This document shows, piece after piece, positions 1-64,000 of a stretch of DNA of 64,000 bases. The DNA comes from Motilibacter peucedani. GTDB taxonomy: Bacteria; Actinomycetota; Actinomycetes; Motilibacterales; Motilibacteraceae. Made by a program: the position numbers and the translations under genes. Under the pieces are notes generated by a model that saw only the letters and a list, made by a program, of their open reading frames with translations, made no database searches and had not been told where the DNA came from. How positions within the stretch are numbered: the stretch's first letter is position 1; every line of letters starts with the position of its first letter. The DNA lies in the NCBI RefSeq assembly GCF_003634695.1, contig NZ_RBWV01000013.1:310001-374000 (forward strand), in the 5' to 3' direction.

Positions 1-1367
1 TCCTGGTCACCCTCCTGCTCGCCGCGCTCACGTGCGGCCTGCTGGGGCCGGCGCAGGCAGACGACAAGCTGCACCAGCAGAAGCGCGCCGCCGACGAGGC
101 AGCCGCCGCGCTGCGCAACTCGCTGGCCGACGTGCAGCAGGACGTGGCCGCCGCGGTCGTCGCGCAGAAGCAGGCCGCCGACCGGCTCGACGCCGCGCGC
201 CAGCGCGAGAGCGCGGCCGAGTACGCGCTCGACACCGCCCGCCAGAAGGACGCGGCGCTCGCCGCCCGCCTCCACCTCGCCGAGGGCGAGCAGGCTCAGG
301 CCGAGAAGGACGTCGCCGAGACGGCCAGCCAGCTCGACGCCGGCCGCCGCCAGGTCGGGTCTCTCGCGCGGCAGGCCTACACCAGCGGGCGCTCGGGAAC
401 CCTCGACGTCTTCCTCGACGCCACCAGCCCGCAGGACTTCGCCGACCGCATCCAGATGGTCCAGGGCGCGCTGCGCAGCCAGGGCTCGGTGGTCCGCCAG
501 CTCAACGCGCTGCGGGCCGACCTGCGCTCGCGGCAGGCGGCCGTCACCGCCAAGAAGCAGCAGATCGCCGGTCTCAAGGCCCAGGCCGCGGCCAACGTCG
601 TGGTCCGCGAGGACGCCGAGGCGGCCGCCGCGAGCGCGCGGCAGTCCGCCTCCTCGGCCTCCGCGGAGGCCGCGTCCGCCACGGCCACCCTCAAGGGCAA
701 GGAGGCCGACGAGCGCGCCCGCCTCGCCGCCCAGGAGGCGGAGGGCCGGCGCCTCGCCGGGCTCATCCGCCAGCGGGCGATCGAGGCGGCCGCCCGCGAG
801 CGGGCGCGCATCGCGGCGGAGGAGCGGGCAGCCGCCAAGAGGGCCGCCGCGGCCCGCGCGGCGGCCCAGGCGCGCGACAGCGCCGGCTCAGGGAGCTCGG
901 GCGGCTCCAGCGGCTCCGACGACAGCGGCTCGAGCGGCGGGAGCTCGGGCGGCGGCACCACCACCATCGGCGGCGGCACCCTCTCGCGTCCCAACAGCGG
1001 GCCGATCACCTCGCCCTACGGCATGCGCCTGCACCCGGTGCTCCACGTCTGGAAGCTGCACGACGGCACCGACTTCGGCGCCGCCTGCGGCACCCCGATC
1101 CACGCGGCGGCCGACGGCACGGTGATCTGGGCTCAGAACCTCAACGGCTACGGCAACCAGCTCGCCATCGACCACGGCATCATCAACGGCGTACCTGTCG
1201 TCACCTCCTACAGCCACCAGGAGCGGTTCGCGGTCGGCGTCGGCACGCACGTGAGCCGCGGCCAGGTCATCGGCTACACCGGCCAGACCGGCTATGCCAC
1301 CGGCTGCCACGTCCACTTCATGGTCTACGTGAACGGCGCCACCGTGAACCCCGTCGGCTGGCTCTAG
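1..1367 (+). CDS. Secreted M23 (LytM) peptidoglycan endopeptidase with coiled coil, 5' end outside window
   Basis: The reading frame is open from the first bases, so the start lies upstream. The first codons encode a hydrophobic signal-peptide core ending in an AQA cleavage-like site. A long Ala/Glu/Arg-rich coiled coil follows, then a Ser/Gly linker (near base 890-970), then an M23 domain. The domain shows the zinc-ligand motifs HDGTDFG and HVHF, with YSH between them. In actinobacteria a gene of this shape sits between ftsEX and smpB and is thought to be the cell-wall hydrolase activated by FtsEX during division. The downstream DUF72-smpB order fits that arrangement, but ftsX is not visible here. 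Confidence in the enzyme class is high; the FtsEX link is inference. Confidence 0.9.
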
Positions 1368-1375
1368 CAGCGGCC

Positions 1376-2155
1376 GTGGCCCAGGCCCGCATCGGCATCT
1401 CCGGCTGGACCTACAAGCCGTGGCGCGGCGAGTTCTACCCCAAGGGGCTGCGCCAGAAGGACGAGCTGTCCTGGGCCTCGCGCCAGCTGACCTCGATCGA
1501 GGTCAACGGCTCGTTCTACGCGCTGCAGAAGCCGGAGTCCTACCGCGCGTGGGCGGCCGCGACCCCCGACGACTTCGTCTTCAGCGTGAAGGGCTCGCGC
1601 TTCATCACCCACATGAAGAAGCTGGCCGGCGTCGAGCAGGCGCTCACCACGTTCTTCGAGAGCGGGGTCTACGAGCTCGGACCCAAGCTCGGCCCGGTGC
1701 TCTGGCAGCTGCCGCCCAACCTCGGCTTCGACGCCGACCGGCTCAGCGCGTTCTTCGACCTGCTCCCGCGCACCGTGCCGGCGACCGGCGCGCCGCTGCG
1801 CCACGCGATGGAGGTGCGGCACGACTCGTTCAAGGTCCCGGCGTTCCCCGAGCTGCTCCGTCAGCACGAGATCGCACTGGTCACGGCCGACACGGCCGGC
1901 AAGTGGCCGTTCTTCGACGAGCTCACCGCCGACTTCGCCTACGCCCGGCTGCACGGCTCGGAGGAGCTCTACGTCAGCGGCTACGACCCGCCGGCGATCC
2001 GGGCGTGGGCGCAGCGCGTACGCGCGTGGCTGGGTGCCGGTCGCGACACGTTCGTCTACTTCGACAACGACGTGAAGGTGCGCGCGCCGTTCGACGCGAG
2101 GGCGCTCGCGGCCGAACTCGGTGTGGGTCCCGCGGCGCAGGCAGTAACCTCGTAG
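1376..2155 (+). CDS. DUF72 family protein (YecE-like TIM barrel)
   Basis: A 259-residue protein starting at GTG 1376, only 8 bases after the peptidase stop, so the two are probably co-transcribed. The N-terminal [19 protein letters not shown], the [11 protein letters not shown] segment and the late [14 protein letters not shown] segment are hallmarks of DUF72. This widespread family has a TIM-barrel fold and no settled biochemical activity. Length is normal. It is followed after 5 bases by smpB. Family assignment is secure; function is unknown. Confidence 0.85.
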
Positions 2156-2160
2156 CCGTC

Positions 2161-2646
2161 ATGGTGAAGGAGCAGGGGCGCAAGCTCATCGCGCAGAACA
2201 AGAAGGCGCGGCACGACTACACGATCGAGGACACCTACGAGGCCGGCATGGTCCTGACCGGCACCGAGGTGAAGGCGCTGCGTGCGGGCCGCGCCTCGCT
2301 CGTCGACGGCTTCGCCGAGCTGCGCCAGGGCGAGGCGTGGCTGCTCAACGTCCACATCCCGGAGTACTCCCAGGGGACCTGGACCAACCACGCGCCGCGC
2401 CGGCCCCGCAAGCTGCTGCTCCACAAGCTGGAGATCGACAAGCTGTTCGGCCAGACCCGCGACAAGGGCATGACGGTCGTCCCGCTCTCGCTCTACTTCA
2501 AGGACGGGCGGGCCAAGGTCGAGCTCGCGCTGGCCCGCGGCAAGCGCGACTACGACAAGCGCCAGGCGCTGCTCGAGAAGCAGAGCAAGCGCGAGGCTGA
2601 CCGCGCGATGTCCGCGGCCCGTCGGCGCCAGCGCGCCGCCGTCTGA
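2161..2646 (+). CDS. smpB: SsrA-binding protein SmpB
   Basis: A 161-residue protein starting at ATG 2161. It carries the SmpB barrel motifs: the N-terminal NKKARHDY, the [11 protein letters not shown] segment, [12 protein letters not shown], the RKLLLHK helix, and the basic C-terminal tail [18 protein letters not shown]. SmpB binds tmRNA and delivers it to stalled ribosomes for trans-translation. Its RNA partner, ssrA, lies at 10298-10676, about 7.6 kb downstream. The gene ends a tight co-directional run (peptidase, DUF72, smpB) and is followed by genes on the opposite strand. Confidence 0.97.
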
Positions 2647-2659
2647 GCCCGCGCCGTCG

Positions 2660-3409
2660 TCAGCGCGTCAGCGTGATGCCGCGCAGCGTGGCCGCGACGG
2701 CGACGCCGTCCATCCCGTAGGGCGTGTCCTCGGCCTGCAGCATCGAGAGCGCGGTCCGCTGCTGCATCGAGCTCAGCCGCGAGAACGCCACGTCGTTGAG
2801 GCAGCGCATCACCTCGTCGACGTCGCCGCCGTTCTTGAGGAAGGTCACGACGCTGCGGCGCATGTGGGTCGGCCACCAGGAGTAGCGGGCGAGCGCTGCG
2901 GCGACCTCGAGGCCGTGCTCGACGCTGATGCCGGCGGTGATGAGCTCGAGCAGGATGTCGCGGTCGAAGCTCGCGCTGCGCAGAGCGGTCATCACCAGGT
3001 TGCGCACGTAGACCATGCCGAGCACCTCCTGAGCTGCCCAGCAGCCGAGCGCGAGGTCGCGGCCGCACAGCTCGACCACCGCGCCTGCGGCGGGCTCGAT
3101 GTGCTCATCCTGCTGCACTCGCATGTGGGCGAGCGTCTTGGCCAGGCGCGAGGTGGCCGTGTCGGCCTCGTCGTCGAGGCGGGCGGCGACCTGCTCGGAG
3201 CGGGCGCCGCGCCAGGCCTCGGCCCGCGCCTTGACCGCGACCGTGACGGCGCGCTGGAGCAGCGGGCGCCGCACCTGGGCCGCGAGGTCGGCGCCCAGGC
3301 GCTCGACGACCGCCGCCCGCTCGGGAGCGGTGCCCAGCGCCAGCAGGGCCGACCAGTCCGCGGCGGAGAGGACGGGTTCCTCGTTCGTGTCGAGCTCGTC
3401 AGGTGTCAC
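2660..3409 (-). CDS. Conserved-looking helical protein of unknown function
   Basis: A 249-residue, mostly alpha-helical, soluble-looking protein that I cannot place in a family. The start is taken as GTG at 3409; no strong ribosome-binding site is visible. Its C-terminal half has Trp/Cys/Met-containing helices (LGCWAAQEVLGMVYVRN, RYSWWPTHMRRSVVTF) that do not look like random translation. No signal peptide, membrane segment or catalytic motif stands out. It lies 34 bases downstream of the demethylase-like gene on the same strand, so the two are probably one operon, and it converges on smpB with a gap of 13 bases. Confidence 0.65.
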   Translation of the reverse strand: MTPDELDTNEEPVLSAADWSALLALGTAPERAAVVERLGADLAAQVRRPLLQRAVTVAVKARAEAWRGARSEQVAARLDDEADTATSRLAKTLAHMRVQQDEHIEPAAGAVVELCGRDLALGCWAAQEVLGMVYVRNLVMTALRSASFDRDILLELITAGISVEHGLEVAAALARYSWWPTHMRRSVVTFLKNGGDVDEVMRCLNDVAFSRLSSMQQRTALSMLQAEDTPYGMDGVAVAATLRGITLTR

Positions 3410-3443
3410 GACGATCCCATCGGCACCCGGGGCTCGACCCTGC

Positions 3444-4313
3444 TCACCCGATCGGGTGCACTGCCCGCTCGTCGAGCCACTCGAGCACCGCAGGGCCGCT
3501 GTGCTCGAGGCCCTTGTAGCCGGCGGTCGCCCCAGGCAGTCCGCGCAGCCACCCCGCGACCTGGGCGCACGCCGCCGGGTCGTCGGCGAGGACCGCCAGC
3601 GGGTCGACGAAGGTGCGGATGGTGAAGACGACCGCACCCGTACGCGGCAGCCGCCGCAGCGTCTGGCGCTCGGTCCGCAGCACGACCCCCTCGGGTACGC
3701 GTACGCCGCGGTGCCGCGCCGGCCCGGCCGGCTGGAACAGCGCCGGGTCGTCGAGCAGGCTGCCGTTGAGCCGCCAGAGGACGCGCCCGGGCGGCAGCCG
3801 GTCGAGCAGCTGGTCGACCGGCCCACGGATCGCCGGGTCGTAGCCGGGCACGGGGGAGTGGATCTCGCCGACCGCCTGCCCGAGCTTCTCGCGCAGCGAC
3901 CACCGCGAGGGGAACGCGACGCAGGCGGCCACCAGCCGCAGGACGCCGTCGTCGCCGGGCAGGTGCAGGCAGAGGTCCTCGGGAACGAGGCGCGCGGCCA
4001 GCTCCAGGGGGTGGAGGCCGGCGGCGGGGGGCACCGCCGCGTACCGGTCGGGGAACGTGGCAACCAGGTGCGCCGACAGCACCTCGAGCAGTTCCGCCGA
4101 GGCCGCGCGGACGGCGTCCTCGCCAGGCCCGGGTGGACCGGTCAGCACGGCGAACGCGTCGTCGTGGTGGACGTCGAGGACCCGGCGCTTCTCGACGAGC
4201 TGGGCGTCGGTGTCCGGCCCGAGCTCGATCCAGGCGGCCGGGTCGAGCGTGCGCGTGCCGACCTTGTGCCGGTGCGGCCCCGGCTCGAAGGGCAGGTAGC
4301 GCGGCCTCGGCAT
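3444..4313 (-). CDS. DUF3445 / heme-dependent oxidative N-demethylase-like protein
   Basis: A 289-residue protein starting at ATG 4313. It opens with a PRPRYLPFEPGPHRHKVGTRTLD segment and contains FPSRWSLREKLGQ, IHSPVPGY and LWRLNGSLLD. These are the signature stretches of DUF3445, whose characterised members are the alpha subunits of heme-dependent oxidative N-demethylases acting on methylated amines. The substrate here is unknown. The partner beta/gamma subunits known from some systems are not present in the window; the only operon partner is the unknown helical protein downstream. A radical SAM gene starts divergently 36 bases away, so the promoters must overlap. Confidence 0.8.
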   Translation of the reverse strand: MPRPRYLPFEPGPHRHKVGTRTLDPAAWIELGPDTDAQLVEKRRVLDVHHDDAFAVLTGPPGPGEDAVRAASAELLEVLSAHLVATFPDRYAAVPPAAGLHPLELAARLVPEDLCLHLPGDDGVLRLVAACVAFPSRWSLREKLGQAVGEIHSPVPGYDPAIRGPVDQLLDRLPPGRVLWRLNGSLLDDPALFQPAGPARHRGVRVPEGVVLRTERQTLRRLPRTGAVVFTIRTFVDPLAVLADDPAACAQVAGWLRGLPGATAGYKGLEHSGPAVLEWLDERAVHPIG

Positions 4314-4349
4314 GTGGACAACGCTACCGGCGGGTACGTTGGGGAGCCG

Positions 4350-5414
4350 ATGGAGACGACCTCGCTGCTCGACGTGCGGCGCATCTACGCCGAGCCCGCC
4401 GCGGTCGCACTGCCGCGCGGACAGCAGGTGCTCTCGCGCTGGCCGGACGCCGAGGTCGTCGAGGTCGCCAGCCACTGGCAGATCCCCGAGCTGCACGGCG
4501 ACGAGGCCAACGTGTCGCGCTGGGTGCGGATCAAGACCGAGTCGCTCGTGCTCGGCGTGAAGAAGTCGCTGGCGGCGCGGCCCAACGGGCGGTCGAGCGA
4601 CTTCATCGCACCCTCGACCGCCAACGGCTGCGCGATGGCCTGCGCCTACTGCTACGTGCCCCGGCGCAAGGGCTACAGCAACCCGATCACGGTCTTCGCC
4701 AACATCGAGCAGATCACGCGATACCTCTCGCGCCACGTCGCCCGCCAGGGCGTCAAGACCACGCCTGACCAGGTGGACCCTTCGTCATGGGTCTACGACA
4801 TCGGTGAGAGCTCGGACTGCTCGCTCGACGCGCGGGTGAGCGACAACGTGCGCGACCTGGTCGACCTGTTCGCCGGCCTGCCGACCGCGAAGGCGAGCTT
4901 CGCCACCAAGCACGTCAACCGCGACCTGCTCGACTGGGACCCGCAGGGCCGCACGCGGATCCGCTTCTCCCTCATGCCGGAGGCCACCAGCAAGCTGGTC
5001 GACATCCGCACCAGCAGCGTGGCCGAGCGCATCGCGGCGATCGACGACTTCGTCGAGGCCGGCTACGAGGTGCATGTCAACCTCAGCCCCGTCATCGTGC
5101 AGGAGGGCTGGCTGGAGGACTGGCGGACGCTGCTGCGCCAGCTCGACGCCGGCACCGGGCCACGCGCGAAGGAGCAGCTCGCCGCCGAGGTGATCTTCCT
5201 GACGCACAACGAGGCCCTGCACGAGGTCAACCTGGGCTGGCACCCCAAGGCCGAGGAGCTGCTCTGGCGCCCGGAGATCCAGGAGACCAAGCGCTCGCAG
5301 ACCGGCGGGACGAACGTCCGCTACCGCACCGGCTGGAAGGGCACGTGGGTGCGCCGGCTGCTCGAGGTGGTCGAGCAGGAGACGCCCTGGTTGCACGTGC
5401 GTTACGCGTTCTGA
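4350..5414 (+). CDS. Spore photoproduct lyase family radical SAM protein
   Basis: A 354-residue protein starting at ATG 4350. Residues 94-101 read C-AMA-C-AY-C, the CxxxCxxC cluster motif of radical SAM enzymes. The flanking FIAPSTANGC, YCYVPRRKGYSNPITVF and late FLTHNEALHEVNLGWHPKAEELLW segments match the spore photoproduct lyase family. A cysteine near residue 157 (GESSDCSLD) could correspond to the conserved catalytic Cys that lies after the cluster in the Bacillus enzyme; this is inferred from relative position. Nothing in the window suggests a spore-former, so the lesion or substrate may differ. It is divergent from the demethylase-like gene. Confidence 0.82.
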   Translation: METTSLLDVRRIYAEPAAVALPRGQQVLSRWPDAEVVEVASHWQIPELHGDEANVSRWVRIKTESLVLGVKKSLAARPNGRSSDFIAPSTANGCAMACAYCYVPRRKGYSNPITVFANIEQITRYLSRHVARQGVKTTPDQVDPSSWVYDIGESSDCSLDARVSDNVRDLVDLFAGLPTAKASFATKHVNRDLLDWDPQGRTRIRFSLMPEATSKLVDIRTSSVAERIAAIDDFVEAGYEVHVNLSPVIVQEGWLEDWRTLLRQLDAGTGPRAKEQLAAEVIFLTHNEALHEVNLGWHPKAEELLWRPEIQETKRSQTGGTNVRYRTGWKGTWVRRLLEVVEQETPWLHVRYAF

Positions 5415-5467
5415 TTCTTCGCCCGCACCTCTTGCGCGGGTCTGTCCCGGGACGGTAGGACTCCGGG

Positions 5468-7771
5468 ATGAGACTTCCCCGGACAGCCCTCCCCCTCGCG
5501 GGAGCGGTGGTGACAGCGCTGGCGGCGGCGACCCTCGCCTCACCAGCCACGGCGGCCTCGGCGTCCTCGACCAGGACGGCGAAGGCCACCCGCAAGGCTG
5601 CAGCAGCACGAGCAGCCCTCGACACCCGGCGCAGCGACGGCGCGCGGCTCGACAAGCTGCCGCTGGTCGAGCCCGACGGCACGCGCGTCACGGTGAGCAC
5701 AGCCGGTTCGTCGGCCAGTGCTGCTGCGCGGAGCCGGAGCGCCAAGGCCTCCGCGGTGGCCGAGGTGCCGGTCGGCACGAACCGGTCGTGGCTCGCCCTC
5801 GACGACGTCAAGGGCGTCTACTACCGCAAGAACTTCGAGCTGATGGCGGTCGGCGACCACATCGAGGTGTGGGTGGCCAAGGGCACGCAGCCCGCCGAGG
5901 ACCCCTCGACCGACACCCAGTTCCTGCCCGGGGACTGCCGCAACGACCGCACGCAGGTCACGACAGCGCAGGCGGAGTACCTCGCCGACCAGTTCGACAA
6001 CCGGATGTACCCGAAGGAGTCGGCGGCCTTCAGCGTGCCGCCCTCGCGCGACGGCTCGACCGCTCTGGTGTCCGGAGACTTCACCGGGCCCGGCGACAAG
6101 ATCGTGACGCTCGTCGACAACGTGCGAGACGACCAGTTCTACGACTTCAACAACAGCCAGGGCAACACCTACATCGCGGGCTTCTTCTCGTCGGCGCTCA
6201 ACGCCTACACCGGGCGCAACGTCATGACGATCGACGCCTACGACTGGCTGCACCGCACCGGGGCCAACCCGCCGAACGACCCGGTGCCGGGCAACCTGTG
6301 CACCAGCGCCCCGGCGCGCCCCTACCTCTACGAGGGCACGTTCGCCCACGAGTACCAGCACCTGCTCGAGAGCTACGTCGACGGCGACGAGACGAGCTGG
6401 GTCAACGAGGGCCTGTCGGACTTCGCGCAGACGCTCGTCGGCTACGTCGACGCGACCAGGCCGATCACGCAGACCGGCTTCGACAACCACGTCCAGTGCT
6501 TCCTCGGCGCCTACCGCATCCAGACGCCGGCGAACCCGACCCCGCGCGACCAGTGCGGGCCGGAGAACAGCCTGACGAACTGGCAGGACCAGGGGGCGCA
6601 GGAGATCCTCGCCGACTACGGCGCGGCCTACACCTTCATGCTGTTCCTCTATGACCGCTACGGCACCTCGTTCATGAGCGCGCTGCACAAGGACCCGCTC
6701 AACGGGCTCGCCAGCATCACCGACACCCTGAAGAAGTTCCACAAGGGCGCCGACGCGACGGACGTGCTGCACCAGTGGGCGGTCATGGTCGCCCTGGACA
6801 AGGCGCTGTCCGGGTCGAGCAGCGCCTACGGCTCGCTCAAGCGCCGCTACACCACGCCGTCGCTCGACGCGGCGGTCTCGTGGGAGTCGCCGTACGCGTA
6901 CAACACCCCGGGCGCGCCGGCCAACGGCTCCGACTACGTACGCCTGCGCGACGCCAGCGGCGCGTGGCTGCCGGCGAGCGCGGTCAAGGACATCACCTTC
7001 AGCGGCGCGAGGATGCTGGAGGCCGTGCCCGTGCAGTGGACCGTCGATACCGCCGCAGAGGGGCACGAGGGTGACGCCGCGCTCTACAGCGGGCACGACG
7101 ACAGCCAGGACCGCGCGATCATCCGCTCGGTCGACGTGCCGGCGGACAACGCCACGCTGAGCTTCGACACCAGGTGGTCGATGGAGGACGGCTACGACTT
7201 CGCCGTCGTCCAGGTCTCGACCGACGGCGGCAAGACGTTCACCTCGCTGTCCAACGCCGACACCACCTCGGAGCAGACAGACACCACGCCGGTGATCCAG
7301 GCCAACCTCCCTGGCTTCAACGGCGACAGCGGCGGCTGGCGGTCGGAGTCCTTCGACCTCTCGGCCTACGCCGGGAAGAGCGTGCTGCTCTCCTTCCGCT
7401 ACCTGACCGACTCCGGCACCAACTACGCCGGCTGGTGGGTCGACAACGTCAAGGTCGGCGGGACGCTCGTCTCCGACGGCAGCAGCCTGGCGGGTTGGCA
7501 GACGCCGACCCAGATCTCGCCGGTCCCGGTCCACGGGTTCACGGTGCAGGTCGTCGGCTACAGCTCGACCGGCGACAAGGTCGACGTGGTCGCGATGAAG
7601 CTGAAGAACGGCTTCACCGGCACGCTGCGCGGCGGGAAGATCCGGGCGCTGTTCGGGCGCACGGTCGACACGATCGCGGCCATCGTCACCTACGACGAGC
7701 CGACCGAGACCGTGACGCAGCAGGCGCGCTACAGCCTCACGGTCAACGGCGTGCTGCAGCCCGGAGGCTGA
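5468..7771 (+). CDS. Secreted zinc metalloprotease, gluzincin type, with immune inhibitor A-like C-terminal region
   Basis: A 767-residue protein starting at ATG 5468. The first about 30 residues form a signal peptide with an ATA-ASA end, followed by a basic, Ala-rich propeptide-like stretch. HEYQH begins at residue 294 and is followed by WVNEG with Glu at about 314, giving HExxH plus a downstream Glu. The C-terminal 200 residues carry a DTRWSMEDGYDFAVVQVSTDGG segment and a GWWVDNVKVGG segment typical of the jelly-roll domain after M6-type immune inhibitor A proteases. Substrate is unknown; extracellular protein degradation is likely. Its last 29 bases overlap the end of the convergent protease gene. 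Confidence 0.78.
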   Translation: MRLPRTALPLAGAVVTALAAATLASPATAASASSTRTAKATRKAAAARAALDTRRSDGARLDKLPLVEPDGTRVTVSTAGSSASAAARSRSAKASAVAEVPVGTNRSWLALDDVKGVYYRKNFELMAVGDHIEVWVAKGTQPAEDPSTDTQFLPGDCRNDRTQVTTAQAEYLADQFDNRMYPKESAAFSVPPSRDGSTALVSGDFTGPGDKIVTLVDNVRDDQFYDFNNSQGNTYIAGFFSSALNAYTGRNVMTIDAYDWLHRTGANPPNDPVPGNLCTSAPARPYLYEGTFAHEYQHLLESYVDGDETSWVNEGLSDFAQTLVGYVDATRPITQTGFDNHVQCFLGAYRIQTPANPTPRDQCGPENSLTNWQDQGAQEILADYGAAYTFMLFLYDRYGTSFMSALHKDPLNGLASITDTLKKFHKGADATDVLHQWAVMVALDKALSGSSSAYGSLKRRYTTPSLDAAVSWESPYAYNTPGAPANGSDYVRLRDASGAWLPASAVKDITFSGARMLEAVPVQWTVDTAAEGHEGDAALYSGHDDSQDRAIIRSVDVPADNATLSFDTRWSMEDGYDFAVVQVSTDGGKTFTSLSNADTTSEQTDTTPVIQANLPGFNGDSGGWRSESFDLSAYAGKSVLLSFRYLTDSGTNYAGWWVDNVKVGGTLVSDGSSLAGWQTPTQISPVPVHGFTVQVVGYSSTGDKVDVVAMKLKNGFTGTLRGGKIRALFGRTVDTIAAIVTYDEPTETVTQQARYSLTVNGVLQPGG

Positions 7772-9641
7772 TGGTGGTGGTCCGCGGGGCGCGGTCCGTG
7801 CGGACCACGACCGAGTAGTTCGTCCCGGCGCGCGGGAGGGTCAGCGAGAAGGCCCCCCGCGCGTCGGTGCGCGCGGTGGCGACCAGGCGGGTGCCGCGTA
7901 CGAGCCGCACGACCGTGCCGCGCTTGACCGGCTTGACCGTGCCGCGGACCTTGAGGCCCGAGGCGTGGACCTGGACGGTCGGGGTGACGGCGACGGTGAC
8001 GACCGAGCTGGTCGCGGCCGGCGTGCCGATGGTCACCAGGCGGTAGGCGGTGGCGGCGCTGACCGTCTGCGGGAAGCTGACGACGCCGAGCGAGCCGCTC
8101 CAGGCGGTCGCCACGCGGGCCCACGAGGACCCGACCTTGCGCTGCAGGTCGACGCGCGTACGCGGTCCGGCCGCTCCGTTGACCGTCAGCCGGCCGCTCA
8201 GCGTGACCCTGCCGCCCGCCTTCACGCTGGTCGGCGCGGCCGACAGCGAGAGGGCCGCGGTCGCCGCGGTGGGCGCCGGCGCAGTCGGGGTGGTGGGCGC
8301 GGTCGGTGCCGTCGGCGCGGGGCTCGTCGGCGCGGGGGCGGTGGTGACGGTGGTCGCGACCGTGGCGACGGCCGCACGGCCGTCCTGCTGGGTCAGGGTG
8401 GCGGTGACGGTGCCGCCGCTCGGGCAGGTCGCCCGCACGGTGGCAGCCGTCGGCGAGCTCGACTCGGTGCGCGCGTTCGCCGGCGTGCAGCCGCTGCCGC
8501 TCCAGTCGATGCGCCAGCCCTGGCCCGAGAGGACTCGCGGGGCGACCGTGACGGTGCCGCTCGCGGCGTCCCAGCTCCCGCCGCTGATCACCGGAGCGGG
8601 CGGGTCGTAGAGGAACGAGGAGTTCGCCGCGTTCCAGTTCTGCGCGAGCGCGCTGCCGGGGGCGGGGTTGGTGTTGAAGTAGTCGTCGCCGCCGCAGTCG
8701 AGCAGCTTCTCGTGGCTCGTCGGGCACGACTGGGTCATGACGACCCCGGGGCCGTCGACGTAGCACATGACGTCGGACTCGTCGGTGCAGTGGCCGGCCG
8801 CCGACACGTGCGGGGCGAAGCTCAGCACCGCGCCCAGCGTGTGGGTCAGCTCGTGCGCCTCGACGCTGTGGTCGCCGGCCGCCCAGCAGGGGGCGTCGAC
8901 CCGGGCGTACTGCGCGTAGCCGCCGTTGTTGGCGTTGGACTGCGCGGCCGTGGTGTCGGTGTAGACGTTGGCGACGCCGCACAGGACGGTCGCGTCGGTG
9001 TAGAGCAGGTACTTGCGGTCGCCGCGGTTGTAGCCCTGCGCCGCGACCGCGCTGGTCAGCGAGGCGAACGACGCGGTCGCGCTCGGCGCGACGACGGCGT
9101 GGGCGACCGAGAGCTGGCAGCTGGCGTCGTGGACCCAGCGGATCTGGCGGCGCCCACCGTGCTCGGCGGCGCTGGCCAGGAAGACCGCGTCGACGCCGGC
9201 GGCGTACTGCCGCAGCGAGCCGACGACCGAGTCGTAGCGGTCGGCGCGGTCGCTCGCCACCACGTACACCGCCTGCACCCGGTTGCCGCTCACGCCGTCG
9301 TCGGAGCAGCCCGTGCTGATGCGGCTGCCGATTCCGGTGGTCGCGCCCGGGTCCGGCACCTCGTCGGCCGCGACCAGGAGGGCGTCGGTGCTGACCTGGT
9401 CGTGCACGTCGACGCCGGCGGGAGCCTCGTCGCCCTCGTAGCCCTCGGCGTTGCGCCCGTGCGCCTCGACGTCGCGCACGACCTGCACGGCCGCGTCGGT
9501 GCCGGCCCGCAGCGCGGCGTAGGACCCGGTGCCGTCCGCTGCCGCCGCTCCGGGCAGCCCGGAGACCGCCACGACGAGCGCAGCCACCCCCGCGACGCCG
9601 GTGACTGCGGTGGTGGCCAGACGGCGCAGGGGAGTGCTCAC
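7743..9641 (-). CDS. Secreted metzincin-like metalloprotease with Pro/Thr linker and Ig-like C-terminal domains
   Basis: A 632-residue protein. GTG 9641 is the start that gives a clean signal peptide ([23 protein letters not shown], then AAAAD). HELTHTLGAV starts near residue 263 and is followed by PHVSAAGHC and by SDVMCY, which has the look of a metzincin Met-turn. The canonical third ligand position (HExxHxxGxxH) is not His; the His in GHC may replace it. Several cysteines suggest disulfides. A Pro/Ala/Thr-rich linker leads to two beta-rich repeats ending in GAFSLTLPRAGTNYSVVV. Peptidase class is inferred from motifs only. Its 3' end overlaps the convergent protease gene by 29 bases. Confidence 0.75.
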   Translation of the reverse strand: MSTPLRRLATTAVTGVAGVAALVVAVSGLPGAAAADGTGSYAALRAGTDAAVQVVRDVEAHGRNAEGYEGDEAPAGVDVHDQVSTDALLVAADEVPDPGATTGIGSRISTGCSDDGVSGNRVQAVYVVASDRADRYDSVVGSLRQYAAGVDAVFLASAAEHGGRRQIRWVHDASCQLSVAHAVVAPSATASFASLTSAVAAQGYNRGDRKYLLYTDATVLCGVANVYTDTTAAQSNANNGGYAQYARVDAPCWAAGDHSVEAHELTHTLGAVLSFAPHVSAAGHCTDESDVMCYVDGPGVVMTQSCPTSHEKLLDCGGDDYFNTNPAPGSALAQNWNAANSSFLYDPPAPVISGGSWDAASGTVTVAPRVLSGQGWRIDWSGSGCTPANARTESSSPTAATVRATCPSGGTVTATLTQQDGRAAVATVATTVTTAPAPTSPAPTAPTAPTTPTAPAPTAATAALSLSAAPTSVKAGGRVTLSGRLTVNGAAGPRTRVDLQRKVGSSWARVATAWSGSLGVVSFPQTVSAATAYRLVTIGTPAATSSVVTVAVTPTVQVHASGLKVRGTVKPVKRGTVVRLVRGTRLVATARTDARGAFSLTLPRAGTNYSVVVRTDRAPRTTTISLRAAARR

Positions 9642-9717
9642 GAGTAGAGGTGTCGGCGCGTGCTTCGTCCGTTTTGTAGGGCCAAACCGGTGAACCTCGC
9701 CCCGGGCCCGCGATGTT

Positions 9718-10155
9718 GATCGGCCAGGGCGATCAACCTCGTGCGAGGCCCATGCAAGTCGGTCGGCCTGGCACGAGGTTGGTGGGCCCGGCCCGGCCGG
9801 ACGTTGATCACGTACGTTGATCAACGTCGCACCAGCCGCAGCAACGCACGTACGGCTGGTGCCCCTTTGCTACGGCTCGTCCGCCGGGCGATCGTGATCG
9901 GCCAGGGCGATCAACCTCGTGCGAGGCCCATGCAATTCGATCGGCCTGGCACGAGGTTGGTGGGCCCGGCTCGGCCGGACGTTGATCACGTACGTTGATC
10001 AACGTCGCACCAGCCGCAACAACGCACGTACGGCTGGTGCCCCATTGCTGCGGCTCGTCCGCCGGGCGATCGTGATCGGCCAGGGCGATCAACCTCGTGC
10101 GAGGCCCATGCACGTTGCTCGGCCTGGCACGAGCTCGGTAGGCCTGGCTCGGGTG
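9718..10155. repeat. Tandem 178-bp repeat (about 2.5 copies) with nested palindromes
   Basis: Copies start at 9718, 9896 and 10074, exactly 178 bases apart. The first two differ at about six positions by eye; the third decays after about 80 bases. Each full unit holds three dyads: GTTGATCG/CGATCAAC around a 7-base spacer at the unit start, AACCTCGTGC paired with GCACGAGGTT, and GCACCAGCCG paired with CGGCTGGTGC. There is also a perfect 12-base palindrome CGTTGATCAACG. Open frames through the repeat look like chance frames without coding character. The stretch fills the gap between the metzincin start and ssrA. A related element lies inverted at 25766-25858. Confidence 0.93.
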
Positions 10156-10244
10156 GGCCCCGAGCGTGCGCCCAGGGGTACGCCGGTGGCTCGCCGTCCG
10201 CGCACGGCCTCGTACGTCTGTGGCCGGCTCCCGAGGCGCCGCAC

Positions 10245-10274
10245 CTGACGCGCGCACGCCGCACCGGGTAGACT
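10245..10274 (+). promoter_or_regulatory. Likely ssrA promoter
   Basis: CTGACG at 10245-10250 and TAGACT at 10269-10274 are separated by 18 bases. This resembles an actinobacterial primary-sigma promoter. Transcription would start near 10281, leaving a short 5' leader to be trimmed to the mature tmRNA end at 10298. Confidence 0.6.
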
Positions 10275-10297
10275 CGACTCCGCGCAACAACTGCACA

Positions 10298-10676
10298 GGG
10301 GGTGACTGGTCTCGACTTCGTTCGTCGAGTCAGGGGAAGCGGGTCGAGGACGCTGGGATGATCTCGTTAACCATGCCTAGCAACCAATAGGTGCCAATAC
10401 AAACAGCACCCAGGCTCAGCTCTCTCTCGCTGCCTAAGCAGAGAAGCTGACCTTGCAAGCCCGGAGATGCTCCCGCTCCGGATCCTTGCATCATCCAGGG
10501 AGCTCTACCGTCAAGCCCGGTCACGGGGTCTGACGGGACACTGAACAGTGGCTGGGCCCGTCAGCAGGTGTGCTCGTGCACCGGCTGGGGCCGAGAAAAT
10601 CGCTTCACGAGATGCACCCGGAGAAGCCCTGGCACCACGGCGAAGGACCCGGGTTCGATTCCCGGCACCTCCACCG
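10298..10676 (+). ncRNA. ssrA: Transfer-messenger RNA (tmRNA)
   Basis: The 5' end GGGGGTGACTGGTCTCGAC and the 3' end GGGTTCGATTCCCGGCACCTCC form the tRNA-like domain: GGGGGTG pairs with CACCTCC (one G-U), and a standard T arm with GTTCGATTC is present. The mRNA-like part contains a tag frame starting with GCC at 10393 and ending at TAA 10435-10437. The base triplet after the discriminator is CCG, so the 3' CCA is not encoded and would have to be added after processing. The RNA works with SmpB (2161-2646) to rescue stalled ribosomes. The segment is clearly richer in A/T than its surroundings. Confidence 0.95.
10393..10437 (+). other. tmRNA proteolysis-tag reading frame
   Basis: Resume codon GCC at 10393 followed by 13 codons and TAA gives the tag ANTNSTQAQLSLAA. 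The ANT start and LAA end match the actinobacterial pattern. The tag ends SLAA rather than the usual ALAA, and it lacks the charged residues often seen in the middle (for example KRD/KRT). Confidence 0.85.
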
Positions 10677-10688
10677 AGCAGCACCACC

Positions 10689-10725
10689 ACGAAGGCCCGT
10701 CCCCGACCAGGGGGCGGGCCTTCGT
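10689..10725 (+). terminator. Hairpin terminator after ssrA
   Basis: ACGAAGGCCCG and CGGGCCTTCGT form an 11-bp stem, extended inward by CCCC/GGGG with one bulged T. It starts 12 bases after the tmRNA end and is followed by GCGTTG rather than a long T-run, as is common in GC-rich actinobacteria. It separates ssrA from the copper operon. Confidence 0.75.
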
Positions 10726-10750
10726 GCGTTGAGGCTGCCCTTGCCAGGCA

Positions 10751-10765
10751 TACCCCCCGGGGGTA
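10751..10765 (+). promoter_or_regulatory. CsoR copper operator
   Basis: TACCCCCCGGGGGTA is a near-perfect palindrome matching the G/C-tract operators bound by CsoR repressors. It lies 11 bases before the chosen csoR start, so CsoR most likely autoregulates the csoR-copZ-copA operon and releases it when Cu(I) binds. Confidence 0.85.
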
Positions 10766-10776
10766 ACGTGGACCAC

Positions 10777-11070
10777 GTGAGCGACACGACCCCGGGCTAC
10801 GCCGGCTCCAAGGACGCGCACCTCAAGCGCCTCAGACGCATCGAGGGGCAGGTGCGCGGGCTGCAGCGCCAGGTCGAGTCCGACACCTACTGCATCGACG
10901 TGCTGACCCAGGTCAGCGCCGCGACCAAGGCGCTCGAGGCGTTCGCGCTGGCGCTGCTCGACGAGCACCTGCACCACTGCGTCACCGACGCGATCACCAA
11001 GGGCGGCGCCGAGGCGGAGCTCAAGGTCCAGGAGGCCTCCGCCGCCATCGCGCGCCTCGTCCGGTCCTGA
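10777..11070 (+). CDS. csoR: Copper-sensing transcriptional repressor CsoR
   Basis: A 97-residue all-helical DUF156-type protein. It has the family core HLKRLRRIEGQVRGLQRQVE and the Cu(I) ligand set: Cys in SDTYCIDVL, and His and Cys in EHLHHCV. CsoR tetramers bind their operator without copper and leave it when Cu(I) binds. GTG 10777 is chosen; an in-frame GTG at 10768 is an alternative, and both sit just after the operator, so the mRNA leader must be very short. First gene of a three-gene copper operon. Confidence 0.92.
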   Translation: MSDTTPGYAGSKDAHLKRLRRIEGQVRGLQRQVESDTYCIDVLTQVSAATKALEAFALALLDEHLHHCVTDAITKGGAEAELKVQEASAAIARLVRS

Positions 11071-11095
11071 GAAGCAGAGCAGAAGGAGAGCGACC

Positions 11096-11320
11096 ATGAG
11101 CGAGACCACCACCGCGTACGCCGTCACCGGCATGACCTGCGGCCACTGCGTCAGCGCCGTTACCGCGGAGATCACCAAGCTGCCGGGGGTGACCGACGTG
11201 CACGTCGAGCTGGTGCCCGGCGCCGCCTCGACGGTCAACGTCCGCTCCACCGCGCCGCTCGACGCGGCCGCCGTCGCTGAAGCCGTCGACGAGGCGGGCT
11301 ACGAGCTCGCCGGAGCCTGA
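11096..11320 (+). CDS. copZ: Copper chaperone CopZ (heavy-metal-associated domain)
   Basis: A 74-residue single HMA domain with the metal site GMTCGHC near residue 13. The start ATG 11096 is preceded by a good ribosome-binding site, AGAAGGAGAG. CopZ carries Cu(I) in the cytoplasm and passes it to the exporter CopA and to the sensor CsoR. It lies 25 bases after csoR and 7 bases before copA, and these overlapping functions support one operon under the upstream operator. Confidence 0.92.
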
Positions 11321-11327
11321 GCCCAGC

Positions 11328-13553
11328 ATGAGCACCTCGACGACGGGCACGGCCAGCACGCACACCGTCGAGCTGGAGATCGGCGGCATGACCTGCGCCT
11401 CCTGCGCCGCCCGGGTCGAGAAGAAGCTCAACCGGATGGACGGCGTGACCGCGACGGTGAACTACGCCACCGAGAAGGCGAAGGTCGAGTACGCCGACGG
11501 CATCGCGACCGACGACCTCCTGGCCACCGTCGTCGCCACCGGCTACACCGCGCGCCTGCCAGAGCCCCGCGAGGACGACGACCAGGACCGGTCGCAGCCG
11601 CTCCGCCGTCGCCTGGCGACCACGGCGGTCCTCACCCTGCCCGTCCTGGTCCTCTCGATGGTGCCGGCGTTCCAGTTCGACTACTGGCAGTGGGTGGTCC
11701 TCGCCCTGACCACACCCGTCGCGACCTGGGGGGCGTGGCCGTTCCACCGCGCCGGGCTGACCAACCTGCGCCACCGCGCCGCAACCATGGACACGCTGGT
11801 CTCCGTAGGCGTGAGCGCCGCCTACCTGTGGAGCCTGTGGGCGCTGTTCGTCGGCGACGCAGGGCGCACCGGCATGACGATGCCGTTCACCCTGCTGCCC
11901 AGCCGCGACCGCGGCGGCGACGAGATCTACCTCGAGGTCGCCTCCGCCGTCACGGTCTTCATCCTGGCCGGCCGCTATGCCGAGGCCCGGGCCAAGCGCC
12001 GCTCCGGTGCGGCCCTGCGCGCGCTGCTCGACCTGGGTGCCAAGGACGTCGCGGTGCTGCGCGGCGGGGGAGAGGTGCGCGTACCCGTCTCCGAACTGCA
12101 CGTCGGCGACGAGTTCGTCGTCCGGCCGGGCGAGAAGCTCGCGACCGACGGCACGGTCACGAGCGGGACCTCCGCCGTCGACGCCTCGATGGTCACCGGC
12201 GAGGCGGTCCCGGTCGAGGTCGGCCCGGGTGACGCCGTCACCGGCGGCACGGTCAACGCAGGGGGACGCCTGGTCGTACGCGCCACCCGGGTCGGGGCCG
12301 ACACGCAGCTCGCGCAGATGGCGCGGCTCGTGGAGGACGCGCAGAACGGCAAGGCCCAGGTGCAGCGGCTGGCCGACCGGGTCTCCGGCGTGTTCGTGCC
12401 CGTCGTGATCGTCCTGGCACTGGCGACGCTGGCCTTCTGGCTCGTCAACGGCGACCCCGCCACCACCGCGTTCACCGCTGCCGTCGCCGTCCTGATCATC
12501 GCCTGCCCGTGCGCGCTCGGGCTGGCGACGCCCACCGCGCTGATGGTCGGCACGGGCCGCGGCCCGCAGCTCGGCATCCTCATCAAGGGTCCCGAGGTCC
12601 TCGAGTCCACCCGCCGCGTCGACACCGTCGTGCTCGACAAGACCGGCACCGTCACGACGGGAGAGATGGCGCTGGCCGAGGTCGTCGCGGCTCCCGGCGA
12701 AGACCCAGGCGACGTCCTCCGACGAGCCGGCGCCCTCGAGCACGCCGCCGAGCACCCGATCGCCCGCGCCGTGGCGACGGCGGCCCGTGATGCGGCTGCT
12801 CTGCCGGAGGCGGAGGACTTCCGAGCCACACCTGGCCGCGGCGTCTCAGGCGTCGTCGACGGGCACGCCGTCGTCGTCGGCCGGCGGGCCTGGCTCGAGC
12901 AGGAGTGGGCCCAGCACGCACCCGCCGAGCTCCACGCCGCGGCCGACGAGGCGGAGGCCCAGGGCCGCACCCCCGTGTGGGTCGGCTGGGACGGCGCTGT
13001 GCGCGGCGTCCTCGTCGTCTCCGACACCGTGAAGCCGACCTCCGTAGAGGCGGTCCGCCGGCTGCGCGCCCTCGGCCTGCGCCCGGTGCTGCTGACCGGC
13101 GACAACGCGCGAGCCGCGAAGGCGGTCGCCGCCCAGGTCGGCATCGACGACGTGGTCGCGGAGGTGCTGCCGCAGGGCAAGGCCGCAGCCGTGCGCGACC
13201 TCCAGGCCGCCGGCCGCGTCGTCGCCATGGTGGGCGACGGCGTCAACGACGCCGCGGCGCTCGCCCAGGCCGACCTCGGGCTCTCGATGGGCACCGGCAG
13301 CGACGTCGCGATCGAGGCGTCGGACCTCACCCTCGTACGCGGTGACCTGACCGCCGCGCCCGACGCCATCCGCCTCGCCCGCCGCACCCTCGCCACCATC
13401 AAGGGCAACCTGTTCTGGGCGTTCGGCTACAACGTCGCCGCCATCCCGCTCGCCGCCGCCGGGCTGCTCAACCCGCTGCTCGCCGGCGCCGCCATGGCCC
13501 TCTCGAGCGTCTTCGTCGTCACCAACAGCCTGCGGCTGCGCCGCTTCACCTGA
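11328..13553 (+). CDS. copA: Cu(I)-exporting P1B-type ATPase CopA
   Basis: A 741-residue inner-membrane pump. It has one N-terminal HMA domain (GMTCASC near residue 20), the actuator TGEAVPV, the intramembrane CPC at 393-395, the phosphorylated Asp437 in DKTGT, the nucleotide-domain EHPIARAV and the hinge [12 protein letters not shown] in [11 protein letters not shown] and MALSS in the last two membrane helices are the Cu(I)-selective P1B-1 markers. The pump moves Cu(I) out of the cytoplasm at the cost of ATP. It is the last gene of the csoR operon and converges on the permease gene with a 16-base gap. Confidence 0.95.
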
Positions 13554-13569
13554 CGAGCACAGCGGCGCG

Positions 13570-15228
13570 TCACACCAGCTCGCGGCCCTCAACCTCGGCC
13601 TCCTGCTGCGAGGCCTCGACGTGGTCGCGCACGACGGCCGGCGCCAGCCGCACGGACACGGCCAGGACGAAGATGACCACGCTGAAGACGGCGATCACCG
13701 GGAACGACCAGCCGAACGACAGCGTGCCCTGGCCGCCGCCATAGGGGCCGAGCCAGCTCAACAGGGCCAGGCCGGCCAGCCACGGGACGACCCACGTGGC
13801 GCCTGAGCGCCACTCGATCTCGCCGCTCACCTTGCCCAGCAGGTGGAAGACCGCGAGGACCACGAAGCCCAGCAGCACCGCGGCGAACAGCTTCCAGTCC
13901 GTCGTCCAGCCGGCCCAGAACACGATGAGGTTCGAGCAGTAGAACGCGAGCAGGCTCAGCGCGTCGCCGGCGGGGAGCCGGAAGGGGCGCTCGGCGTCCG
14001 GGAGCTGGCGACGCAGCGCGGACAGCACGAGCGGGCCCGACCCGAACGACAGGACCGTCGCCGAGGTGATGAAGCCGACCAGCTGCTGCCAGCTCGGGAA
14101 CGGCAGGAAGACGATCAGTCCGACGACGAAGGACACGACCAGGCTGACCAGAGGTACGCCGTGGCTCGTCGTCGACGCCAGCGACTCGGGTGCGTTGCCG
14201 TTCTTGGCGGCGCCGTAGGAGATGCGCGCCGTCACGGTGGTGTAGATGAGCCCTGTGTCGGCGGGGGAGACGATCGCATCGATGTAGAGCAACGTCGCCA
14301 GCCAGCCGAGGCCGATCAGCGTGGCGATGGCCGCCAGGGGACCGAAGTCGTTGGTGAACTCCAGCTTCGCCCAGCCGTCGGACTTCGTGAGGTCCGAGGG
14401 GTTCACGGCCGCGATGAAGGCGACCTGCAGGGCGACGTAGATGAGACCGGTCAAGACCACCGAGCCGATGACGGCGATGGGTACGTTGCGGCGGGGGTTG
14501 CTCGTCTCGCCCGCCAGCTCGACGCCCTGCCGGAACCCGAGGTAGGAGAAGACGATGCCCGACGTCGCGATGGCGGTGAACACGCCCTGCCAGCCCTCGG
14601 GCCGGAACGAGTGGGAGGTGAAGTTGTCGCTGTGGAAGGCGGTGAACAGGAACGCCACCACGACGAGCGTGATGACACCGAGCTTCCACCACACCAGCAC
14701 GTTGTTGATCTTCGCGAACCACCGGATGCCGAAGTAGTTGATGACCACGAAGACCGCCATGCCGACGACGGCCAGCAGGTAGCCCAGACCGGTCAGCGTG
14801 TGCACGATCTCGCCGTCGACGGTGTGCTTGGCGGTGAAGGGGCCGTACTTCGTCGCGTACTGCAGCGCGCCCTCGACCTCGATCGGCGCGACGGTGGCCG
14901 TCGCGACCCACGTGATCCACCCCGCGGTGTAGCTGGCGAAGGAGCCGAAGGCCAGGTGGGGGAAGCGGACCACGCCGCCGGAGATCGGGAACATGGTGCC
15001 GAGCTCGGCGTAGACGAGGGCGATGGTCAGGATCATCAGACCGCCCAGGGCCCAGGAGATGACCGCTGCCGGGCCGGCCTCGCGCGCGGCGTTCAGGGCC
15101 CCGAACAGCCAGCCCGACCCGATGATCGAGCCGACGCTCGCGAACAGCAGGCCGACGACGCCGACGTCCCGGCGCAGGCGAGGCGACCCGGTCGTGCTGC
15201 CGGGGCGGTCAGGGGCGTCCAGCGTCAT
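13570..15228 (-). CDS. APC superfamily amino acid permease
   Basis: A 552-residue polytopic membrane protein with about 12-14 hydrophobic segments. ATG 15228 follows a GAGGGAGGACTGC ribosome-binding site. The first helix has FASVGSIIGSGWLFG, the glycine-rich substrate-backbone motif of APC permeases, and FSYLGFRQGVELAGETSNPRRNVP follows in the middle. The substrate cannot be told; an amino acid or amine is expected for the family. It stands alone, convergent with copA. The 126 bases upstream (15229-15354), towards the signalling gene, hold no gene. Confidence 0.88.
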   Translation of the reverse strand: MTLDAPDRPGSTTGSPRLRRDVGVVGLLFASVGSIIGSGWLFGALNAAREAGPAAVISWALGGLMILTIALVYAELGTMFPISGGVVRFPHLAFGSFASYTAGWITWVATATVAPIEVEGALQYATKYGPFTAKHTVDGEIVHTLTGLGYLLAVVGMAVFVVINYFGIRWFAKINNVLVWWKLGVITLVVVAFLFTAFHSDNFTSHSFRPEGWQGVFTAIATSGIVFSYLGFRQGVELAGETSNPRRNVPIAVIGSVVLTGLIYVALQVAFIAAVNPSDLTKSDGWAKLEFTNDFGPLAAIATLIGLGWLATLLYIDAIVSPADTGLIYTTVTARISYGAAKNGNAPESLASTTSHGVPLVSLVVSFVVGLIVFLPFPSWQQLVGFITSATVLSFGSGPLVLSALRRQLPDAERPFRLPAGDALSLLAFYCSNLIVFWAGWTTDWKLFAAVLLGFVVLAVFHLLGKVSGEIEWRSGATWVVPWLAGLALLSWLGPYGGGQGTLSFGWSFPVIAVFSVVIFVLAVSVRLAPAVVRDHVEASQQEAEVEGRELV

Positions 15229-15354
15229 CGCAGTCCTCCCTCAGGGAGGCGCGTGAGCGTGCCTGCGCGGACCGGGTGCGCCTCCTCCCGGAAGATCTCC
15301 GTGCTGGTGCCGGGCAAACCAGACGGGGCGGTCGATCTTCCGAGCAGGACCGGC

Positions 15355-17373
15355 TCAGTCCAGGCCTATCTCGAACCACACTGTCGTGCCCCGGCTGGTC
15401 CGCTCGCTCCCCCAGGCGTCGCTCAGGGTCTCGACGAGCGCGAGGCCACGACCGCGTACGCTGCCCGGCTCCGCCGCCTGAGCGGCCGGCAGCGTCGTCA
15501 TCCCCTGGTCGCTGACCAGCACGAGCACCCGGTGGTCGTCGACGTCGAGCTCGACCAGGCAGCCGCTCCGCGCGTGGAGGAAGGCGTTGGTCACCAGCTC
15601 GCTGGTGCAGAGCAGGGCCGCGTCGAGGCGGTCGTCGTCGACGCCCCAGCCGCCGAGCATGCGCCGCGCCCACGCGCGTGCGGTGCCGGCCGCGCTGGTC
15701 TCGGCGGGCAGGTCGAGCCGGGCCACTCGCCGGGACCCCTCGTCGACCGAGACGGCCACGACCGCGATGTCGTCGCTGCCGCTGCCCATGCGCTCGAGCA
15801 CCACGGTGCACGCCTGCCGCGGGTCGGACGCGCCGTGCAGCGAGGCGACGGTGTCCTGCAGCCGCTCGAGCCCGGTGTCGAGGTGCTGGCCGGGCACCTC
15901 GACCAGCCCGTCGGTGAACAGCAGCAGGAGGTCGCCGCTCGCGAGCACCTCCGTCGTGACGGGCCGCTCGCCCGGCACGCCGACCGGTGGTCCGGCCTCC
16001 AGCTCGACGAAGGTGCCGCCGGGCGGTCCCGACAGCCGTCGCAGCAGCGGCGGCGGGTGCCCGGCGGTCGCGACCTGCAGCAGGCCTGTGAGCGGGTCGA
16101 GCACCGCGACGAGCGCGGTCACGAACACCTCGGGACCGAGGCTCGAGACGAAGGGGTCGAGCGCCCCGAGCACGGCCGCCGGATCGGGCTCCTGCAGACC
16201 GAGCACGCGCAGGCCGGCCCGCACCTGGCCCATGATCGTCGCGGCCATGACGCCGTGCCCGACGACGTCGCCGATCGCCAGCACCAGCCGGCCGTCCGAG
16301 CTCGTGAAGGCGTCGTAGAAGTCGCCGCCCGCGCTCATGCCCGGAGCGCTCGGCACGTAGCGCGCGCCGATGCTCACACCGGCCACCTGGGGCATCTCGG
16401 CCGGGAGCATGCTGCGCTGCAGCAGCTCGGCGTTGCCGCGCTGCTCGTCGAAGCGCTGCGCTCGGCCGAGCGCCTGGCCGACCAGGCTCCCCACCGTACG
16501 CAGCGCCGCCATGTCCTCGGTGCTGAAGTCGCGCTCGTCCTCCCACCCGAGCGACAGCGCGCCGTACTGCCCGAGGATCGGCAGCGGCACGCTGCCGACC
16601 GCGCGCAGCGGCCGCCCGAGCCGCTCGTCCTGCAGGCTGTTGTAGTGCTCGAGCGCGTCGGCGCCGAGCCACAGCGGCGCCCCCTCGCGCGCCACCTGCA
16701 CCGAGGGCAGGGCGGCGTCGGCGCGCAGCCGGGTCCAGAGCAGCGGCAGCCGCTCGGTGCTCTCGTCCTGCACGTCGAGCGCGGCGCGCCTGGTCATGCG
16801 CAGAGCGCCGCCCTCGAGCAGCACGACCCGCGCGTGGTGCGCGCCCACGTCCTCGACCGCGTAGCGCAGCACCTCGCGGGCGACGTCGTCCACGCTCAGC
16901 GCCGAGGAGAGCCGGGCGGCGAGGTCGGCCACCTGGCGCAGCGTGCGGGCCGAGCCGGTGATCTCGATGACGACGGAGAGCACGCCCAGGACCCGGCCGT
17001 CCTCCCCGCGCAGGGCGGCGTAGGAGCGGGAGAAGCGCACCAGCTCGGCCGGGGCGTCGGGACCGCGACGGCGCACGGGCAGCACGGTGTCGGGGTCGTG
17101 GACGCCCTCGCCGGTCTTCATCACCTGCCAGACGAGGTCCCAGTGGCCGGGCAGGTGCCAGTTCTCGGGGAACACCTCCGCCGCCGGGCGGCCGAACGCG
17201 TCAGGGTGCTTGGTGCCGAGGATCGAGGCGTAGGCGTCGTTGTAGACGAGGACGGCGTCCTCGCCGACCACGAGCGCCATCGGCACGGCGGCGCCGAGCA
17301 CCGTGTCGACGCCGCTCGCCAGCCCGGCCGGCCACGTCGAGCGATCGCCGAGCAGCCCGAGACGGTCCTGCAT
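15355..17373 (-). CDS. PAS-GAF-PP2C phosphatase with C-terminal histidine-kinase-like ATPase
   Basis: A 672-residue cytoplasmic signalling protein. ATG 17373 is chosen because GGAGG lies 6 bases upstream. Order of parts: PAS-like sensor (about 20-140), GAF (about 150-320), SpoIIE-type PP2C phosphatase (about 345-555; metal motifs GGDFYD, GDVVGHG, FTDGLVE, GSDDIAVV), and an anti-sigma-type ATPase domain (about 560-672; SELVTNAFLHA, GRGLALVETLSDAWG). Such fusions act in partner-switching, dephosphorylating an anti-sigma antagonist and rephosphorylating or binding a sigma factor. No sigma factor or STAS gene is nearby. A second protein of this type is at 23347-25761. Confidence 0.88.
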   Translation of the reverse strand: MQDRLGLLGDRSTWPAGLASGVDTVLGAAVPMALVVGEDAVLVYNDAYASILGTKHPDAFGRPAAEVFPENWHLPGHWDLVWQVMKTGEGVHDPDTVLPVRRRGPDAPAELVRFSRSYAALRGEDGRVLGVLSVVIEITGSARTLRQVADLAARLSSALSVDDVAREVLRYAVEDVGAHHARVVLLEGGALRMTRRAALDVQDESTERLPLLWTRLRADAALPSVQVAREGAPLWLGADALEHYNSLQDERLGRPLRAVGSVPLPILGQYGALSLGWEDERDFSTEDMAALRTVGSLVGQALGRAQRFDEQRGNAELLQRSMLPAEMPQVAGVSIGARYVPSAPGMSAGGDFYDAFTSSDGRLVLAIGDVVGHGVMAATIMGQVRAGLRVLGLQEPDPAAVLGALDPFVSSLGPEVFVTALVAVLDPLTGLLQVATAGHPPPLLRRLSGPPGGTFVELEAGPPVGVPGERPVTTEVLASGDLLLLFTDGLVEVPGQHLDTGLERLQDTVASLHGASDPRQACTVVLERMGSGSDDIAVVAVSVDEGSRRVARLDLPAETSAAGTARAWARRMLGGWGVDDDRLDAALLCTSELVTNAFLHARSGCLVELDVDDHRVLVLVSDQGMTTLPAAQAAEPGSVRGRGLALVETLSDAWGSERTSRGTTVWFEIGLD

Positions 17374-17476
17374 CCGCAGCCTCCAGGTCTGTCGCGTTGC
17401 ATCGTAGGGGCGACGCGCAGGGCGCCGCGGGACCTCGCGCGTTTGGACAAGATCGGCAGTGGAGATCACGGGATGC

Positions 17477-19138
17477 GTGAACTCCCTCCGGCTCGACATG
17501 GGCTTCCTCGACTACGTCATCCTCGGGATCTACTTCCTGTGCGTGCTGGGGATCGGGTTCGCCGCTCGAAGGAGCATCAAGACGAGCCTGGACTTCCTGC
17601 TCTCCGGGCGCGCCCTGCCCGCGTGGGTGACGGGCCTCGCCTTCATCGCCGCGAACCTCGGCGCGACCGAGATCCTCGGCATGGCGGCCAACGGCGCGCA
17701 GTACGGTGTCGCGACCGTCCACTACTACTGGGTCGGGGCCATCCCGGCGATGGTCTTCCTCGGCATCGTGATGATGCCGTTCTACTACGGAGCCAAGGTC
17801 CGCAGCGTCCCGGAGTTCCTGCGGCTGCGCTTCAACGACTCGACGCACCTGCTCAACTCGATCATCTTCGCGCTCTCGGCCGTGCTGATCGCCGGCGTCA
17901 ACCTCTACGCGCTGGCCATCGTCATGCGGGCCATGCTCGGCTGGCAGCTGTGGTTCTCGATCGTCATCGCTGCGCTGTTCGTCCTCGCCTACATCACCCT
18001 CGGCGGCCTGTCGTCCGCGATCTACAACGAGGTGCTGCAGTTCTTCGTGATCCTCGCCGGCCTCATCCCCGTCGTCGTCCTCGGCCTGAAGGAGATGGGC
18101 GGCTGGGGCGGGCTCGAGGACCGCGTCCGCGGTGCGAAGGGCGGCGGCGACGCCCACCTGCACGCGTGGCAGGGCACTGGCGTCGGCCACGTCACCAACT
18201 CGATCGGCGCCAACTGGATCGGCATCGTCTTCGGCCTCGGGTTCGTCCTGTCCTTCGGCTACTGGACGACCAACTTCGCCGAGGTCCAGCGCGCGCTCTC
18301 GGCGCGCAACAGCAGCGCCGCACGGCGTACCCCGCTCATCGGCGCGTTCCCCAAGCTGTTCATCCCTGCGCTGACCGTCATCCCGGGGCTCATCGCCCTG
18401 GTCGTCGTCCCGAAGCTGGGCGACACCCCCGACGGCGGCTACAACAACGCCATCCCGTACCTCATCGAGCGCTACCTGCCCACCGGCATCCTGGGCGTCG
18501 CGGTCACCGGCCTGCTGGCCGCGTTCATGGCCGGCATGGCCGCCAACGTGTCGAGCTTCAACACCGTCTTCACCTACGACATCTGGCAGCAGTACGTCGC
18601 CAAGGACCGCGACGACGAGTACTACCTCAAGGTGGGGCGTGTCGTCACAGCGGTCGGCGTGCTCATCGGCATCGGCACCGCGTTCATCGCGTCAGGCTTC
18701 AGCAACATCATGAACTACCTGCAGGCGCTGTTCTCGGTCTTCAACTCGCCGCTGTTCGCGACCTTCATCATCGGCATGTTCTGGAAGCGGATGACCCCGA
18801 AGGCGGGCTTCGCCGGACTGCTCAGCGGCACGATCGCCGGCCTGTTCGTCTACCTCGGCTACAAGTTCTGGGGCATCTTCGACTTCAAGTCCGACCTCGA
18901 GGAGTCGTTCTACGGTGCGGGCAGCGCGTTCGTCGTCGACGCGGTCGTCTCCGTCGTCGTGAGCCTGGTGACCAAGCCCAAGCCGGCCGAGGAGCTGGTG
19001 GGCCTGACGTACGGCGCCGGCACCCGTGAGGCCGCGAGCGACCTCGTCGTGGGCGACCAGACGTGGTACCGCTCTCCGGTGGTCCTCGGTGCCGCAGCCC
19101 TCGTGCTCGCCGTCGCCCTCTACATCCCGTTCCTGTGA
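17477..19138 (+). CDS. Sodium:solute symporter (SSS family)
   Basis: A 553-residue membrane protein with about 13-14 hydrophobic helices. The start is uncertain: GTG 17477 (then NSLRLDMGFLDYVIL) fits the family best, with GTG 17459 and ATG 17498 as alternatives. SLDFLLSGRALPAWVTGLAFIAANLGATEILGM is the sodium-symporter signature region and GFGLGFVLSFGYWTTNFAEVQRALSA lies in the middle. The substrate is not evident; a sugar is common in this branch. A 99-residue membrane protein and an aldo/keto reductase follow on the same strand. The 103 bases before it (17374-17476) form the divergent promoter region with the PP2C gene. Confidence 0.88.
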   Translation: MNSLRLDMGFLDYVILGIYFLCVLGIGFAARRSIKTSLDFLLSGRALPAWVTGLAFIAANLGATEILGMAANGAQYGVATVHYYWVGAIPAMVFLGIVMMPFYYGAKVRSVPEFLRLRFNDSTHLLNSIIFALSAVLIAGVNLYALAIVMRAMLGWQLWFSIVIAALFVLAYITLGGLSSAIYNEVLQFFVILAGLIPVVVLGLKEMGGWGGLEDRVRGAKGGGDAHLHAWQGTGVGHVTNSIGANWIGIVFGLGFVLSFGYWTTNFAEVQRALSARNSSAARRTPLIGAFPKLFIPALTVIPGLIALVVVPKLGDTPDGGYNNAIPYLIERYLPTGILGVAVTGLLAAFMAGMAANVSSFNTVFTYDIWQQYVAKDRDDEYYLKVGRVVTAVGVLIGIGTAFIASGFSNIMNYLQALFSVFNSPLFATFIIGMFWKRMTPKAGFAGLLSGTIAGLFVYLGYKFWGIFDFKSDLEESFYGAGSAFVVDAVVSVVVSLVTKPKPAEELVGLTYGAGTREAASDLVVGDQTWYRSPVVLGAAALVLAVALYIPFL

Positions 19139-19190
19139 CAAGCCGCCCCGCCACCGCTCGCAGAACCCGCCGCACCACTTGGAGCTCCTG

Positions 19191-19490
19191 ATGCCTGAAG
19201 ACACCACGACGGACGAGTCGTCGGCCGAGGCCAGCACGGCCGCCCGGCTGTTCGACGTCCGACGGATCATCGGAGGCCTGTTCGTCGTCTACGGCGTGCT
19301 GGTCACCGCCGCCGGCATCTTCGACGGCGGTGGCGCCAAGAAGAAGGCGCAGGGCATCGACATCAACCTGTGGGCCGGCATCGCCATGCTCGTGGTCGGC
19401 GGGCTCTTCCTGCTGTGGATGACGCTGAGCCCCAACACCCCGCCCGCCGACGCCGACCCCGGCCAGGGCGAGAAGGGCAGTCGCGCGTGA
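19191..19490 (+). CDS. Small membrane protein paired with the SSS symporter
   Basis: A 99-residue protein starting at ATG 19191 after a GGAG site. It has an acidic N-terminus, two membrane segments (IGGLFVVYGVLVTAAGIF and NLWAGIAMLVVGGLFLLWMTL) joined by a GGGAKKKAQGIDIN loop, and a short Pro/Asp tail. I do not know a function. Its position 52 bases after the symporter and its 4-base GTGA overlap with the next gene argue for one operon and a helper role for the transporter; that role is inference. Confidence 0.75.
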   Translation: MPEDTTTDESSAEASTAARLFDVRRIIGGLFVVYGVLVTAAGIFDGGGAKKKAQGIDINLWAGIAMLVVGGLFLLWMTLSPNTPPADADPGQGEKGSRA

Positions 19491-20422
19491 CGACGCTGCC
19501 CGGAACCTCGGTCGAGCTCTCCGCACTCTGCCTGGGCGGCAACGTCTTCGGCTGGACGGCCGACGAGGCCGACTCCTTCGCCGTCCTCGACGCCTTCGCG
19601 GCGGCCGGCGGCACCTTCGTCGACACCGCCGACGCCTACAGCCACTGGGCGCCGGGGCACGTCGGCGGCGAGTCCGAGACGGTGATCGGGAACTGGCTGC
19701 GCTCGCGGGGCGGGCGCGACCGCGTCGTCGTCGCCACGAAGGTCGCCAAGCTGCCGAGCGCGCGGGGACTCTCGGCCGCGACCATCGCCCGCGCCGCCGA
19801 GGACTCGCTGCGGCGGCTGCAGACCGACTACATCGACCTCTACTACGCCCACGAGGACGACCCCTCGGTGCCGCTCGAGGAGACGCTCGGGGCGTTCGAC
19901 GCACTCGTACGCGCCGGCAAGGTCCGCGCGGTGGCCGCCTCGAACTTCTCGCCCGAGCGGCTGCGCGAGTCGCTGGAGGTCAGCCGGCGCGACGGGCTCA
20001 CGGCGTACGTCGCGACGCAGGACTGGTACAACCTGGTCCACCGCGAGGACTACGAGCGCGACATCGCGCCGGTGGCGGCCGAGCAGGGTCTCGCGAGCTT
20101 CCCGTTCTTCGGGCTGGCGGCCGGCTTCCTCACCGGCAAGTACCGCGCCGGCACCACGGTGGCGAGCGCGCGCCTCGACCGGGTGGCGGGCTACCTGGAC
20201 GACCCGCGTGCCCCGCGCCTGCTCTCCGTGCTCGACGAGCTGGCCGCCGCGCACTCGGTGGCGCCGGCCGCGGTCGCGCTGGCGTGGCTGCGCCAGCAGC
20301 CGACGGTCACGGCGCCCATCGCGAGCGCGCGGACGGTCGAGCAGCTCGAGGACATCCTGCCGGCGCTCGCGCTGGAGCTGGAGGCCGACGAGCTCGACGC
20401 GCTGCGGGCCGCCTGGGCCTGA
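19487..20422 (+). CDS. Aldo/keto reductase
   Basis: A 311-residue NADPH-dependent oxidoreductase with the (beta/alpha)8 fold. Catalytic tetrad candidates are visible: Asp and Tyr in FVDTADAYS, Lys in VVATKVAK and His in YYAHEDD. The C-terminal cofactor loop is APIASARTVEQLEDI. GTG 19487 overlaps the preceding stop (GTGA), indicating translational coupling with the small membrane protein. It probably reduces or oxidises a carbonyl in the compound imported by the upstream symporter, but no substrate can be named. Confidence 0.88.
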   Translation: MTTLPGTSVELSALCLGGNVFGWTADEADSFAVLDAFAAAGGTFVDTADAYSHWAPGHVGGESETVIGNWLRSRGGRDRVVVATKVAKLPSARGLSAATIARAAEDSLRRLQTDYIDLYYAHEDDPSVPLEETLGAFDALVRAGKVRAVAASNFSPERLRESLEVSRRDGLTAYVATQDWYNLVHREDYERDIAPVAAEQGLASFPFFGLAAGFLTGKYRAGTTVASARLDRVAGYLDDPRAPRLLSVLDELAAAHSVAPAAVALAWLRQQPTVTAPIASARTVEQLEDILPALALELEADELDALRAAWA

Positions 20423-20453
20423 GCGCGCCGAGCTCGTCGGTGCCGGTCGACGG

Positions 20454-21077
20454 CTATGCCACCGCGGGCTCGCCCCAGCTGCCGGCGAAGGCGATCTCCT
20501 GCAGCGGGAAGCGGTCGCGCGGGGCGAGCTCGCGGGCGCGCAGGTGCTCGGGGAGGTCGTCGGGGTCGCCGAGCAGCCCGACGGCCAGCACGATCATCGG
20601 CGCCCAGCCGGCCGGCACCTCGAAGCGCTGCGCCAGGGCGGCCGCGTCGAAGCCGGCCATCTGGTGCACGTGCAGCCCGAGGGCGTGGGCCTGCACGGTG
20701 AGCTGCGCGACGGAGAGCCCGAGCTCGAAGGGCGCGTGCGGCACCGGCTCGCCGGCGTCGTCGAGCGAGCGGGCGAGCCCGACGACCAGGGCGGAGGAGC
20801 GGCCGGCCCAGAGCTGGTTGCCCGGCGCCAGGGTGTCGAAGACGGTGGCGAAGGTGTCGTCGCCGCGGCGGCCCACGAGGTAGCGCCACGGCTGCCGGTT
20901 CACCGCGCTCGGCGCCCAGCGGGCGGCCTCGAGCAGGCTGCGCAAGGCGGCCTCGTCGACCTCGTGGGCGGGGTCGAAGGCGCGCGGGCTGCGGCGCTCG
21001 GCGAGCAGCGGGTGGAGCAGCGGGTCGGTGTCGGTGCTGGCGGTGCGGACGTCGCTGGGCAGGTCGTGCACGGTCAT
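20454..21077 (-). CDS. Nitroreductase family protein
   Basis: A 207-residue flavoprotein-like sequence. The FMN-binding start RRSPRAFDP, the LLEAARWAPSAVNRQPWRYLV segment and a late APMIVLAVGLLGDPDDLP place it in the nitroreductase family, which reduces quinones, nitro groups or flavins with NAD(P)H. ATG 21077 is chosen; a TTG 42 bases upstream is possible but overlaps an operator-like dyad. It is divergent from the pirin gene, and both seem to share two GTTGAAC-type dyads, suggesting a common repressor and a stress response. Confidence 0.85.
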   Translation of the reverse strand: MTVHDLPSDVRTASTDTDPLLHPLLAERRSPRAFDPAHEVDEAALRSLLEAARWAPSAVNRQPWRYLVGRRGDDTFATVFDTLAPGNQLWAGRSSALVVGLARSLDDAGEPVPHAPFELGLSVAQLTVQAHALGLHVHQMAGFDAAALAQRFEVPAGWAPMIVLAVGLLGDPDDLPEHLRARELAPRDRFPLQEIAFAGSWGEPAVA

Positions 21078-21103
21078 GGGGTGGCTCTCGCTCCGTTCGG
21101 ACA

Positions 21104-21117
21104 GTTGAACCCTCAAC
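21104..21117. promoter_or_regulatory. Operator-like dyad 1 (nitroreductase/pirin)
   Basis: GTTGAACCCTCAAC is an interrupted palindrome (GTTGA/TCAAC) 27 bases before the nitroreductase ATG. It shares the GTTGAAC...CAAC frame with the dyad at 21176, as expected for two sites of one dimeric (MarR/HxlR-like) repressor. The regulator is not adjacent. Confidence 0.55.
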
Positions 21118-21175
21118 AAGATGAGGCACTGCTGGTGTTCCCCGGGAGGTGCGGAAGCATGCGACCGGGTCTACT

Positions 21176-21189
21176 GTTGAACGTACAAC
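21176..21189. promoter_or_regulatory. Operator-like dyad 2 (nitroreductase/pirin)
   Basis: GTTGAACGTACAAC, with GTTG/CAAC arms around an AACGTA centre, lies 31 bases before the pirin GTG start. It closely resembles the dyad at 21104 in sequence and length. Centre-to-centre spacing is 72 bases, one site near each divergent start. Confidence 0.55.
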
Positions 21190-21220
21190 CAGTTCTTCCG
21201 TCGCGCCCCTTGGAGCACCC

Positions 21221-22192
21221 GTGCCCGCCGTCACAGCAGACCCGCTGACCCTCCCGCGCCTCGAGGCCCCGGGCGCCGGCTCCCGCGAGCGTGCAGTCCG
21301 CTCGGTCACGACCGCGCCGCAGGGCTACGAGGGGGAGGGGTTCCCCGTCCGGCGCGCCTTCGCGGGCGTCGACCTGCGCGACCTCGACCCGTTCATCCAC
21401 ATGGACCAGATGGGCGAGGTGGAGTACGCGCCCTACGAGCCCAAGGGCACGCCCTGGCACCCGCACCGCGGGTTCGAGACGGTCACCTACATCCTCGACG
21501 GCACGTTCCTGCACCAGGACTCGCACGGCGGCGGCGGCGTGATCAGCGACGGCGCGACGCAGTGGATGACGGCCGGCGGCGGCATCCTGCACATCGAGAC
21601 CCCGCCCGAGGAGCTGGTCGTCAAGGGCGGGCTCTTCCACGGCGTCCAGCTCTGGGTCAACCTGCCGGCCAAGGACAAGATGCGCCCGCCGGCCTACCAG
21701 AACCTCGAGGGTGGCCAGGTGGCGCTCACCGCCACCCCTGACGGCGGGGCGCTGGTCCGGGTGATCGCCGGCGAGGTGGCCGGCGTGCGCGGCCCCGGCT
21801 CCACGCACACGCCCATCGCGGTCGTCCATGCCACCGTCGTGCCCGGCGCCGAGCTGGCGCTGCCGTGGCCGACCGGGTTCAACGGTCTGGTCTACGTGCT
21901 CGCGGGCGACGGCACGGTGGGCAGCGGCGGCCAGCCGCTGCGTACCGGTCAGCTCGCGCTGCTCGGCGAGGGCGACTTCTTGCGCGTGCGCGCCGACCGC
22001 GTGCAGGACTCCCGCCACCCGGCGCTCGAGGTGCTGCTGCTCGGCGGCGCGCCCATCCGCGAGCCGATCGCGACCTACGGCCCGTTCGTCATGAACACCC
22101 GCGCCGAGCTCGCCCAGGCGGTCGAGGACTACCAGAAGGGCCGGCTCGGGGTCATCCCCGCCGACGCGCTGATGCCCCACACCGGGCGCTGA
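21221..22192 (+). CDS. Pirin family protein (cupin)
   Basis: A 323-residue double-cupin protein. GTG 21221 is chosen because GGAG lies 5 bases before it. Metal-binding motifs include PHRGFETVTYILDG in the first cupin and QWMTAGGGILHIETP soon after. The C-terminal tail FVMNTRAELAQAVEDYQKGRLG is a standard pirin ending. Pirins bind iron; some are quercetin dioxygenases and others act as redox-sensitive co-regulators. The divergent nitroreductase and the shared operator-like dyads point to a quinone or redox stress role, which is inference. Confidence 0.9.
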   Translation: MPAVTADPLTLPRLEAPGAGSRERAVRSVTTAPQGYEGEGFPVRRAFAGVDLRDLDPFIHMDQMGEVEYAPYEPKGTPWHPHRGFETVTYILDGTFLHQDSHGGGGVISDGATQWMTAGGGILHIETPPEELVVKGGLFHGVQLWVNLPAKDKMRPPAYQNLEGGQVALTATPDGGALVRVIAGEVAGVRGPGSTHTPIAVVHATVVPGAELALPWPTGFNGLVYVLAGDGTVGSGGQPLRTGQLALLGEGDFLRVRADRVQDSRHPALEVLLLGGAPIREPIATYGPFVMNTRAELAQAVEDYQKGRLGVIPADALMPHTGR

Positions 22193-22347
22193 TCTGCGCG
22201 TTCGGGCGACAGGACGGCATATGTGCTCGCTCAGGGCACCCCTGACGTGGCACCCTGATCAAGCACGAGCCTGTTCTCCTCCCTCGCGGTGAGGCGGATC
22301 CTCCGGCGGGAGGATGACGCCGGAGGCGCAGCCAGGAGATCGTCGGC

Positions 22348-23130
22348 GTGGACACGGAGTCCGCGTCGGACCTGGCGGAGGGAGCGGCGGTGGAGGCAGT
22401 AGCCGGAGCGGTGAAGGCGGTCGGCCGCCGGGTGCCCGCCGGCGCCCGCGAGATCGCCATCGTCGCCGTGCTGCTGCTCGCCTACAAGCTGGGCCGCCTG
22501 ATCAGCGCCGACGAGACCGCCCGTGCGTTCTCCAACGCTCAGGCCGTCCTCTCGCTCGAGCACGTGTTGCGCCTGCCGAGGGAGGCGTGGACGCAGAGCG
22601 TCGCCTACGACGTGCCCTCGCTCGTCGACCTGGCCAACCGCTACTACGCCTACGTCCACTTCCCGGCAGCGACGCTCATGCTGCTGGTGCTCTGGTTCCG
22701 CGCCCGCCACCACTACGCGTGGGTGCGCCGGGTCATGGCGCTGCTGACCCTGACCGCGCTGGTCCTGCACGTCGTGCTGCCGCTGGCGCCGCCGCGGATG
22801 ATGCCGGGGTTCATCGACACGGCAGCCGCCTCGGACGAGTCGGTCTACTCCGGCGTCGGCGGGATGCTCGCCAACCAGTACGCCGCGATGCCCTCGCTGC
22901 ACGTCGGCTGGGCGCTGGTGGTCGCGGCCGCCGTCGTCGTGAGCCTGCGCAGCCGCTGGCGCTGGCTCGCCGTGCTCCACCCGGCGGTCACGGTCGCGGT
23001 GGTCGTGGTCACCGCCAACCACTACTGGCTCGACGCGATCGTCGCGGGCGCCCTGTTCGTCATCAGCCTGACCCTGGTGGGCCCGCGCGGTGCGCTGGTG
23101 CCCCGGCGCGCCTACGCCGTGGCGGCCTGA
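22348..23130 (+). CDS. PAP2-superfamily membrane protein (inositolphosphotransferase/phosphatase-like)
   Basis: A 260-residue protein with about six membrane helices, starting at GTG 22348 after AGGAG. MPSLHVGW and HYWLDAIVAG are the PAP2 active-site motifs (His and Ser in the first; His and Asp in the second). The first motif, in the conventional KxxxxxxRP position, is only weakly kept (PLAPPRMMPGF). This form resembles the actinobacterial subgroup annotated as inositol phosphotransferases. The substrate is probably a lipid phosphate at the membrane. The gap before it (22193-22347) holds a small GGAGGAT hairpin at 22298-22315 but no gene. Confidence 0.8.
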   Translation: MDTESASDLAEGAAVEAVAGAVKAVGRRVPAGAREIAIVAVLLLAYKLGRLISADETARAFSNAQAVLSLEHVLRLPREAWTQSVAYDVPSLVDLANRYYAYVHFPAATLMLLVLWFRARHHYAWVRRVMALLTLTALVLHVVLPLAPPRMMPGFIDTAAASDESVYSGVGGMLANQYAAMPSLHVGWALVVAAAVVVSLRSRWRWLAVLHPAVTVAVVVVTANHYWLDAIVAGALFVISLTLVGPRGALVPRRAYAVAA

Positions 23131-23131
23131 G

Positions 23132-23350
23132 GTGACCACGCTGCCGCCCGAGACGCTGCCGGTGGAGCCGGGCGGGCTGCCGGTCGAGCCGCCGCCGCTG
23201 GACCCCACCGAACCGGTGCCCGACGACCCCGGTCCGCTGCTCCCCGACGACCCGGGCGAGCTGCCGCCCCCGCCCCTCGAGCCCTCGCCCGACCCCGGCG
23301 CGCTCCCGCCGCCGCCGCCGCCCGCACCCCCGAGCCTGCCGCCGGGGTGA
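23132..23350 (+). CDS. Short proline-rich open reading frame
   Basis: A 72-codon frame made almost wholly of Pro, Glu, Asp, Leu and Gly, with repeated PVEP, PDDPG and PPPP blocks and no cysteine, lysine or aromatic residue. GTG 23132 starts one base after the PAP2 stop, and its TGA overlaps the next GTG (GTGA at 23347-23350). The spacing fits a translated small gene in the operon. The composition could equally be a GC-rich spacer, so it is listed as doubtful. No function can be proposed. Confidence 0.4.
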   Translation: MTTLPPETLPVEPGGLPVEPPPLDPTEPVPDDPGPLLPDDPGELPPPPLEPSPDPGALPPPPPPAPPSLPPG

Positions 23351-25761
23351 CCGGCACCCGTCCGCGCGACGACGGGGGCGGTAGCGTGGCGCAGGTGACT
23401 CTGCCCTGGGGGTCACCGGAGCTCCTGTCGGTGGTGCTTGACGCGGTCCCGGTGGCGACGGTCGTGCTCGACGCCGACGCGGGCATCGTGGCGTGCAACG
23501 GGCTGGCCGAGCAGCTGCTCCGGCTGCCGCCGGCCTGGCAGGGCCGCAGCATCCTGGCCGACCAGGACGCCGAGCTCGTAAGCGAGGTCGCCCGCCTGCT
23601 CGGCGGCGAGCCGGTCGCCCGCGAGACGCGCGTGCGCCTCGGTGACGGCTCGTGGCGCTCGCTGTCGTGGAAGGGCACGCCCCTGACCGACGGCGAGGGC
23701 GGGCCGCTCGGAGCGGTCGCGGTGATCGAGGACACCTCGCGCCGTCAGGCCGCCCGGCGCGACACCGCCCTGCTCGACGCGCTGTTCCGCGAGGCGCCCG
23801 TGGGGCTGGCGGTCTACGACCAGGCCGGGCACTACACCCGCGTCAACCGCGCGCTCGAGGCGATGGACGGGCTCAGCGACTCCGAGCACCGCGGCCACCG
23901 CAGCGCCGAGCTGCTGCCCGGCCTGCGCAGCGACGTCGACCGCGTGGTCGCTCGGGTCTTCGAGACCGGCGAGCCGGCTCCCGACATCGAGGTCCGCGGC
24001 ACGACGCCCGCGGCGGAGGCGCAGCGTACGTGGCTGCACTCGTTCTTCCGCCTCGAGCACGGCGGGCAGCCCGTGGGCGTCGGCGCCGTCGTCCGCGACG
24101 TCACCGACCAGCGGCAGGCCGAGCTCGACCGGGCGTCCGCCGCCCAGCGGCTCGCCTTCATCGGCGAGGCCGGCGAGAAGCTGGCGAGCACCCTCGAGCC
24201 GGACGCGGTGCTCGACCTGCTCTGCCGGCTCGCCGTGCCGGCGCTCGCCGACCACGTCATGGTCGACGTCGTCGACGACACCGGGCGGCTGCGCCGGCGC
24301 GCGGCGCGGCACGCAGGCACGCCGCGCTTCGGGCACGTGGTGCCGCGCACCGTGGGAGAGCCGGCCGACTACCCGGCGGGCCACCCGGCCCGGCGCGCGG
24401 TCGAGCAGGGCCAGGCGCTGCTGGTGCGCGACGCCGAGCCCGACAGCGCGACGTTCCCCCACGTACCCGGCCTGCGCAGCGTGCTCGTGCTGCCGATGAG
24501 CGTCGGCGGCCAGGTCATCGGCGTGAGCACGCTGCTGTTCGCGGGCAGCGGGCGGACCTACGGCGACGCCGAGGCGGCGCTCGCGCGCGACCTCGTCAGC
24601 CGCGCCGCGGTGGCGATGGCCAACGCGCTGTCCTACGAGCAGCAGCGCTCGGCGGCAGTGGCGCTCCAGCGCAGCCTGCTGCCCGAGGGGCTCGGCGACG
24701 TCGAGGGGCTGCAGGTCGCGTGGCGCTACCTGCCGGGCGCGAAGGGCACCAAGGTCGGCGGCGACTGGGCCGACGTCTTCCCGCTGCCGAGCGGGCGCAC
24801 CGCGATCGTCGTCGGCGACGTCATGGGCCGGGGGTTGCGTGCCGCCGCCGTCATGGGGCAGGTGCGCACGGCCGTACGCGTGCTGGCCTACCAGGACCCG
24901 CCGCCCTCCGAGGTGCTGCGCTCGCTCGACCTCGCGGTCTCGGGGCTGGCCGACGGGCAGCTCGTGACCTGCGTCTACGCGGTCTTCGACCCGGCGCGCG
25001 AGGTGCTGACCGTGGCGAGCGCCGGGCACGTGCCGCCGGTGATGGTCGGGCCCGACGGCAAGGCGCGCGTGCTCTCCGTCGACGGCGGACTGCCGGTCGG
25101 GGTGCCGCTGGGCGTGCGGGCCGACCTCGGCTACGAGGAGGTCGAGATCGCCATGCCGCACGGCAGCGGTCTCGCGCTCTACACCGACGGGCTGGTCGAG
25201 GCGCCCGGGCGCGACGTGGACGCCGGCATCGCCGGGCTCGTCGACGCGCTCGAGACCCACTCGTGGGACGACCTGGAGAAGCTCTGCGACCTCGCGGTGG
25301 CCGCGGGCGTCCCGCACGCGCCGGGCCACCCCGACGACGTGGCGCTGCTGCTGGTCCGCGCCGCGAGCGACGCGGCCGGGCACGTCATGACGGTGGACCT
25401 GCCGCCCGACCCGGCCGCCGTCAGCCCGGCGCGGGCGCTGTTCGTGTCGGCGCTGGAGCGGTGGGGACTGGCCGGCGACCCGGTCGCCCTGGCCGGCCAG
25501 CTGCTGGTGAGCGAGGTCGTCACCAACGCGATCCGCTACGCCCGCGGCGACGTCGGGCTGCTGGTCCGGCGGGCCGAGCGGGCCGTGCACGTCGAGGTCC
25601 GCGACCACGACACCCGGCTGCCCCGGCTGCGCCACGCGACGCTCGACGACGAGGGCGGCCGCGGCCTCGCCCTCGTGCAGGCCCTCTCCCGCGACTGGGG
25701 CGCCCGCCCCCTCCCCGACGGCAAGGTCGTCTGGTTCACGCTGGACGCTCCCGGACGCTGA
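23347..25761 (+). CDS. PAS-PAS-GAF-PP2C phosphatase with C-terminal histidine-kinase-like ATPase
   Basis: An 804-residue signalling protein. Order: PAS (about 15-130), second PAS (about 135-260; AVYDQAGHYTRVNRALEAM), GAF (about 265-435), SpoIIE-type PP2C (about 450-665; GGDWAD, GDVMGRG, YTDGLVE, HPDDVAL) and an ATPase domain (about 680-804; SEVVTNAIRYA, GGRGLALVQALSRDWG). It likely senses a ligand or light/redox cue and acts on a sigma-factor partner-switching module. The start is uncertain: GTG 23347 overlaps the previous stop, while GTG 23386 and 23395 are in-frame alternatives closer to the first PAS. A paralogous architecture is at 15355-17373. Confidence 0.88.
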   Translation: MTGTRPRDDGGGSVAQVTLPWGSPELLSVVLDAVPVATVVLDADAGIVACNGLAEQLLRLPPAWQGRSILADQDAELVSEVARLLGGEPVARETRVRLGDGSWRSLSWKGTPLTDGEGGPLGAVAVIEDTSRRQAARRDTALLDALFREAPVGLAVYDQAGHYTRVNRALEAMDGLSDSEHRGHRSAELLPGLRSDVDRVVARVFETGEPAPDIEVRGTTPAAEAQRTWLHSFFRLEHGGQPVGVGAVVRDVTDQRQAELDRASAAQRLAFIGEAGEKLASTLEPDAVLDLLCRLAVPALADHVMVDVVDDTGRLRRRAARHAGTPRFGHVVPRTVGEPADYPAGHPARRAVEQGQALLVRDAEPDSATFPHVPGLRSVLVLPMSVGGQVIGVSTLLFAGSGRTYGDAEAALARDLVSRAAVAMANALSYEQQRSAAVALQRSLLPEGLGDVEGLQVAWRYLPGAKGTKVGGDWADVFPLPSGRTAIVVGDVMGRGLRAAAVMGQVRTAVRVLAYQDPPPSEVLRSLDLAVSGLADGQLVTCVYAVFDPAREVLTVASAGHVPPVMVGPDGKARVLSVDGGLPVGVPLGVRADLGYEEVEIAMPHGSGLALYTDGLVEAPGRDVDAGIAGLVDALETHSWDDLEKLCDLAVAAGVPHAPGHPDDVALLLVRAASDAAGHVMTVDLPPDPAAVSPARALFVSALERWGLAGDPVALAGQLLVSEVVTNAIRYARGDVGLLVRRAERAVHVEVRDHDTRLPRLRHATLDDEGGRGLALVQALSRDWGARPLPDGKVVWFTLDAPGR

Positions 25762-25765
25762 CGCC

Positions 25766-25858
25766 GATGTTGATCGGCTAGGCCGATCAAACTCGTGCCA
25801 GGCCGAGCAACTTGCATGGGTCTCGCACGAGGTTGATCGGCTAGGGCGATCAACGTCG
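25766..25858. repeat. Dispersed copy of the 9.7-kb palindromic repeat, inverted
   Basis: Read on the minus strand, this 93-base stretch matches the first part of the 178-bp unit at 9718, with its closest partner being the third, decayed copy near 10074-10140. It contains TTGATCGGC-TAG-GCCGATCAA (perfect 9-bp arms), CTCGTGC paired with GCACGAG, and GTTGATCG/CGATCAAC. It fills the gap between two convergent genes, starting 5 bases after the PP2C stop. The TGA of the minus-strand gene (25850-25852) lies inside it. Confidence 0.88.
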
Positions 25859-26818
25859 GGCCGGGGTCGCCTCAACGTCCGGGACCAGGCGGAGGAGGGG
25901 TACGCGGCGGGGGAGGGGGCCGGGGTCGACGTCCTCGCCCTCGACGACCACCAGGCCGGTGTCCGCGGTCCACGCGGAGGCGAGGTCGCCGGGGCGGACG
26001 AAGCGGAACTCGGGGTCGGCGCGCCCCTCGTCCTCCATCGCGGCGAGGTCGGCCGCCGACGGGGCGCGCGCGACCGAGGTCGAGAGCTTGGACGCCGGTG
26101 CGGCGGGCCGCTGCTCCTCGTGCTCGCCGGGGTGCTCGGGAAGCGCGGGCCCGGGCGCGACCCACAGCGTGCGGCCCAGGGTCACCATGGCCGCCAGCAG
26201 CCCGGCGGAGGTCGCGCCCTGGCCGGGCGGCACGGGCACGACCGCGTCCGAGCCCGCGAGCGCCGCGTCCACCGCCGCGCGCTGCCAAGGCCGCATCTCG
26301 GTGAAGCCCAGCATCGCCAGCGCCTCCTCCTCGGGCAGCGCCTCGAGCGCGGGGCGGCGCACCGGCCAGCGGGGGAACGACGGCGAGGGCCACAGGTAGG
26401 GCAGGTCGTCGGGCACGTCGGGGAAGAACGGGCGGTAGAACTCGGGGTCCTTGCGCACCAGCGCCGACTGGTGGCTGATGTGCACGGGGCTGTGCCCGAG
26501 CCAGGGCGGGAGCTGGCCGGTCGCCCGCAGCTGCGACCACTCGGGCACGACGCCGCCGGTAAACTCGAGCAGGGAGGACCGGGTCGCGTCGAGCCGCCCC
26601 CGCCGCTCCCACGCGTCGATGCACGCCAGCCCGTAGCAGACCAGCGCGGGCACGAACCCGCGCCACATCCGGGTCGCCGGGTGGTTCTTCCACGCGTAGG
26701 TCGGCCAGGTCAGCGCCCGCAGGATCTGGAACGTCTCCACGCGCTGCTTGCCGAGCCTCCGGTCGTCCAGGATCCGGGCGCTGTCGACGAAGCCGGGGTA
26801 CGGCACGAAGGTCTGCAC
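25850..26818 (-). CDS. MSMEG_6728-type protein, putative DNA-repair related
   Basis: A 322-residue protein. The N-terminal QTFVPYPGFVDSARILDDRRLGKQRVETFQILRAL, WKNHPATRMWRGF and SHQSALVRKDPEFYRPFFP match an actinobacterial family named after MSMEG_6728, related by annotation to pyrimidine-dimer glycosylases. GTG 26818 is chosen because the family begins at this point; an upstream in-frame ATG (26866) would overlap the malic enzyme start. The conserved part ends near residue 160; the rest is Pro/Ala/Glu-rich and poorly conserved-looking. Its stop codon lies within the dispersed repeat. DNA repair activity is not shown by the sequence. Confidence 0.72.
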   Translation of the reverse strand: MQTFVPYPGFVDSARILDDRRLGKQRVETFQILRALTWPTYAWKNHPATRMWRGFVPALVCYGLACIDAWERRGRLDATRSSLLEFTGGVVPEWSQLRATGQLPPWLGHSPVHISHQSALVRKDPEFYRPFFPDVPDDLPYLWPSPSFPRWPVRRPALEALPEEEALAMLGFTEMRPWQRAAVDAALAGSDAVVPVPPGQGATSAGLLAAMVTLGRTLWVAPGPALPEHPGEHEEQRPAAPASKLSTSVARAPSAADLAAMEDEGRADPEFRFVRPGDLASAWTADTGLVVVEGEDVDPGPLPRRVPLLRLVPDVEATPARR

Positions 26819-26864
26819 ACCGCTTGCCCTACCCAGGCGCACGGAAGTGGCAGCATGCGTCTCC

Positions 26865-28253
26865 ATGACCGTCCTGCCGAGCGTGTCCTACTCGATCACC
26901 GTCCGCCTCGACATCCCGGCGGCCGGCGGCTCGGTGAGCCGGCTGACGGCGGCGGTCGAGCAGGCAGGCGGCATCGTCACCGCCCTGGACGTCACGGCCT
27001 CCGGGCCGCAGCGCGTGCAGATCGACGTGACGATGGCGGCGCGCTCCTCGGAGCACGCGGGCGAGCTGGTGGAGGCGCTGCGTACGCTGCCCGACGTCGC
27101 GATCGGGAAGGTCAGCGACCGTACGTTCCTCCTCCATCTCGGCGGCAAGATCGAGGTCACGAGCAAGGTGCCGATCCGCAACCGCGACGACCTCTCGATG
27201 GTCTACACGCCCGGCGTCGCGCGGGTCTGCCTGGCGATCGCGGCGAACCCCGACGACGCGCGGCGCCTGACCATCAAGCGCAACACCGTGGCGGTCGTGA
27301 CCGACGGCTCAGCAGTGCTCGGGCTGGGCAACCTGGGGCCGCTGCCGGCGATGCCGGTGATGGAGGGCAAGGCCGCGCTGTTCAAGCGGTTCGCCGGCAT
27401 CGACGCGTTCCCGATCTGCCTCGACACCCAGGACGTCGACGAGATCGTCGAGACGGTCGTGCGCATCGCGCCGGTCTTCGCCGGCATCAACCTCGAGGAC
27501 ATCTCCGCACCGCGCTGCTTCGAGGTCGAGGCGCGGCTGCGCGAGCGGCTCGACATCCCCGTCTTCCACGACGACCAGCACGGCACCGCGATCGTCGTGC
27601 TCGCGGCGCTGACCAACGCCCTGCGGGTGGTGGAGAAGGAGCTGTCCGACGTGCGCATCGTCATGGCCGGTGCGGGCGCGGCGGGCACGGCCATCCTCGA
27701 CCTGCTGGTGGCCGCCGGCGCGCGCGACGTCGTGGTCTGCGACGAGCACGGCGCCCTGCACGCCGACCGGCCCGACACCGACGAGCGGCTCTGCGCGATC
27801 GGGCGGCGCACCAACCCGCGTGGCTACTCCGGCGACCTGCACGGCGCCCTGCGCGACGCCGACGTCTTCATCGGCGTCTCCGCGCCGGGCATCATCACCG
27901 GCGCCGACGTCGCGACGATGGCGCCGCGCTCGGTGGTCTTCGCGCTGGCGAACCCCGACCCCGAGATCGACCCGCAGGAGGCGGCCGAGCACGCCGAGGT
28001 CGTGGCGACCGGGCGCAGCGACGCCCCCAACCAGATCAACAACGTCCTCGCCTTCCCCGGCGTCTTCCGCGGGCTGCTGGACGCGCAGTCGCGCGAGGTG
28101 ACGCCCGAGCTGCTGCTCGCCGCTGCCGGCGCCCTCGCCGCGGTCGTCGGTCCCGACGAGCTCAACGCCGCCTACATCGTGCCGAGCGTCTTCCACGCCG
28201 GCGTCGCGGACGCGGTCGCCGCAGCCGTACGCGGTGCAGCGGTGGCCGGGTGA
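26865..28253 (+). CDS. NAD-dependent malic enzyme with N-terminal ACT domain
   Basis: A 462-residue protein. Residues 1-85 form an ACT-like domain (SYSITVRLDIPAAGGSVSRLTAAVEQAGG), a ligand-sensing fold. Then come the malic enzyme motifs: YTPGVARVC, the metal/substrate stretch FHDDQHGTA, the Rossmann VMAGAGAAGTAI, and LANPDPEI near the end. It decarboxylates L-malate to pyruvate and CO2 with reduction of NAD(P). The ACT domain suggests allosteric control by an amino acid or metabolite. It is first of an ATGA/GTGA-coupled run with the VanZ-like and YqgE genes. Confidence 0.92.
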   Translation: MTVLPSVSYSITVRLDIPAAGGSVSRLTAAVEQAGGIVTALDVTASGPQRVQIDVTMAARSSEHAGELVEALRTLPDVAIGKVSDRTFLLHLGGKIEVTSKVPIRNRDDLSMVYTPGVARVCLAIAANPDDARRLTIKRNTVAVVTDGSAVLGLGNLGPLPAMPVMEGKAALFKRFAGIDAFPICLDTQDVDEIVETVVRIAPVFAGINLEDISAPRCFEVEARLRERLDIPVFHDDQHGTAIVVLAALTNALRVVEKELSDVRIVMAGAGAAGTAILDLLVAAGARDVVVCDEHGALHADRPDTDERLCAIGRRTNPRGYSGDLHGALRDADVFIGVSAPGIITGADVATMAPRSVVFALANPDPEIDPQEAAEHAEVVATGRSDAPNQINNVLAFPGVFRGLLDAQSREVTPELLLAAAGALAAVVGPDELNAAYIVPSVFHAGVADAVAAAVRGAAVAG

Positions 28254-28603
28254 CCCGCCACCGCTGGCTGCCCGCCTTCGCGGTCGCCCTCGCCGCCCAG
28301 CTCGTCGCCGTCTACGCGCCGAGCGCGCCGAGCGAGGGCGGCATCCCCTACCTCGACAAGGTCGTGCACGCCACGATCTTCGGGCTGCCGGTGCTCTTCG
28401 GGCTGCTGGCCGGCTGGCCGCGGCGCTGGGTCGTCGGGGTCTTCGTCGTGCACGCCGGGGTCAGCGAGTACCTCCAGTCGGCGGTCCTGCCGCACCGCGA
28501 CGGCAGCTGGCAGGACGCGCTGGCCGACCTGGTCGGCGTCGGCCTCGGGGTGCTCGCCTCCTCGCGGGTGGAGAGCCGCACACGGGGAATCCCTCGGGCA
28601 TGA
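28250..28603 (+). CDS. VanZ-like small membrane protein
   Basis: A 117-residue protein starting at GTG 28250, overlapping the malic enzyme stop (GTGA). It has three to four membrane segments (WLPAFAVALAAQLVAVYA; ATIFGLPVLFGLLAGW; WVVGVFVVHAGVSEYLQ; LADLVGVGLGVLAS). The DKVVHATIFG and SEYLQ/DGSWQDALADLVGVGLG segments are characteristic of VanZ-like proteins. VanZ was named for teicoplanin resistance, but most members have no known role. The tight overlaps with both neighbours suggest an operon, not a shared function. Confidence 0.8.
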   Translation: MTRHRWLPAFAVALAAQLVAVYAPSAPSEGGIPYLDKVVHATIFGLPVLFGLLAGWPRRWVVGVFVVHAGVSEYLQSAVLPHRDGSWQDALADLVGVGLGVLASSRVESRTRGIPRA

Positions 28604-29199
28604 CAGAGCCCGAGCGCCCAGGCACCCCGGTCGAGGAGGAGCTCTCCGGGCGGCTGCTGCTGGCCTCGCCCGCGCTGAGCGACCCGTCCTTCGCCGGGAG
28701 CGTCGTGCTGGTGCTCGACGCCGACGAGTCCGGAGCCCTCGGCGTGGTCGTCAACCGGCCGACCGACATCGAGGTCGCCTCGGTCCTGCCTGCCTGGGCC
28801 TCCGCGGTGGGCGAGCCCGCGACCGTCTTCCGCGGCGGGCCGGTCGCCCCCGAGAACGCGCTCGCCCTCGGCCTGCTGGCGACCGTGCCCTCTCCCGAGG
28901 ACCCCGAGCCGCCCGGGTGGCGCGGCGTGCGGGCCGGGCTCGGGCTGGTCGACCTCGACGTCGCGCCCGAGCTGCTGCTCGGGTCGCTGGCGGCGCTGCG
29001 GGTGTTCGCCGGCTACGCGGGCTGGGGGCCCGGCCAGCTCGAGGGCGAGCTCGCCCTCGACGCGTGGATCGTCATCGACGCGCTGCCGGGCGACCCGTTC
29101 TCGCCCCACCCCGAGCAGCTCTGGCGCTCGGTCCTGCGCCGGCAGCCCGGGCGGACCTCGCTGCTCTCGACCTGGGTGGCCGACCCGACCCTGAACTGA
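28600..29199 (+). CDS. YqgE/AlgH family protein (DUF179)
   Basis: A 199-residue soluble protein. ATG 28600 overlaps the preceding stop (ATGA). Family motifs are LLLASPALSDPSFAGSVVLVLD, GALGVVVNRPT, FRGGPV and FAGYAGWGPGQLEGEL. The family is widespread, structurally known and functionally unresolved; older annotation as a transcription regulator is not supported by a DNA-binding motif here. It ends the malic enzyme operon and is followed 62 bases later by the DUF3039 gene. Confidence 0.9.
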   Translation: MTEPERPGTPVEEELSGRLLLASPALSDPSFAGSVVLVLDADESGALGVVVNRPTDIEVASVLPAWASAVGEPATVFRGGPVAPENALALGLLATVPSPEDPEPPGWRGVRAGLGLVDLDVAPELLLGSLAALRVFAGYAGWGPGQLEGELALDAWIVIDALPGDPFSPHPEQLWRSVLRRQPGRTSLLSTWVADPTLN

Positions 29200-29261
29200 G
29201 CCGAGCCGGCGCTCGACCGAGCCGTCGGCAGGGAGGCCCGCCGCAGCGTACGATCCGTGGC

Positions 29262-29546
29262 ATGAGCGTCCCTGGTCTTGACGAGCCCGGAGTCGGCGGC
29301 ATCGGCACGCTGGTCGAGCAGGAGCCCGACACCGTCAGGGTGCCGACCGACGACGGCGACCACGAGCGCTTCGCGCACTACGCGCCCAAGGACAAGATCG
29401 TCGAGGCCATGGTCACGGGCACGCCGATCCGCGCCCTGTGCGGCAAGGTGTGGGTGCCCAGCCGCGACCCGCAGAGGTACCCCGTGTGCCCCACCTGCAA
29501 GGAGATCTACGACGGTCTCCCGCCCGGCGGCGACGGCAAGGAGTAG
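29262..29546 (+). CDS. DUF3039 small zinc-binding-like protein
   Basis: A 94-residue protein starting at ATG 29262. Its C-terminal half has ALCGKVWVPSRDPQRYPVCPTCKEIYDGL, with Cys positions (C, CxxC) suggestive of a metal ribbon, and HERFAHYAPKDKIVEAMVTG before it. This is the actinobacterial DUF3039 family, which is often encoded near YqgE genes; no function is known. It converges on a secreted-protein gene with a 9-base gap. Confidence 0.85.
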   Translation: MSVPGLDEPGVGGIGTLVEQEPDTVRVPTDDGDHERFAHYAPKDKIVEAMVTGTPIRALCGKVWVPSRDPQRYPVCPTCKEIYDGLPPGGDGKE

Positions 29547-29555
29547 CCCCGGCGG

Positions 29556-30044
29556 TCAGGCCAGCTTGATGGTCGACATCCGGTTGTAGCTCGCGCCCTC
29601 GACGACCTCGCCCCTGCCGGCGTAGAGGCAGAACTGCACGTAGGCCTCGCCCGCCTGCAGCGCGTCCTTGTCGGTGTGACGCAGGACGGTCGTGGTGAGG
29701 AACTTCCACTTGCCGTCGCAGGTGAGCACCGGCTCGGTGCCGGCGACGTTGGTGTCGTAGTAGGCCTTGGCGATCGCGCTGCTGCCCTCCTGCGTGAGGT
29801 CGCCGGGCCCCTGCTTGACCGACACCCACACGTGGGTCATCTCGGTGCCGGGCGAGCAGCGGTACTTCGCGCGGACCTCGGCGGAGTCGCCGTGGGCGAA
29901 GACGTTGCCCTTGGTGTAGCTGACCTCGGGCGCCTTCCACGGCTTCACCGAGGCGGCCGACGCGCTGGTGGCGCCGGCGAGCTGGGCGCCGAGCAGGGTG
30001 GCGGCGCCGAGAGCGAGCAGGGTACGGGTGCGGGGAGTCGTCAT
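29556..30044 (-). CDS. Secreted protein of unknown function
   Basis: A 162-residue protein starting at ATG 30044. A clear signal peptide (RTRTLLALGAATLLGAQLAGATSASA) precedes a roughly 130-residue beta-rich domain with three cysteines (RCSPG, LTCDGKW, QFCLYAG) and no known catalytic motif. I do not recognise the family. It lies alone between DUF3039 (convergent) and a small membrane protein gene on the same strand 99 bases upstream. Confidence 0.7.
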   Translation of the reverse strand: MTTPRTRTLLALGAATLLGAQLAGATSASAASVKPWKAPEVSYTKGNVFAHGDSAEVRAKYRCSPGTEMTHVWVSVKQGPGDLTQEGSSAIAKAYYDTNVAGTEPVLTCDGKWKFLTTTVLRHTDKDALQAGEAYVQFCLYAGRGEVVEGASYNRMSTIKLA

Positions 30045-30143
30045 GACCAGGAACCTAGGCACGCGGCGAGCTCCGGTCAGGCGTGCTGGCAGCCGGGTGC
30101 GCGGTGGTGCCAGCACCCTTGCGACGTCCCTCGCCGCGCAGGC

Positions 30144-30440
30144 TCAGAACGACGACGCGCGGTGCAGCCGCTCGGCCTGGATCTCGCCGCCGAGCGCGAT
30201 GCCGAACAGCACGGCGATGCCGCCGGCCACCATCGTGCGCGACACCGAGCCGGGGTAGACCGCGTAGGCCGTGGCGAACGCGGCCGTGGTCACGACGACC
30301 TGGACGCTGGAGTTGATGCGGGAGCGGTCGGCCGTGATGTCGCCAGCCCGCCGGTCGACCCAGGCGATGAGCGGCGCGCTGAGGGCGGTGACGGCGGCCA
30401 GGATCCCGAAGATCGCGGCAGCGGTGAGGGCGAGGTGCAC
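30144..30440 (-). CDS. Small integral membrane protein
   Basis: A 98-residue protein starting at GTG 30440, preceded by an AAGGGA ribosome-binding site. It has three hydrophobic segments: LALTAAAIFGILAAVTALSA, VQVVVTTAAFATAYAVYPG and TMVAGGIAVLFGIALGG. Between the first two is a charged WVDRRAGDITADRSRINSS loop. No family is recognised. It is divergent from the PQ-loop gene across 111 bases. Confidence 0.65.
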   Translation of the reverse strand: MHLALTAAAIFGILAAVTALSAPLIAWVDRRAGDITADRSRINSSVQVVVTTAAFATAYAVYPGSVSRTMVAGGIAVLFGIALGGEIQAERLHRASSF

Positions 30441-30551
30441 GGGGCTGTCCCTTCGCGTCGGAGCGGGGCTCCCGGCCCGCCGGGCCGGAGACCAGTCGAG
30501 TCTGCGTCAGAGGGGTGTCGGCGCGCACGGCCTTCGACTGAACTGTGACCT

Positions 30552-31523
30552 ATGTCTGCCCTCGGGCGCCTGCGTGCGCCGGCCCTGCGGCCGATCGGGG
30601 AGCACGTGCCTGCTCTCGCTCCCGCCCTGCTCACCGTCGGCGTCTCGATCAACCTGACCGCCCAGGTGCCGCAGGTGCTGCGGACCGTGGTGCGCGGCCA
30701 GACCGGCGGGCTGTCCGCGGTGGGCATCCGCGCCGGGGCCAGTGCCAACGCCCTCTGGCTCTGCTACGGCGTCGCGGCCCACGACCTCGCCCAGCTGCTG
30801 TGCAACGTGGTCACCACGACCTTCGCCACCTCGACGGTGCTGGCGCACCGGGCGCGCGCCCAGCACCGCCCGCCCCGTCGCCTCGACGTCGCGGCGCTCG
30901 TGCTCGTGGCCCTGTGGGTCTGCGCCGCGGCCCTCGGCCGCGCCGACCTGCTCGCGGCGACCGGCGCCGCCTACGGCCTGGTGATCGGGCTTCCGCAGCT
31001 GCTGCGCCTGGTGCGTACGCCGTCGGCGGGCGGAGTCGCCCGCGGCACCTACGCCATGGGGCTGGCGGGCGGCACCGTCTGGTCGGTCTACTGGGCGCTC
31101 TCGGGCCAGCCGCTGGTCGCCGCGTCGGCCGCCTACTGCGGCGCCCTGGCGCTCACCGGGCTCACGCTGCTGACCGTCCGCGCCCGCCGCGACGCGCCCG
31201 CCGCCACGGGGCGTCGGCGCGTCGAGCACCCGACTCGGGTTAGCCTCGACCCCGCATATGAGCACCACCGCCGCATCCTCGCTGCCCCCCGCCTACCCCG
31301 GCCGGGCTCCGTGGGGAACCGCCACGAAGCTGCGCGCGTGGCAGCAGGCGGCGCTCGACGCGTACCACTCCCGCGACCCCCGCGACTTCCTCGCCGTCGC
31401 GACGCCTGGCGCCGGCAAGACCACGTTCGCCCTGCGGCTGGCCACGGACCTTCTGCAGCGGGGGGTCATCCGCGCCGTGACGGTCGTGGCGCCGACCGAG
31501 CACCTGAAGCGGCAGTGGGCTGA
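30552..31523 (+). CDS. PQ-loop (SWEET-like) membrane protein; frame runs on into the helicase gene
   Basis: The first about 225 residues are a convincing seven-helix PQ-loop protein: INLTAQVPQVLRTV begins the first triple-helix bundle and LVIGLPQLLRLVRT the second, each with the Pro-Gln pair. Such proteins move sugars or amino acids across membranes. The frame then continues without a stop through about 100 basic, low-complexity residues to TGA 31521-31523, overlapping the helicase gene (start 31258) by 266 bases in another frame. The true end of the functional protein is probably near base 31200, so either the long overlap is real or a stop has been lost by mutation or sequencing error. Confidence 0.7.
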   Translation: MSALGRLRAPALRPIGEHVPALAPALLTVGVSINLTAQVPQVLRTVVRGQTGGLSAVGIRAGASANALWLCYGVAAHDLAQLLCNVVTTTFATSTVLAHRARAQHRPPRRLDVAALVLVALWVCAAALGRADLLAATGAAYGLVIGLPQLLRLVRTPSAGGVARGTYAMGLAGGTVWSVYWALSGQPLVAASAAYCGALALTGLTLLTVRARRDAPAATGRRRVEHPTRVSLDPAYEHHRRILAAPRLPRPGSVGNRHEAARVAAGGARRVPLPRPPRLPRRRDAWRRQDHVRPAAGHGPSAAGGHPRRDGRGADRAPEAAVG

Positions 31524-33030
31524 GGCGGCCCACCGGGTCGGCATCGAGCTCGACCCCGAGTTCAAGAACTCGCAGGGCGCCCACGCCGCCGGGCTGACCG
31601 GCGTCGCGGTCACCTACGCCCAGGTGGCGATGGCCCCGATGCTCCACCGGGCCCGCACCGAGGCCCGGCCGACGCTCGTGATCCTCGACGAGGTCCACCA
31701 CGGCGGCGACGCGCTGAGCTGGGGCGACGCGGTCCGCGAGGCGTTCGAGCCGGCCCGGCGCCGGCTGGCGCTGACCGGCACTCCCTTCCGCAGCGACACG
31801 GCGGCCATCCCGTTCGTGACCTACGAGCGCGACGCCGCGGGCGTGCGCCGCTCGGTCGCCGACTACTCCTACGGCTACGGCGAGGCGCTGCGCGACGGCG
31901 TCGTGCGTCCGGTGATCTTCCTCGCCTACGGCGGCTCGATGCGCTGGCGCACCTCCGCCGGCGACGAGGTCGCCGCGACGCTGGGCGCCGACCCGCTCAC
32001 CAAGGACCTCACCTCGCAGGCGTGGCGCACTGCGCTCGACCCCTACGGCAACTGGGTGCCGCAGGTGCTCACCGCTGCCGACCGCCGACTGAGCGAGGTA
32101 CGCCGCCACGTCCCCGACGCCGCCGGCCTCGTCATCGCCACCGACCACAGCACGGCACGGGCCTACGCGGCCCGGCTGCGCGCGATCAGCGGCGAGCCGG
32201 CGACCGTCGTGCTGTCCGACGACCCCACCGCCTCGAAGCGGATCGCCGAGTTCGCGGCCGGCACCACCCGCTGGATGGTCGCGGTGCGCATGGTCAGCGA
32301 GGGCGTCGACGTCCCGCGGCTGGCGGTCGGCGTCTACGCCACCAGCACGAGCACGCCGCTCTTCTTCGCCCAGGCGGTCGGCCGGTTCGTCCGCGCCCGG
32401 CGCCGGGGCGAGATGGCCAGCGTCTTCCTGCCCACCGTTCCCATCCTGCTCGAGCACGCGGGCGCCATGGAGCTGGAGCGCGACCACGCGCTGGACAGGC
32501 CGGTCAAGGAGGACGACTTCGACCCCGAGGCCGGCCTGCTGGCCGAGGCCAACCGGCAGCGCGACGCGCCCGACGGTGGCGTCGACGCCCTGCCCTTCGA
32601 GGCGCTCGAGGCCGAGGCGACCTTCGACCGGGTGCTCTTCGACGGCGGCGAGTTCGGCATGCAGGCCGAGGTCGGCTCCGAGGAGGAGGAGGACTACCTC
32701 GGGCTGCCCGGGCTCCTCGAGCCGGACCAGGTCTCCGTCCTGCTCCAGCAGCGGCAGGCCAAGCAGATCGCCCGGGGCAGGAAGGCGCCCGAGCCCGAGC
32801 CCGCCGCGGCGAGCCCCATCGCCGCCGACGCCCTGGCCGGGCTGCGCAAGGAGCTCAACGCGCTCGTGGCCGCCTGGCACCACCGCACGGGCCAGCCCCA
32901 CGGGGTCATCCACGGCGAGCTGCGCCGCACCTGCGGAGGGCCGCCGAGCTCCACGGCCTCGGCCGAGCACGTGCAGAAGCGGATCGACCGCATCCGCGAT
33001 TGGCACGCGAAGGGCCGCACGCTCGCCTGA
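31258..33030 (+). CDS. DEAD/DEAH-type superfamily 2 helicase
   Basis: A 590-residue protein. ATG 31258 is supported because the following AYPGRAPWGTATKLRAWQQAALDAY leads straight into the helicase core. Motif I is ATPGAGKTT (near residue 47), motif II DEVHH at 144, motif III LTGTPFRS, and motif VI QAVGRFVRARRRGE. The C-terminal 150 residues are acidic then Gln/Arg-rich and end in a small helical domain. Such stand-alone helicases act on DNA or RNA in repair or processing. No nuclease or methylase partner lies next to it. Its 5' part overlaps the PQ-loop frame. Confidence 0.88.
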   Translation: MSTTAASSLPPAYPGRAPWGTATKLRAWQQAALDAYHSRDPRDFLAVATPGAGKTTFALRLATDLLQRGVIRAVTVVAPTEHLKRQWAEAAHRVGIELDPEFKNSQGAHAAGLTGVAVTYAQVAMAPMLHRARTEARPTLVILDEVHHGGDALSWGDAVREAFEPARRRLALTGTPFRSDTAAIPFVTYERDAAGVRRSVADYSYGYGEALRDGVVRPVIFLAYGGSMRWRTSAGDEVAATLGADPLTKDLTSQAWRTALDPYGNWVPQVLTAADRRLSEVRRHVPDAAGLVIATDHSTARAYAARLRAISGEPATVVLSDDPTASKRIAEFAAGTTRWMVAVRMVSEGVDVPRLAVGVYATSTSTPLFFAQAVGRFVRARRRGEMASVFLPTVPILLEHAGAMELERDHALDRPVKEDDFDPEAGLLAEANRQRDAPDGGVDALPFEALEAEATFDRVLFDGGEFGMQAEVGSEEEEDYLGLPGLLEPDQVSVLLQQRQAKQIARGRKAPEPEPAAASPIAADALAGLRKELNALVAAWHHRTGQPHGVIHGELRRTCGGPPSSTASAEHVQKRIDRIRDWHAKGRTLA

Positions 33031-33123
33031 CGGCGGCTGCCCGCGAGTGCCCTGCGACGCAGGTGGCTCCGCTTCTGCCACTCTGTCAGTCGCTCCTGTA
33101 GGGAAACGAGAGGTGTCCTGACG

Positions 33124-33744
33124 ATGGCGTTCCGACTGCGGCCGCAAGAACCGGAGTTCTACGACCTGTTCGCGTCGGCCGGCGAGAACATCGTCGCGGG
33201 CGCCCGCCTGGTCGTCGAGCTCGTCGCGGCGTCCCCGGACCAGCGGCTGCGCGTCACCGAGCAGCTGCGCGAGGTCGAGCACGCCGGCGACGACATCACC
33301 CACACGATCCTGCGCAAGGTCAACACGACGTTCGTGACGCCGTTCGACCGCGAGGACATCTACCGGCTCGCCAGCCGCCTCGACGACGTGCTCGACCTGA
33401 TGGAGGAGGCCGGCGACCGGGTCGTCCTCTACGGCGTCGACGGTCTCCCGGCCAAGGCCGCCTCGGTCGCCGACGTCCTGCTGCGCGGCAGCGAGCTGAC
33501 CTCGCAGGCCATGCCCCGCCTGCGCACGATGAAGGGGCTGGAGGACTACTGGATCGAGGTCAACCGGCTCGAGAACGAGGCCGACCAGCTCTACCGCGAG
33601 ATGATCGGCGACCTCTTCCGCGGCGGCTACGACGCGCTGCACGTGCTCAAGGTCAAGGAGGTCCTCGACATCCTCGAAGGGGCCGCCGACGCCCTCGAGC
33701 ACGTCGCCGACGCGGTGCAGACGATCGTCGCCAAGGAGAGCTGA
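33124..33744 (+). CDS. DUF47 family protein (PhoU-like phosphate-transport regulator)
   Basis: A 206-residue helical protein. ATG 33124 follows GAGGTG. FYDLFASAGENIVAGARL and THTILRKVNTTFVTPFDREDIYRLASRLDDVLDLMEEA are typical of DUF47, a PhoU-like fold. Genes of this family usually precede pit phosphate transporters and are thought to modulate them. The pit gene starts 6 bases downstream, exactly that arrangement. The 93 bases before it (33031-33123) hold the likely promoter. Confidence 0.92.
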   Translation: MAFRLRPQEPEFYDLFASAGENIVAGARLVVELVAASPDQRLRVTEQLREVEHAGDDITHTILRKVNTTFVTPFDREDIYRLASRLDDVLDLMEEAGDRVVLYGVDGLPAKAASVADVLLRGSELTSQAMPRLRTMKGLEDYWIEVNRLENEADQLYREMIGDLFRGGYDALHVLKVKEVLDILEGAADALEHVADAVQTIVAKES

Positions 33745-33750
33745 CCGCTC

Positions 33751-34737
33751 GTGGAGACGCTCGGCCTCGTGCTGTTCATCGTCGTCGCACTGGCCTTCGA
33801 CTACACCAACGGCTTCCACGACGCGGCCAACGCGATCGCGACGACCGTGTCGACGCGGGCGCTGCGACCGCGTACGGCCCTGGCGCTCGCGGCCGTCATG
33901 AACCTCGTCGGCGCGCACATCTCCACCGCGGTCGCCAACACCGTCGGCGGCGTCATCGACCCGCCCGACGGGACGGCGGGCCTGACCGTCGTGGCAGCCG
34001 CGGTGCTCGGCGCGATGTCGTGGAACCTGGTCACCTGGTGGTTCGGCATCCCGTCGTCGTCCTCGCACGCGCTGATCGGCGGGCTGGTGGGGGCGGCGCT
34101 GGCGGCCGGCGCCTCGGTGCACTGGCACGCCGTGCGCGAGAAGGTGCTCGTGCCCATGGTGGTCTCGCCCGTGGTCGGCCTGGTGCTGGGCTTCCTGTTC
34201 ATGCTGGCGATCATGTGGGCGTTCCGGCGGGCCAACCCGCACCGCGCCAAGCACTGGTTCCGCTACGGCCAGATCGTCGCCGCCGGCGCCATGTCGCTCG
34301 GCCACGGCCTGCAGGACGCGCAGAAGACCATGGGCGTCATCACGCTCGCGCTGCTCACCACCGGGCACCTCTCGAGCTTCGAGGTGCCGTTCTGGGTGGT
34401 GTTCGCCTGCGCCCTCTCGCTCAGCCTGGGGACCTACGCGGGCGGCTACCGGATCATCCGCACGCTCGGTCGCAAGGTCTTCAAGGTCGACAACACCTCG
34501 GGCTTCGCCGCCCAGACCGTCGCCTCGGCCGTGCTCTACGGCGCGTCGCACTGGGGCCTGCCGGTCTCGACCACCCACGTGACGACCAGCTCGCTGATGG
34601 GCGTCGGCGCCACGCGCAGCCTGTCGGCGGTGCGCTGGAACATCGCAGGAGGCATCCTCGTGGCCTGGGTCGTGACCCTTCCGGCGGCGGGGCTCGTCGG
34701 TGCCCTCGCCTACGGTGTCCTGCACGTGGTCGTCTAG
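33751..34737 (+). CDS. pit: Low-affinity inorganic phosphate transporter, PiT family
   Basis: A 328-residue membrane protein with about nine to ten helices, starting at GTG 33751. The duplicated PiT signature is visible: FDYTNGFHDAANAIATTVSTRALRPRTAL near the N-terminus and MSLGHGLQDAQKTMGVI in the second half, plus GIPSSSSHALIGGLVGA and GLPVSTTHVTTSSLMGVG. It takes up phosphate (as metal phosphate) with protons or sodium. It is translationally close to the DUF47 gene, forming the usual two-gene uptake unit. Confidence 0.93.
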   Translation: METLGLVLFIVVALAFDYTNGFHDAANAIATTVSTRALRPRTALALAAVMNLVGAHISTAVANTVGGVIDPPDGTAGLTVVAAAVLGAMSWNLVTWWFGIPSSSSHALIGGLVGAALAAGASVHWHAVREKVLVPMVVSPVVGLVLGFLFMLAIMWAFRRANPHRAKHWFRYGQIVAAGAMSLGHGLQDAQKTMGVITLALLTTGHLSSFEVPFWVVFACALSLSLGTYAGGYRIIRTLGRKVFKVDNTSGFAAQTVASAVLYGASHWGLPVSTTHVTTSSLMGVGATRSLSAVRWNIAGGILVAWVVTLPAAGLVGALAYGVLHVVV

Positions 34738-34779
34738 CGCCGGTGGTCCAGCCCGCACCCGGCGGAGGAGGGTGCCCGA

Positions 34780-36399
34780 GTGCTGCACGTGCTGGTCTTC
34801 ACCATCGCCGCCCTGGCGGTCATGGTCGCGGTGCAGGTGCTGGCCGACCGAGCCCGCCTGCCCGCAGCGGTGCTGCTCACGGTCACCGGCGTCGTCTACA
34901 GCCTGCTCCCCGGGCCCAACGTCGAGCTCGACCCCGAGGTCGTGCTGACGCTGGTCCTGCCTCCCCTGCTCTACAGCGCGGCGCTGCACTCCTCGCTCAG
35001 CGCCATCCGCGAGAACCTGCGCAGCGTCGTCTCCCTCTCGGTCGCCCTCGTGCTCGCCACCTCCCTGCTCGTCGGCGTGGCCGTGCACGCGCTGGTGCCC
35101 GAGGTCGGGTTCGCCGCGGCCGTGGCGCTCGGCGCGGCCGCGTCGCCTCCCGACCCGGTGGCCGCGCTCGCGATCGGGCGCCGCGCCGGGCTCCCGGCCA
35201 GGCTGATCACGCTGATCGAGGGCGAGGGGCTGCTCAACGACGCCACCGCGCTGACGACCTTCACCGTGGCGGTCACCGCGGCCACGAGCGGCAGCTTCTC
35301 CATGGGCGACGCGTCGCTGCGCTTCGTCGTCGCGGCCGCCGGCGGCCTGGCGGTCGGGCTGTTCGTGGCCCTGGTCGTGCGCCGGGTGCGCCCGCTGCTG
35401 CACGACCCGGTCCTCGACTCCAGCGTCTCGCTCGCCGTGCCGTTCGCCGCCTACCTGCTCGGCGAGGAGCTCCACGTGTCCGGAGTCCTCGCCGTGGTCG
35501 TGACCGGCCTGGTCGTCGGGCACGACTCGCCGCGCTTCACCTCCGGCGCCAGCCGCCTGCAGGCGACGGCCGTGTGGCGCCTGGTCGACTTCCTGCTCGA
35601 GGGCTTCGTCTTCCTGCTCATCGGGCAGCAGGTGCCCACGGTCGTGGAGGGCCTCGACGCCTACTCCACCTCCGAGGTCGTCCGGGCGGCGGTGGGCACG
35701 CTCGCGGTCGTGCTCCTGCTGCGCCCGGCGTGGCTGGTGCTCACCCAGCTGCTGCCGCGCGCGCTGCACGCCCAGCTCGGCGGCGGCCCCAGTGACGGCC
35801 GACGGCTCTCCGGCGGCGAGGTCGTGGTCATGAGCTGGGCCGGCACCCGCGGGGTCATCAGCCTGGCGGCGATCTTCACCCTGCCGCTCGCCCTCGACGA
35901 CGGCTCGCCGATGCACGAGCGCGACCTGCTGCTGTTCTGCACCTACCTCGTGGTGCTGGTGACGCTGGTCGGCCAGGGGCTCAGCTTCACCGCGCTGGTC
36001 CACGCCGTAGGGCTGCGGCCCGACGCCGCCGACCTGGCGCAGCTGCGCAACCAGGCGCGGGTGGCCTCGGTGGAGGCCGGCCTCGCGCGCCTCGAGCGGG
36101 TCGCCGCCGAGGAGGAGCTCGCGCCGGAGGCGGTCGAGTCGATCCGCGCCTCGCTGAGCGCGCGGCTCGCGCGCTACCGCAAGCGGCTGCAGGTGCTCGA
36201 GAGCGCCGAGGACGGCGAGCTGCCCGTCTCCGACAGCTACGTCGCGGCGCTGCGCACCCGGCGCGCGGTGCTCGACGCCCAGCGCGAGGAGCTGCTGCGC
36301 TGGCGCGACGCCGGCCGGCTGCCCGACGCCAGCCTCCGCGTGCTCGAGCGCGAGCTCGACCACGAGGAGCACACGCTGCCGCGCCGCCCGTCGAGCTGA
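34780..36399 (+). CDS. Na+/H+ antiporter (CPA1/NhaP type)
   Basis: A 539-residue protein starting at GTG 34780, 43 bases after pit. About 12 membrane helices carry the CPA1 motifs ASPPDPVAALAIGRR and EGEGLLNDATALTTF (ion-binding Asn-Asp) and the later SWAGTRGVISLAAIFTLPL. A cytoplasmic helical tail of about 120 charged residues follows, which may regulate activity. It exchanges cytoplasmic Na+ for protons. Whether it shares a transcript with the phosphate genes is unclear. Confidence 0.92.
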   Translation: MLHVLVFTIAALAVMVAVQVLADRARLPAAVLLTVTGVVYSLLPGPNVELDPEVVLTLVLPPLLYSAALHSSLSAIRENLRSVVSLSVALVLATSLLVGVAVHALVPEVGFAAAVALGAAASPPDPVAALAIGRRAGLPARLITLIEGEGLLNDATALTTFTVAVTAATSGSFSMGDASLRFVVAAAGGLAVGLFVALVVRRVRPLLHDPVLDSSVSLAVPFAAYLLGEELHVSGVLAVVVTGLVVGHDSPRFTSGASRLQATAVWRLVDFLLEGFVFLLIGQQVPTVVEGLDAYSTSEVVRAAVGTLAVVLLLRPAWLVLTQLLPRALHAQLGGGPSDGRRLSGGEVVVMSWAGTRGVISLAAIFTLPLALDDGSPMHERDLLLFCTYLVVLVTLVGQGLSFTALVHAVGLRPDAADLAQLRNQARVASVEAGLARLERVAAEEELAPEAVESIRASLSARLARYRKRLQVLESAEDGELPVSDSYVAALRTRRAVLDAQREELLRWRDAGRLPDASLRVLERELDHEEHTLPRRPSS

Positions 36400-36414
36400 G
36401 GCGCGCGGCGCGGC

Positions 36415-36921
36415 TCAGCGCCGCGCGAGGGCCTCGGCGAAGCGCTCGAGCACCGACGCGCTGGCGAGCACCAGGCGTACCTCCTCCACGCGCGTCGGGG
36501 TGTTGAGCACGGTGCCGAGGCAGGTGCCGACCAGCACGTCGAGCGGCCAGTAGGGCGCGTGCGTGCCGAGCGGCGCCATCACCAGCTCGCGGGCCCCGAC
36601 GTCGTCGGCCGCCGCGAGCACCGAGCGGTAGCAGCGGGCCAGCAGCCACCTGCGCTCGTCGCGCACCGACCACGCCGGCACGACCACGTGCACGAGCCAG
36701 CGCGCCGGCAGGTCGCCGCCGGGCGTGGTGACGGCCTCGCCCTCGGGCACGCCGCGGCGGAAGACGTCGTGGCGCAGCGCCCGGCACAGCGCCGTCACCT
36801 CGGCGCCGGCCGCGGCCAGGACCCGGTCGGGCGTGCGGCCGACCAGCTCGGGCGGCGCGATGCGCACGAGGGCGTCGCAGGCCTCGCTCTCGGGGGTGCC
36901 GAGCAGCAGACGTACGCGCAC
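36415..36921 (-). CDS. Divergent macro-domain-like protein
   Basis: A 168-residue protein taken from GTG 36921 (VRVRLLLG). The C-terminal two thirds resemble a macro domain: TPGGDLPARWLVHVVVPAW matches the strand after the GEAV/T segment, followed by LARCYRSVLAAADDVGARELVMAPLGTHAPYWPLDVLV. The usual N-terminal ADP-ribose-binding Asn-Ala-Ala-Asn stretch is not visible, so ligand binding is uncertain. Macro domains bind or remove ADP-ribose. It lies 40 bases downstream of the Lrp gene on the same strand and converges on the antiporter gene. Confidence 0.6.
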   Translation of the reverse strand: MRVRLLLGTPESEACDALVRIAPPELVGRTPDRVLAAAGAEVTALCRALRHDVFRRGVPEGEAVTTPGGDLPARWLVHVVVPAWSVRDERRWLLARCYRSVLAAADDVGARELVMAPLGTHAPYWPLDVLVGTCLGTVLNTPTRVEEVRLVLASASVLERFAEALARR

Positions 36922-36961
36922 GGGTCCACTCTGCCCCGCCGGAGCACCGGCGCACACGCCC

Positions 36962-37453
36962 TCAGCCCGAGCCGAGCGCCCCGCTCCAGGCGTAGGTCTG
37001 CTTGACCAGCTTGAGGTAGATGAAGGTCTCGGTGCTGCGGATGCCGGGCACCAGCCGGATCGAGTCGTTGAGCAGGGTGAGCAGCTGCTCGTCGTCCTCG
37101 CAGGTGACCTCGCACAGGATGTCGAAGGTGCCGCCGCACAGCACGACGTAGTCCACCTGGGGCAGCTCGGCCAGCAGGCGGGCGACCTCGCGGGTGTCGC
37201 CGTCGGCCTTGACGCCGATCATGGCCTGGCGGGCGAGGTCGACGGTCAGCGGGTCGGTCACGGCGACGACCTGCATCACGCCGCCGGCGAGCAGCCGCTG
37301 AACGCGCTGGCGGGCCGCCGCCTCCGAGAGCCCGACGACCTTGGCGAGCGCGGCGTAGGACGCGCGGCCGTCGGTCTGCAGCTCGGCGATCAGCGCCCGG
37401 TCGATCGCGTCGAGGCGGGTGCGCGACGGAGGGCGGGCTGGGTCTGCGGTCAC
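36962..37453 (-). CDS. Lrp/AsnC family transcriptional regulator
   Basis: A 163-residue protein from GTG 37453. An N-terminal helix-turn-helix (LDAIDRALIAELQTDGRASYAALAKVVGLSEAAARQRVQRLL) is followed by an amino-acid-binding RAM domain (VDYVVLCGGTFDILCEVTCEDDEQL). These regulators respond to amino acids or related metabolites. It is encoded 21 bases after the second FAD oxidase gene, probably in one operon, and most likely controls the divergent amine-catabolism promoters; a dyad at 40282-40309 is the best operator candidate. Confidence 0.93.
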   Translation of the reverse strand: MTADPARPPSRTRLDAIDRALIAELQTDGRASYAALAKVVGLSEAAARQRVQRLLAGGVMQVVAVTDPLTVDLARQAMIGVKADGDTREVARLLAELPQVDYVVLCGGTFDILCEVTCEDDEQLLTLLNDSIRLVPGIRSTETFIYLKLVKQTYAWSGALGSG

Positions 37454-37474
37454 GGGTGGGTCCTCCTCGCCGGC

Positions 37475-38851
37475 TCAGTGGCCGGTCAGCCTTCCGAACA
37501 CGCGGGCAGCGACCGAGGCGCGCCCGGTGAGGCGCTCCTCGGTGTCGGCGAAGGTCATGGCGCGCAGCCCGGCGTTGACGCCGAGCCAGCGCAGCGGCTC
37601 CGGCTCCCAGCGGGGCGAGCGGTGCCCGACCCACGGCAGCCGGGTGAGCGCCGTCGACCGGCCGAGCACGAGGTCGGCGAGCGTGCGGCCGGCGAGGTTT
37701 GCCGTGCCGACGCCGTCTCCGACGTAGCCGCCGGCCCACCCGAGCCCGGTCGCGGGGTCGAGGCCGACCGACGCGTACCAGTCGCGCGGGATGCCGAGGG
37801 GGCCGCCCCACCGGTGGGTGACCGCGGCGTCGCGCACGGCCGGGAACAGCTCGCGGAGCAGGCCCTCGAGCGCGGCGTGCGTCGCGCCGTCGGTGTCGAA
37901 GCCGGGCCGGACCGCCGAGCCGAAGTGGTAGGGCGCCCCTCGCCCGCCGAAGGCGAGCCGGCCGTCGGCCGTGCGCTGGCCGTAGATGATCAGGTGCCGG
38001 TAGTCGGAGAACGTCTCGCGCCCGGCGAGCCCGACCTCCTCCCACACCGCCTGCGGCAGGGGCTCGGTCGCGACCATGAGGGAGTAGACCGGCGCGATGT
38101 CGCGCCGGTGGCCGTCCAGCCGGGCGGTGAACCCCTCCGTGGCGCGCACGACGAAGCGTGCGTGCACGGTGCCGCGCGAGGTGCGTACGCTGCCCGCCTC
38201 CAGCGCCGTCACCTCCGTCTGCTCGTGGACCGTGACGCCGAGCCGCTCGACCGCCCGCGCCAGGCCGCGGACCAGCCGCGCGGGGTGGACGACGGCGCAG
38301 TCGGGCGTCCAGGTGCCGCCGAGCACGCCGGTCATGGTGACCCGCTCCTGCGTCTCGGCGGCGCTGAGCAGGGTGACGTCGTCGTGCCAGGTGCGCGCGT
38401 CGGCCGCGTGCTCGCGGGCGCGCTCGAGCTGCACCGGCGTGCGCGCCGCGACGACCGTGCCGCCCTTGGCCACGGTGTCGTCGATGCCCTCGTCGTGCGC
38501 CACGCGCACGACCTCGTCGACGGTGTCGCGCATGGCCGCCGCGAGGGAGCGGGCGGCCTCGGCGCTGCTGCGGCGCGCGACGGTGGACCACGAGGCCGGG
38601 AACAGCGCGCTGCACCAGCCGCCGTTGCGCCCGGAGGCGCCGAAGCCGGCGACCTCCTTCTCCAGCACCACGATGCGCAGCCCGGGGTCGGCATGGGCGA
38701 GGTAGTAGGCCGTCCAGAGGCCGGTGAAGCCGGCGCCCACGATCGCGACGTCGGCCTGGAGGTCGCCGGCGAGCGCGGGCCGGGGCGCGTAGTCGTCGTC
38801 GAGCGTCGCGTGCCACAGCGAGAGGCCGGCGTAGGGGGAGGTGGTGGTCAC
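37475..38851 (-). CDS. FAD-dependent amine/amino-acid oxidase (DAO/PuuB-like), copy 2
   Basis: A 458-residue flavoprotein. The FAD-binding Rossmann fold is VAIVGAGFTGLWTAYYLAH, followed by VVLEKEVAGFGASGRNGGWCSAL, a form typical of gamma-glutamylputrescine oxidase-like enzymes; GWAGGYVGDGVGTANLAGRTLADL ends the FAD site. GTG 38851 overlaps the preceding stop (GTGA), so it is coupled to the neighbouring paralogue. It would oxidise an amine to an aldehyde or imine with H2O2 production. The exact amine is not known; the locus suggests a polyamine or derivative. Confidence 0.88.
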   Translation of the reverse strand: MTTTSPYAGLSLWHATLDDDYAPRPALAGDLQADVAIVGAGFTGLWTAYYLAHADPGLRIVVLEKEVAGFGASGRNGGWCSALFPASWSTVARRSSAEAARSLAAAMRDTVDEVVRVAHDEGIDDTVAKGGTVVAARTPVQLERAREHAADARTWHDDVTLLSAAETQERVTMTGVLGGTWTPDCAVVHPARLVRGLARAVERLGVTVHEQTEVTALEAGSVRTSRGTVHARFVVRATEGFTARLDGHRRDIAPVYSLMVATEPLPQAVWEEVGLAGRETFSDYRHLIIYGQRTADGRLAFGGRGAPYHFGSAVRPGFDTDGATHAALEGLLRELFPAVRDAAVTHRWGGPLGIPRDWYASVGLDPATGLGWAGGYVGDGVGTANLAGRTLADLVLGRSTALTRLPWVGHRSPRWEPEPLRWLGVNAGLRAMTFADTEERLTGRASVAARVFGRLTGH

Positions 38852-40257
38852 GAGTCGAAGCCCATCCCGATGCTGTCGAGTCCGCGCAGCCACAGGTTGC
38901 GGCGCCCGTCGTGCGAGTCGGCGCGCGCCAGCGACCAGCGCGTCGCCTGGATGCCCGCCCAGCCGACCGGGTCGGGCGGGAAGGGCAGCGGCCGCCGGCG
39001 CACCATCTGCAACCTCGTGCGCTCGGTGTCGGAGCCCTCGAGCAGGTCGAGCACCACCTGCGCGCCGAAGCGGGTGGCGCCGACGCCGAGCCCGGTGTAG
39101 CCGCCGGAGTAGGCCACTCGGCCTCCGCACGCCGTGCCGAAGAACGCGGCGAAGCGGGTCGACGCGTCGATCGCGCCGCCCCAGCGGTGGGTGAACCGCA
39201 CGTCGGCGAGCTGCGGGAAGGTCTGGGCGAAGTGCTCGGCCAGCGTCACCGAGGTCTCGAGGCGCTGGTCGTGCGCCGGGCTGACGCGGCGACCGTAGTG
39301 GTAGACCGCGTCGTAGCCGCCCCACAGGACGCGCCCGTCGGCGGTCGGGCGGTAGTAGTGGAACTGGTTGCCCGCGTCGGAGACGCCCTGGCCGCCGCGC
39401 CAGCCCACCGACTCCCACTGCTCGGGGCTCAGCGGCTCGGTCACCAGCACGTGGTCGTAGACGGGCACGGTCAGCGGGCGCACGCGCCGCAGCAGCGAGG
39501 GGTACGCGTTGGTGGCCAGCGCCACCCGCTCGGCCCGGACCTCGGCGCGGTCGGTGGAGAGCGTGACGCCGCCGCCGCGCCCGGCGCGCAGCCGGCGCAC
39601 GGGGGAGTGCTCGGCGACGCGTACGCCGAGGGTCCGGCAGGCGTCGAGCAGGCCGTGGGCGAGCCGCGCCGGGTCGACCAGCGCGACGCCGTCGCGGTCG
39701 AGCAGTCCGCCGAGGTAGGTGGGTGAGCGGACCAGGGCGCGCGTGGCCGGAGCGTCGAGGAGCTCGAGCTTCCCGCCGACCCGGGTTGTCGCCTCCGCGG
39801 TCTCCGCCAGGCCGGCGAGCTGCCAGGGCGCGACGGCGACGGTCAGGTCGCCGGTGCGCCGCCAGTCGCAGTCGATGCCGTACCGGGCCAGCGTCGCCTC
39901 GATGGCGTCGAGGTTGTCGCGGCCCATCGCCTCGAGCTGCTCGAGCTCGTCGGGCCAGCGCGACAGCCCGTTGAGCAGCCCGTGAGTGAGGCTCGAGGAG
40001 CAGAAGCCGCCGTTGCGGCCCGACGCGGCGGCGCCGACCCGGCCGCCCTCGACGAGCAGCACGTCGGCGCCGGGGTCGCGCTCCTTGGCGAGCAGGGCGG
40101 TCCACAGGCCGCCGTAGCCGCCGCCCACGACGACCAGCTGGGCGCGGGTGTCCTGCTCGAGGGGAGGTGCGGGCTCGACCGGAGCAGCGGCGTCGAGCCA
40201 GTAGGGCACCGGGGCCGCGCCGGCCACGAGCGCGGCGGCACGGCTGCGGGCTGGCAT
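38848..40257 (-). CDS. FAD-dependent amine/amino-acid oxidase (DAO/PuuB-like), copy 1
   Basis: A 469-residue paralogue of the next gene. ATG 40257 is chosen for the GGAGG site before it. It has LVVVGGGYGGLWTALLAKERDPGADVLLVEGGRVGAAASGRNGGFCSSS at the FAD site and YSGGYTGLGVGATRFGAQVVLDLL near the end. First gene of a minus-strand operon with copy 2 and the Lrp regulator. Two different oxidases in tandem could handle different amines or successive oxidations; this is inference. It is divergent from the aminotransferase across 143 bases. Confidence 0.88.
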   Translation of the reverse strand: MPARSRAAALVAGAAPVPYWLDAAAPVEPAPPLEQDTRAQLVVVGGGYGGLWTALLAKERDPGADVLLVEGGRVGAAASGRNGGFCSSSLTHGLLNGLSRWPDELEQLEAMGRDNLDAIEATLARYGIDCDWRRTGDLTVAVAPWQLAGLAETAEATTRVGGKLELLDAPATRALVRSPTYLGGLLDRDGVALVDPARLAHGLLDACRTLGVRVAEHSPVRRLRAGRGGGVTLSTDRAEVRAERVALATNAYPSLLRRVRPLTVPVYDHVLVTEPLSPEQWESVGWRGGQGVSDAGNQFHYYRPTADGRVLWGGYDAVYHYGRRVSPAHDQRLETSVTLAEHFAQTFPQLADVRFTHRWGGAIDASTRFAAFFGTACGGRVAYSGGYTGLGVGATRFGAQVVLDLLEGSDTERTRLQMVRRRPLPFPPDPVGWAGIQATRWSLARADSHDGRRNLWLRGLDSIGMGFDS

Positions 40258-40281
40258 GCGTAGTCCTCCGGGCGCTCGAAA

Positions 40282-40309
40282 CCGTTGCGATGGAGCATCG
40301 TGGCAACGG
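40282..40309. promoter_or_regulatory. Candidate Lrp operator in divergent amine-catabolism promoter
   Basis: CCGTTGC and GCAACGG form a perfect 7-bp inverted repeat with a 14-base spacer. TCAACGGCAACC follows a few bases later, so CAACGG recurs. The dyad lies just upstream of the -35 of the rightward promoter and 25 bases before the oxidase start. Assignment to the Lrp protein encoded nearby is inferred from position. Confidence 0.5.
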
Positions 40310-40315
40310 AATCCC

Positions 40316-40344
40316 TTGTCAACGGCAACCTGATCTGCCATAAA
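40316..40344 (+). promoter_or_regulatory. Likely promoter of the aminotransferase operon
   Basis: TTGTCA (40316-40321) and CATAAA (40339-40344) are separated by 17 bases, one of the best primary-sigma-like promoters in the window. Transcription would begin near 40351, about 50 bases before ATG 40401. Confidence 0.55.
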
Positions 40345-40400
40345 GGGGGAGCCGCGGCGACCGCTGCGGCACGGACGACCGCACTGCGGAGGCCCTCCCC

Positions 40401-41828
40401 ATGACCGTGAGCGAACAGCTGACCGCTGCACCGCAGGACGGCGCGGCCACCGACGCCGCCTCCGGCGAGGCCGCCTCGCTCGCCGCGTCGGCGCGCGACC
40501 ACCTGTGGATGCACTTCACGCGCATGTCGACCTACCAGGACTCCGAGGTGCCGATCATCGCCCGCGGCGAGGGCGCCTACATCTACGACGTGCGCGGGAA
40601 GCGCTACCTCGACGGGCTGGCGGGGCTGTTCGTCGTGCAGGCCGGCCACGGCCGCCGCGAGCTGGCCGAGGCCGCCGCGCGGCAGGCCTCGGAGCTCGCC
40701 TTCTTCCCGGTGTGGAGCTACGCCCACCCGAACGCGATCCGGCTGGCGGAGCGGCTCGCCGACGCCGCTCCGGGGGACCTCAACCGGGTCTTCTTCACCA
40801 CGGGTGGCGGCGAGGCGGTCGAGACCGCGTGGAAGCTGGCCAAGCAGTACTTCAAGCTCACCGGCAAGCCCATGAAGCACAAGGTCATCAGCCGGGCCGT
40901 GGCCTACCACGGCACGCCGCACGGCGCCCTGAGCATCACCGGCATCCCTGACGCCAAGAAGTACTTCGAGCCCCTGGTGCCCGGCGCCCACAAGGTGCCG
41001 AACACCAACATCTACCGCGCAGAGGCGCACGGCGACGACCCGGTCGCCTTCGGCCGTTGGGCCGCCGACCAGATCGAGCAGGCGATCCTGTTCGAGGGCC
41101 CCGACACCGTGGCGGCGGTCTTCCTCGAGCCGGTGCAGAACAGCGGCGGCTGCTTCCCGCCGCCGCCGGGGTACTTCGAGCGGGTCCGCGAGATCTGCGA
41201 CACCTACGACGTCCTGCTGGTCTCCGACGAGGTCATCTGCGCGTTCGGCCGGCTGGGCACCACCTTCGCGTGCGACAAGTTCGGCTACGTGCCCGACATG
41301 ATCACCTGCGCGAAGGGCATGACCTCGGGCTACTCGCCGATCGGCGCGATGATCGCCAGCGAGCGGCTCATGGAGCCGTTCCTCAAGGGCGAGACCTACT
41401 TCCCCCACGGCTACACCTTCGGTGGTCACCCCGTCTCGGCCGCCGTGGCGATGGAGAACCTCGACATCTTCGACCGCGAGGGCCTCAACGCCCACGTCCT
41501 GGCCAACGAGGCCGCGTTCCGCGCGACGCTGGAGAAGCTCACCGACCTGCCGATCGTCGGCGACGTGCGCGGCGACGGCTACTTCTACGGCATCGAGCTC
41601 GTCAAGGACAAGGCGACCAAGCAGACCTTCGACGCCGACGAGTCCGAGCGGCTGCTGCGCGGGTTCCTCTCGCGGGCGCTGTTCGACAACGGGCTCTACT
41701 GCCGGGCCGACGACCGCGGCGACCCGGTCGTGCAGCTGGCCCCGCCGCTCATCTGCGACCAGTCGCACTTCGACGAGATCGAGCAGGTCCTGCGCAGCAC
41801 GCTGACCGAGGCGTGGACGCTGCTGTGA
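40401..41828 (+). CDS. Class III omega-aminotransferase (beta-alanine/putrescine type)
   Basis: A 475-residue PLP enzyme, ATG 40401 after GGAGG. Motifs include GLAGLFVVQAGHGRREL, FFTTGGGEAVETAWKLAKQY, AYHGTPHGALSITG and LVSDEVICAFGRLGTTFACDKFG, with the PLP lysine at 305 in CAKGMTSGYSPIGAM. This form resembles omega-amino acid:pyruvate and putrescine:pyruvate transaminases. Here the next genes (malonate-semialdehyde-type dehydrogenase and alanine dehydrogenase) favour beta-alanine as donor with pyruvate as acceptor. Its stop overlaps the next start (GTGA). Confidence 0.88.
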   Translation: MTVSEQLTAAPQDGAATDAASGEAASLAASARDHLWMHFTRMSTYQDSEVPIIARGEGAYIYDVRGKRYLDGLAGLFVVQAGHGRRELAEAAARQASELAFFPVWSYAHPNAIRLAERLADAAPGDLNRVFFTTGGGEAVETAWKLAKQYFKLTGKPMKHKVISRAVAYHGTPHGALSITGIPDAKKYFEPLVPGAHKVPNTNIYRAEAHGDDPVAFGRWAADQIEQAILFEGPDTVAAVFLEPVQNSGGCFPPPPGYFERVREICDTYDVLLVSDEVICAFGRLGTTFACDKFGYVPDMITCAKGMTSGYSPIGAMIASERLMEPFLKGETYFPHGYTFGGHPVSAAVAMENLDIFDREGLNAHVLANEAAFRATLEKLTDLPIVGDVRGDGYFYGIELVKDKATKQTFDADESERLLRGFLSRALFDNGLYCRADDRGDPVVQLAPPLICDQSHFDEIEQVLRSTLTEAWTLL

Positions 41829-43345
41829 CCCTCGCTCCTCCTGCGGGCGCGCTGCCCGACCTGGTGACCCACTGGGTCGACGGCGCGCCCCACGAGGGCG
41901 ACGCGAGCCGGCGCGGCGACGTCTACGACCCCGCAACCGGAGCCGTCGCCCGCTCGGTGTGCTTCGCCTCGGCGGCCGACGTCGACCTCGCGGTCGCCGG
42001 CGCGTCGCGCGCGGCGTCGCAGTGGCGCGAGACCTCGCTCAGCCGGCGCACCTCCGTGCTCTTCGCGTTCCGCGAGCTGCTCGCGGTGCACCGCGACGAG
42101 CTCGCGGCCGTCATCACCGCCGAGCACGGCAAGGTCCTCTCCGACGCGGCCGGGGAGGTCTCACGTGGTCTCGAGGTCGTCGAGTTCGCGTGCGGCATGC
42201 CGCACCTTCTCAAGGGCAGCTTCACCGAGGGCGCGTCGACCAACGTCGACGTCTCGTCGCTGCGCCAGCCCCTCGGGGTCGTGGCGGTCATCAGCCCCTT
42301 CAACTTCCCCGCCATGGTCCCGATGTGGTTCTTCCCCATCGCGATCGCGGCCGGCAACGCGGTCGTGCTGAAGCCGAGCGAGAAGGACCCCTCGGCCTCG
42401 CTGCTGCTCGCCCGTCTGTGGGCCGAGGCCGGGCTGCCCGACGGCGTCTTCACCGTGGTGCAGGGCGACAAGGTCGCGGTCGACCGGCTGCTCGAGCACC
42501 CCGACGTCAAGGCGGTCTCGTTCGTCGGCTCGACGCCGGTCGCGCGCTACGTCTACGAGACGGCCACCTCCCACGGCAAGCGCGTGCAGGCGCTCGGCGG
42601 AGCGAAGAACCACATGGTGGTGCTGCCCGACGCCGACCTCGACCTCGCGGCCGACGCCGCCGTCAACGCGGGGTTCGGCTCGGCTGGCGAGCGGTGCATG
42701 GCCGTCAGCGCGGTGGTCGCGGTGGAGCCGGTGGGCGACGAGCTCGTACGCCGCATCGCCGAGCGCGCGACCGGCCTGGTCGTCGGTGACGGCCGGCGCT
42801 CGTGCGACATGGGCCCGCTGATCACCGGTGCGCACCGCGACAAGGTGGCCTCGTACGTCGACGCCGGCGAGGCGGCCGGTGCGACGGTCGTCGTCGACGG
42901 GCGCACTCCCGAGACCGACGCCGAGGGGGAGGGCTTCTTCCTCGGCCCGACGCTGCTCGACCACGTCGAGCCCGCGATGAGCGTCTACACCGACGAGATC
43001 TTCGGTCCCGTCCTGTCCGTCGTGCGGGTCGGCTCCTACGACGAGGCGCTCGCGCTGGTCAACGCCAACCCCTACGGCAACGGCACCGCCATCTTCACCA
43101 ACGACGGGGGAGCGGCCCGCCGCTTCCAGCACGAGGTCGAGGTCGGCATGATCGGCATCAACGTGCCGGTGCCCGTGCCCATGGCCTACTACTCCTTCGG
43201 CGGCTGGAAGAGCTCGCTCTTCGGAGACCTGCACGCGCACGGCACCGACGGCGTGCAGTTCTTCACGCGTGCCAAGGTGGTCACCAGCCGCTGGCTCGAC
43301 CCGAGCCACGGTGGCATCGACCTCGGCTTCCCGACCAATGCCTGA
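41825..43345 (+). CDS. mmsA: CoA-acylating (methyl)malonate-semialdehyde dehydrogenase
   Basis: A 506-residue aldehyde dehydrogenase from GTG 41825. It has the MmsA-type [41 protein letters not shown] and catalytic Cys291 in GSAGERCMAVSAVV, whose GERCMA form is the hallmark of the CoA-acylating branch. It converts malonate semialdehyde to acetyl-CoA (or the methyl form to propionyl-CoA) with NAD and CoA. Directly coupled to the aminotransferase, it would finish beta-alanine breakdown. Confidence 0.9.
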   Translation: MTLAPPAGALPDLVTHWVDGAPHEGDASRRGDVYDPATGAVARSVCFASAADVDLAVAGASRAASQWRETSLSRRTSVLFAFRELLAVHRDELAAVITAEHGKVLSDAAGEVSRGLEVVEFACGMPHLLKGSFTEGASTNVDVSSLRQPLGVVAVISPFNFPAMVPMWFFPIAIAAGNAVVLKPSEKDPSASLLLARLWAEAGLPDGVFTVVQGDKVAVDRLLEHPDVKAVSFVGSTPVARYVYETATSHGKRVQALGGAKNHMVVLPDADLDLAADAAVNAGFGSAGERCMAVSAVVAVEPVGDELVRRIAERATGLVVGDGRRSCDMGPLITGAHRDKVASYVDAGEAAGATVVVDGRTPETDAEGEGFFLGPTLLDHVEPAMSVYTDEIFGPVLSVVRVGSYDEALALVNANPYGNGTAIFTNDGGAARRFQHEVEVGMIGINVPVPVPMAYYSFGGWKSSLFGDLHAHGTDGVQFFTRAKVVTSRWLDPSHGGIDLGFPTNA

Positions 43346-43390
43346 TCGCACGCGAGACCCTGAGAGCTCGAGAGACACGGAGGAGTCCGG

Positions 43391-44821
<1,431 letters not shown>

Positions 44822-44874
44822 CTCTCGTGTCGTCAGAGGACTGACCCCCACCCCATCTCCTACGGAGGCCCTGC

Positions 44875-46446
44875 GTGGCACTGTCCGCTCCTCCTCCTGC
44901 AGCGTCGCAGGAGGACTCGTCCAAGGGTCTGCGCACCGGCGCCCTCGGCCTGCTGTCGTCGGTCGTCATCGGCGTGGCCTCGACCGCACCGGGCTACAGC
45001 CTGGCGGCGACGCTGGGCTTCGTCGCGGTCGGCGTCGGGCTGCAGTCGCCGGTGGTGATGCTGCTGGCGTTCGTGCCGATGCTGCTCATCGCGATCGCCT
45101 ACCGCGAGCTCAACGCGGTCGACCCCGACTGCGGCACGTCGTTCAAGTGGCTCGCGCGCGCTTTCAGCCCGCGGCAGGGCTGGTTCAACGGATGGGTGCA
45201 GATCCTCGCCGACGTCGTGGTCATGGCCAACCTGGCCCAGATCGCCGGTGAGTACGGCTTCCTGCTGTTCGGCGCGGACGGCCTGGCCGCCAGCACGTTC
45301 TGGTCGACCGTGGCGGGCGTCGCGTGGATCGCCGTCATGACCTGGGTCTGCTACATCGGCATCGAGGTGTCTGCGCGCAGCCAGGTGGTGCTGCTCGCGG
45401 TCGAGCTGGTGACCCTGCTCATCTTCTCGGTCACGGCGCTGGTCAAGGTCTACGCCGACAACGGGCTCAGCACGTCGGTGAAGCCCGCCCTCTCGTGGTT
45501 CAACCCGTTCGAGATCCCGTCGTTCTCGGCGTTCAGCGCAGCGATCCTGCTGGCGGTGTTCATCTACTGGGGCTGGGACACCGCGGTGTCGTGCAACGAG
45601 GAGAGCGCCGACAAGACGCGTACGCCGGGGCGCGCCGCGATCCTGTCGACGGTGCTGCTCCTGGTGACCTACGTGCTCATCACCGTCGCGGCGCAGGCCT
45701 ACGCCGGCGTCGGGCAGGAGGGCCTCGGGCTGGGCAACCCCGACAACGCCGACGACGTGTTCGCGGTGCTGGGGAACTCGGTGCTCGGCTCGACCGGCGG
45801 CAAGATCCTCGTGCTGGCCGTGCTCTCGTCGGCGGCTGCGTCGACGCAGACCACGATCCTGCCCGCCGCGCGCACCTCGCTGTCCATGGCCGCCTACCGC
45901 GCCTTCCCGGCGCGCTTCGGCGACATCCACCCGAGGTACCAGACGCCCGGCTTCTCCACGCTCGTCATGGGTGGCGTCTCGATCCTCTTCTACGTCGCGC
46001 TCACGCTGGTCTCGACCGACGTGCTGGCCGACTCGATCGCCAGCCTCGGCCTCTTCATCGCGTTCTACCTGGGCATGACGGGCTTCGCGTGCGCGTGGCA
46101 GCTGCGCCACGAGCTGCGCCGCAGCGCGCGCGACCTGTGGGTCAAGGGGATCCTGCCGGTCCTCGGCGGGGTCATGCTGCTCGCGGCGTTCGTCAAGACC
46201 GCCTACGACGACATCAAGCCCGACACGGGCGAGACCTCGTTCCACGGTGTCGGCGGGGTCTTCCTGCTGGGGGTGGCCTCCGCCCTGCTCGGCGTGGTGC
46301 TGATGCTCGTCTACGAGCGCCGGGCGCCGGCGTTCTTCCGCGGCGAGACGCTCGAACCGCTCGTGCCGGCCGCGCGCGACGGGTCGGCGACCGCGCCGCT
46401 CGCAGGGGCCGCACGTCCCGTCGTACCCGAGGAGAAGGTGCTGTGA
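44875..46446 (+). CDS. APC superfamily amino acid/amine permease
   Basis: A 523-residue protein with about 12 membrane helices. GTG 44875 follows CGGAGG. LSSVVIGVASTAPGYSLAATLGFV, YRELNAVDPDCGTSFKWLARAFSPRQGWFNGW and WGWDTAVSCNEESADKTRTPGRAAILS are APC motifs. Position inside the catabolic operon makes it the probable uptake system for the amine or amino acid consumed. Its stop overlaps the alanine dehydrogenase start (GTGA). Confidence 0.9.
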   Translation: MALSAPPPAASQEDSSKGLRTGALGLLSSVVIGVASTAPGYSLAATLGFVAVGVGLQSPVVMLLAFVPMLLIAIAYRELNAVDPDCGTSFKWLARAFSPRQGWFNGWVQILADVVVMANLAQIAGEYGFLLFGADGLAASTFWSTVAGVAWIAVMTWVCYIGIEVSARSQVVLLAVELVTLLIFSVTALVKVYADNGLSTSVKPALSWFNPFEIPSFSAFSAAILLAVFIYWGWDTAVSCNEESADKTRTPGRAAILSTVLLLVTYVLITVAAQAYAGVGQEGLGLGNPDNADDVFAVLGNSVLGSTGGKILVLAVLSSAAASTQTTILPAARTSLSMAAYRAFPARFGDIHPRYQTPGFSTLVMGGVSILFYVALTLVSTDVLADSIASLGLFIAFYLGMTGFACAWQLRHELRRSARDLWVKGILPVLGGVMLLAAFVKTAYDDIKPDTGETSFHGVGGVFLLGVASALLGVVLMLVYERRAPAFFRGETLEPLVPAARDGSATAPLAGAARPVVPEEKVL

Positions 46447-47546
46447 AGGTCGGGATCCCCCGCGAGGTCAAGCGCCACGAGTACCGCGTCGCAGCGACGC
46501 CCGCCGGGGTGCACGAGCTGGTGGCCCACGGCCACACGGTCTTCGTCGAGCGCGACGCGGGCGCCGGCTCCTCCATCCCCGACACCGACTTCGAGTCGGC
46601 AGGGGCGAAGATCCTCGACTCCGCCGACGACGTCTGGGGCGAGGCCGAGCTGGTCCTCAAGGTCAAGGAGCCGATCGCCGAGGAGTGGCCGAGGATGCGC
46701 CGCGGGCAGGTGCTCTTCACCTACCTGCACCTGGCGGCGTCGCGCGAGTGCACCGAGGCGCTGGTCGCCTCGGGCACCACCGGCATCGCCTACGAGACGG
46801 TGCAGCTGCCCAACGGCGCCCTGCCGCTGCTCGCCCCGATGAGCGAGGTCGCGGGCCGGATGGCTCCGCAGGTCGGGGCGCACTTCCTCGAGCGGGTGCC
46901 CGGCGGGCGCGGCGTCCTGATGGGCGGCGTGCCGGGCGTCCGGCCGGCCAACGTGGTCGTGCTCGGTGCCGGCGTCAGCGGCCTGAGCGCCGCCACCATC
47001 GCCGCTGGCATGGGCGCGCAGGTCACGCTCGTCGACCGCGACGTGCCGCGCCTGCGCGAGGCCGACCGGCTCTTCCAGGGCCGGCTGCGCACGGTGGCGT
47101 CGACGGCCTACGAGATCGAGCGCTCGGTCGTCGCGGCCGACCTCGTGATCGGTGCGGTCCTGATCCCCGGGGCGGCGGCGCCCAAGCTGGTGACCGACGC
47201 GATGGTGGCCCAGATGCTGCCGGGCTCCGTGCTCGTCGACATCGCCGTCGACCAGGGCGGGTGCTTCGAGGGCACGCGCCCCACGACGCACGACGACCCG
47301 GTGTTCTCCGTGCACGGCTCGCTGTTCTACTGCGTGGCCAACATGCCGGGCGCGGTGCCGCACACCTCCACCCACGCGCTCACCAACGTGACGCTGCCCT
47401 ACGCGGTGGCGCTCGCCGACCGCGGGTGGCGCGACGCGGTGGCGGCCGACCCGGCCCTGCGCGGCGGCGTCAACGTCGTCGACGGTGCCGTGGTGCACCC
47501 GCAGGTGGCGGCCGCCCACGGCGTGGCGGTCACGGAGCTGGGCTGA
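46443..47546 (+). CDS. ald: Alanine dehydrogenase
   Basis: A 367-residue protein from GTG 46443. KVGIPREVKRHEYRVAATPAGV at the N-terminus, the substrate loop LFTYLHLAA, Rossmann VVVLGAGVSGLSAA, and the late FYCVANMPGAVPHTSTHALTN are diagnostic. It interconverts L-alanine with pyruvate, ammonia and NADH. In this operon it would recycle the alanine formed by the pyruvate-dependent aminotransferase. The C-terminal end overlaps the convergent LacI gene by 17 bases. Confidence 0.95.
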   Translation: MKVGIPREVKRHEYRVAATPAGVHELVAHGHTVFVERDAGAGSSIPDTDFESAGAKILDSADDVWGEAELVLKVKEPIAEEWPRMRRGQVLFTYLHLAASRECTEALVASGTTGIAYETVQLPNGALPLLAPMSEVAGRMAPQVGAHFLERVPGGRGVLMGGVPGVRPANVVVLGAGVSGLSAATIAAGMGAQVTLVDRDVPRLREADRLFQGRLRTVASTAYEIERSVVAADLVIGAVLIPGAAAPKLVTDAMVAQMLPGSVLVDIAVDQGGCFEGTRPTTHDDPVFSVHGSLFYCVANMPGAVPHTSTHALTNVTLPYAVALADRGWRDAVAADPALRGGVNVVDGAVVHPQVAAAHGVAVTELG

Positions 47547-48561
47547 GCGAGCTCTCCCGCACCACGAGCTCGTGGCCCACGGAGACCGACCGGGCCGGGC
47601 CGTCACGGCCCGGCCCGAGCCGGTCGGCCAGCATCTCGACGGCCGTGGCCGCGATGCCGGCCTTGTCGGGCGACACCGTCGTCAGCGAGGGCGAGCTGTA
47701 GCGGCTCTCCTCGATGTCGTCGAAGCCGACGACCGCGACGTCGTCGGGCACGCGTACGCCTGCCTCCCGCAGCGCCCGCAGGGCGCCGAGCGCCAGCAGG
47801 TCGTTGAAGCAGAAGACCGCGTCGGGCGGACGGTCGAGGGCGAGCAGCCGGCGCACGCCCTCGGCGCCGTCCTGCCGGTGCCACTCGTCGGCACGGACGA
47901 GCAGCTCGTCGTGCACCTGCAGGCCGCGCTCCTCGAGCGCGGCGCGGTGGCCCGCGAGCCGCAGGGCGGCCGTGTGGCTGCTGCGCCCGCTCTGCGCGCC
48001 CACCACCGCCACGCGCTCGCGTCCGGCGTCGAGCAGGTGCGCGGTGGCCGCGCGGGCGGCCGCGGTGTTGTCGATGGCGACATGGTCGGCGAGCCCCGGA
48101 CCCGGGCGCTCGCCGAGCAGCACGAGGGCGGTCTCCGTCGCGTACTGCCGGATCTCGTCGTCGGAGAGCGCCAGGGGGCTGAGGAGCAGCCCGTCGACCA
48201 GCGCACCGCTGCGGCTCAGGGCCGCGGCCCGCTCCCGGTCGGCCGAGCCGCCGGTCTCCTCGACGACGACCGTCCAGCCGCGCGCGGCCGCCGCCTGGAC
48301 GACGAAGTGCGCCAGCTCGGCGAAGTAGGCCATCCGCAGCTCGGGCACGGCGAGGGCGACGACCCCCGAGCGCCCGCTCCGCAGCCCGCGGGCGGCCAGG
48401 TTGGGCCGGTAGCCCAGCTCGTCGACCGCCTGCTGGACCCGCTCGCGCGTGGCCGAGGAGATGAACGGGTAGCCGTTGACGACGTTCGACACCGTCTTGA
48501 CCGAGACCCCGGCGCGCGCCGCGACGTCCTTCAGCGTCGGCGGCTCGGACCGGTCGGGCAC
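47530..48561 (-). CDS. LacI family transcriptional regulator
   Basis: A 343-residue repressor from GTG 48561. The N-terminal TLKDVAARAGVSVKTVSNVVNGYPFISSATRERVQQAVDELGYRPN is the LacI helix-turn-helix and hinge; the C-terminal periplasmic-binding-like domain has VFCFNDLLALGALRALREAGVRVPDDVAVVGFDDI. The effector is probably a sugar. It is divergent from the SqdB-like gene, whose region holds a GGCCGGCC-gacg-GGCCGGCC repeat (48579-48598), so control of the glycan genes is possible. Confidence 0.92.
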   Translation of the reverse strand: MPDRSEPPTLKDVAARAGVSVKTVSNVVNGYPFISSATRERVQQAVDELGYRPNLAARGLRSGRSGVVALAVPELRMAYFAELAHFVVQAAAARGWTVVVEETGGSADRERAAALSRSGALVDGLLLSPLALSDDEIRQYATETALVLLGERPGPGLADHVAIDNTAAARAATAHLLDAGRERVAVVGAQSGRSSHTAALRLAGHRAALEERGLQVHDELLVRADEWHRQDGAEGVRRLLALDRPPDAVFCFNDLLALGALRALREAGVRVPDDVAVVGFDDIEESRYSSPSLTTVSPDKAGIAATAVEMLADRLGPGRDGPARSVSVGHELVVRESSLSPAP

Positions 48562-48669
48562 AGCGCGACCGTAGCAGCGGCCGGCCGACGGGCCGGCCAG
48601 CGTTTCGCACAGCGGGCACCCAGGTAGGTAGGACACAATCTCCGGGCTGGGGACGACGGAAGGGAAGAG

Positions 48670-49833
48670 ATGCGCGTACTCGTGCTGGGGGCCGACGGCT
48701 ACCTCGGCTGGCCGACGGTCATGTACCTCTCAGAGGCAGGGCACGAGGTCGGCGCGCTCGACAACTTCGTGCGCCGCCAGTACGACTCCGAACTGGGCGT
48801 GCAGAGCCTCACGCCGATCGAGCCGCTCTCGCGCCGGGTGCGCGCGTGGCGCGAGGTCTCCGGCCACGAGGTCCCGACCTACGTGGTCGACCTCCAGGAC
48901 GGCGAGGCGGTCGTCGAGGCGGTCCGCGACTTCCGCCCCGACGCGATCGTGCACTACGCCGAGCAGCGCGCCGCGCCGTACTCCATGATCGACCGCAAGC
49001 ACGCGGTCTACACCCAGGTGAACAACGTCGTGGGCACCCTCAACGTGCTCTACGCGATCGCCGAGGTCGACCCCTCGATCCACTTGGTCAAGCTGGGGAC
49101 GATGGGTGAGTACGGCACGCCCAACGTCGACATCGAGGAGGGCTGGCTCGAGCTCACCCACAAGGGCCGCACCGACCGGGTGCTGTTCCCGAAGAAGCCG
49201 GGCTCGTTCTACCACCTGTCCAAGGTGCACGACAGCCACAACATCGAGTTCGCCACCCGCATCTGGGGCCTGCGCGCCACCGACCTCAACCAGGGGGTCG
49301 TCTACGGCGTCGAGACCGAGCAGTCGGTGCGCGACCCGCGGCTGGTGACCCGGCTCGACTACGACGACGTCTTCGGCACTGTGCTCAACCGGTTCGTGAT
49401 CCAGGCCGTGCTCGGCCAGCCGCTCACCGTCTACGGCGGCGGCGGCCAGACCCGCGGCATGCTCGACATCCGCGACACCGTCGAGTGCATCCGGCTGGCG
49501 GTCGAGAACCCCGCCGAGGCGGGCGAGTTCCGCGTCTTCAACCAGATGACCGAGAGCTTCTCCGTCGCCGAGATCGCCAAGACGGTGGCCAGCGCCTACA
49601 ACGGCCCGGTCGAGGTCGACTACCTCGACAACCCGCGCGTCGAGCTCGAGGACCACTACTACAACGTGGTCCACACCGCGCTGCCGAGCCTCGGGCTGGA
49701 GCCGCACCTGCTCTCCGACACGCTGATCACCTCGCTCATCGACGTGGTCGAGCGCCACAAGGACCGTGTCGACCTCGAGGCCTTCCGCCCGCAGGTCGAC
49801 TGGCGCCGGCACGCCAACCCGCGGCAGACCTGA
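48670..49833 (+). CDS. SqdB-like NAD-dependent epimerase (UDP-sulfoquinovose synthase family)
   Basis: A 387-residue SDR-type sugar nucleotide enzyme. ATG 48670 follows GGAAGGGAAGAG. It has the N-terminal VLVLGADGYLGWP nucleotide site, KLGTMGEYGTPNVDIEEGW, the catalytic FYHLSKVHDSHN (YxxxK) and the unusual GLRATDLNQGVVYGV. These last three are close to SqdB/SQD1, which adds sulfite to UDP-glucose to give UDP-sulfoquinovose. The glycolipid transferase SqdX is not in the window; instead a GtrA-like gene follows 2 bases later. A related sugar-nucleotide reaction cannot be excluded. Confidence 0.8.
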   Translation: MRVLVLGADGYLGWPTVMYLSEAGHEVGALDNFVRRQYDSELGVQSLTPIEPLSRRVRAWREVSGHEVPTYVVDLQDGEAVVEAVRDFRPDAIVHYAEQRAAPYSMIDRKHAVYTQVNNVVGTLNVLYAIAEVDPSIHLVKLGTMGEYGTPNVDIEEGWLELTHKGRTDRVLFPKKPGSFYHLSKVHDSHNIEFATRIWGLRATDLNQGVVYGVETEQSVRDPRLVTRLDYDDVFGTVLNRFVIQAVLGQPLTVYGGGGQTRGMLDIRDTVECIRLAVENPAEAGEFRVFNQMTESFSVAEIAKTVASAYNGPVEVDYLDNPRVELEDHYYNVVHTALPSLGLEPHLLSDTLITSLIDVVERHKDRVDLEAFRPQVDWRRHANPRQT

Positions 49834-49835
49834 CC

Positions 49836-50333
49836 GTGCGCGCCGTCGCCCGGCGGCACCTGCGCACGTTCTCGCGCTACGGCATCGGCTCCGTCGTCGC
49901 TGCGGTGACGAGCGAGCTGGTCTTCGTGGCCGTGGTGGCCGCGGGCGGCTCGACCCTCGCGGCCAACGTCGCGGGCTTCCTCGCCGGCGCGGTGCCCAAC
50001 TACGCCCTCAACATCGGGTGGGCGTGGCGGCACCGCGAGGGCTCGACGGCGGTGCGCCTGCGCAGGTACGCCGTGGTCAGCGTCGTGAGCGCGCTCGCGG
50101 CCTACGCGACGACGACGCTGGCCGAGTCGCTGGCCGGCTCGCTGTCGGGCACCTCGCGCACGCTGCTGCTGGGCGCGGTCTACCTCGGCACCTACGCCGT
50201 GCTGTTCGTGGCGAAGTACGTCGCCCTCGACCGCTACGTGTTCTCGACGCCCACCGGAGGTGGGACGGCAGCCGGCCGGGAGGCGCGCGCGCCGCGCAGC
50301 CGCCACCACGTGCCGAGCACGACCCGCAGGTAG
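49836..50333 (+). CDS. GtrA-like membrane protein
   Basis: A 165-residue protein from GTG 49836. It has four helices: FSRYGIGSVVAAVTSELVFVAVV, TLAANVAGFLAGAVPNYALNIGWAW, RRYAVVSVVSALAAYATTTLAE and LLLGAVYLGTYAVLFVAKYVALDRYVF. GtrA proteins are thought to flip polyprenyl-linked sugars across the membrane. The last 30 residues are Arg/Ser/Pro-rich and lie antisense to the end of the glycosyltransferase gene (100-base overlap). It follows the SqdB-like gene with a 2-base gap. Confidence 0.82.
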   Translation: MRAVARRHLRTFSRYGIGSVVAAVTSELVFVAVVAAGGSTLAANVAGFLAGAVPNYALNIGWAWRHREGSTAVRLRRYAVVSVVSALAAYATTTLAESLAGSLSGTSRTLLLGAVYLGTYAVLFVAKYVALDRYVFSTPTGGGTAAGREARAPRSRHHVPSTTRR

Positions 50334-52426
50334 CGCGTCGCGTAGACCGCGTCGCGGCCCTTCTTGCTCGAGCCCGACCCGCGGGCGCGCATGGTCGCCG
50401 GCACCTCTTGCGCGCGGTAGCCGCGGCGCAGCACCTCGAGCAGCAGCTCGGACGACTGGTACTGCGGCTGGGTCAGCTGCACCGCGGTCGCCACCTCGGC
50501 GCGCATCGCGCGCAGCCCGAACGACGTGTCGGTCACCCGGTGCCGGGCGAGCAGGCTCACCAGCCGGGCGAAGAACGGCGTGCCGAGGCGGCGTACGGCT
50601 GTGGCGCCCTCGTTGCGCCCCAGCGCCCGTGACCCGCTGACGAAGTCGGCCTCGCCGCGCAGCACCGGGCCGACGACGGCGGCGAGGTCCCCGGGGTCGT
50701 ACTGCCCGTCGGCGTCGGTCGTCGCGACGACCTGCGCGCCGTGGGCGGCGGCGAGCCGGTAGCCCAGCCGCAAGGCGGCGCCCTGCCCGCGGTTGACCGG
50801 GACGTCGACCACGTACGCGTCGTGCCCCTCCGCCGCGGCGGCCGTGCCGTCGGTGGCCCCGTCGACCACCACGACCACGTCGACGCGGGTGCCGTCGAGA
50901 TGGCGCGGCAGCCCGTCGAGGGTCGAGGCGATCGAGCCCTCCTCGTCGTAGGCGGCGATCACGACCACCACGGGCCCGAGCCGCGGCTCGCCGTGGCGCA
51001 GGGCGAAGGCACGCAGGGCGGCGTCGTCCACGTCGTCGGGGAACGGTGCCAGCCGCGGCGCCCGCGGGCCGAGCAGCGCCGCGAGCCCCATCGCCCCGGC
51101 GGGGACGACGAGCAGCAGGGCGGGCACCTGGTAGCGCCAGGAGAACTCGAACACGTCGGCTCCGAGGGTGACGGCGAGGCCGGGGACCAGCCACAGCAGG
51201 GCGGTGCGGGCGGCGGTGCTGCGCCTGCGCAGGACGGCGCCGGCGAGGGCGAGCACGGCGGCGAGCCCGACGACGGGTCCGGGCGTGGTGCCGCCGTTCA
51301 GCTCGTAGGCGCGCAGGACGCGTGCGACCCGGGGGTAGACCCGCGGGTGCTCGTCGAGCGTGGCGAGCTGCGCGACCGGGTCCTGCGGCGCCCAGACCGG
51401 GTAGTGCGTCTGGAACTCCCAGTAGTAGGTCGGCACGTCGGCGCGGGTCGCCCAGCGCGTCCAGCGCAGCGCCTTCGTGGCGTCGTGGAGGTAGTCGGCG
51501 GCGACGGCCCGGGGCTGGTCGCGGATGGCGCGCTTCGAGAAGTCGCGCATCAGCTGCTGCACCGTCTTGCCGTCCGCGGGTTGCAGCGACTTCCACGGGC
51601 TCGCCGGGTTGTTCGCGTACCAGTCGATCGGGTGCCGGGATCCCGCCGGCTCGCGCGGGCAGAGCGGCCGCTCCGAGGCCGGCAGCTCGAGCCGGTCGCA
51701 GTCGACGACGTGCGCGACCCGCGCGTAGAGCGACTGCGCGCCGGAGCTCGCCACGGCGTAGTGGCCGGTCTTCGCGTGCGTGTAGGAGGCGTAGACGCCG
51801 AGCGGCAGCGCCGCACCGACGACCAGCGCCAGGGCGGTCACGAAGCCGCGCCGCCACGCACGGCCCGCGACCAGCAGCACCGCGATCGCGAGCGGCACGA
51901 CCACGAGCTCGCCGACCGAGCGCACGACCACCGAGCAGCCGACGAGCACTCCGGCGACCGCCGCCCCGACGACGCCGGGCCGGCGCCGCCACGACAGCGC
52001 GACCGCCGCGCCCACGAGGAGCAGCTCGAACAGCACGTCCGACATGACGTACTGCTCCAGGACGAGCTGGTAGCCGTCGAGGAGCAGCGGCGCGGTGGCC
52101 AGAGCGGCCAACCAGGGTCGCCCGCCCCGTCGGAGCACGACCGCGTAGACCGCCAGCGCCGTCGCGAGGCCGGCCAGGTGCTGCAGCACGACGACGCCCT
52201 GCAGCCCGACGGTCGGCACCAGCACCTTGAGCGCCATCGAGTAGCCGATGGGGTCCTGCATCGAGGGGTCGAGCTCGATGCGGTTGACGACGTACTGCCA
52301 CGAGTCGATGAAGAGCATCGCCGGCGTCCACGCCAGCAGGCAGAGCACCCGCAGCACCACGCCGGCTGCGACCAGCAGCGCCAGGAGCCGGTGGCGGCGC
52401 AGCAGCGGCCGCAGCGTACGCGTCAC
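50234..52426 (-). CDS. Fusion of a GT-C-like membrane glycosyltransferase with a GT2 polyprenyl-phosphate glycosyltransferase
   Basis: A 730-residue protein from GTG 52426. Residues about 1-450 form a multi-helix membrane part with a PMT/GT39-like first loop (TPAMLFIDSWQYVVNRIELDPSMQDPIGYSM, Asp-containing). Residues about 485-690 are a GT2 domain: VVVVIAAYDEEGSIASTLDGLP, metal-binding TTDADGQYDPGD near residue 570, and a VTDTSFGLRAM acceptor segment as in DPM1-type synthases. One protein may thus make a lipid-phosphate sugar and transfer it. Its start overlaps the preceding epimerase stop (GTGA), and its end overlaps gtrA by 100 bases. Confidence 0.8.
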   Translation of the reverse strand: MTRTLRPLLRRHRLLALLVAAGVVLRVLCLLAWTPAMLFIDSWQYVVNRIELDPSMQDPIGYSMALKVLVPTVGLQGVVVLQHLAGLATALAVYAVVLRRGGRPWLAALATAPLLLDGYQLVLEQYVMSDVLFELLLVGAAVALSWRRRPGVVGAAVAGVLVGCSVVVRSVGELVVVPLAIAVLLVAGRAWRRGFVTALALVVGAALPLGVYASYTHAKTGHYAVASSGAQSLYARVAHVVDCDRLELPASERPLCPREPAGSRHPIDWYANNPASPWKSLQPADGKTVQQLMRDFSKRAIRDQPRAVAADYLHDATKALRWTRWATRADVPTYYWEFQTHYPVWAPQDPVAQLATLDEHPRVYPRVARVLRAYELNGGTTPGPVVGLAAVLALAGAVLRRRSTAARTALLWLVPGLAVTLGADVFEFSWRYQVPALLLVVPAGAMGLAALLGPRAPRLAPFPDDVDDAALRAFALRHGEPRLGPVVVVIAAYDEEGSIASTLDGLPRHLDGTRVDVVVVVDGATDGTAAAAEGHDAYVVDVPVNRGQGAALRLGYRLAAAHGAQVVATTDADGQYDPGDLAAVVGPVLRGEADFVSGSRALGRNEGATAVRRLGTPFFARLVSLLARHRVTDTSFGLRAMRAEVATAVQLTQPQYQSSELLLEVLRRGYRAQEVPATMRARGSGSSKKGRDAVYATRYLRVVLGTWWRLRGARASRPAAVPPPVGVENT

Positions 52427-53328
52427 GCCGTCTGCGCGGCGGCGCGGAACTCCTGCCACACGCCGCGCAGGCCGTCCTCGAGCGAGACGGTCGGGGACCA
52501 GCCGAGGGCGCGTGCCCGGGCGGGCTCCACGATGACCGCGGGCATCTCGCCGGGCTTGGGCGGCACGTGCTCGGCCGGGATCTCGCGCCCTGTCGCGCGG
52601 CGGGCCGCCTCGACGATGTCGAGCACGCGCACCGAGGAGCCGGCGCCGAGGATGACGGGCCCGGTCACCTCGCTGCCGAGCGCCAGGAGCACGCCGCGGG
52701 CGACGTCGGCGACGTGGATGAGGTCGCGCACCTGGGTGCCGTCGCCGTAGACGCTGACGCCCCCGCCCGCGAGCGCGGCGCGCATCAGCCGCGGGACGAA
52801 GCTGTCCTTGTGCGCCATGCCCGGGCCGTAGACGTTGCTGAAGCGCAGCGCGCAGGTCGACAGCCCCTGGCTGAGGTAGCCGGAGAGCAGCATCTCGCCG
52901 GCCGCCTTGGTGGCGCCGTAGGGCGTCAGCGGCCGCAGCGGCGAGTCCTCCGTGATCGTGGCGGTGCCGACGTCGCCGACCACCGCGTTGGTCGAGGCGA
53001 GCAGGAAGCGGCGCGCAGCGGTCGTGCGGGCCAGCTCGAGCAGGCCGGCGGTCACGGCGACGTTGGTCTCGTAGGTGCCCACGGGGTCCTCGACGCTGCG
53101 CAGGACCGAGGTGACGGCGGCGAGGTGCACGACGGCGTCGGTCGGCGCGGCGAACGCCGCCGCGCGGACGGCGGGGTCGCGCAGCTCGCCGACGACAGTG
53201 GGCACGGCAGGGTCGGGGTAGGCGTCGCGGTCGACGACGCGTACGCGGTGGCCGGCTTTCAGCAGTGCCGGCACCACGCTGCGGCCGACGAACCCCGAGC
53301 CGCCCGTCACCAGCACCTGCAGCGGCAT
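52423..53328 (-). CDS. NAD-dependent nucleotide-sugar epimerase/dehydratase
   Basis: A 301-residue extended SDR enzyme, ATG 53328. VLVTGGSGFVGRSVVPALL is the NAD site; PYGATKAAGE is the YxxxK catalytic pair; FSNVYGPGMAHKDSFVPRLM and GDGTQVRDLIHVADVARG are UDP-hexose 4-epimerase motifs. It probably makes a sugar donor for the adjoining glycosyltransferase, with which it is translationally coupled. Confidence 0.88.
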   Translation of the reverse strand: MPLQVLVTGGSGFVGRSVVPALLKAGHRVRVVDRDAYPDPAVPTVVGELRDPAVRAAAFAAPTDAVVHLAAVTSVLRSVEDPVGTYETNVAVTAGLLELARTTAARRFLLASTNAVVGDVGTATITEDSPLRPLTPYGATKAAGEMLLSGYLSQGLSTCALRFSNVYGPGMAHKDSFVPRLMRAALAGGGVSVYGDGTQVRDLIHVADVARGVLLALGSEVTGPVILGAGSSVRVLDIVEAARRATGREIPAEHVPPKPGEMPAVIVEPARARALGWSPTVSLEDGLRGVWQEFRAAAQTA

Positions 53329-53382
53329 GCCCGCGTCCTCCTCGTCAGTGCGCCTGCGCGCCCGGGCCTGCCGGGGCGCGGC

Positions 53383-54390
53383 TCACCCTACGGGTGCCGG
53401 CTGTGCCTGCTCGTCCCCCCGCTGCTGTGTCCGAACGCGCGCCGCGCCTGCCTGCGGCGACGGCGCGGCGCGTTCGGACACAGGGCGCTCGCCGAGGCGG
53501 ACCAGCACGATGCCGGCGAGCACGAGCACTCCGCCGGCTGCCTGCACGGCGTGCGGCTCCTGGCCGAGCAGCAGCCAGGCGAAGACGACGGCGAAGAGCA
53601 CCTCGGCCAGCCCCACGAACGTCGCCAGGGTGGCGCCCAGCAGGCGGGCTGCGGCGATGCCGGTGCAGTAGGCCACGACCGCCGCGACGAGGGCGAGCCC
53701 GAGCACCGGCACGAGCCAAGGCAGCCGGGTGTGGGCGAGCGTGACGTCGGTGGTCGTGGCCGAGAACGGGAGCGCTCCGACCGCCGCGGCGGCTGCGAGG
53801 CCGATGCCGCCGACGGCGAGCCCGGCCCAGGCGCTGACCAACGGCGGCAGGCTGCTGCCCGTGCGGCTGGAGATGACGAAGTAGACCGCGAGCCCGACAG
53901 CTGCGCCCATGCCCCACGTGACGCCGACGAGGTCGATCGAGCTGCCCCGCCAGACCTCGAGCACGAGCACCAGCCCGGCCAGCGCGACGGCCATGCCGGC
54001 GGCGGTGAGCCGGCTGGGCGGGCGCCCGTCGACCAGCCAGGTCCAGCCGACGACCAGCAGGCTGCCGGAGTACTCGAGCAGCAGGGCGACGCCGACCGAG
54101 AGGTGGTGGACGGCGTTGAAGTAGCAGAGCTGGGCCACCGCGACGGCGAACAGCCCGTAGACCAGCTGGGTGCGCCACTCCGCGCGCCAGCGGACGGGCG
54201 TCCGGCGCAGCTGGAGCAGCGCGGGCACGGTGAGCACGAGCGCGGCGAGCACGACGCGGGTCGTGACGGCGGCCCCGGAGGTCCAGCCGGCGGCGAGCAG
54301 GGCGGTCGCGAAGACGCCGGAGGTGCCGAACGTCGCCGCCGACACGACGGCGAGGGCCGACCCCCTGCCGAGCTGGTGCTCCTGGGTCAT
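53383..54390 (-). CDS. EamA family (DMT) transporter
   Basis: A 335-residue protein with ten membrane helices in two EamA halves, ATG 54390. GRGSALAVVSAATFGTSGVFATALL starts the first half and VGLAEVLFAVVFAWLLLGQEP ends the second. Likely an exporter of small metabolites. The C-terminal 40 residues lie on an imperfect inverted repeat at 53425-53483 and are Arg/Gln/Pro-rich, outside the usual family end. It is divergent from the CGNR regulator. Confidence 0.88.
   Translation of the reverse strand: MTQEHQLGRGSALAVVSAATFGTSGVFATALLAAGWTSGAAVTTRVVLAALVLTVPALLQLRRTPVRWRAEWRTQLVYGLFAVAVAQLCYFNAVHHLSVGVALLLEYSGSLLVVGWTWLVDGRPPSRLTAAGMAVALAGLVLVLEVWRGSSIDLVGVTWGMGAAVGLAVYFVISSRTGSSLPPLVSAWAGLAVGGIGLAAAAAVGALPFSATTTDVTLAHTRLPWLVPVLGLALVAAVVAYCTGIAAARLLGATLATFVGLAEVLFAVVFAWLLLGQEPHAVQAAGGVLVLAGIVLVRLGERPVSERAAPSPQAGAARVRTQQRGDEQAQPAPVG
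53425..53483. repeat. Large inverted repeat inside the 3' end of the EamA gene
   Basis: Left arm 53425-53448 (CTGTGTCCGAACGCGCGCCGCGCC) and right arm 53462-53483 pair over 22 bases, with a 2-base insertion in the left arm and a 13-base loop. It lies within the coding frame. Confidence 0.85.
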
Positions 54391-54460
54391 CGTCTCTCCC
54401 GACTGTCATGGGTCAAAGGCCTTATGCTCGTGACAAGGATGCCCACGGTAGGGCTGCGTC

Positions 54461-55033
54461 ATGTCAGGGGTCAAGGTGCTTTTCGCTCATGACACCGAGG
54501 TGGCGCTCCAGGCTGCCGCGGCGCTGGTCAACACCGCGCCCGACCCGGTGACGCCGGGGGAGGAGCTGCCCGCCCTCGCCGCCCTCGACGCCTTCGTCGA
54601 GGAGTGGGGCTGGACCGGCTCGCGAGCCCACGACGAGGACGAGCTGGCGCGGGTGCGGGCACTGCGCCCGCGGCTGCGTGCCGTCTGGGAGGCCGACGAG
54701 GACGAGGCCGTACGCATCGTCAACCGCCTGCTCGCCGACGCCCGTGCGCTGCCCCAGCTGGTGCGCCACGGCGAGTGGGACTACCACCTGCACGCGACCG
54801 ACCCCTCGGCCCCGCTCGACGAGCGCATGGCCGTCGAGGCGGCGATGGCGTTCGTCGACGTGATCCGCATGAAGGAGCTCGGGCGGCTGCGCATCTGCGC
54901 CGCTGATGACTGCCTCGACGTGCACGTCGACCTGTCGAAGAACTCCTCGCGGCGCTACTGCAGCGCGACGTGCGGCAACAAGGCCAACGTCGCTGCCTAC
55001 CGCGCACGGCGGAGGTCCGCAGCCGGGCGGTGA
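54461..55033 (+). CDS. CGNR zinc-finger regulator
   Basis: A 190-residue protein, ATG 54461. An N-terminal stress-induced-type ligand domain is followed by the finger CAADDCLDVHVDLSKNSSRRYCSATCGNKANVAAYRARR, with four cysteines and the CGN-K/R element that gives the family its name. Such proteins bind DNA and are often local regulators. Divergent from the EamA gene across 70 bases, it probably controls that transporter. Direct repeats GTCATGGGTCAAAGG (54405) and GTCATGTCAGGGGTCAAGG (54458) flank the promoter region. Confidence 0.88.
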   Translation: MSGVKVLFAHDTEVALQAAAALVNTAPDPVTPGEELPALAALDAFVEEWGWTGSRAHDEDELARVRALRPRLRAVWEADEDEAVRIVNRLLADARALPQLVRHGEWDYHLHATDPSAPLDERMAVEAAMAFVDVIRMKELGRLRICAADDCLDVHVDLSKNSSRRYCSATCGNKANVAAYRARRRSAAGR

Positions 55034-55075
55034 ACCCGGGATGCGGACCTGCCGTCCTGTGCGTGTGCCTGCGGG

Positions 55076-55282
55076 TCAGCTGCGGCCGAGCATCTCGGCC
55101 GTGAGGACGGTGCCGCCGAGCCCCCACCCGCCCTCGGGCACCTCCTCGACGAGGACGAGGGTGGTGGCCCGGGCGCGCTCGCCGTAGACCGCGGCGTAGG
55201 CGTCGGTCACGGCGTCGATGAGCTTCTGCTTGGACCCGGGGGTCAGGGTCTCCGCGGGGACCTTGAGGTTGGCGAACGGCAT
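55076..55282 (-). CDS. Tautomerase family protein (4-oxalocrotonate tautomerase-like)
   Basis: A 68-residue protein, ATG 55282 after AAGGAG. PFANLKVPAETLTPGSKQKLIDAVTDAYAAVYGERARATTLVLVEEVPEGGWGLGG is the family pattern. After Met removal the N-terminal residue is Pro (catalytic Pro1). It would isomerise keto-enol compounds. It lies 35 bases after the second SDR gene on the same strand and is probably co-transcribed with the two SDR genes. Confidence 0.9.
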   Translation of the reverse strand: MPFANLKVPAETLTPGSKQKLIDAVTDAYAAVYGERARATTLVLVEEVPEGGWGLGGTVLTAEMLGRS

Positions 55283-55317
55283 GGCGGTGCTCCTTGGTGT
55301 GCAGTGGTTGAGCGGGG

Positions 55318-56217
55318 TCAGAGTGCGTCGTTCGGGGACAGCAGGTCCTCGATGCCGGCGCGGTGGTAGAACTCGTGGCGGATGCGGTCTGCTACCACAG
55401 AGACCACTTCGCTGCTGTCGCGGCTCGGGTCGACGTGCGTGCGGAACGGCCGCTCGGCGCGCGGCAGCTGCACGATCCGGACGATCTCGTCCGCGACCGA
55501 CTGCACGTCGCTGCCCGACGGGACCAGCGACGCCAGCCTGGCGGGCAGGCCGCGACGAAGCTCGCCGTAGGCCTCGTCGTAGGCGGCCTCCCGCTCGGTG
55601 TCCACCGGGCGACCGGCGTGCGCGAAGTGGTTGGTGCCGCAGGGAAAGGCGCCCGGCACCACGATCGTGGTGTCGATGCCGAAGCGCGCGAGCTCGGCGG
55701 CGTAGCTCTCGGCGAGCGCATCCATCGCCGCCTTGGCCGCGAAGTAGGGGGCGAGGAAAGGCGGGTGCCCGCCGCGCGTCGAGGAGCTGCCGACCCACAC
55801 CAGCAGGCCGGACCGCTGCGCCCGCAGGTGCGGCAGCACCGCACGGTTCACGCGCTGCGTGCCGAGGACGTTGACGTCGTAGACCTCGGCCAGCTGCTCC
55901 GGGGTGAAGGCCTCGGCCGGCCCGAGCACCATGTGCCCGGCGTTGTGCACGACCACGTCGAGGCGCGCGCCGGTCGACAGGATCGACTCGAGCGCCGCGT
56001 CGACCGACCGCTGGTCGCTGACATCGAGCTCGACGGCGTGCACGTCGGAGCCGCTCGCCTGGGCGTGCTGGGCCAGCGCCCGTGCGGCGTCGGTGTTGCG
56101 GCCCTCGAGCCCGCGCATCCCCCCGAAGACCGTGTGGCCGGCGGCTCCCAGCGCGCGGACCGTCAGGGCGCCGAAGCCGCTGGAGGCGCCGGTGACGAGG
56201 ACCGTCCGCCCGCTCAC
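55318..56217 (-). CDS. Short-chain dehydrogenase/reductase
   Basis: A 299-residue classical SDR from GTG 56217, overlapping the preceding stop (GTGA). NAD(P) motif TGASSGFGALTVRALG; VVHNAG; catalytic Ser in VGSSSTRGG and YFAAKAAMD (YxxxK). It reduces or oxidises a carbonyl or alcohol. With its coupled partner and the tautomerase it forms a small metabolic operon, probably under the divergent MmyB-like regulator. Confidence 0.9.
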   Translation of the reverse strand: MSGRTVLVTGASSGFGALTVRALGAAGHTVFGGMRGLEGRNTDAARALAQHAQASGSDVHAVELDVSDQRSVDAALESILSTGARLDVVVHNAGHMVLGPAEAFTPEQLAEVYDVNVLGTQRVNRAVLPHLRAQRSGLLVWVGSSSTRGGHPPFLAPYFAAKAAMDALAESYAAELARFGIDTTIVVPGAFPCGTNHFAHAGRPVDTEREAAYDEAYGELRRGLPARLASLVPSGSDVQSVADEIVRIVQLPRAERPFRTHVDPSRDSSEVVSVVADRIRHEFYHRAGIEDLLSPNDAL

Positions 56218-56954
56218 ACCAGGCCACCGTTCGCGCGCACGACCTGGCCGTGGATCCAGCGGCCGTCGGGCCCGGCGAGGAACGCGACCAGGCCGGCGAC
56301 GTCCTCGGGCGTGCCCAGGCGCTGCATCGGCGGCTCGTCCGCCAGTCGTGCCAGCAGCTCGGGGCTCTTGCCCTCGAGGAACAGGTCGGTCGCGACCGGT
56401 CCCGGCGCCACGGCGTTGACCGTGATGTCGCGGCCGCGCCACTCCTTGGCGAGCACCGCGGTCAGCGCCTCGACGGCGCCCTTGCTCGCCGCGTACGCGC
56501 CGTAGCTGGGGAGCGGCCGCCCCAGCACCGAGGTCGAGAACAGCACCAGCGCGCCACCGGCACGTACGCGGCGAGCCACCTGCTGCGCGACGACGAAGGT
56601 GCCGCGGACGTTCGTGCGGTGGAGCGCGTCGAGGTCGGCGAGGTCGAGCTCGGCGACCGGCGACAGAGTCATGCGACCGGCCGCGTGGACGACGACGTCG
56701 ACCCCCCCGAAGGCCTCCTCTGCCCCCTCGAACATCGCCGCGACCGCTGCCTCGTCGGCGACGTCGGCCTGCACGGCGAGTGCGCGCCCGCCGGCCCCGA
56801 CGACCTCCTCGACCGCCGCATCGGCCTCGTCACGCTTGCCGGCGTAGCCGACGACGACGGCGAACCCGTCTGCGGCGAGCCGGCGGACGACTCCGCGGCC
56901 GATGCCGCGGCTGCCGCCGGTGACGACCGCGACCCTCGTGGTGGTTGTGCTCAT
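56214..56954 (-). CDS. Short-chain dehydrogenase/reductase (FabG-like)
   Basis: A 246-residue classical SDR, ATG 56954 after GGAGGCAGG. TGGSRGIGRGVVRRLA cofactor site, VVHAAGRM, Ser in LFSTSVLG, YAASKGAVEA catalytic YxxxK, and a FabG-like C-terminus GRWIHGQVVRANGGLV. Likely NADP-dependent. It heads the tautomerase operon and lies divergent from the MmyB-like regulator, an arrangement seen in many actinobacteria. Confidence 0.9.
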   Translation of the reverse strand: MSTTTTRVAVVTGGSRGIGRGVVRRLAADGFAVVVGYAGKRDEADAAVEEVVGAGGRALAVQADVADEAAVAAMFEGAEEAFGGVDVVVHAAGRMTLSPVAELDLADLDALHRTNVRGTFVVAQQVARRVRAGGALVLFSTSVLGRPLPSYGAYAASKGAVEALTAVLAKEWRGRDITVNAVAPGPVATDLFLEGKSPELLARLADEPPMQRLGTPEDVAGLVAFLAGPDGRWIHGQVVRANGGLV

Positions 56955-57093
56955 GGCTCCTGCCTCCAGTCCCGGCCGCTCGTCGCGGCCTCGCCAACCA
57001 CCGTGGACCAGTCCGGCCGGGGCAACCAGGAGTCGCTGACCCGTGGGTCGGCGGCACGTGGATGGCGCGCGCACCGCCCGGCACACTGGTGGT

Positions 57094-57966
57094 GTGGACG
57101 CAGCAGAGCTCGGAGCCTTCCTCGCCTCGCGCCGGGCGCGCATCCGGCCGGCCGACGTCGGCCTGCCCACCGGCCCGCGCCGCCGGGTGCCGGGACTGCG
57201 GCGCGACGAGGTGGCGATGCTCGCCGGCGCGTCGGTCGACTACTACGCCGAGCTGGAGCGCGGCAAGGGCGTACGCCCCTCGCCGCAGATGCTCTCGGCC
57301 CTGGCCCGCGCGCTGCGGCTCGGTGCCGACGAGCGCGACCACCTCTTCCACCTCGCCGGTCAGCCGACCGTGGGCAGCGCCGGTCCGGACGGCACGGCGC
57401 AGCCGGGCATGCTCGCGCTGCTCGACCTGCTCGAGGGCACGCCGACGCGGGTGATCAGCGACCTGCACGAGTGCCTGGCGCAGAACCGGATGGCGGCCGC
57501 GCTGCTCGGCGACCCCGGCCCACGCACCGGTCTGCGCGCGAGCTTCGTCTACCGCTGGTTCACCGAGCCCGACAGCCGTGCGATCTATCCCGAGGACGAC
57601 CACCCCCGCCACTCGCGCGAGTTCACCGCCGACCTGCGCGCGGCGGTGGCCCGCCGGGGCCGCGACGCGCGCGCCGCCGAGCTGGTCGCGTCGCTGCGCT
57701 CGGCCAGCGAGGAGTTCGCCCGGCTGTGGGACTCCGGCGACGTCGAGGTCCGCCGCTCGGTGCGCAAGCGGATCGTGCACCCCGCCCTCGGAGTCGTCGA
57801 GCTCGACTGCCAGCGCATGGCCAGCGAGGACGGCCGGCAGCGCCTGCTCTTCTTCACCGCCTCGCCGGGGAGCGCAGCCGCCGAGCAGCTCCAGCTGCTC
57901 TCGGTCATCGGCGTGCAGGACCTCTCGCGCGACGAGGCGGGGCTGCGCGACCCCGCCTCGTCCTGA
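57094..57966 (+). CDS. Helix-turn-helix regulator, MmyB-like
   Basis: A 290-residue protein from GTG 57094. The XRE-type domain (FLASRRARIRPADVGLPTGPRRRVPGLRRDEVAMLAGASVDYYAELERGKG) is followed by the MmyB ligand-binding domain (LLDLLEGTPTRVISDLHECLAQNRMAAALLG; RWFTEPDSRAIYP). These regulators are commonly divergent from SDR genes, as here. The C-terminal domain may bind a lipid or fatty acid. Confidence 0.9.
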   Translation: MDAAELGAFLASRRARIRPADVGLPTGPRRRVPGLRRDEVAMLAGASVDYYAELERGKGVRPSPQMLSALARALRLGADERDHLFHLAGQPTVGSAGPDGTAQPGMLALLDLLEGTPTRVISDLHECLAQNRMAAALLGDPGPRTGLRASFVYRWFTEPDSRAIYPEDDHPRHSREFTADLRAAVARRGRDARAAELVASLRSASEEFARLWDSGDVEVRRSVRKRIVHPALGVVELDCQRMASEDGRQRLLFFTASPGSAAAEQLQLLSVIGVQDLSRDEAGLRDPASS

Positions 57967-57972
57967 CGGTCC

Positions 57973-58257
57973 TCAGTCCTGCGCCACGGCGGCGAGCACG
58001 GCGCCCACGACCGGCACGACGGCGGCCGCCTTGAGCCGCAGCGACAGCGGTGAGTGCCAGGCGAGCGCGACGCCCGACACGTAGAGCAGGCCGTGGAGCG
58101 GCCCGACCGCCTGGGCGACCGGCTCCACGTGGAGGGTGACCAGGTTCACGAGCAGCACCGCGAGCGTGAGCGCCTCGGCCGCCGCGACCAGCCACAGCAG
58201 CCGCGTACGCCGTGCCGCGGACGCCGGCTCGAGGCCGTCGCCGGTGTCCACCCTCAC
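57973..58257 (-). CDS. DUF3817-like small membrane protein
   Basis: A 94-residue protein. GTG 58257 is favoured because it overlaps the preceding stop (GTGA). Three membrane segments (WLVAAAEALTLAVLLVNLVTL; GPLHGLLYVSGVALAW; AAAVVPVVGAVLAAVA) resemble DUF3817, a family without known function. Translationally coupled to the next membrane gene. Confidence 0.72.
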   Translation of the reverse strand: MRVDTGDGLEPASAARRTRLLWLVAAAEALTLAVLLVNLVTLHVEPVAQAVGPLHGLLYVSGVALAWHSPLSLRLKAAAVVPVVGAVLAAVAQD

Positions 58258-58727
58258 ACCCCCGTCGACGAGCCGGGACGTACCACCATGAGCACGACGA
58301 CCGCCACCCACAGCACGCCGAAGCCGCCCGTGACGGCCCGCAGCCGGCCCAGGAGCGCCGACAGCTGCGTACCCGCCTCCTGGTCGTCCAGCGAGGCCAG
58401 GACGGCGCGCTGCCCGGGCACCACCGCGAGCACGAGGACCGCGGCAGCGACAGCCGTCAGGGCCATGGACAGCAGCACCCAGGCGTCGGCGAGGACGCCG
58501 AGCGCGGTCGCCGTGCCGATGCCGAGGACGGGTACGGCGAGCGCCGGCAGCGCGTAGCTGCGGCTGATGCGGTGCATCGCGCCGGCGACCGCCCGCGCCG
58601 CCGGGGCGCGCTCGGACGGCCCGGCAGCGGCGCCGGCGTAGCGGGGGAACACGCTCGCCGAGACGGTGATCGGGCCGACGAGCACGATGACGGCGACCAG
58701 GTGCAGGCAGAGCAGGACGGCGGTCAC
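58254..58727 (-). CDS. Four-helix integral membrane protein (DUF2269-like)
   Basis: A 157-residue protein from GTG 58727. Four hydrophobic segments: LLCLHLVAVIVLVGPITVSASVF, SYALPALAVPVLGIGTATALG, WVLLSMALTAVAAAVLVLAVVPG and VTGGFGVLWVAVVVLMVV. The pattern resembles DUF2269 membrane proteins; function unknown. With the DUF3817-like gene it forms a pair divergent from a MarR regulator, suggesting a MarR-controlled membrane module. Confidence 0.7.
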   Translation of the reverse strand: MTAVLLCLHLVAVIVLVGPITVSASVFPRYAGAAAGPSERAPAARAVAGAMHRISRSYALPALAVPVLGIGTATALGVLADAWVLLSMALTAVAAAVLVLAVVPGQRAVLASLDDQEAGTQLSALLGRLRAVTGGFGVLWVAVVVLMVVRPGSSTGV

Positions 58728-58768
58728 GGGCGCCGGCCGGTCGAGGAGGTCACGCAGCGCAGATTACA

Positions 58769-58795
58769 GCCTGACTGAAACTCTCGTCGACAGGC
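58769..58795. promoter_or_regulatory. Candidate MarR operator
   Basis: GCCTG and CAGGC form a 27-base dyad, and ACAGCCTGACTG at 58766 and ACAGGCAGACTG at 58790 are near-direct repeats 24 bases apart. The site lies in the 80-base gap between the MarR and membrane-protein starts. Confidence 0.4.
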
Positions 58796-58807
58796 AGACT
58801 GTGGGGC

Positions 58808-59260
58808 GTGCCTCCCGGACCACCGCCGCCGAACCTCGCCTTCCTGGTGATGTCGGTCGGGCGGGAGGTCTTCGAGCAGGTCAACGATCAACTCGCCGAG
58901 CACGGCCTGGCCGTCCGGCACCTCGCTGCCCTCGGCCACCTCGCCGGTGCTCCCGGCACCTCCTACAGCGAGCTGGCCCGCCGGGCCCGCGTCTCGCCCC
59001 AGAGCATGCAGGCGACCCTGGGACAGCTGGAGGTGCTCGGTCTCGTCGTGCGGGCGACACCGCCAGGACGCGGCCGGCGCGCCGAGCTGCAGCTCACCGA
59101 CGAGGGCAGGGCGGCGGCCCGGCGCGGGCGCGAGCTCTTCGAGCGGCTCGAGCAGCGGATGCTGGCCGCGCTCGACCCCGCCGACCGGGCGGCCGTCACC
59201 GCGGCGTTGGTGTCCCTGTTCGAGGAGGTCGTCGTCAGAGGGCGTGCCGCGGATGACTAG
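58808..59260 (+). CDS. MarR family transcriptional regulator
   Basis: A 150-residue winged-helix protein from GTG 58808. HLAALGHLAGAPGTSYSELARRARVSPQSMQATLGQLEVLGLVVRATPPGRGRRAELQLTDEGRAAA is the MarR DNA-binding core with its wing. These repressors usually respond to small aromatic compounds. Divergent from two membrane-protein genes. Confidence 0.9.
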   Translation: MPPGPPPPNLAFLVMSVGREVFEQVNDQLAEHGLAVRHLAALGHLAGAPGTSYSELARRARVSPQSMQATLGQLEVLGLVVRATPPGRGRRAELQLTDEGRAAARRGRELFERLEQRMLAALDPADRAAVTAALVSLFEEVVVRGRAADD

Positions 59261-59644
59261 GAGGACCACTGCTTACCACTCGTCGCGCTGAGTGAGGGGC
59301 GCCCACGACGTCTTCGCCGTCCGTGACGGCACGTAGTCGTTTCGCTTGGCGCGCAACGACTTCTCGACGTCGCGCGCCCGCGGCGGTTCGAGTGAGCCGC
59401 GTCTCAAACCGGCGCTGGGATTGGTGCAAACCGCCCTCCGTGGGGCAGCATGATGGCGCGCAGTCGACAGGGAGCCTTGCAGTTCGATGCAGGGCCGGCC
59501 GGGTGAGACACCTGGTGCTCCCGTCGCCACCGGCGCGTTCGAGGAGCTCGGGCCCTACGCCCGGGCTGGGGGGGCCGCGAGGCCAGGAGCGTCCCGCTCC
59601 GTCACGAGCCGAGCCACACCCGCAACCCCGACCCCGGAGTACCC
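59261..59644. other. 384-base gene-free stretch upstream of the GH16 gene
   Basis: No convincing gene. It contains an inverted repeat AGTCGTT/AACGACT (59335-59361, 13-base spacer), a direct repeat CAAACCG at 59405 and 59427 (22 bases apart), and a weak hairpin at 59545-59567. It is likely the regulated promoter and leader of the GH16 gene. Confidence 0.5.
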
Positions 59645-61018
59645 GTGCACCACCCTGCCCCGACTCGTCGACCGCTGACCGCCGCCGCCAGCCTGCTGCT
59701 CGTCGGCGCGGTCGCCGCGACCCTCACCACCACCGCGCCGCACGCTTCCGCCGCGCCGCGCGACCTCGTCGCCAACGGCGGCTTCGAAGGCGGCACCAGC
59801 GGCTGGTTCGCCTCGTCCGGCTCGACCCTGAGCACCACCGGCGCCCACCACTCGGGCTCCGCCTCGGCGCACGTGGGCAACCCGCGCAGCGGCGCTGCCA
59901 CCGTCGCGCTCAACGACCGCACCAACACGGTGGTCTCGACCACGAAGGGCGCGACCTACACGGCGTCCGCGTGGGTGAAGGCCAGCCGCGCCGGCACCTC
60001 CGCCGGTGTCCGCCTCATGGAGTACGCCGGCTCGTCGCTCGAGGGCCAGCGCAAGGGCACCGTGTGGCTGACCGACACGAAGTGGCACCAGGTCAAGACC
60101 ACCTACACGGCTGCCGCCGACGGCGCGACCGTCGACCTCAACGTCCTCGCCTGGTCGCTGGCCGGCGGTGGCAGCCTCGACGTCGACGACGTCTCGCTGA
60201 CCGCCACCGGTGCGGCTGACGCGCCGCCGGCACCTGCGCCCACGCCGACGCCCACCCCGACCCCCACCAGCAGCCCCTCGCCCTCGGGGTGGCACCGCGT
60301 GTGGGACGACGAGTTCGACGGGTCGAGCGTCGACGGCTCGAAGTGGAACGTGCGCAACAACGACCACAACGGCTACGAGCGCTCCTGCCTGACCAACCGC
60401 AGCAAGAACGTCTCGGTCAGCGGCGGTTCGCTGCACATCGTCGGCCAGCGCGAGAACATGAAGTGCGGCGGCTACAACGGCAGCTTCACCTCGGGGTACC
60501 TCGACACCATCGGCAAGTTCTCGACGGCCTACGGCCGCTACGAGATGCGCGCCAAGATGCCGACGCAGGCCGGCTCCTCGAAGGGCCTGTGGCCCGCCTT
60601 CTGGCTGCGGCCCGACGACGGCGGGCTGGGTGAGCTCGACATCATGGAGGCCGTCGGCTCCGACCCGGGCGAGAAGAACTACGACCACGTGAGCCAGACG
60701 CTCTGGTACAAGACCGACGGCAGCGTGAAGGGTCAGTCGAAGGCCGCCTATCCCAAGGGCGGGACGATGTCCGACGGCTACCACACGTACGCGGTGGAGT
60801 GGGAGAAGGGCGCGATCCGCTGGTACGTCGACGGTGAGCTCACCTACTCGCGCGACCGCAGCACGACCTCGTGGCTCAGCGCGGCCTTCGACGGCGGCCG
60901 CAAGTTCCACATCCGCCTGAACCTGCAGATCGGCGGCGCGTGGCCCGGTCTGCCCACCGGGCACACGAAGTTCCCCGCGGACTACGCGGTCGACTACGTA
61001 CGCGTCTACCAGCGCTAG
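59645..61018 (+). CDS. Secreted GH16 family endo-beta-glucanase/galactanase-like hydrolase with carbohydrate-binding module
   Basis: A 457-residue protein from GTG 59645. A signal peptide (RRPLTAAASLLLVGAVAATLTTTAPHASA) is followed by a CBM-like beta-sandwich (about 40-190, NGGFEGGTSGWFAS), a PTPTP linker (about 195-215) and a GH16 domain. The catalytic motif is ELDIME at 330-335 (Glu330 nucleophile, Asp332, Glu335 acid/base). It would cleave a beta-1,3- or beta-1,4-linked polysaccharide outside the cell. Its TAG stop overlaps the convergent oxidoreductase stop in CTAG. Confidence 0.9.
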   Translation: MHHPAPTRRPLTAAASLLLVGAVAATLTTTAPHASAAPRDLVANGGFEGGTSGWFASSGSTLSTTGAHHSGSASAHVGNPRSGAATVALNDRTNTVVSTTKGATYTASAWVKASRAGTSAGVRLMEYAGSSLEGQRKGTVWLTDTKWHQVKTTYTAAADGATVDLNVLAWSLAGGGSLDVDDVSLTATGAADAPPAPAPTPTPTPTPTSSPSPSGWHRVWDDEFDGSSVDGSKWNVRNNDHNGYERSCLTNRSKNVSVSGGSLHIVGQRENMKCGGYNGSFTSGYLDTIGKFSTAYGRYEMRAKMPTQAGSSKGLWPAFWLRPDDGGLGELDIMEAVGSDPGEKNYDHVSQTLWYKTDGSVKGQSKAAYPKGGTMSDGYHTYAVEWEKGAIRWYVDGELTYSRDRSTTSWLSAAFDGGRKFHIRLNLQIGGAWPGLPTGHTKFPADYAVDYVRVYQR

Positions 61019-62148
61019 GCCAGCGTCGCGGCGAAGGGGTCGAAGTCGGCGGGCAGCGCCGGCACCGGGTCGACGGTGCTGGCGACCTCGACGAACTCCT
61101 TGCGCTGCACGGACTCCTCGGCGCTGACCATCACGTCGAGCACGTGGTAGGCGACCTGCCCGGTGGCGACGTGCACGTCGCCACCGCGCAGGGTCCGCGC
61201 CATGCAGAGGGCGCCGACCCCGCGTCCGGACAGGGGCCCCTCCTCCGGGAGGATCTCGTACGGCTGGGGCTTGCTGCGGTCGTGCTCGACCATCGGGCGG
61301 TAGACCCGGAGTTCCGACCCGCCGAAGTAGTTGGGGTCGCCCAGCACCAGCGTTCCCTCGGTGCCGTTGACCTCGAAGACGCCGTGGCGGAACAGCGGGG
61401 TGTCCACGCTCATGAGCGAGGAGGCCACCTGTCCCTGCTCGAAGATGCTCGTCAGCGCCAGGTGCGTGGGCACCTCCACCGGGAACTCGGTGCCGGCGCG
61501 CGGACCCGAGCGGATCGTGCGCACCTCTGCGGCCTTCGTGCCCACGGCGACCACGTGCGCGATGGGGCCGACGAGGTGCACGAGCGCCGTGAGGTAGTAG
61601 GGGCCCATGTCGAACAGCGGGCCCGCGCCCTTGGCGAACAGGAACTCCGGCCCGGGGTGCCACCAGTCCGGACCCTGGCCCTGGAAGGCGGTGGTGGCGC
61701 TGAGCGGGGTGCCGATGGCGCCGGCCTCGATCGCCCGCTTGGCCGTCTGCCAGCCCGGGCCGAGGACGGTGTCGGGGGCGCAGCCGAGCAGCGGGCCCCT
61801 GCTCCCGGCCAGGTCGACGAGGTCCTTGGCGCCCTCGCGCTCGATGCCGAGCGGTTTCTCGCTCCACACGTGCTTGCCCGCCTCGAGGGCCGCGGTCGAG
61901 ACCTCGACGTGCGCGGCCGGGATGGTGAGGTTGACGACGACCTCGACGTCGTCGTCAGCGAGCACCGCGTCGACGCCGCCAGAACTGCGTACGCCGTGCT
62001 TCGTCGCCTGCGCCGCCGCCCTGTCGGCGTCGATGTCGCCGACCGCCACGACCTCGACGTCGGGGTAGGACCCGAGGTTCGAGAGGTACTGGTCGCTGAT
62101 GACGCCGGCTCCGATGACCCCGACGCCGACGGGGCCACTGCGGCTCAT
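61015..62148 (-). CDS. Gfo/Idh/MocA family oxidoreductase
   Basis: A 377-residue NAD(P)-dependent sugar oxidoreductase, ATG 62148. GVGVIGAGVISDQYLSNL is the Rossmann motif; SEKPLGI the conserved EKP; a conserved-looking DMGPYYLTALVHLVG holds the catalytic-region helix. It oxidises a sugar or inositol ring. It overlaps the isomerase stop (ATGA), so the two form a sugar-catabolic pair, possibly for products related to the convergent GH16 enzyme. Confidence 0.9.
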   Translation of the reverse strand: MSRSGPVGVGVIGAGVISDQYLSNLGSYPDVEVVAVGDIDADRAAAQATKHGVRSSGGVDAVLADDDVEVVVNLTIPAAHVEVSTAALEAGKHVWSEKPLGIEREGAKDLVDLAGSRGPLLGCAPDTVLGPGWQTAKRAIEAGAIGTPLSATTAFQGQGPDWWHPGPEFLFAKGAGPLFDMGPYYLTALVHLVGPIAHVVAVGTKAAEVRTIRSGPRAGTEFPVEVPTHLALTSIFEQGQVASSLMSVDTPLFRHGVFEVNGTEGTLVLGDPNYFGGSELRVYRPMVEHDRSKPQPYEILPEEGPLSGRGVGALCMARTLRGGDVHVATGQVAYHVLDVMVSAEESVQRKEFVEVASTVDPVPALPADFDPFAATLA

Positions 62149-62951
62149 CGGGCGGTCTCCAGCGTCTGCTGCAGGAAGTCGTAGCTCTGCGAGATGCCGG
62201 CGAAGATGTCGCCCTCGTAGTGGTCGAACTCGACCACGGCATACCTCAGCGACGAGCCGGCGGCGAGGGCCTCGGCGAGCGGGACGTCGCCGGTGCCGGC
62301 GGGCGACTGGTCCTGCGGCATCTGCCGTGACGTGATGCCCGGCCGCATGGGGCCGTCCTTGACGTGCACCGCGACGACGCGCTCGCCCAGCCGCTGCAGC
62401 AGCTGCGCCGGGTCAGCGCCGCCGGCGGCCGCCCAGTAGAGGTCGACCTCGAGGAGCACGTCGGGCTCGAGCTGGTCGGCGAAGACCTCAAGCGCCGGCC
62501 GGCCGCCGACCTGGGTCCGCAGCTCGTGCTCGTGGTTGTGGTAGCCGACGCGCAAGCCGAGCGAGGCCGCCTCCTGCGCGCGGGTGTTGATGGTCTCAGC
62601 GGTCCGGGCGATGTCGTCGGCCGTCGTCCACTGGTCGAGCGGGACGTACGGGTCGATCAGCACCTGCACGCCGAGCTCGGCCGCCGCAGCCATGGTCTGC
62701 CCGGGCGGCGTGACCTGGAGCAGTCCGTCCGGCGTCTGCGCGGTCTCCCGCAGCAGGATGGCGTGGGCGGTCGGCACGGCCAGCCCGTGGCGGGCGGCGG
62801 CGGCCTTCAGCGCGTCGACGCGGCGGACGAAGTCGAACGCTTCCACGTTGCCGAACCCGATGCCCGCGAGGCGGGCGAAGGTGCCGTCGAGGTCGTCGTC
62901 GAGCGCCTGGCGCACGGCGTAGAGCTGGACGGAGGTCTCCGGCGTCGTCAT
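62145..62951 (-). CDS. Sugar phosphate isomerase/epimerase (xylose isomerase-like TIM barrel)
   Basis: A 268-residue protein, ATG 62951 after AGGAAGAG. SVQLYAVRQALDDDLDGTFARLAGIGFGNVEAFDF, GYHNHEHEL, LLEVDLYWAAAGG and VAVHVKDG carry the His/Glu/Asp metal ligands of the AP-endonuclease-2/IolE-type barrel. It interconverts keto- and aldo-sugars or inosose-type compounds and is coupled to the Gfo/Idh/MocA gene. Confidence 0.88.
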   Translation of the reverse strand: MTTPETSVQLYAVRQALDDDLDGTFARLAGIGFGNVEAFDFVRRVDALKAAAARHGLAVPTAHAILLRETAQTPDGLLQVTPPGQTMAAAAELGVQVLIDPYVPLDQWTTADDIARTAETINTRAQEAASLGLRVGYHNHEHELRTQVGGRPALEVFADQLEPDVLLEVDLYWAAAGGADPAQLLQRLGERVVAVHVKDGPMRPGITSRQMPQDQSPAGTGDVPLAEALAAGSSLRYAVVEFDHYEGDIFAGISQSYDFLQQTLETAR

Positions 62952-63070
62952 GTCGGCTCTTCCTCGAGTCGGGTGGCGGGGCCCACCCATCGTGCACGGG
63001 CGCCGGGCGCGCGGTCGCGCAGGGGTGCGCGTGCCTTCCCAGAGCCCTGCCCGGCGCCTAGCATCCGGTC

Positions 63071-63841
63071 GTGGGCTTCGACGTCCCGGCCGACGCGTAC
63101 GCGCAGTTCATGGGCCGCTGGTCCGAGTCGCTCGCGGTGCGGCTCGCCGACCGGCTGGAGCTGCGGCGGGGGATGCGCGCCCTCGACGTCGGCTGCGGCC
63201 CGGGCGCGCTGACGGCGGTGCTGGTCGACCGGCTCGGTGCGGACGCGGTGTCAGCGGTCGAGCCGTCCGCGAGCTTCGTCGAGGCTGCGCGCGCCCGGCT
63301 GCCGGAGGTCGACGTGCGGCACGCCGCGGCCGAGGACCTGCCCTTCGACACCAGCTCGTTCGACCGGGCCGCGGCGCAGCTGGTCGTGCACTTCATGGCC
63401 GACCCGGTGCAGGGGCTGCGCGAGATGGCGCGCGTCGTGCGACCCGGCGGCCTGGTCGCCGCCTCGGTGTGGGACTACGCCAGCGGCACGTCGCCGCTGT
63501 CGACGTTCTGGACCACCGTGGCGCGGCTCGACCCCGCGACCACGGACGAGTCGGGGTCGGCCGGCGCGCGCGAGGGCGAGCTGGCGGAGCTGATGACGTC
63601 GGCCGGACTCAGCGACATCGAGTCCCTCCGGCTCGAGGTGACCTCGCGCTTCGCCTCGCTGGACGAGTGGTGGCGGCCCTACACCTACGGCGTCTGGCCG
63701 GCCGGTGAGTACGTCGCCCGCCTCGACGAGCGCCGGCGGGCCGAGCTGCGCGACGTGTGCGCCGCGCTGCTGCCCGACCCGCCGTTCGAGCTGTCCGCCG
63801 GGGCGTGGGCGGCGCTCGGCCGCGTCACTCAGCCCGCGTAG
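63071..63841 (+). CDS. Class I SAM-dependent methyltransferase
   Basis: A 256-residue protein from GTG 63071. Motif I is ALDVGCGPGALTAVL; acidic residue after strand 2 in AVEPSASFVEAAR; motif IV region AAAEDLPFDTSSFDRAAAQLVVHFM; RVVRPGGLVAASVWDY. The methyl acceptor is unknown. Its 3' end overlaps the convergent gabT-like gene by 13 bases. Confidence 0.9.
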   Translation: MGFDVPADAYAQFMGRWSESLAVRLADRLELRRGMRALDVGCGPGALTAVLVDRLGADAVSAVEPSASFVEAARARLPEVDVRHAAAEDLPFDTSSFDRAAAQLVVHFMADPVQGLREMARVVRPGGLVAASVWDYASGTSPLSTFWTTVARLDPATTDESGSAGAREGELAELMTSAGLSDIESLRLEVTSRFASLDEWWRPYTYGVWPAGEYVARLDERRRAELRDVCAALLPDPPFELSAGAWAALGRVTQPA

Positions 63842-64000
63842 CCGAGGATCGCGTCCTCCAGCACGCCGAGGCCCTCGTCGAGCAGGTCGGCGGGGATGAC
63901 GAGGGGAGGCAGCAGGCGTACGACGTTGCTGAAGCTGCCGGCAGTCAGCACGATGACGCCCTGCGCGTGGCACGCCGCGGCGATCGCGGCAGCGGCGGCG
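63829..64000 (-). CDS. gabT: 4-aminobutyrate aminotransferase-like protein, C-terminal end only
   Basis: Only the last 57 codons lie in the window; the rest is beyond 64000. GVIVLTAGSFSNVVRLLPPLVIPADLLDEGLGVLEDAIL is the characteristic C-terminus of GabT-type class III aminotransferases. It would convert GABA to succinate semialdehyde and may extend the amine metabolism seen at 37-47 kb. Confidence 0.8.
   Translation of the reverse strand, partial: AAAAAIAAACHAQGVIVLTAGSFSNVVRLLPPLVIPADLLDEGLGVLEDAILGYAG

Follow-up and report, generated by a model that had tools for sequence, protein, structure and literature searches.

A genus-restricted palindromic repeat of Motilibacter peucedani, probably REP/BIME-like, in tandem array upstream of ssrA

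Upstream of the ssrA gene of Motilibacter peucedani lies a tandem repeat of about 178 bp that is built of palindromes, which raises the question of whether it is a structured RNA tied to ssrA, a set of protein-binding sites or the local copy of a mobile repeat family. The locus belongs to a 64,000-nucleotide stretch that we analysed as a whole (hereafter the window, C13:310001-374000) and that comes from a 4.19 Mb genome assembly of 17 contigs. Its ~73% GC and the presence of a Pup ligase agree with an actinobacterium. For comparison within the genus we used one congener genome (G001), and relatives were sampled as 400-kb stretches.

The tandem array and its composition

TRF reported an array of period 178 with 2.5 copies at 9710-10152, whose score of 781 was by far the highest in the window, and a repeat search placed three in-register copies at intervals of 178 bp, which were 100%, 96% and 60% identical (the last over 10066-10243). 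The tandem 178-bp repeat claimed in the original prediction is therefore real, its limits moving by only a few bases from 9718-10155, and the near identity of its first two copies holds at 96%. The third copy had been described as decayed; its BLASTN match is confined to the first 87 nt, indicating that the 60% identity reflects truncation rather than even decay. An inverted-repeat search also confirmed that each 178-bp unit contains several dyads. Chance is excluded as the origin of the array, since GTTGATCACGTACGTTGATCAAC and GGCCAGGGCGATCAACCTCGTGC, scanned in the window with up to three mismatches, were expected 0.00 times and found two and five times, respectively. Two extra matches of GGCCAGGGCGATCAACCTCGTGC, at 25776 and 25839, revealed a second copy of the family within the window (Table 1).

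Each full unit of the array joins two half elements, A′ and B′, which can be understood from complete copies elsewhere. A complete element measures 84 bp and consists of a 21-bp dyad (TTGATC-N9-GATCAA), a 42-nt inner hairpin and a second 21-bp dyad, so that the layout is 21-42-21, and the arm starts are exactly 63 bp apart in complete copies of both the A and the B type. The inner hairpin of the A type is CCTCGTGC...GCACGAGG, and the inner sequence of the B type, AGGGCACCAGCCG...CGGCTGGTGCCCT, is quite unlike it. In the array both halves have lost the second dyad, A′ ending on the right in a TTSGTRGGCC-like sequence and B′ in TTGCT. A mosaic of A′ and B occurs at two independent loci, C12:130982 and the array itself. 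The flanking 5 bp, CGAYG and CRTCG, extend the outer arms as terminal inverted repeats, giving an element of ~94 bp; the CGTC letters at one element end pair with the CGAYG of the opposite end, and the self-stem has 9 bp and a 3-nt loop. The aligned copies displayed neither a conserved GTAG at their ends nor a CCA tail.

Table 1. Features of the ssrA region and of the second family copy in the window (positions count from the first letter of the window)
Feature	Position	Strand	Basis or remark
Divergent gene, 632 aa, secreted by its N-terminus, no Pfam match	7743..9641	-	adjoins ssrA in the congener too
Tandem unit 1 (A′ then B′)	9710..9887	+	repeat search, TRF, BLASTN
A′ 21-bp dyad TTGATC-N9-GATCAA, unit 1	9716..9736	.	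pattern scan
A′ dyad equivalents, first base G	9894-9914, 10072-10092	.	pattern scan
A′ 42-nt inner hairpin CCTCGTGC...GCACGAGG, unit 1	9737..9778	+	equivalents 9915-9956, 10093-10134
A′ alternative right end, consensus ~TTCGTRGGCCTSGC, replacing the second dyad	9779..9792	+	copy alignment
B′ 21-bp dyad TTGATCACGTACGTTGATCAA, unit 1	9804..9824	.	pattern scan; equivalent 9982-10002
B′ 42-nt inner hairpin CACCAGCCG...CGGCTGGTG, with terminal short T-run CCCCTTTGCT, unit 1	9825..9866	+	equivalent 10003-10044
Tandem unit 2, 96% identical to unit 1	9888..10065	+	repeat search, BLASTN
Tandem unit 3, truncated, A′ alone, 89% identity over 87 nt	10066..10152	+	TRF, BLASTN
ssrA (tmRNA), downstream neighbour of the array, outside the repeat family	10298..10675 (Rfam match to 10676)	+	Rfam
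Complete 84-bp A element in a convergent gap	25770..25853 (C13:335770)	+	dyads at 25770 and 25833, 63 bp apart

Genomic placement and distribution in relatives

The unit is not confined to the array, as genome-wide BLASTN detected it at 17 dispersed loci, including one lone B-type dyad at C11:186688. Sixteen of the 17 are intergenic (11 convergent, three co-directional and two divergent), gene orientation being taken from a home-made codon-usage gene caller trained on the source genome. The 11 of 16 in convergent gaps compare with 15.6% of background gaps (binomial p ~3e-6), and p falls to ~1e-8 against background gaps no shorter than 84 bp. In a typical convergent gap, 9-23 bp separate the left stop codon from the start of the dyad and 8-19 bp separate its end from the right stop codon; at two convergent sites, C13:335770 and C17:49081, a stop codon is part of the dyad itself. 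The first of these sites is the element at 25770-25853. It fills the space that separates a SpoIIE-type phosphatase gene, which stops at 25761, from a convergent, minus-strand Pyr_excise-domain gene, whose stop codon at 25850 falls within the element. At the co-directional sites C12:130982, C12:196964 and C17:50160, the A′ halves read dyad, hairpin and end along the upstream gene, and the convergent A′ at C17:49081 likewise follows its left gene. These few cases fit a division into putative one-way (A′ half) and two-way (complete) terminators. The two copies at divergent sites are the array and C13:6806. The flanking genes examined were of housekeeping types.

A 299-aa gene, whose AbiEi antitoxin-type domains score at the Pfam cut-off, is enclosed by two inverted A′ copies at C17:49081-50243. 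It has pafA on one side and a conserved gene on the other, and could have been carried in by the pair of repeats. A DUF559 search for AbiEi/DUF559 genes accompanying the repeats gave one marginal match, located elsewhere.

In the class-wide scan of 394 genomes the exact pattern TTGATC-N9-GATCAA was genus-restricted, with 23 dyads here, 26 in the congener and 0-3 in the 392 others; other genera of the same family had none by this exact-pattern scan. When 85k species genomes were scanned by pattern, 22 scattered single matches came up in unrelated phyla, which we took as chance. TTGATC-Nk-GATCAA is present solely at k = 9, both when k = 4-16 was searched throughout this genome and when k = 0-30 was searched in 400-kb samples of the two species. 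BLASTN with the unit found no copy in the congener or in three other family genomes, and the link to the congener emerged through the dyad pattern. The dyad cores there are unrelated to those here and are mostly GGGGNCCCC or GGGCWGCCC, palindromic themselves. One congener element has the 63-bp arm spacing and the 21-42-21 layout and could be aligned gap-free to A and B copies, having mainly the dyad feet in common with them; other dyad pairs of the congener are 43 or 83 bp apart. Within the genus, therefore, the foot and the layout are old and conserved, and the cores are not.

Other palindromes are dispersed in these genomes as well. The source genome carries a further family, TTGGCACGATGTGACTCCTTGCC...GGCAAGAAGTCACATCGTGCCAA, with a near-perfect stem of up to 27 bp and three copies in 400 kb (C10:18235, 42836 and 343217). 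The congener's own palindrome families are denser than the ~17 loci described here; its stretch C3:250001-650000 holds, among others, GTGATCATGCACGTCCTGGG clusters (48 matches in 14 clusters) and GAACGGGGGCACCCAGT hairpins. In the genome G004, GATCATGCAGC hairpin clusters resemble the GTGATCATGCA family of the congener across genera, and none were seen in the 400-kb sample of the source genome.

Insertion, folding and competing explanations

Comparison with the congener revealed copies that are extra here. The complete A copy at C9:435106-435189 lies in frame inside an OleBC-like fusion gene joining an alpha/beta-hydrolase to an AMP-ligase (Pfam Abhydrolase_1 and AMP-binding), where it encodes the linker. 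Between the matched parts of this protein lie 84 bp of query here vs 12 bp in the congener and 21 bp in a family relative (G002), and the protein has a net 24 extra residues over the congener ortholog. The divergent gene beside the array has a counterpart of 69% identity next to ssrA in the congener, where the gap between the two genes is ~245 bp vs 656 bp here. The in-frame copy missing from the congener ortholog, together with the congener ssrA gap that holds no array, shows that the elements insert. The convergent gaps at murA and at an aminotransferase gene measure 118 and 119 bp here and 3 and 19 bp in the congener, in which neither gap contains a long hairpin. The pyrophosphatase gap of the congener holds an unrelated double palindrome of its own, belonging to a dispersed family found only in that genome. 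By eye, no target-site duplication was seen in the copy flanks or at the empty sites.

The original prediction had offered a REP/BIME-like mobile family as one reading and a RAYT-type transposase in the same genome as its corollary. Dispersal, the A/B mosaics, the position after stop codons and insertion all favour the reading. The corollary failed: the source genome, to which this search was applied, gave zero matches to Y1_Tnp (PF01797), although it is rated 100% complete and the positive controls were detected. We therefore consider the family to be probably a REP/BIME-like mobile palindrome without RAYT, kept mostly as putative bidirectional terminators, and the array to be, on the same reading, a local tandem amplification of a composite A′+B′ from this genus-specific family. 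A counterpoint is that the array and C13:6806 lie between divergent genes and have no obvious terminator job.

Folding of the copies was compared with that of shuffled sequences, giving z values of -7.7 to -12.4 for complete copies and ~-4 for the array halves. The conserved arms had been proposed to reflect retained structure, for which covariation would speak. Within the A family, aligned in consistent orientation, we found no covariation, 498 of 500 shuffles scoring at least as high, which means that selection need not act on the structure once a copy has inserted. The proposal fared better across the A type, the B type and the congener element, where both partners differ in 23 of 40 pairs and none of 500 shuffles reached the score, a comparison of only three independent palindromes. 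The original prediction was to fall if neither a second locus nor covariation turned up, and the 17 loci keep it standing. Palindromicity is thus kept across family replacement, not demonstrably through selection on single copies.

In each of the four genomes sampled, strong hairpins, whatever their sequence, reach their highest density in convergent gaps, at ~0.9-2.2 per kb vs 0-0.1 in divergent gaps. This concentration argues that convergent gaps favour two-way terminators, a niche that the repeat family exploits or fills. Against termination by the array, no canonical U-tract terminator was found in 9600-10800, where B′ has only CCCCTTTGCT, although weak U-tracts are common among GC-rich actinobacteria. 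A stable hairpin shortly past a stop codon is what the family copies present, but not the array, which lies between divergent genes.

The same placement would be expected if the repeats were primarily bidirectional terminators, copied from one such terminator to a similar one by gene conversion or recombination, with no mobility mechanism of their own. Their siting in convergent gaps and their distances to the stops agree with this, as do other, non-repeated strong hairpins that occupy the same niche here and in three relatives. We nevertheless judge it unlikely, because the copy inside the oleBC-like reading frame and the divergent array have no termination role, the copy flanks show no obvious homology to template conversion, and the congener's murA and aminotransferase gaps offer no long hairpin to convert. 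Less probable again is that the elements are MITEs, non-autonomous relics of an insertion sequence, with the outer arms as terminal inverted repeats and a DDE-type transposase as the mover. The ~94-bp CGAYG-TTGATC...GATCAA-CRTCG structure, insertion relative to the congener and the inverted A′ pair around the 299-aa AbiEi-like gene would suit such an origin; against it, no copy has a target-site duplication discernible by eye, all exact dyads of the genome lie in short elements and nothing longer with these ends was found, and nested dyads with cores that change freely between species do not fit insertion-sequence ends.

We give slightly less weight still to the 21-bp dyads being operators bound by a protein dimer, for instance of a nucleoid protein, with the 63-bp pairs (six helical turns) serving bridging or looping. 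The invariant half-sites TTGATC/GATCAA around a variable core at a fixed 9-bp spacing, and the 63-bp phasing in three different sequence types, are what operators could look like, but the congener pairs at 43 and 83 bp are merely rough helical multiples, the varying cores stay palindromic or arm-complementary, which is needless for operator binding alone, and a site just past stop codons is unusual for operators. Finally, a structured regulatory RNA acting on ssrA, for which the position 146 bp upstream and the good folding could speak, is very improbable: at the gathering score Rfam matched tmRNA alone and no family for the array, a promoter-like TAGACT stands between array and ssrA, the congener ssrA has no array, and the 16 other loci are away from ssrA, so we rejected both an ssrA-specific RNA and Rfam membership, leaving the special RNA function once suggested here without support.

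Returning to the mobile palindrome that we favour, spread may depend on recognition of the folded dyad foot TTGATC/GATCAA, and not of the core, by an enzyme or by a replication/repair process. A transcript through a symmetric copy would fold into one long stem, with as many as 40 pairs, and end transcription from both sides, and the half copies A′ and B′, with one dyad replaced, would act in one direction. Copies would persist mostly at sites where a terminator does no harm or is of use, and those at divergent sites, including the ssrA array, may be tolerated by-products.

Relation to known repeats and significance

The closest known kind is the REPs, and especially the CGTC-tagged REPs (Di Nocera et al. 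2013, PMC3733652), yet neither the CGTC nor the GTAG hallmarks are found here. CGTC REPs are short palindromes near gene 3′ ends, often in inverted dimers, that lie between convergent genes within less than 20 bp of both stops and sometimes in frame inside ORFs; they have no dedicated transposase and occur mostly in alpha-Proteobacteria, and the word actinobacteria does not appear in that paper (PMC3733652). Each carries an unpaired CGTC, TGTC or CCTC tag at one end, a stem of 8-9 bp, a loop of 4-5 nt and a CCA tail (PMC3733652). The present family resembles them in its siting at 3′ ends and convergent stops, its in-frame copy, its inverted dimers and the lack of a dedicated transposase, but differs in the TTGATC/GATCAA foot, the mutually paired CGAYG/CRTCG flanks and the full 21-42-21 unit. 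With the RAYT-associated BIMEs and REPINs of E. coli and Pseudomonas (PMC3116915, PMC2817692) it shares a mosaic of palindromic units, inverted pairs, extragenic location and species-specific populations, whereas it has no GTAG foot, no Y1/RAYT gene was found, and its ~17 loci contrast with the usual >100 copies of REP/BIME. Rickettsia palindromic elements also insert in frame into protein genes, as the copy in the oleBC-like linker does, but their sequence differs and a single intragenic copy was found here. Bidirectional intrinsic terminators of GC-rich bacteria similarly fill convergent gaps with a strong hairpin and no clear U-tract; ordinary ones are mostly unique sequences, in contrast to the near-identical dispersed copies of fixed geometry seen here. 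A literature search of open-access papers found no description of a TTGATC-N9-GATCAA family.

Most work on REP-like repeats concerns those of Proteobacteria, with GTAG feet and RAYT transposases, and this family comes from a GC-rich actinobacterial genus. It is possible, though we advance this only tentatively, that it represents a RAYT-independent class of mobile palindrome in one actinobacterial genus, whose enzyme reads only the folded TTGATC-N9-GATCAA foot in a fixed geometry and whose cores are replaceable wholesale. If recognition is indeed by the foot alone, sister species would carry unrelated-looking populations of ready-made bidirectional terminators. Because the foot and the geometry (21-42-21, 63 bp) are kept in two species with wholly different cores, the recognition target of the mover becomes testable. 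The family likewise makes testable the idea of terminators as a mobile commodity where U-tract terminators are few, and the rate at which such populations turn over.
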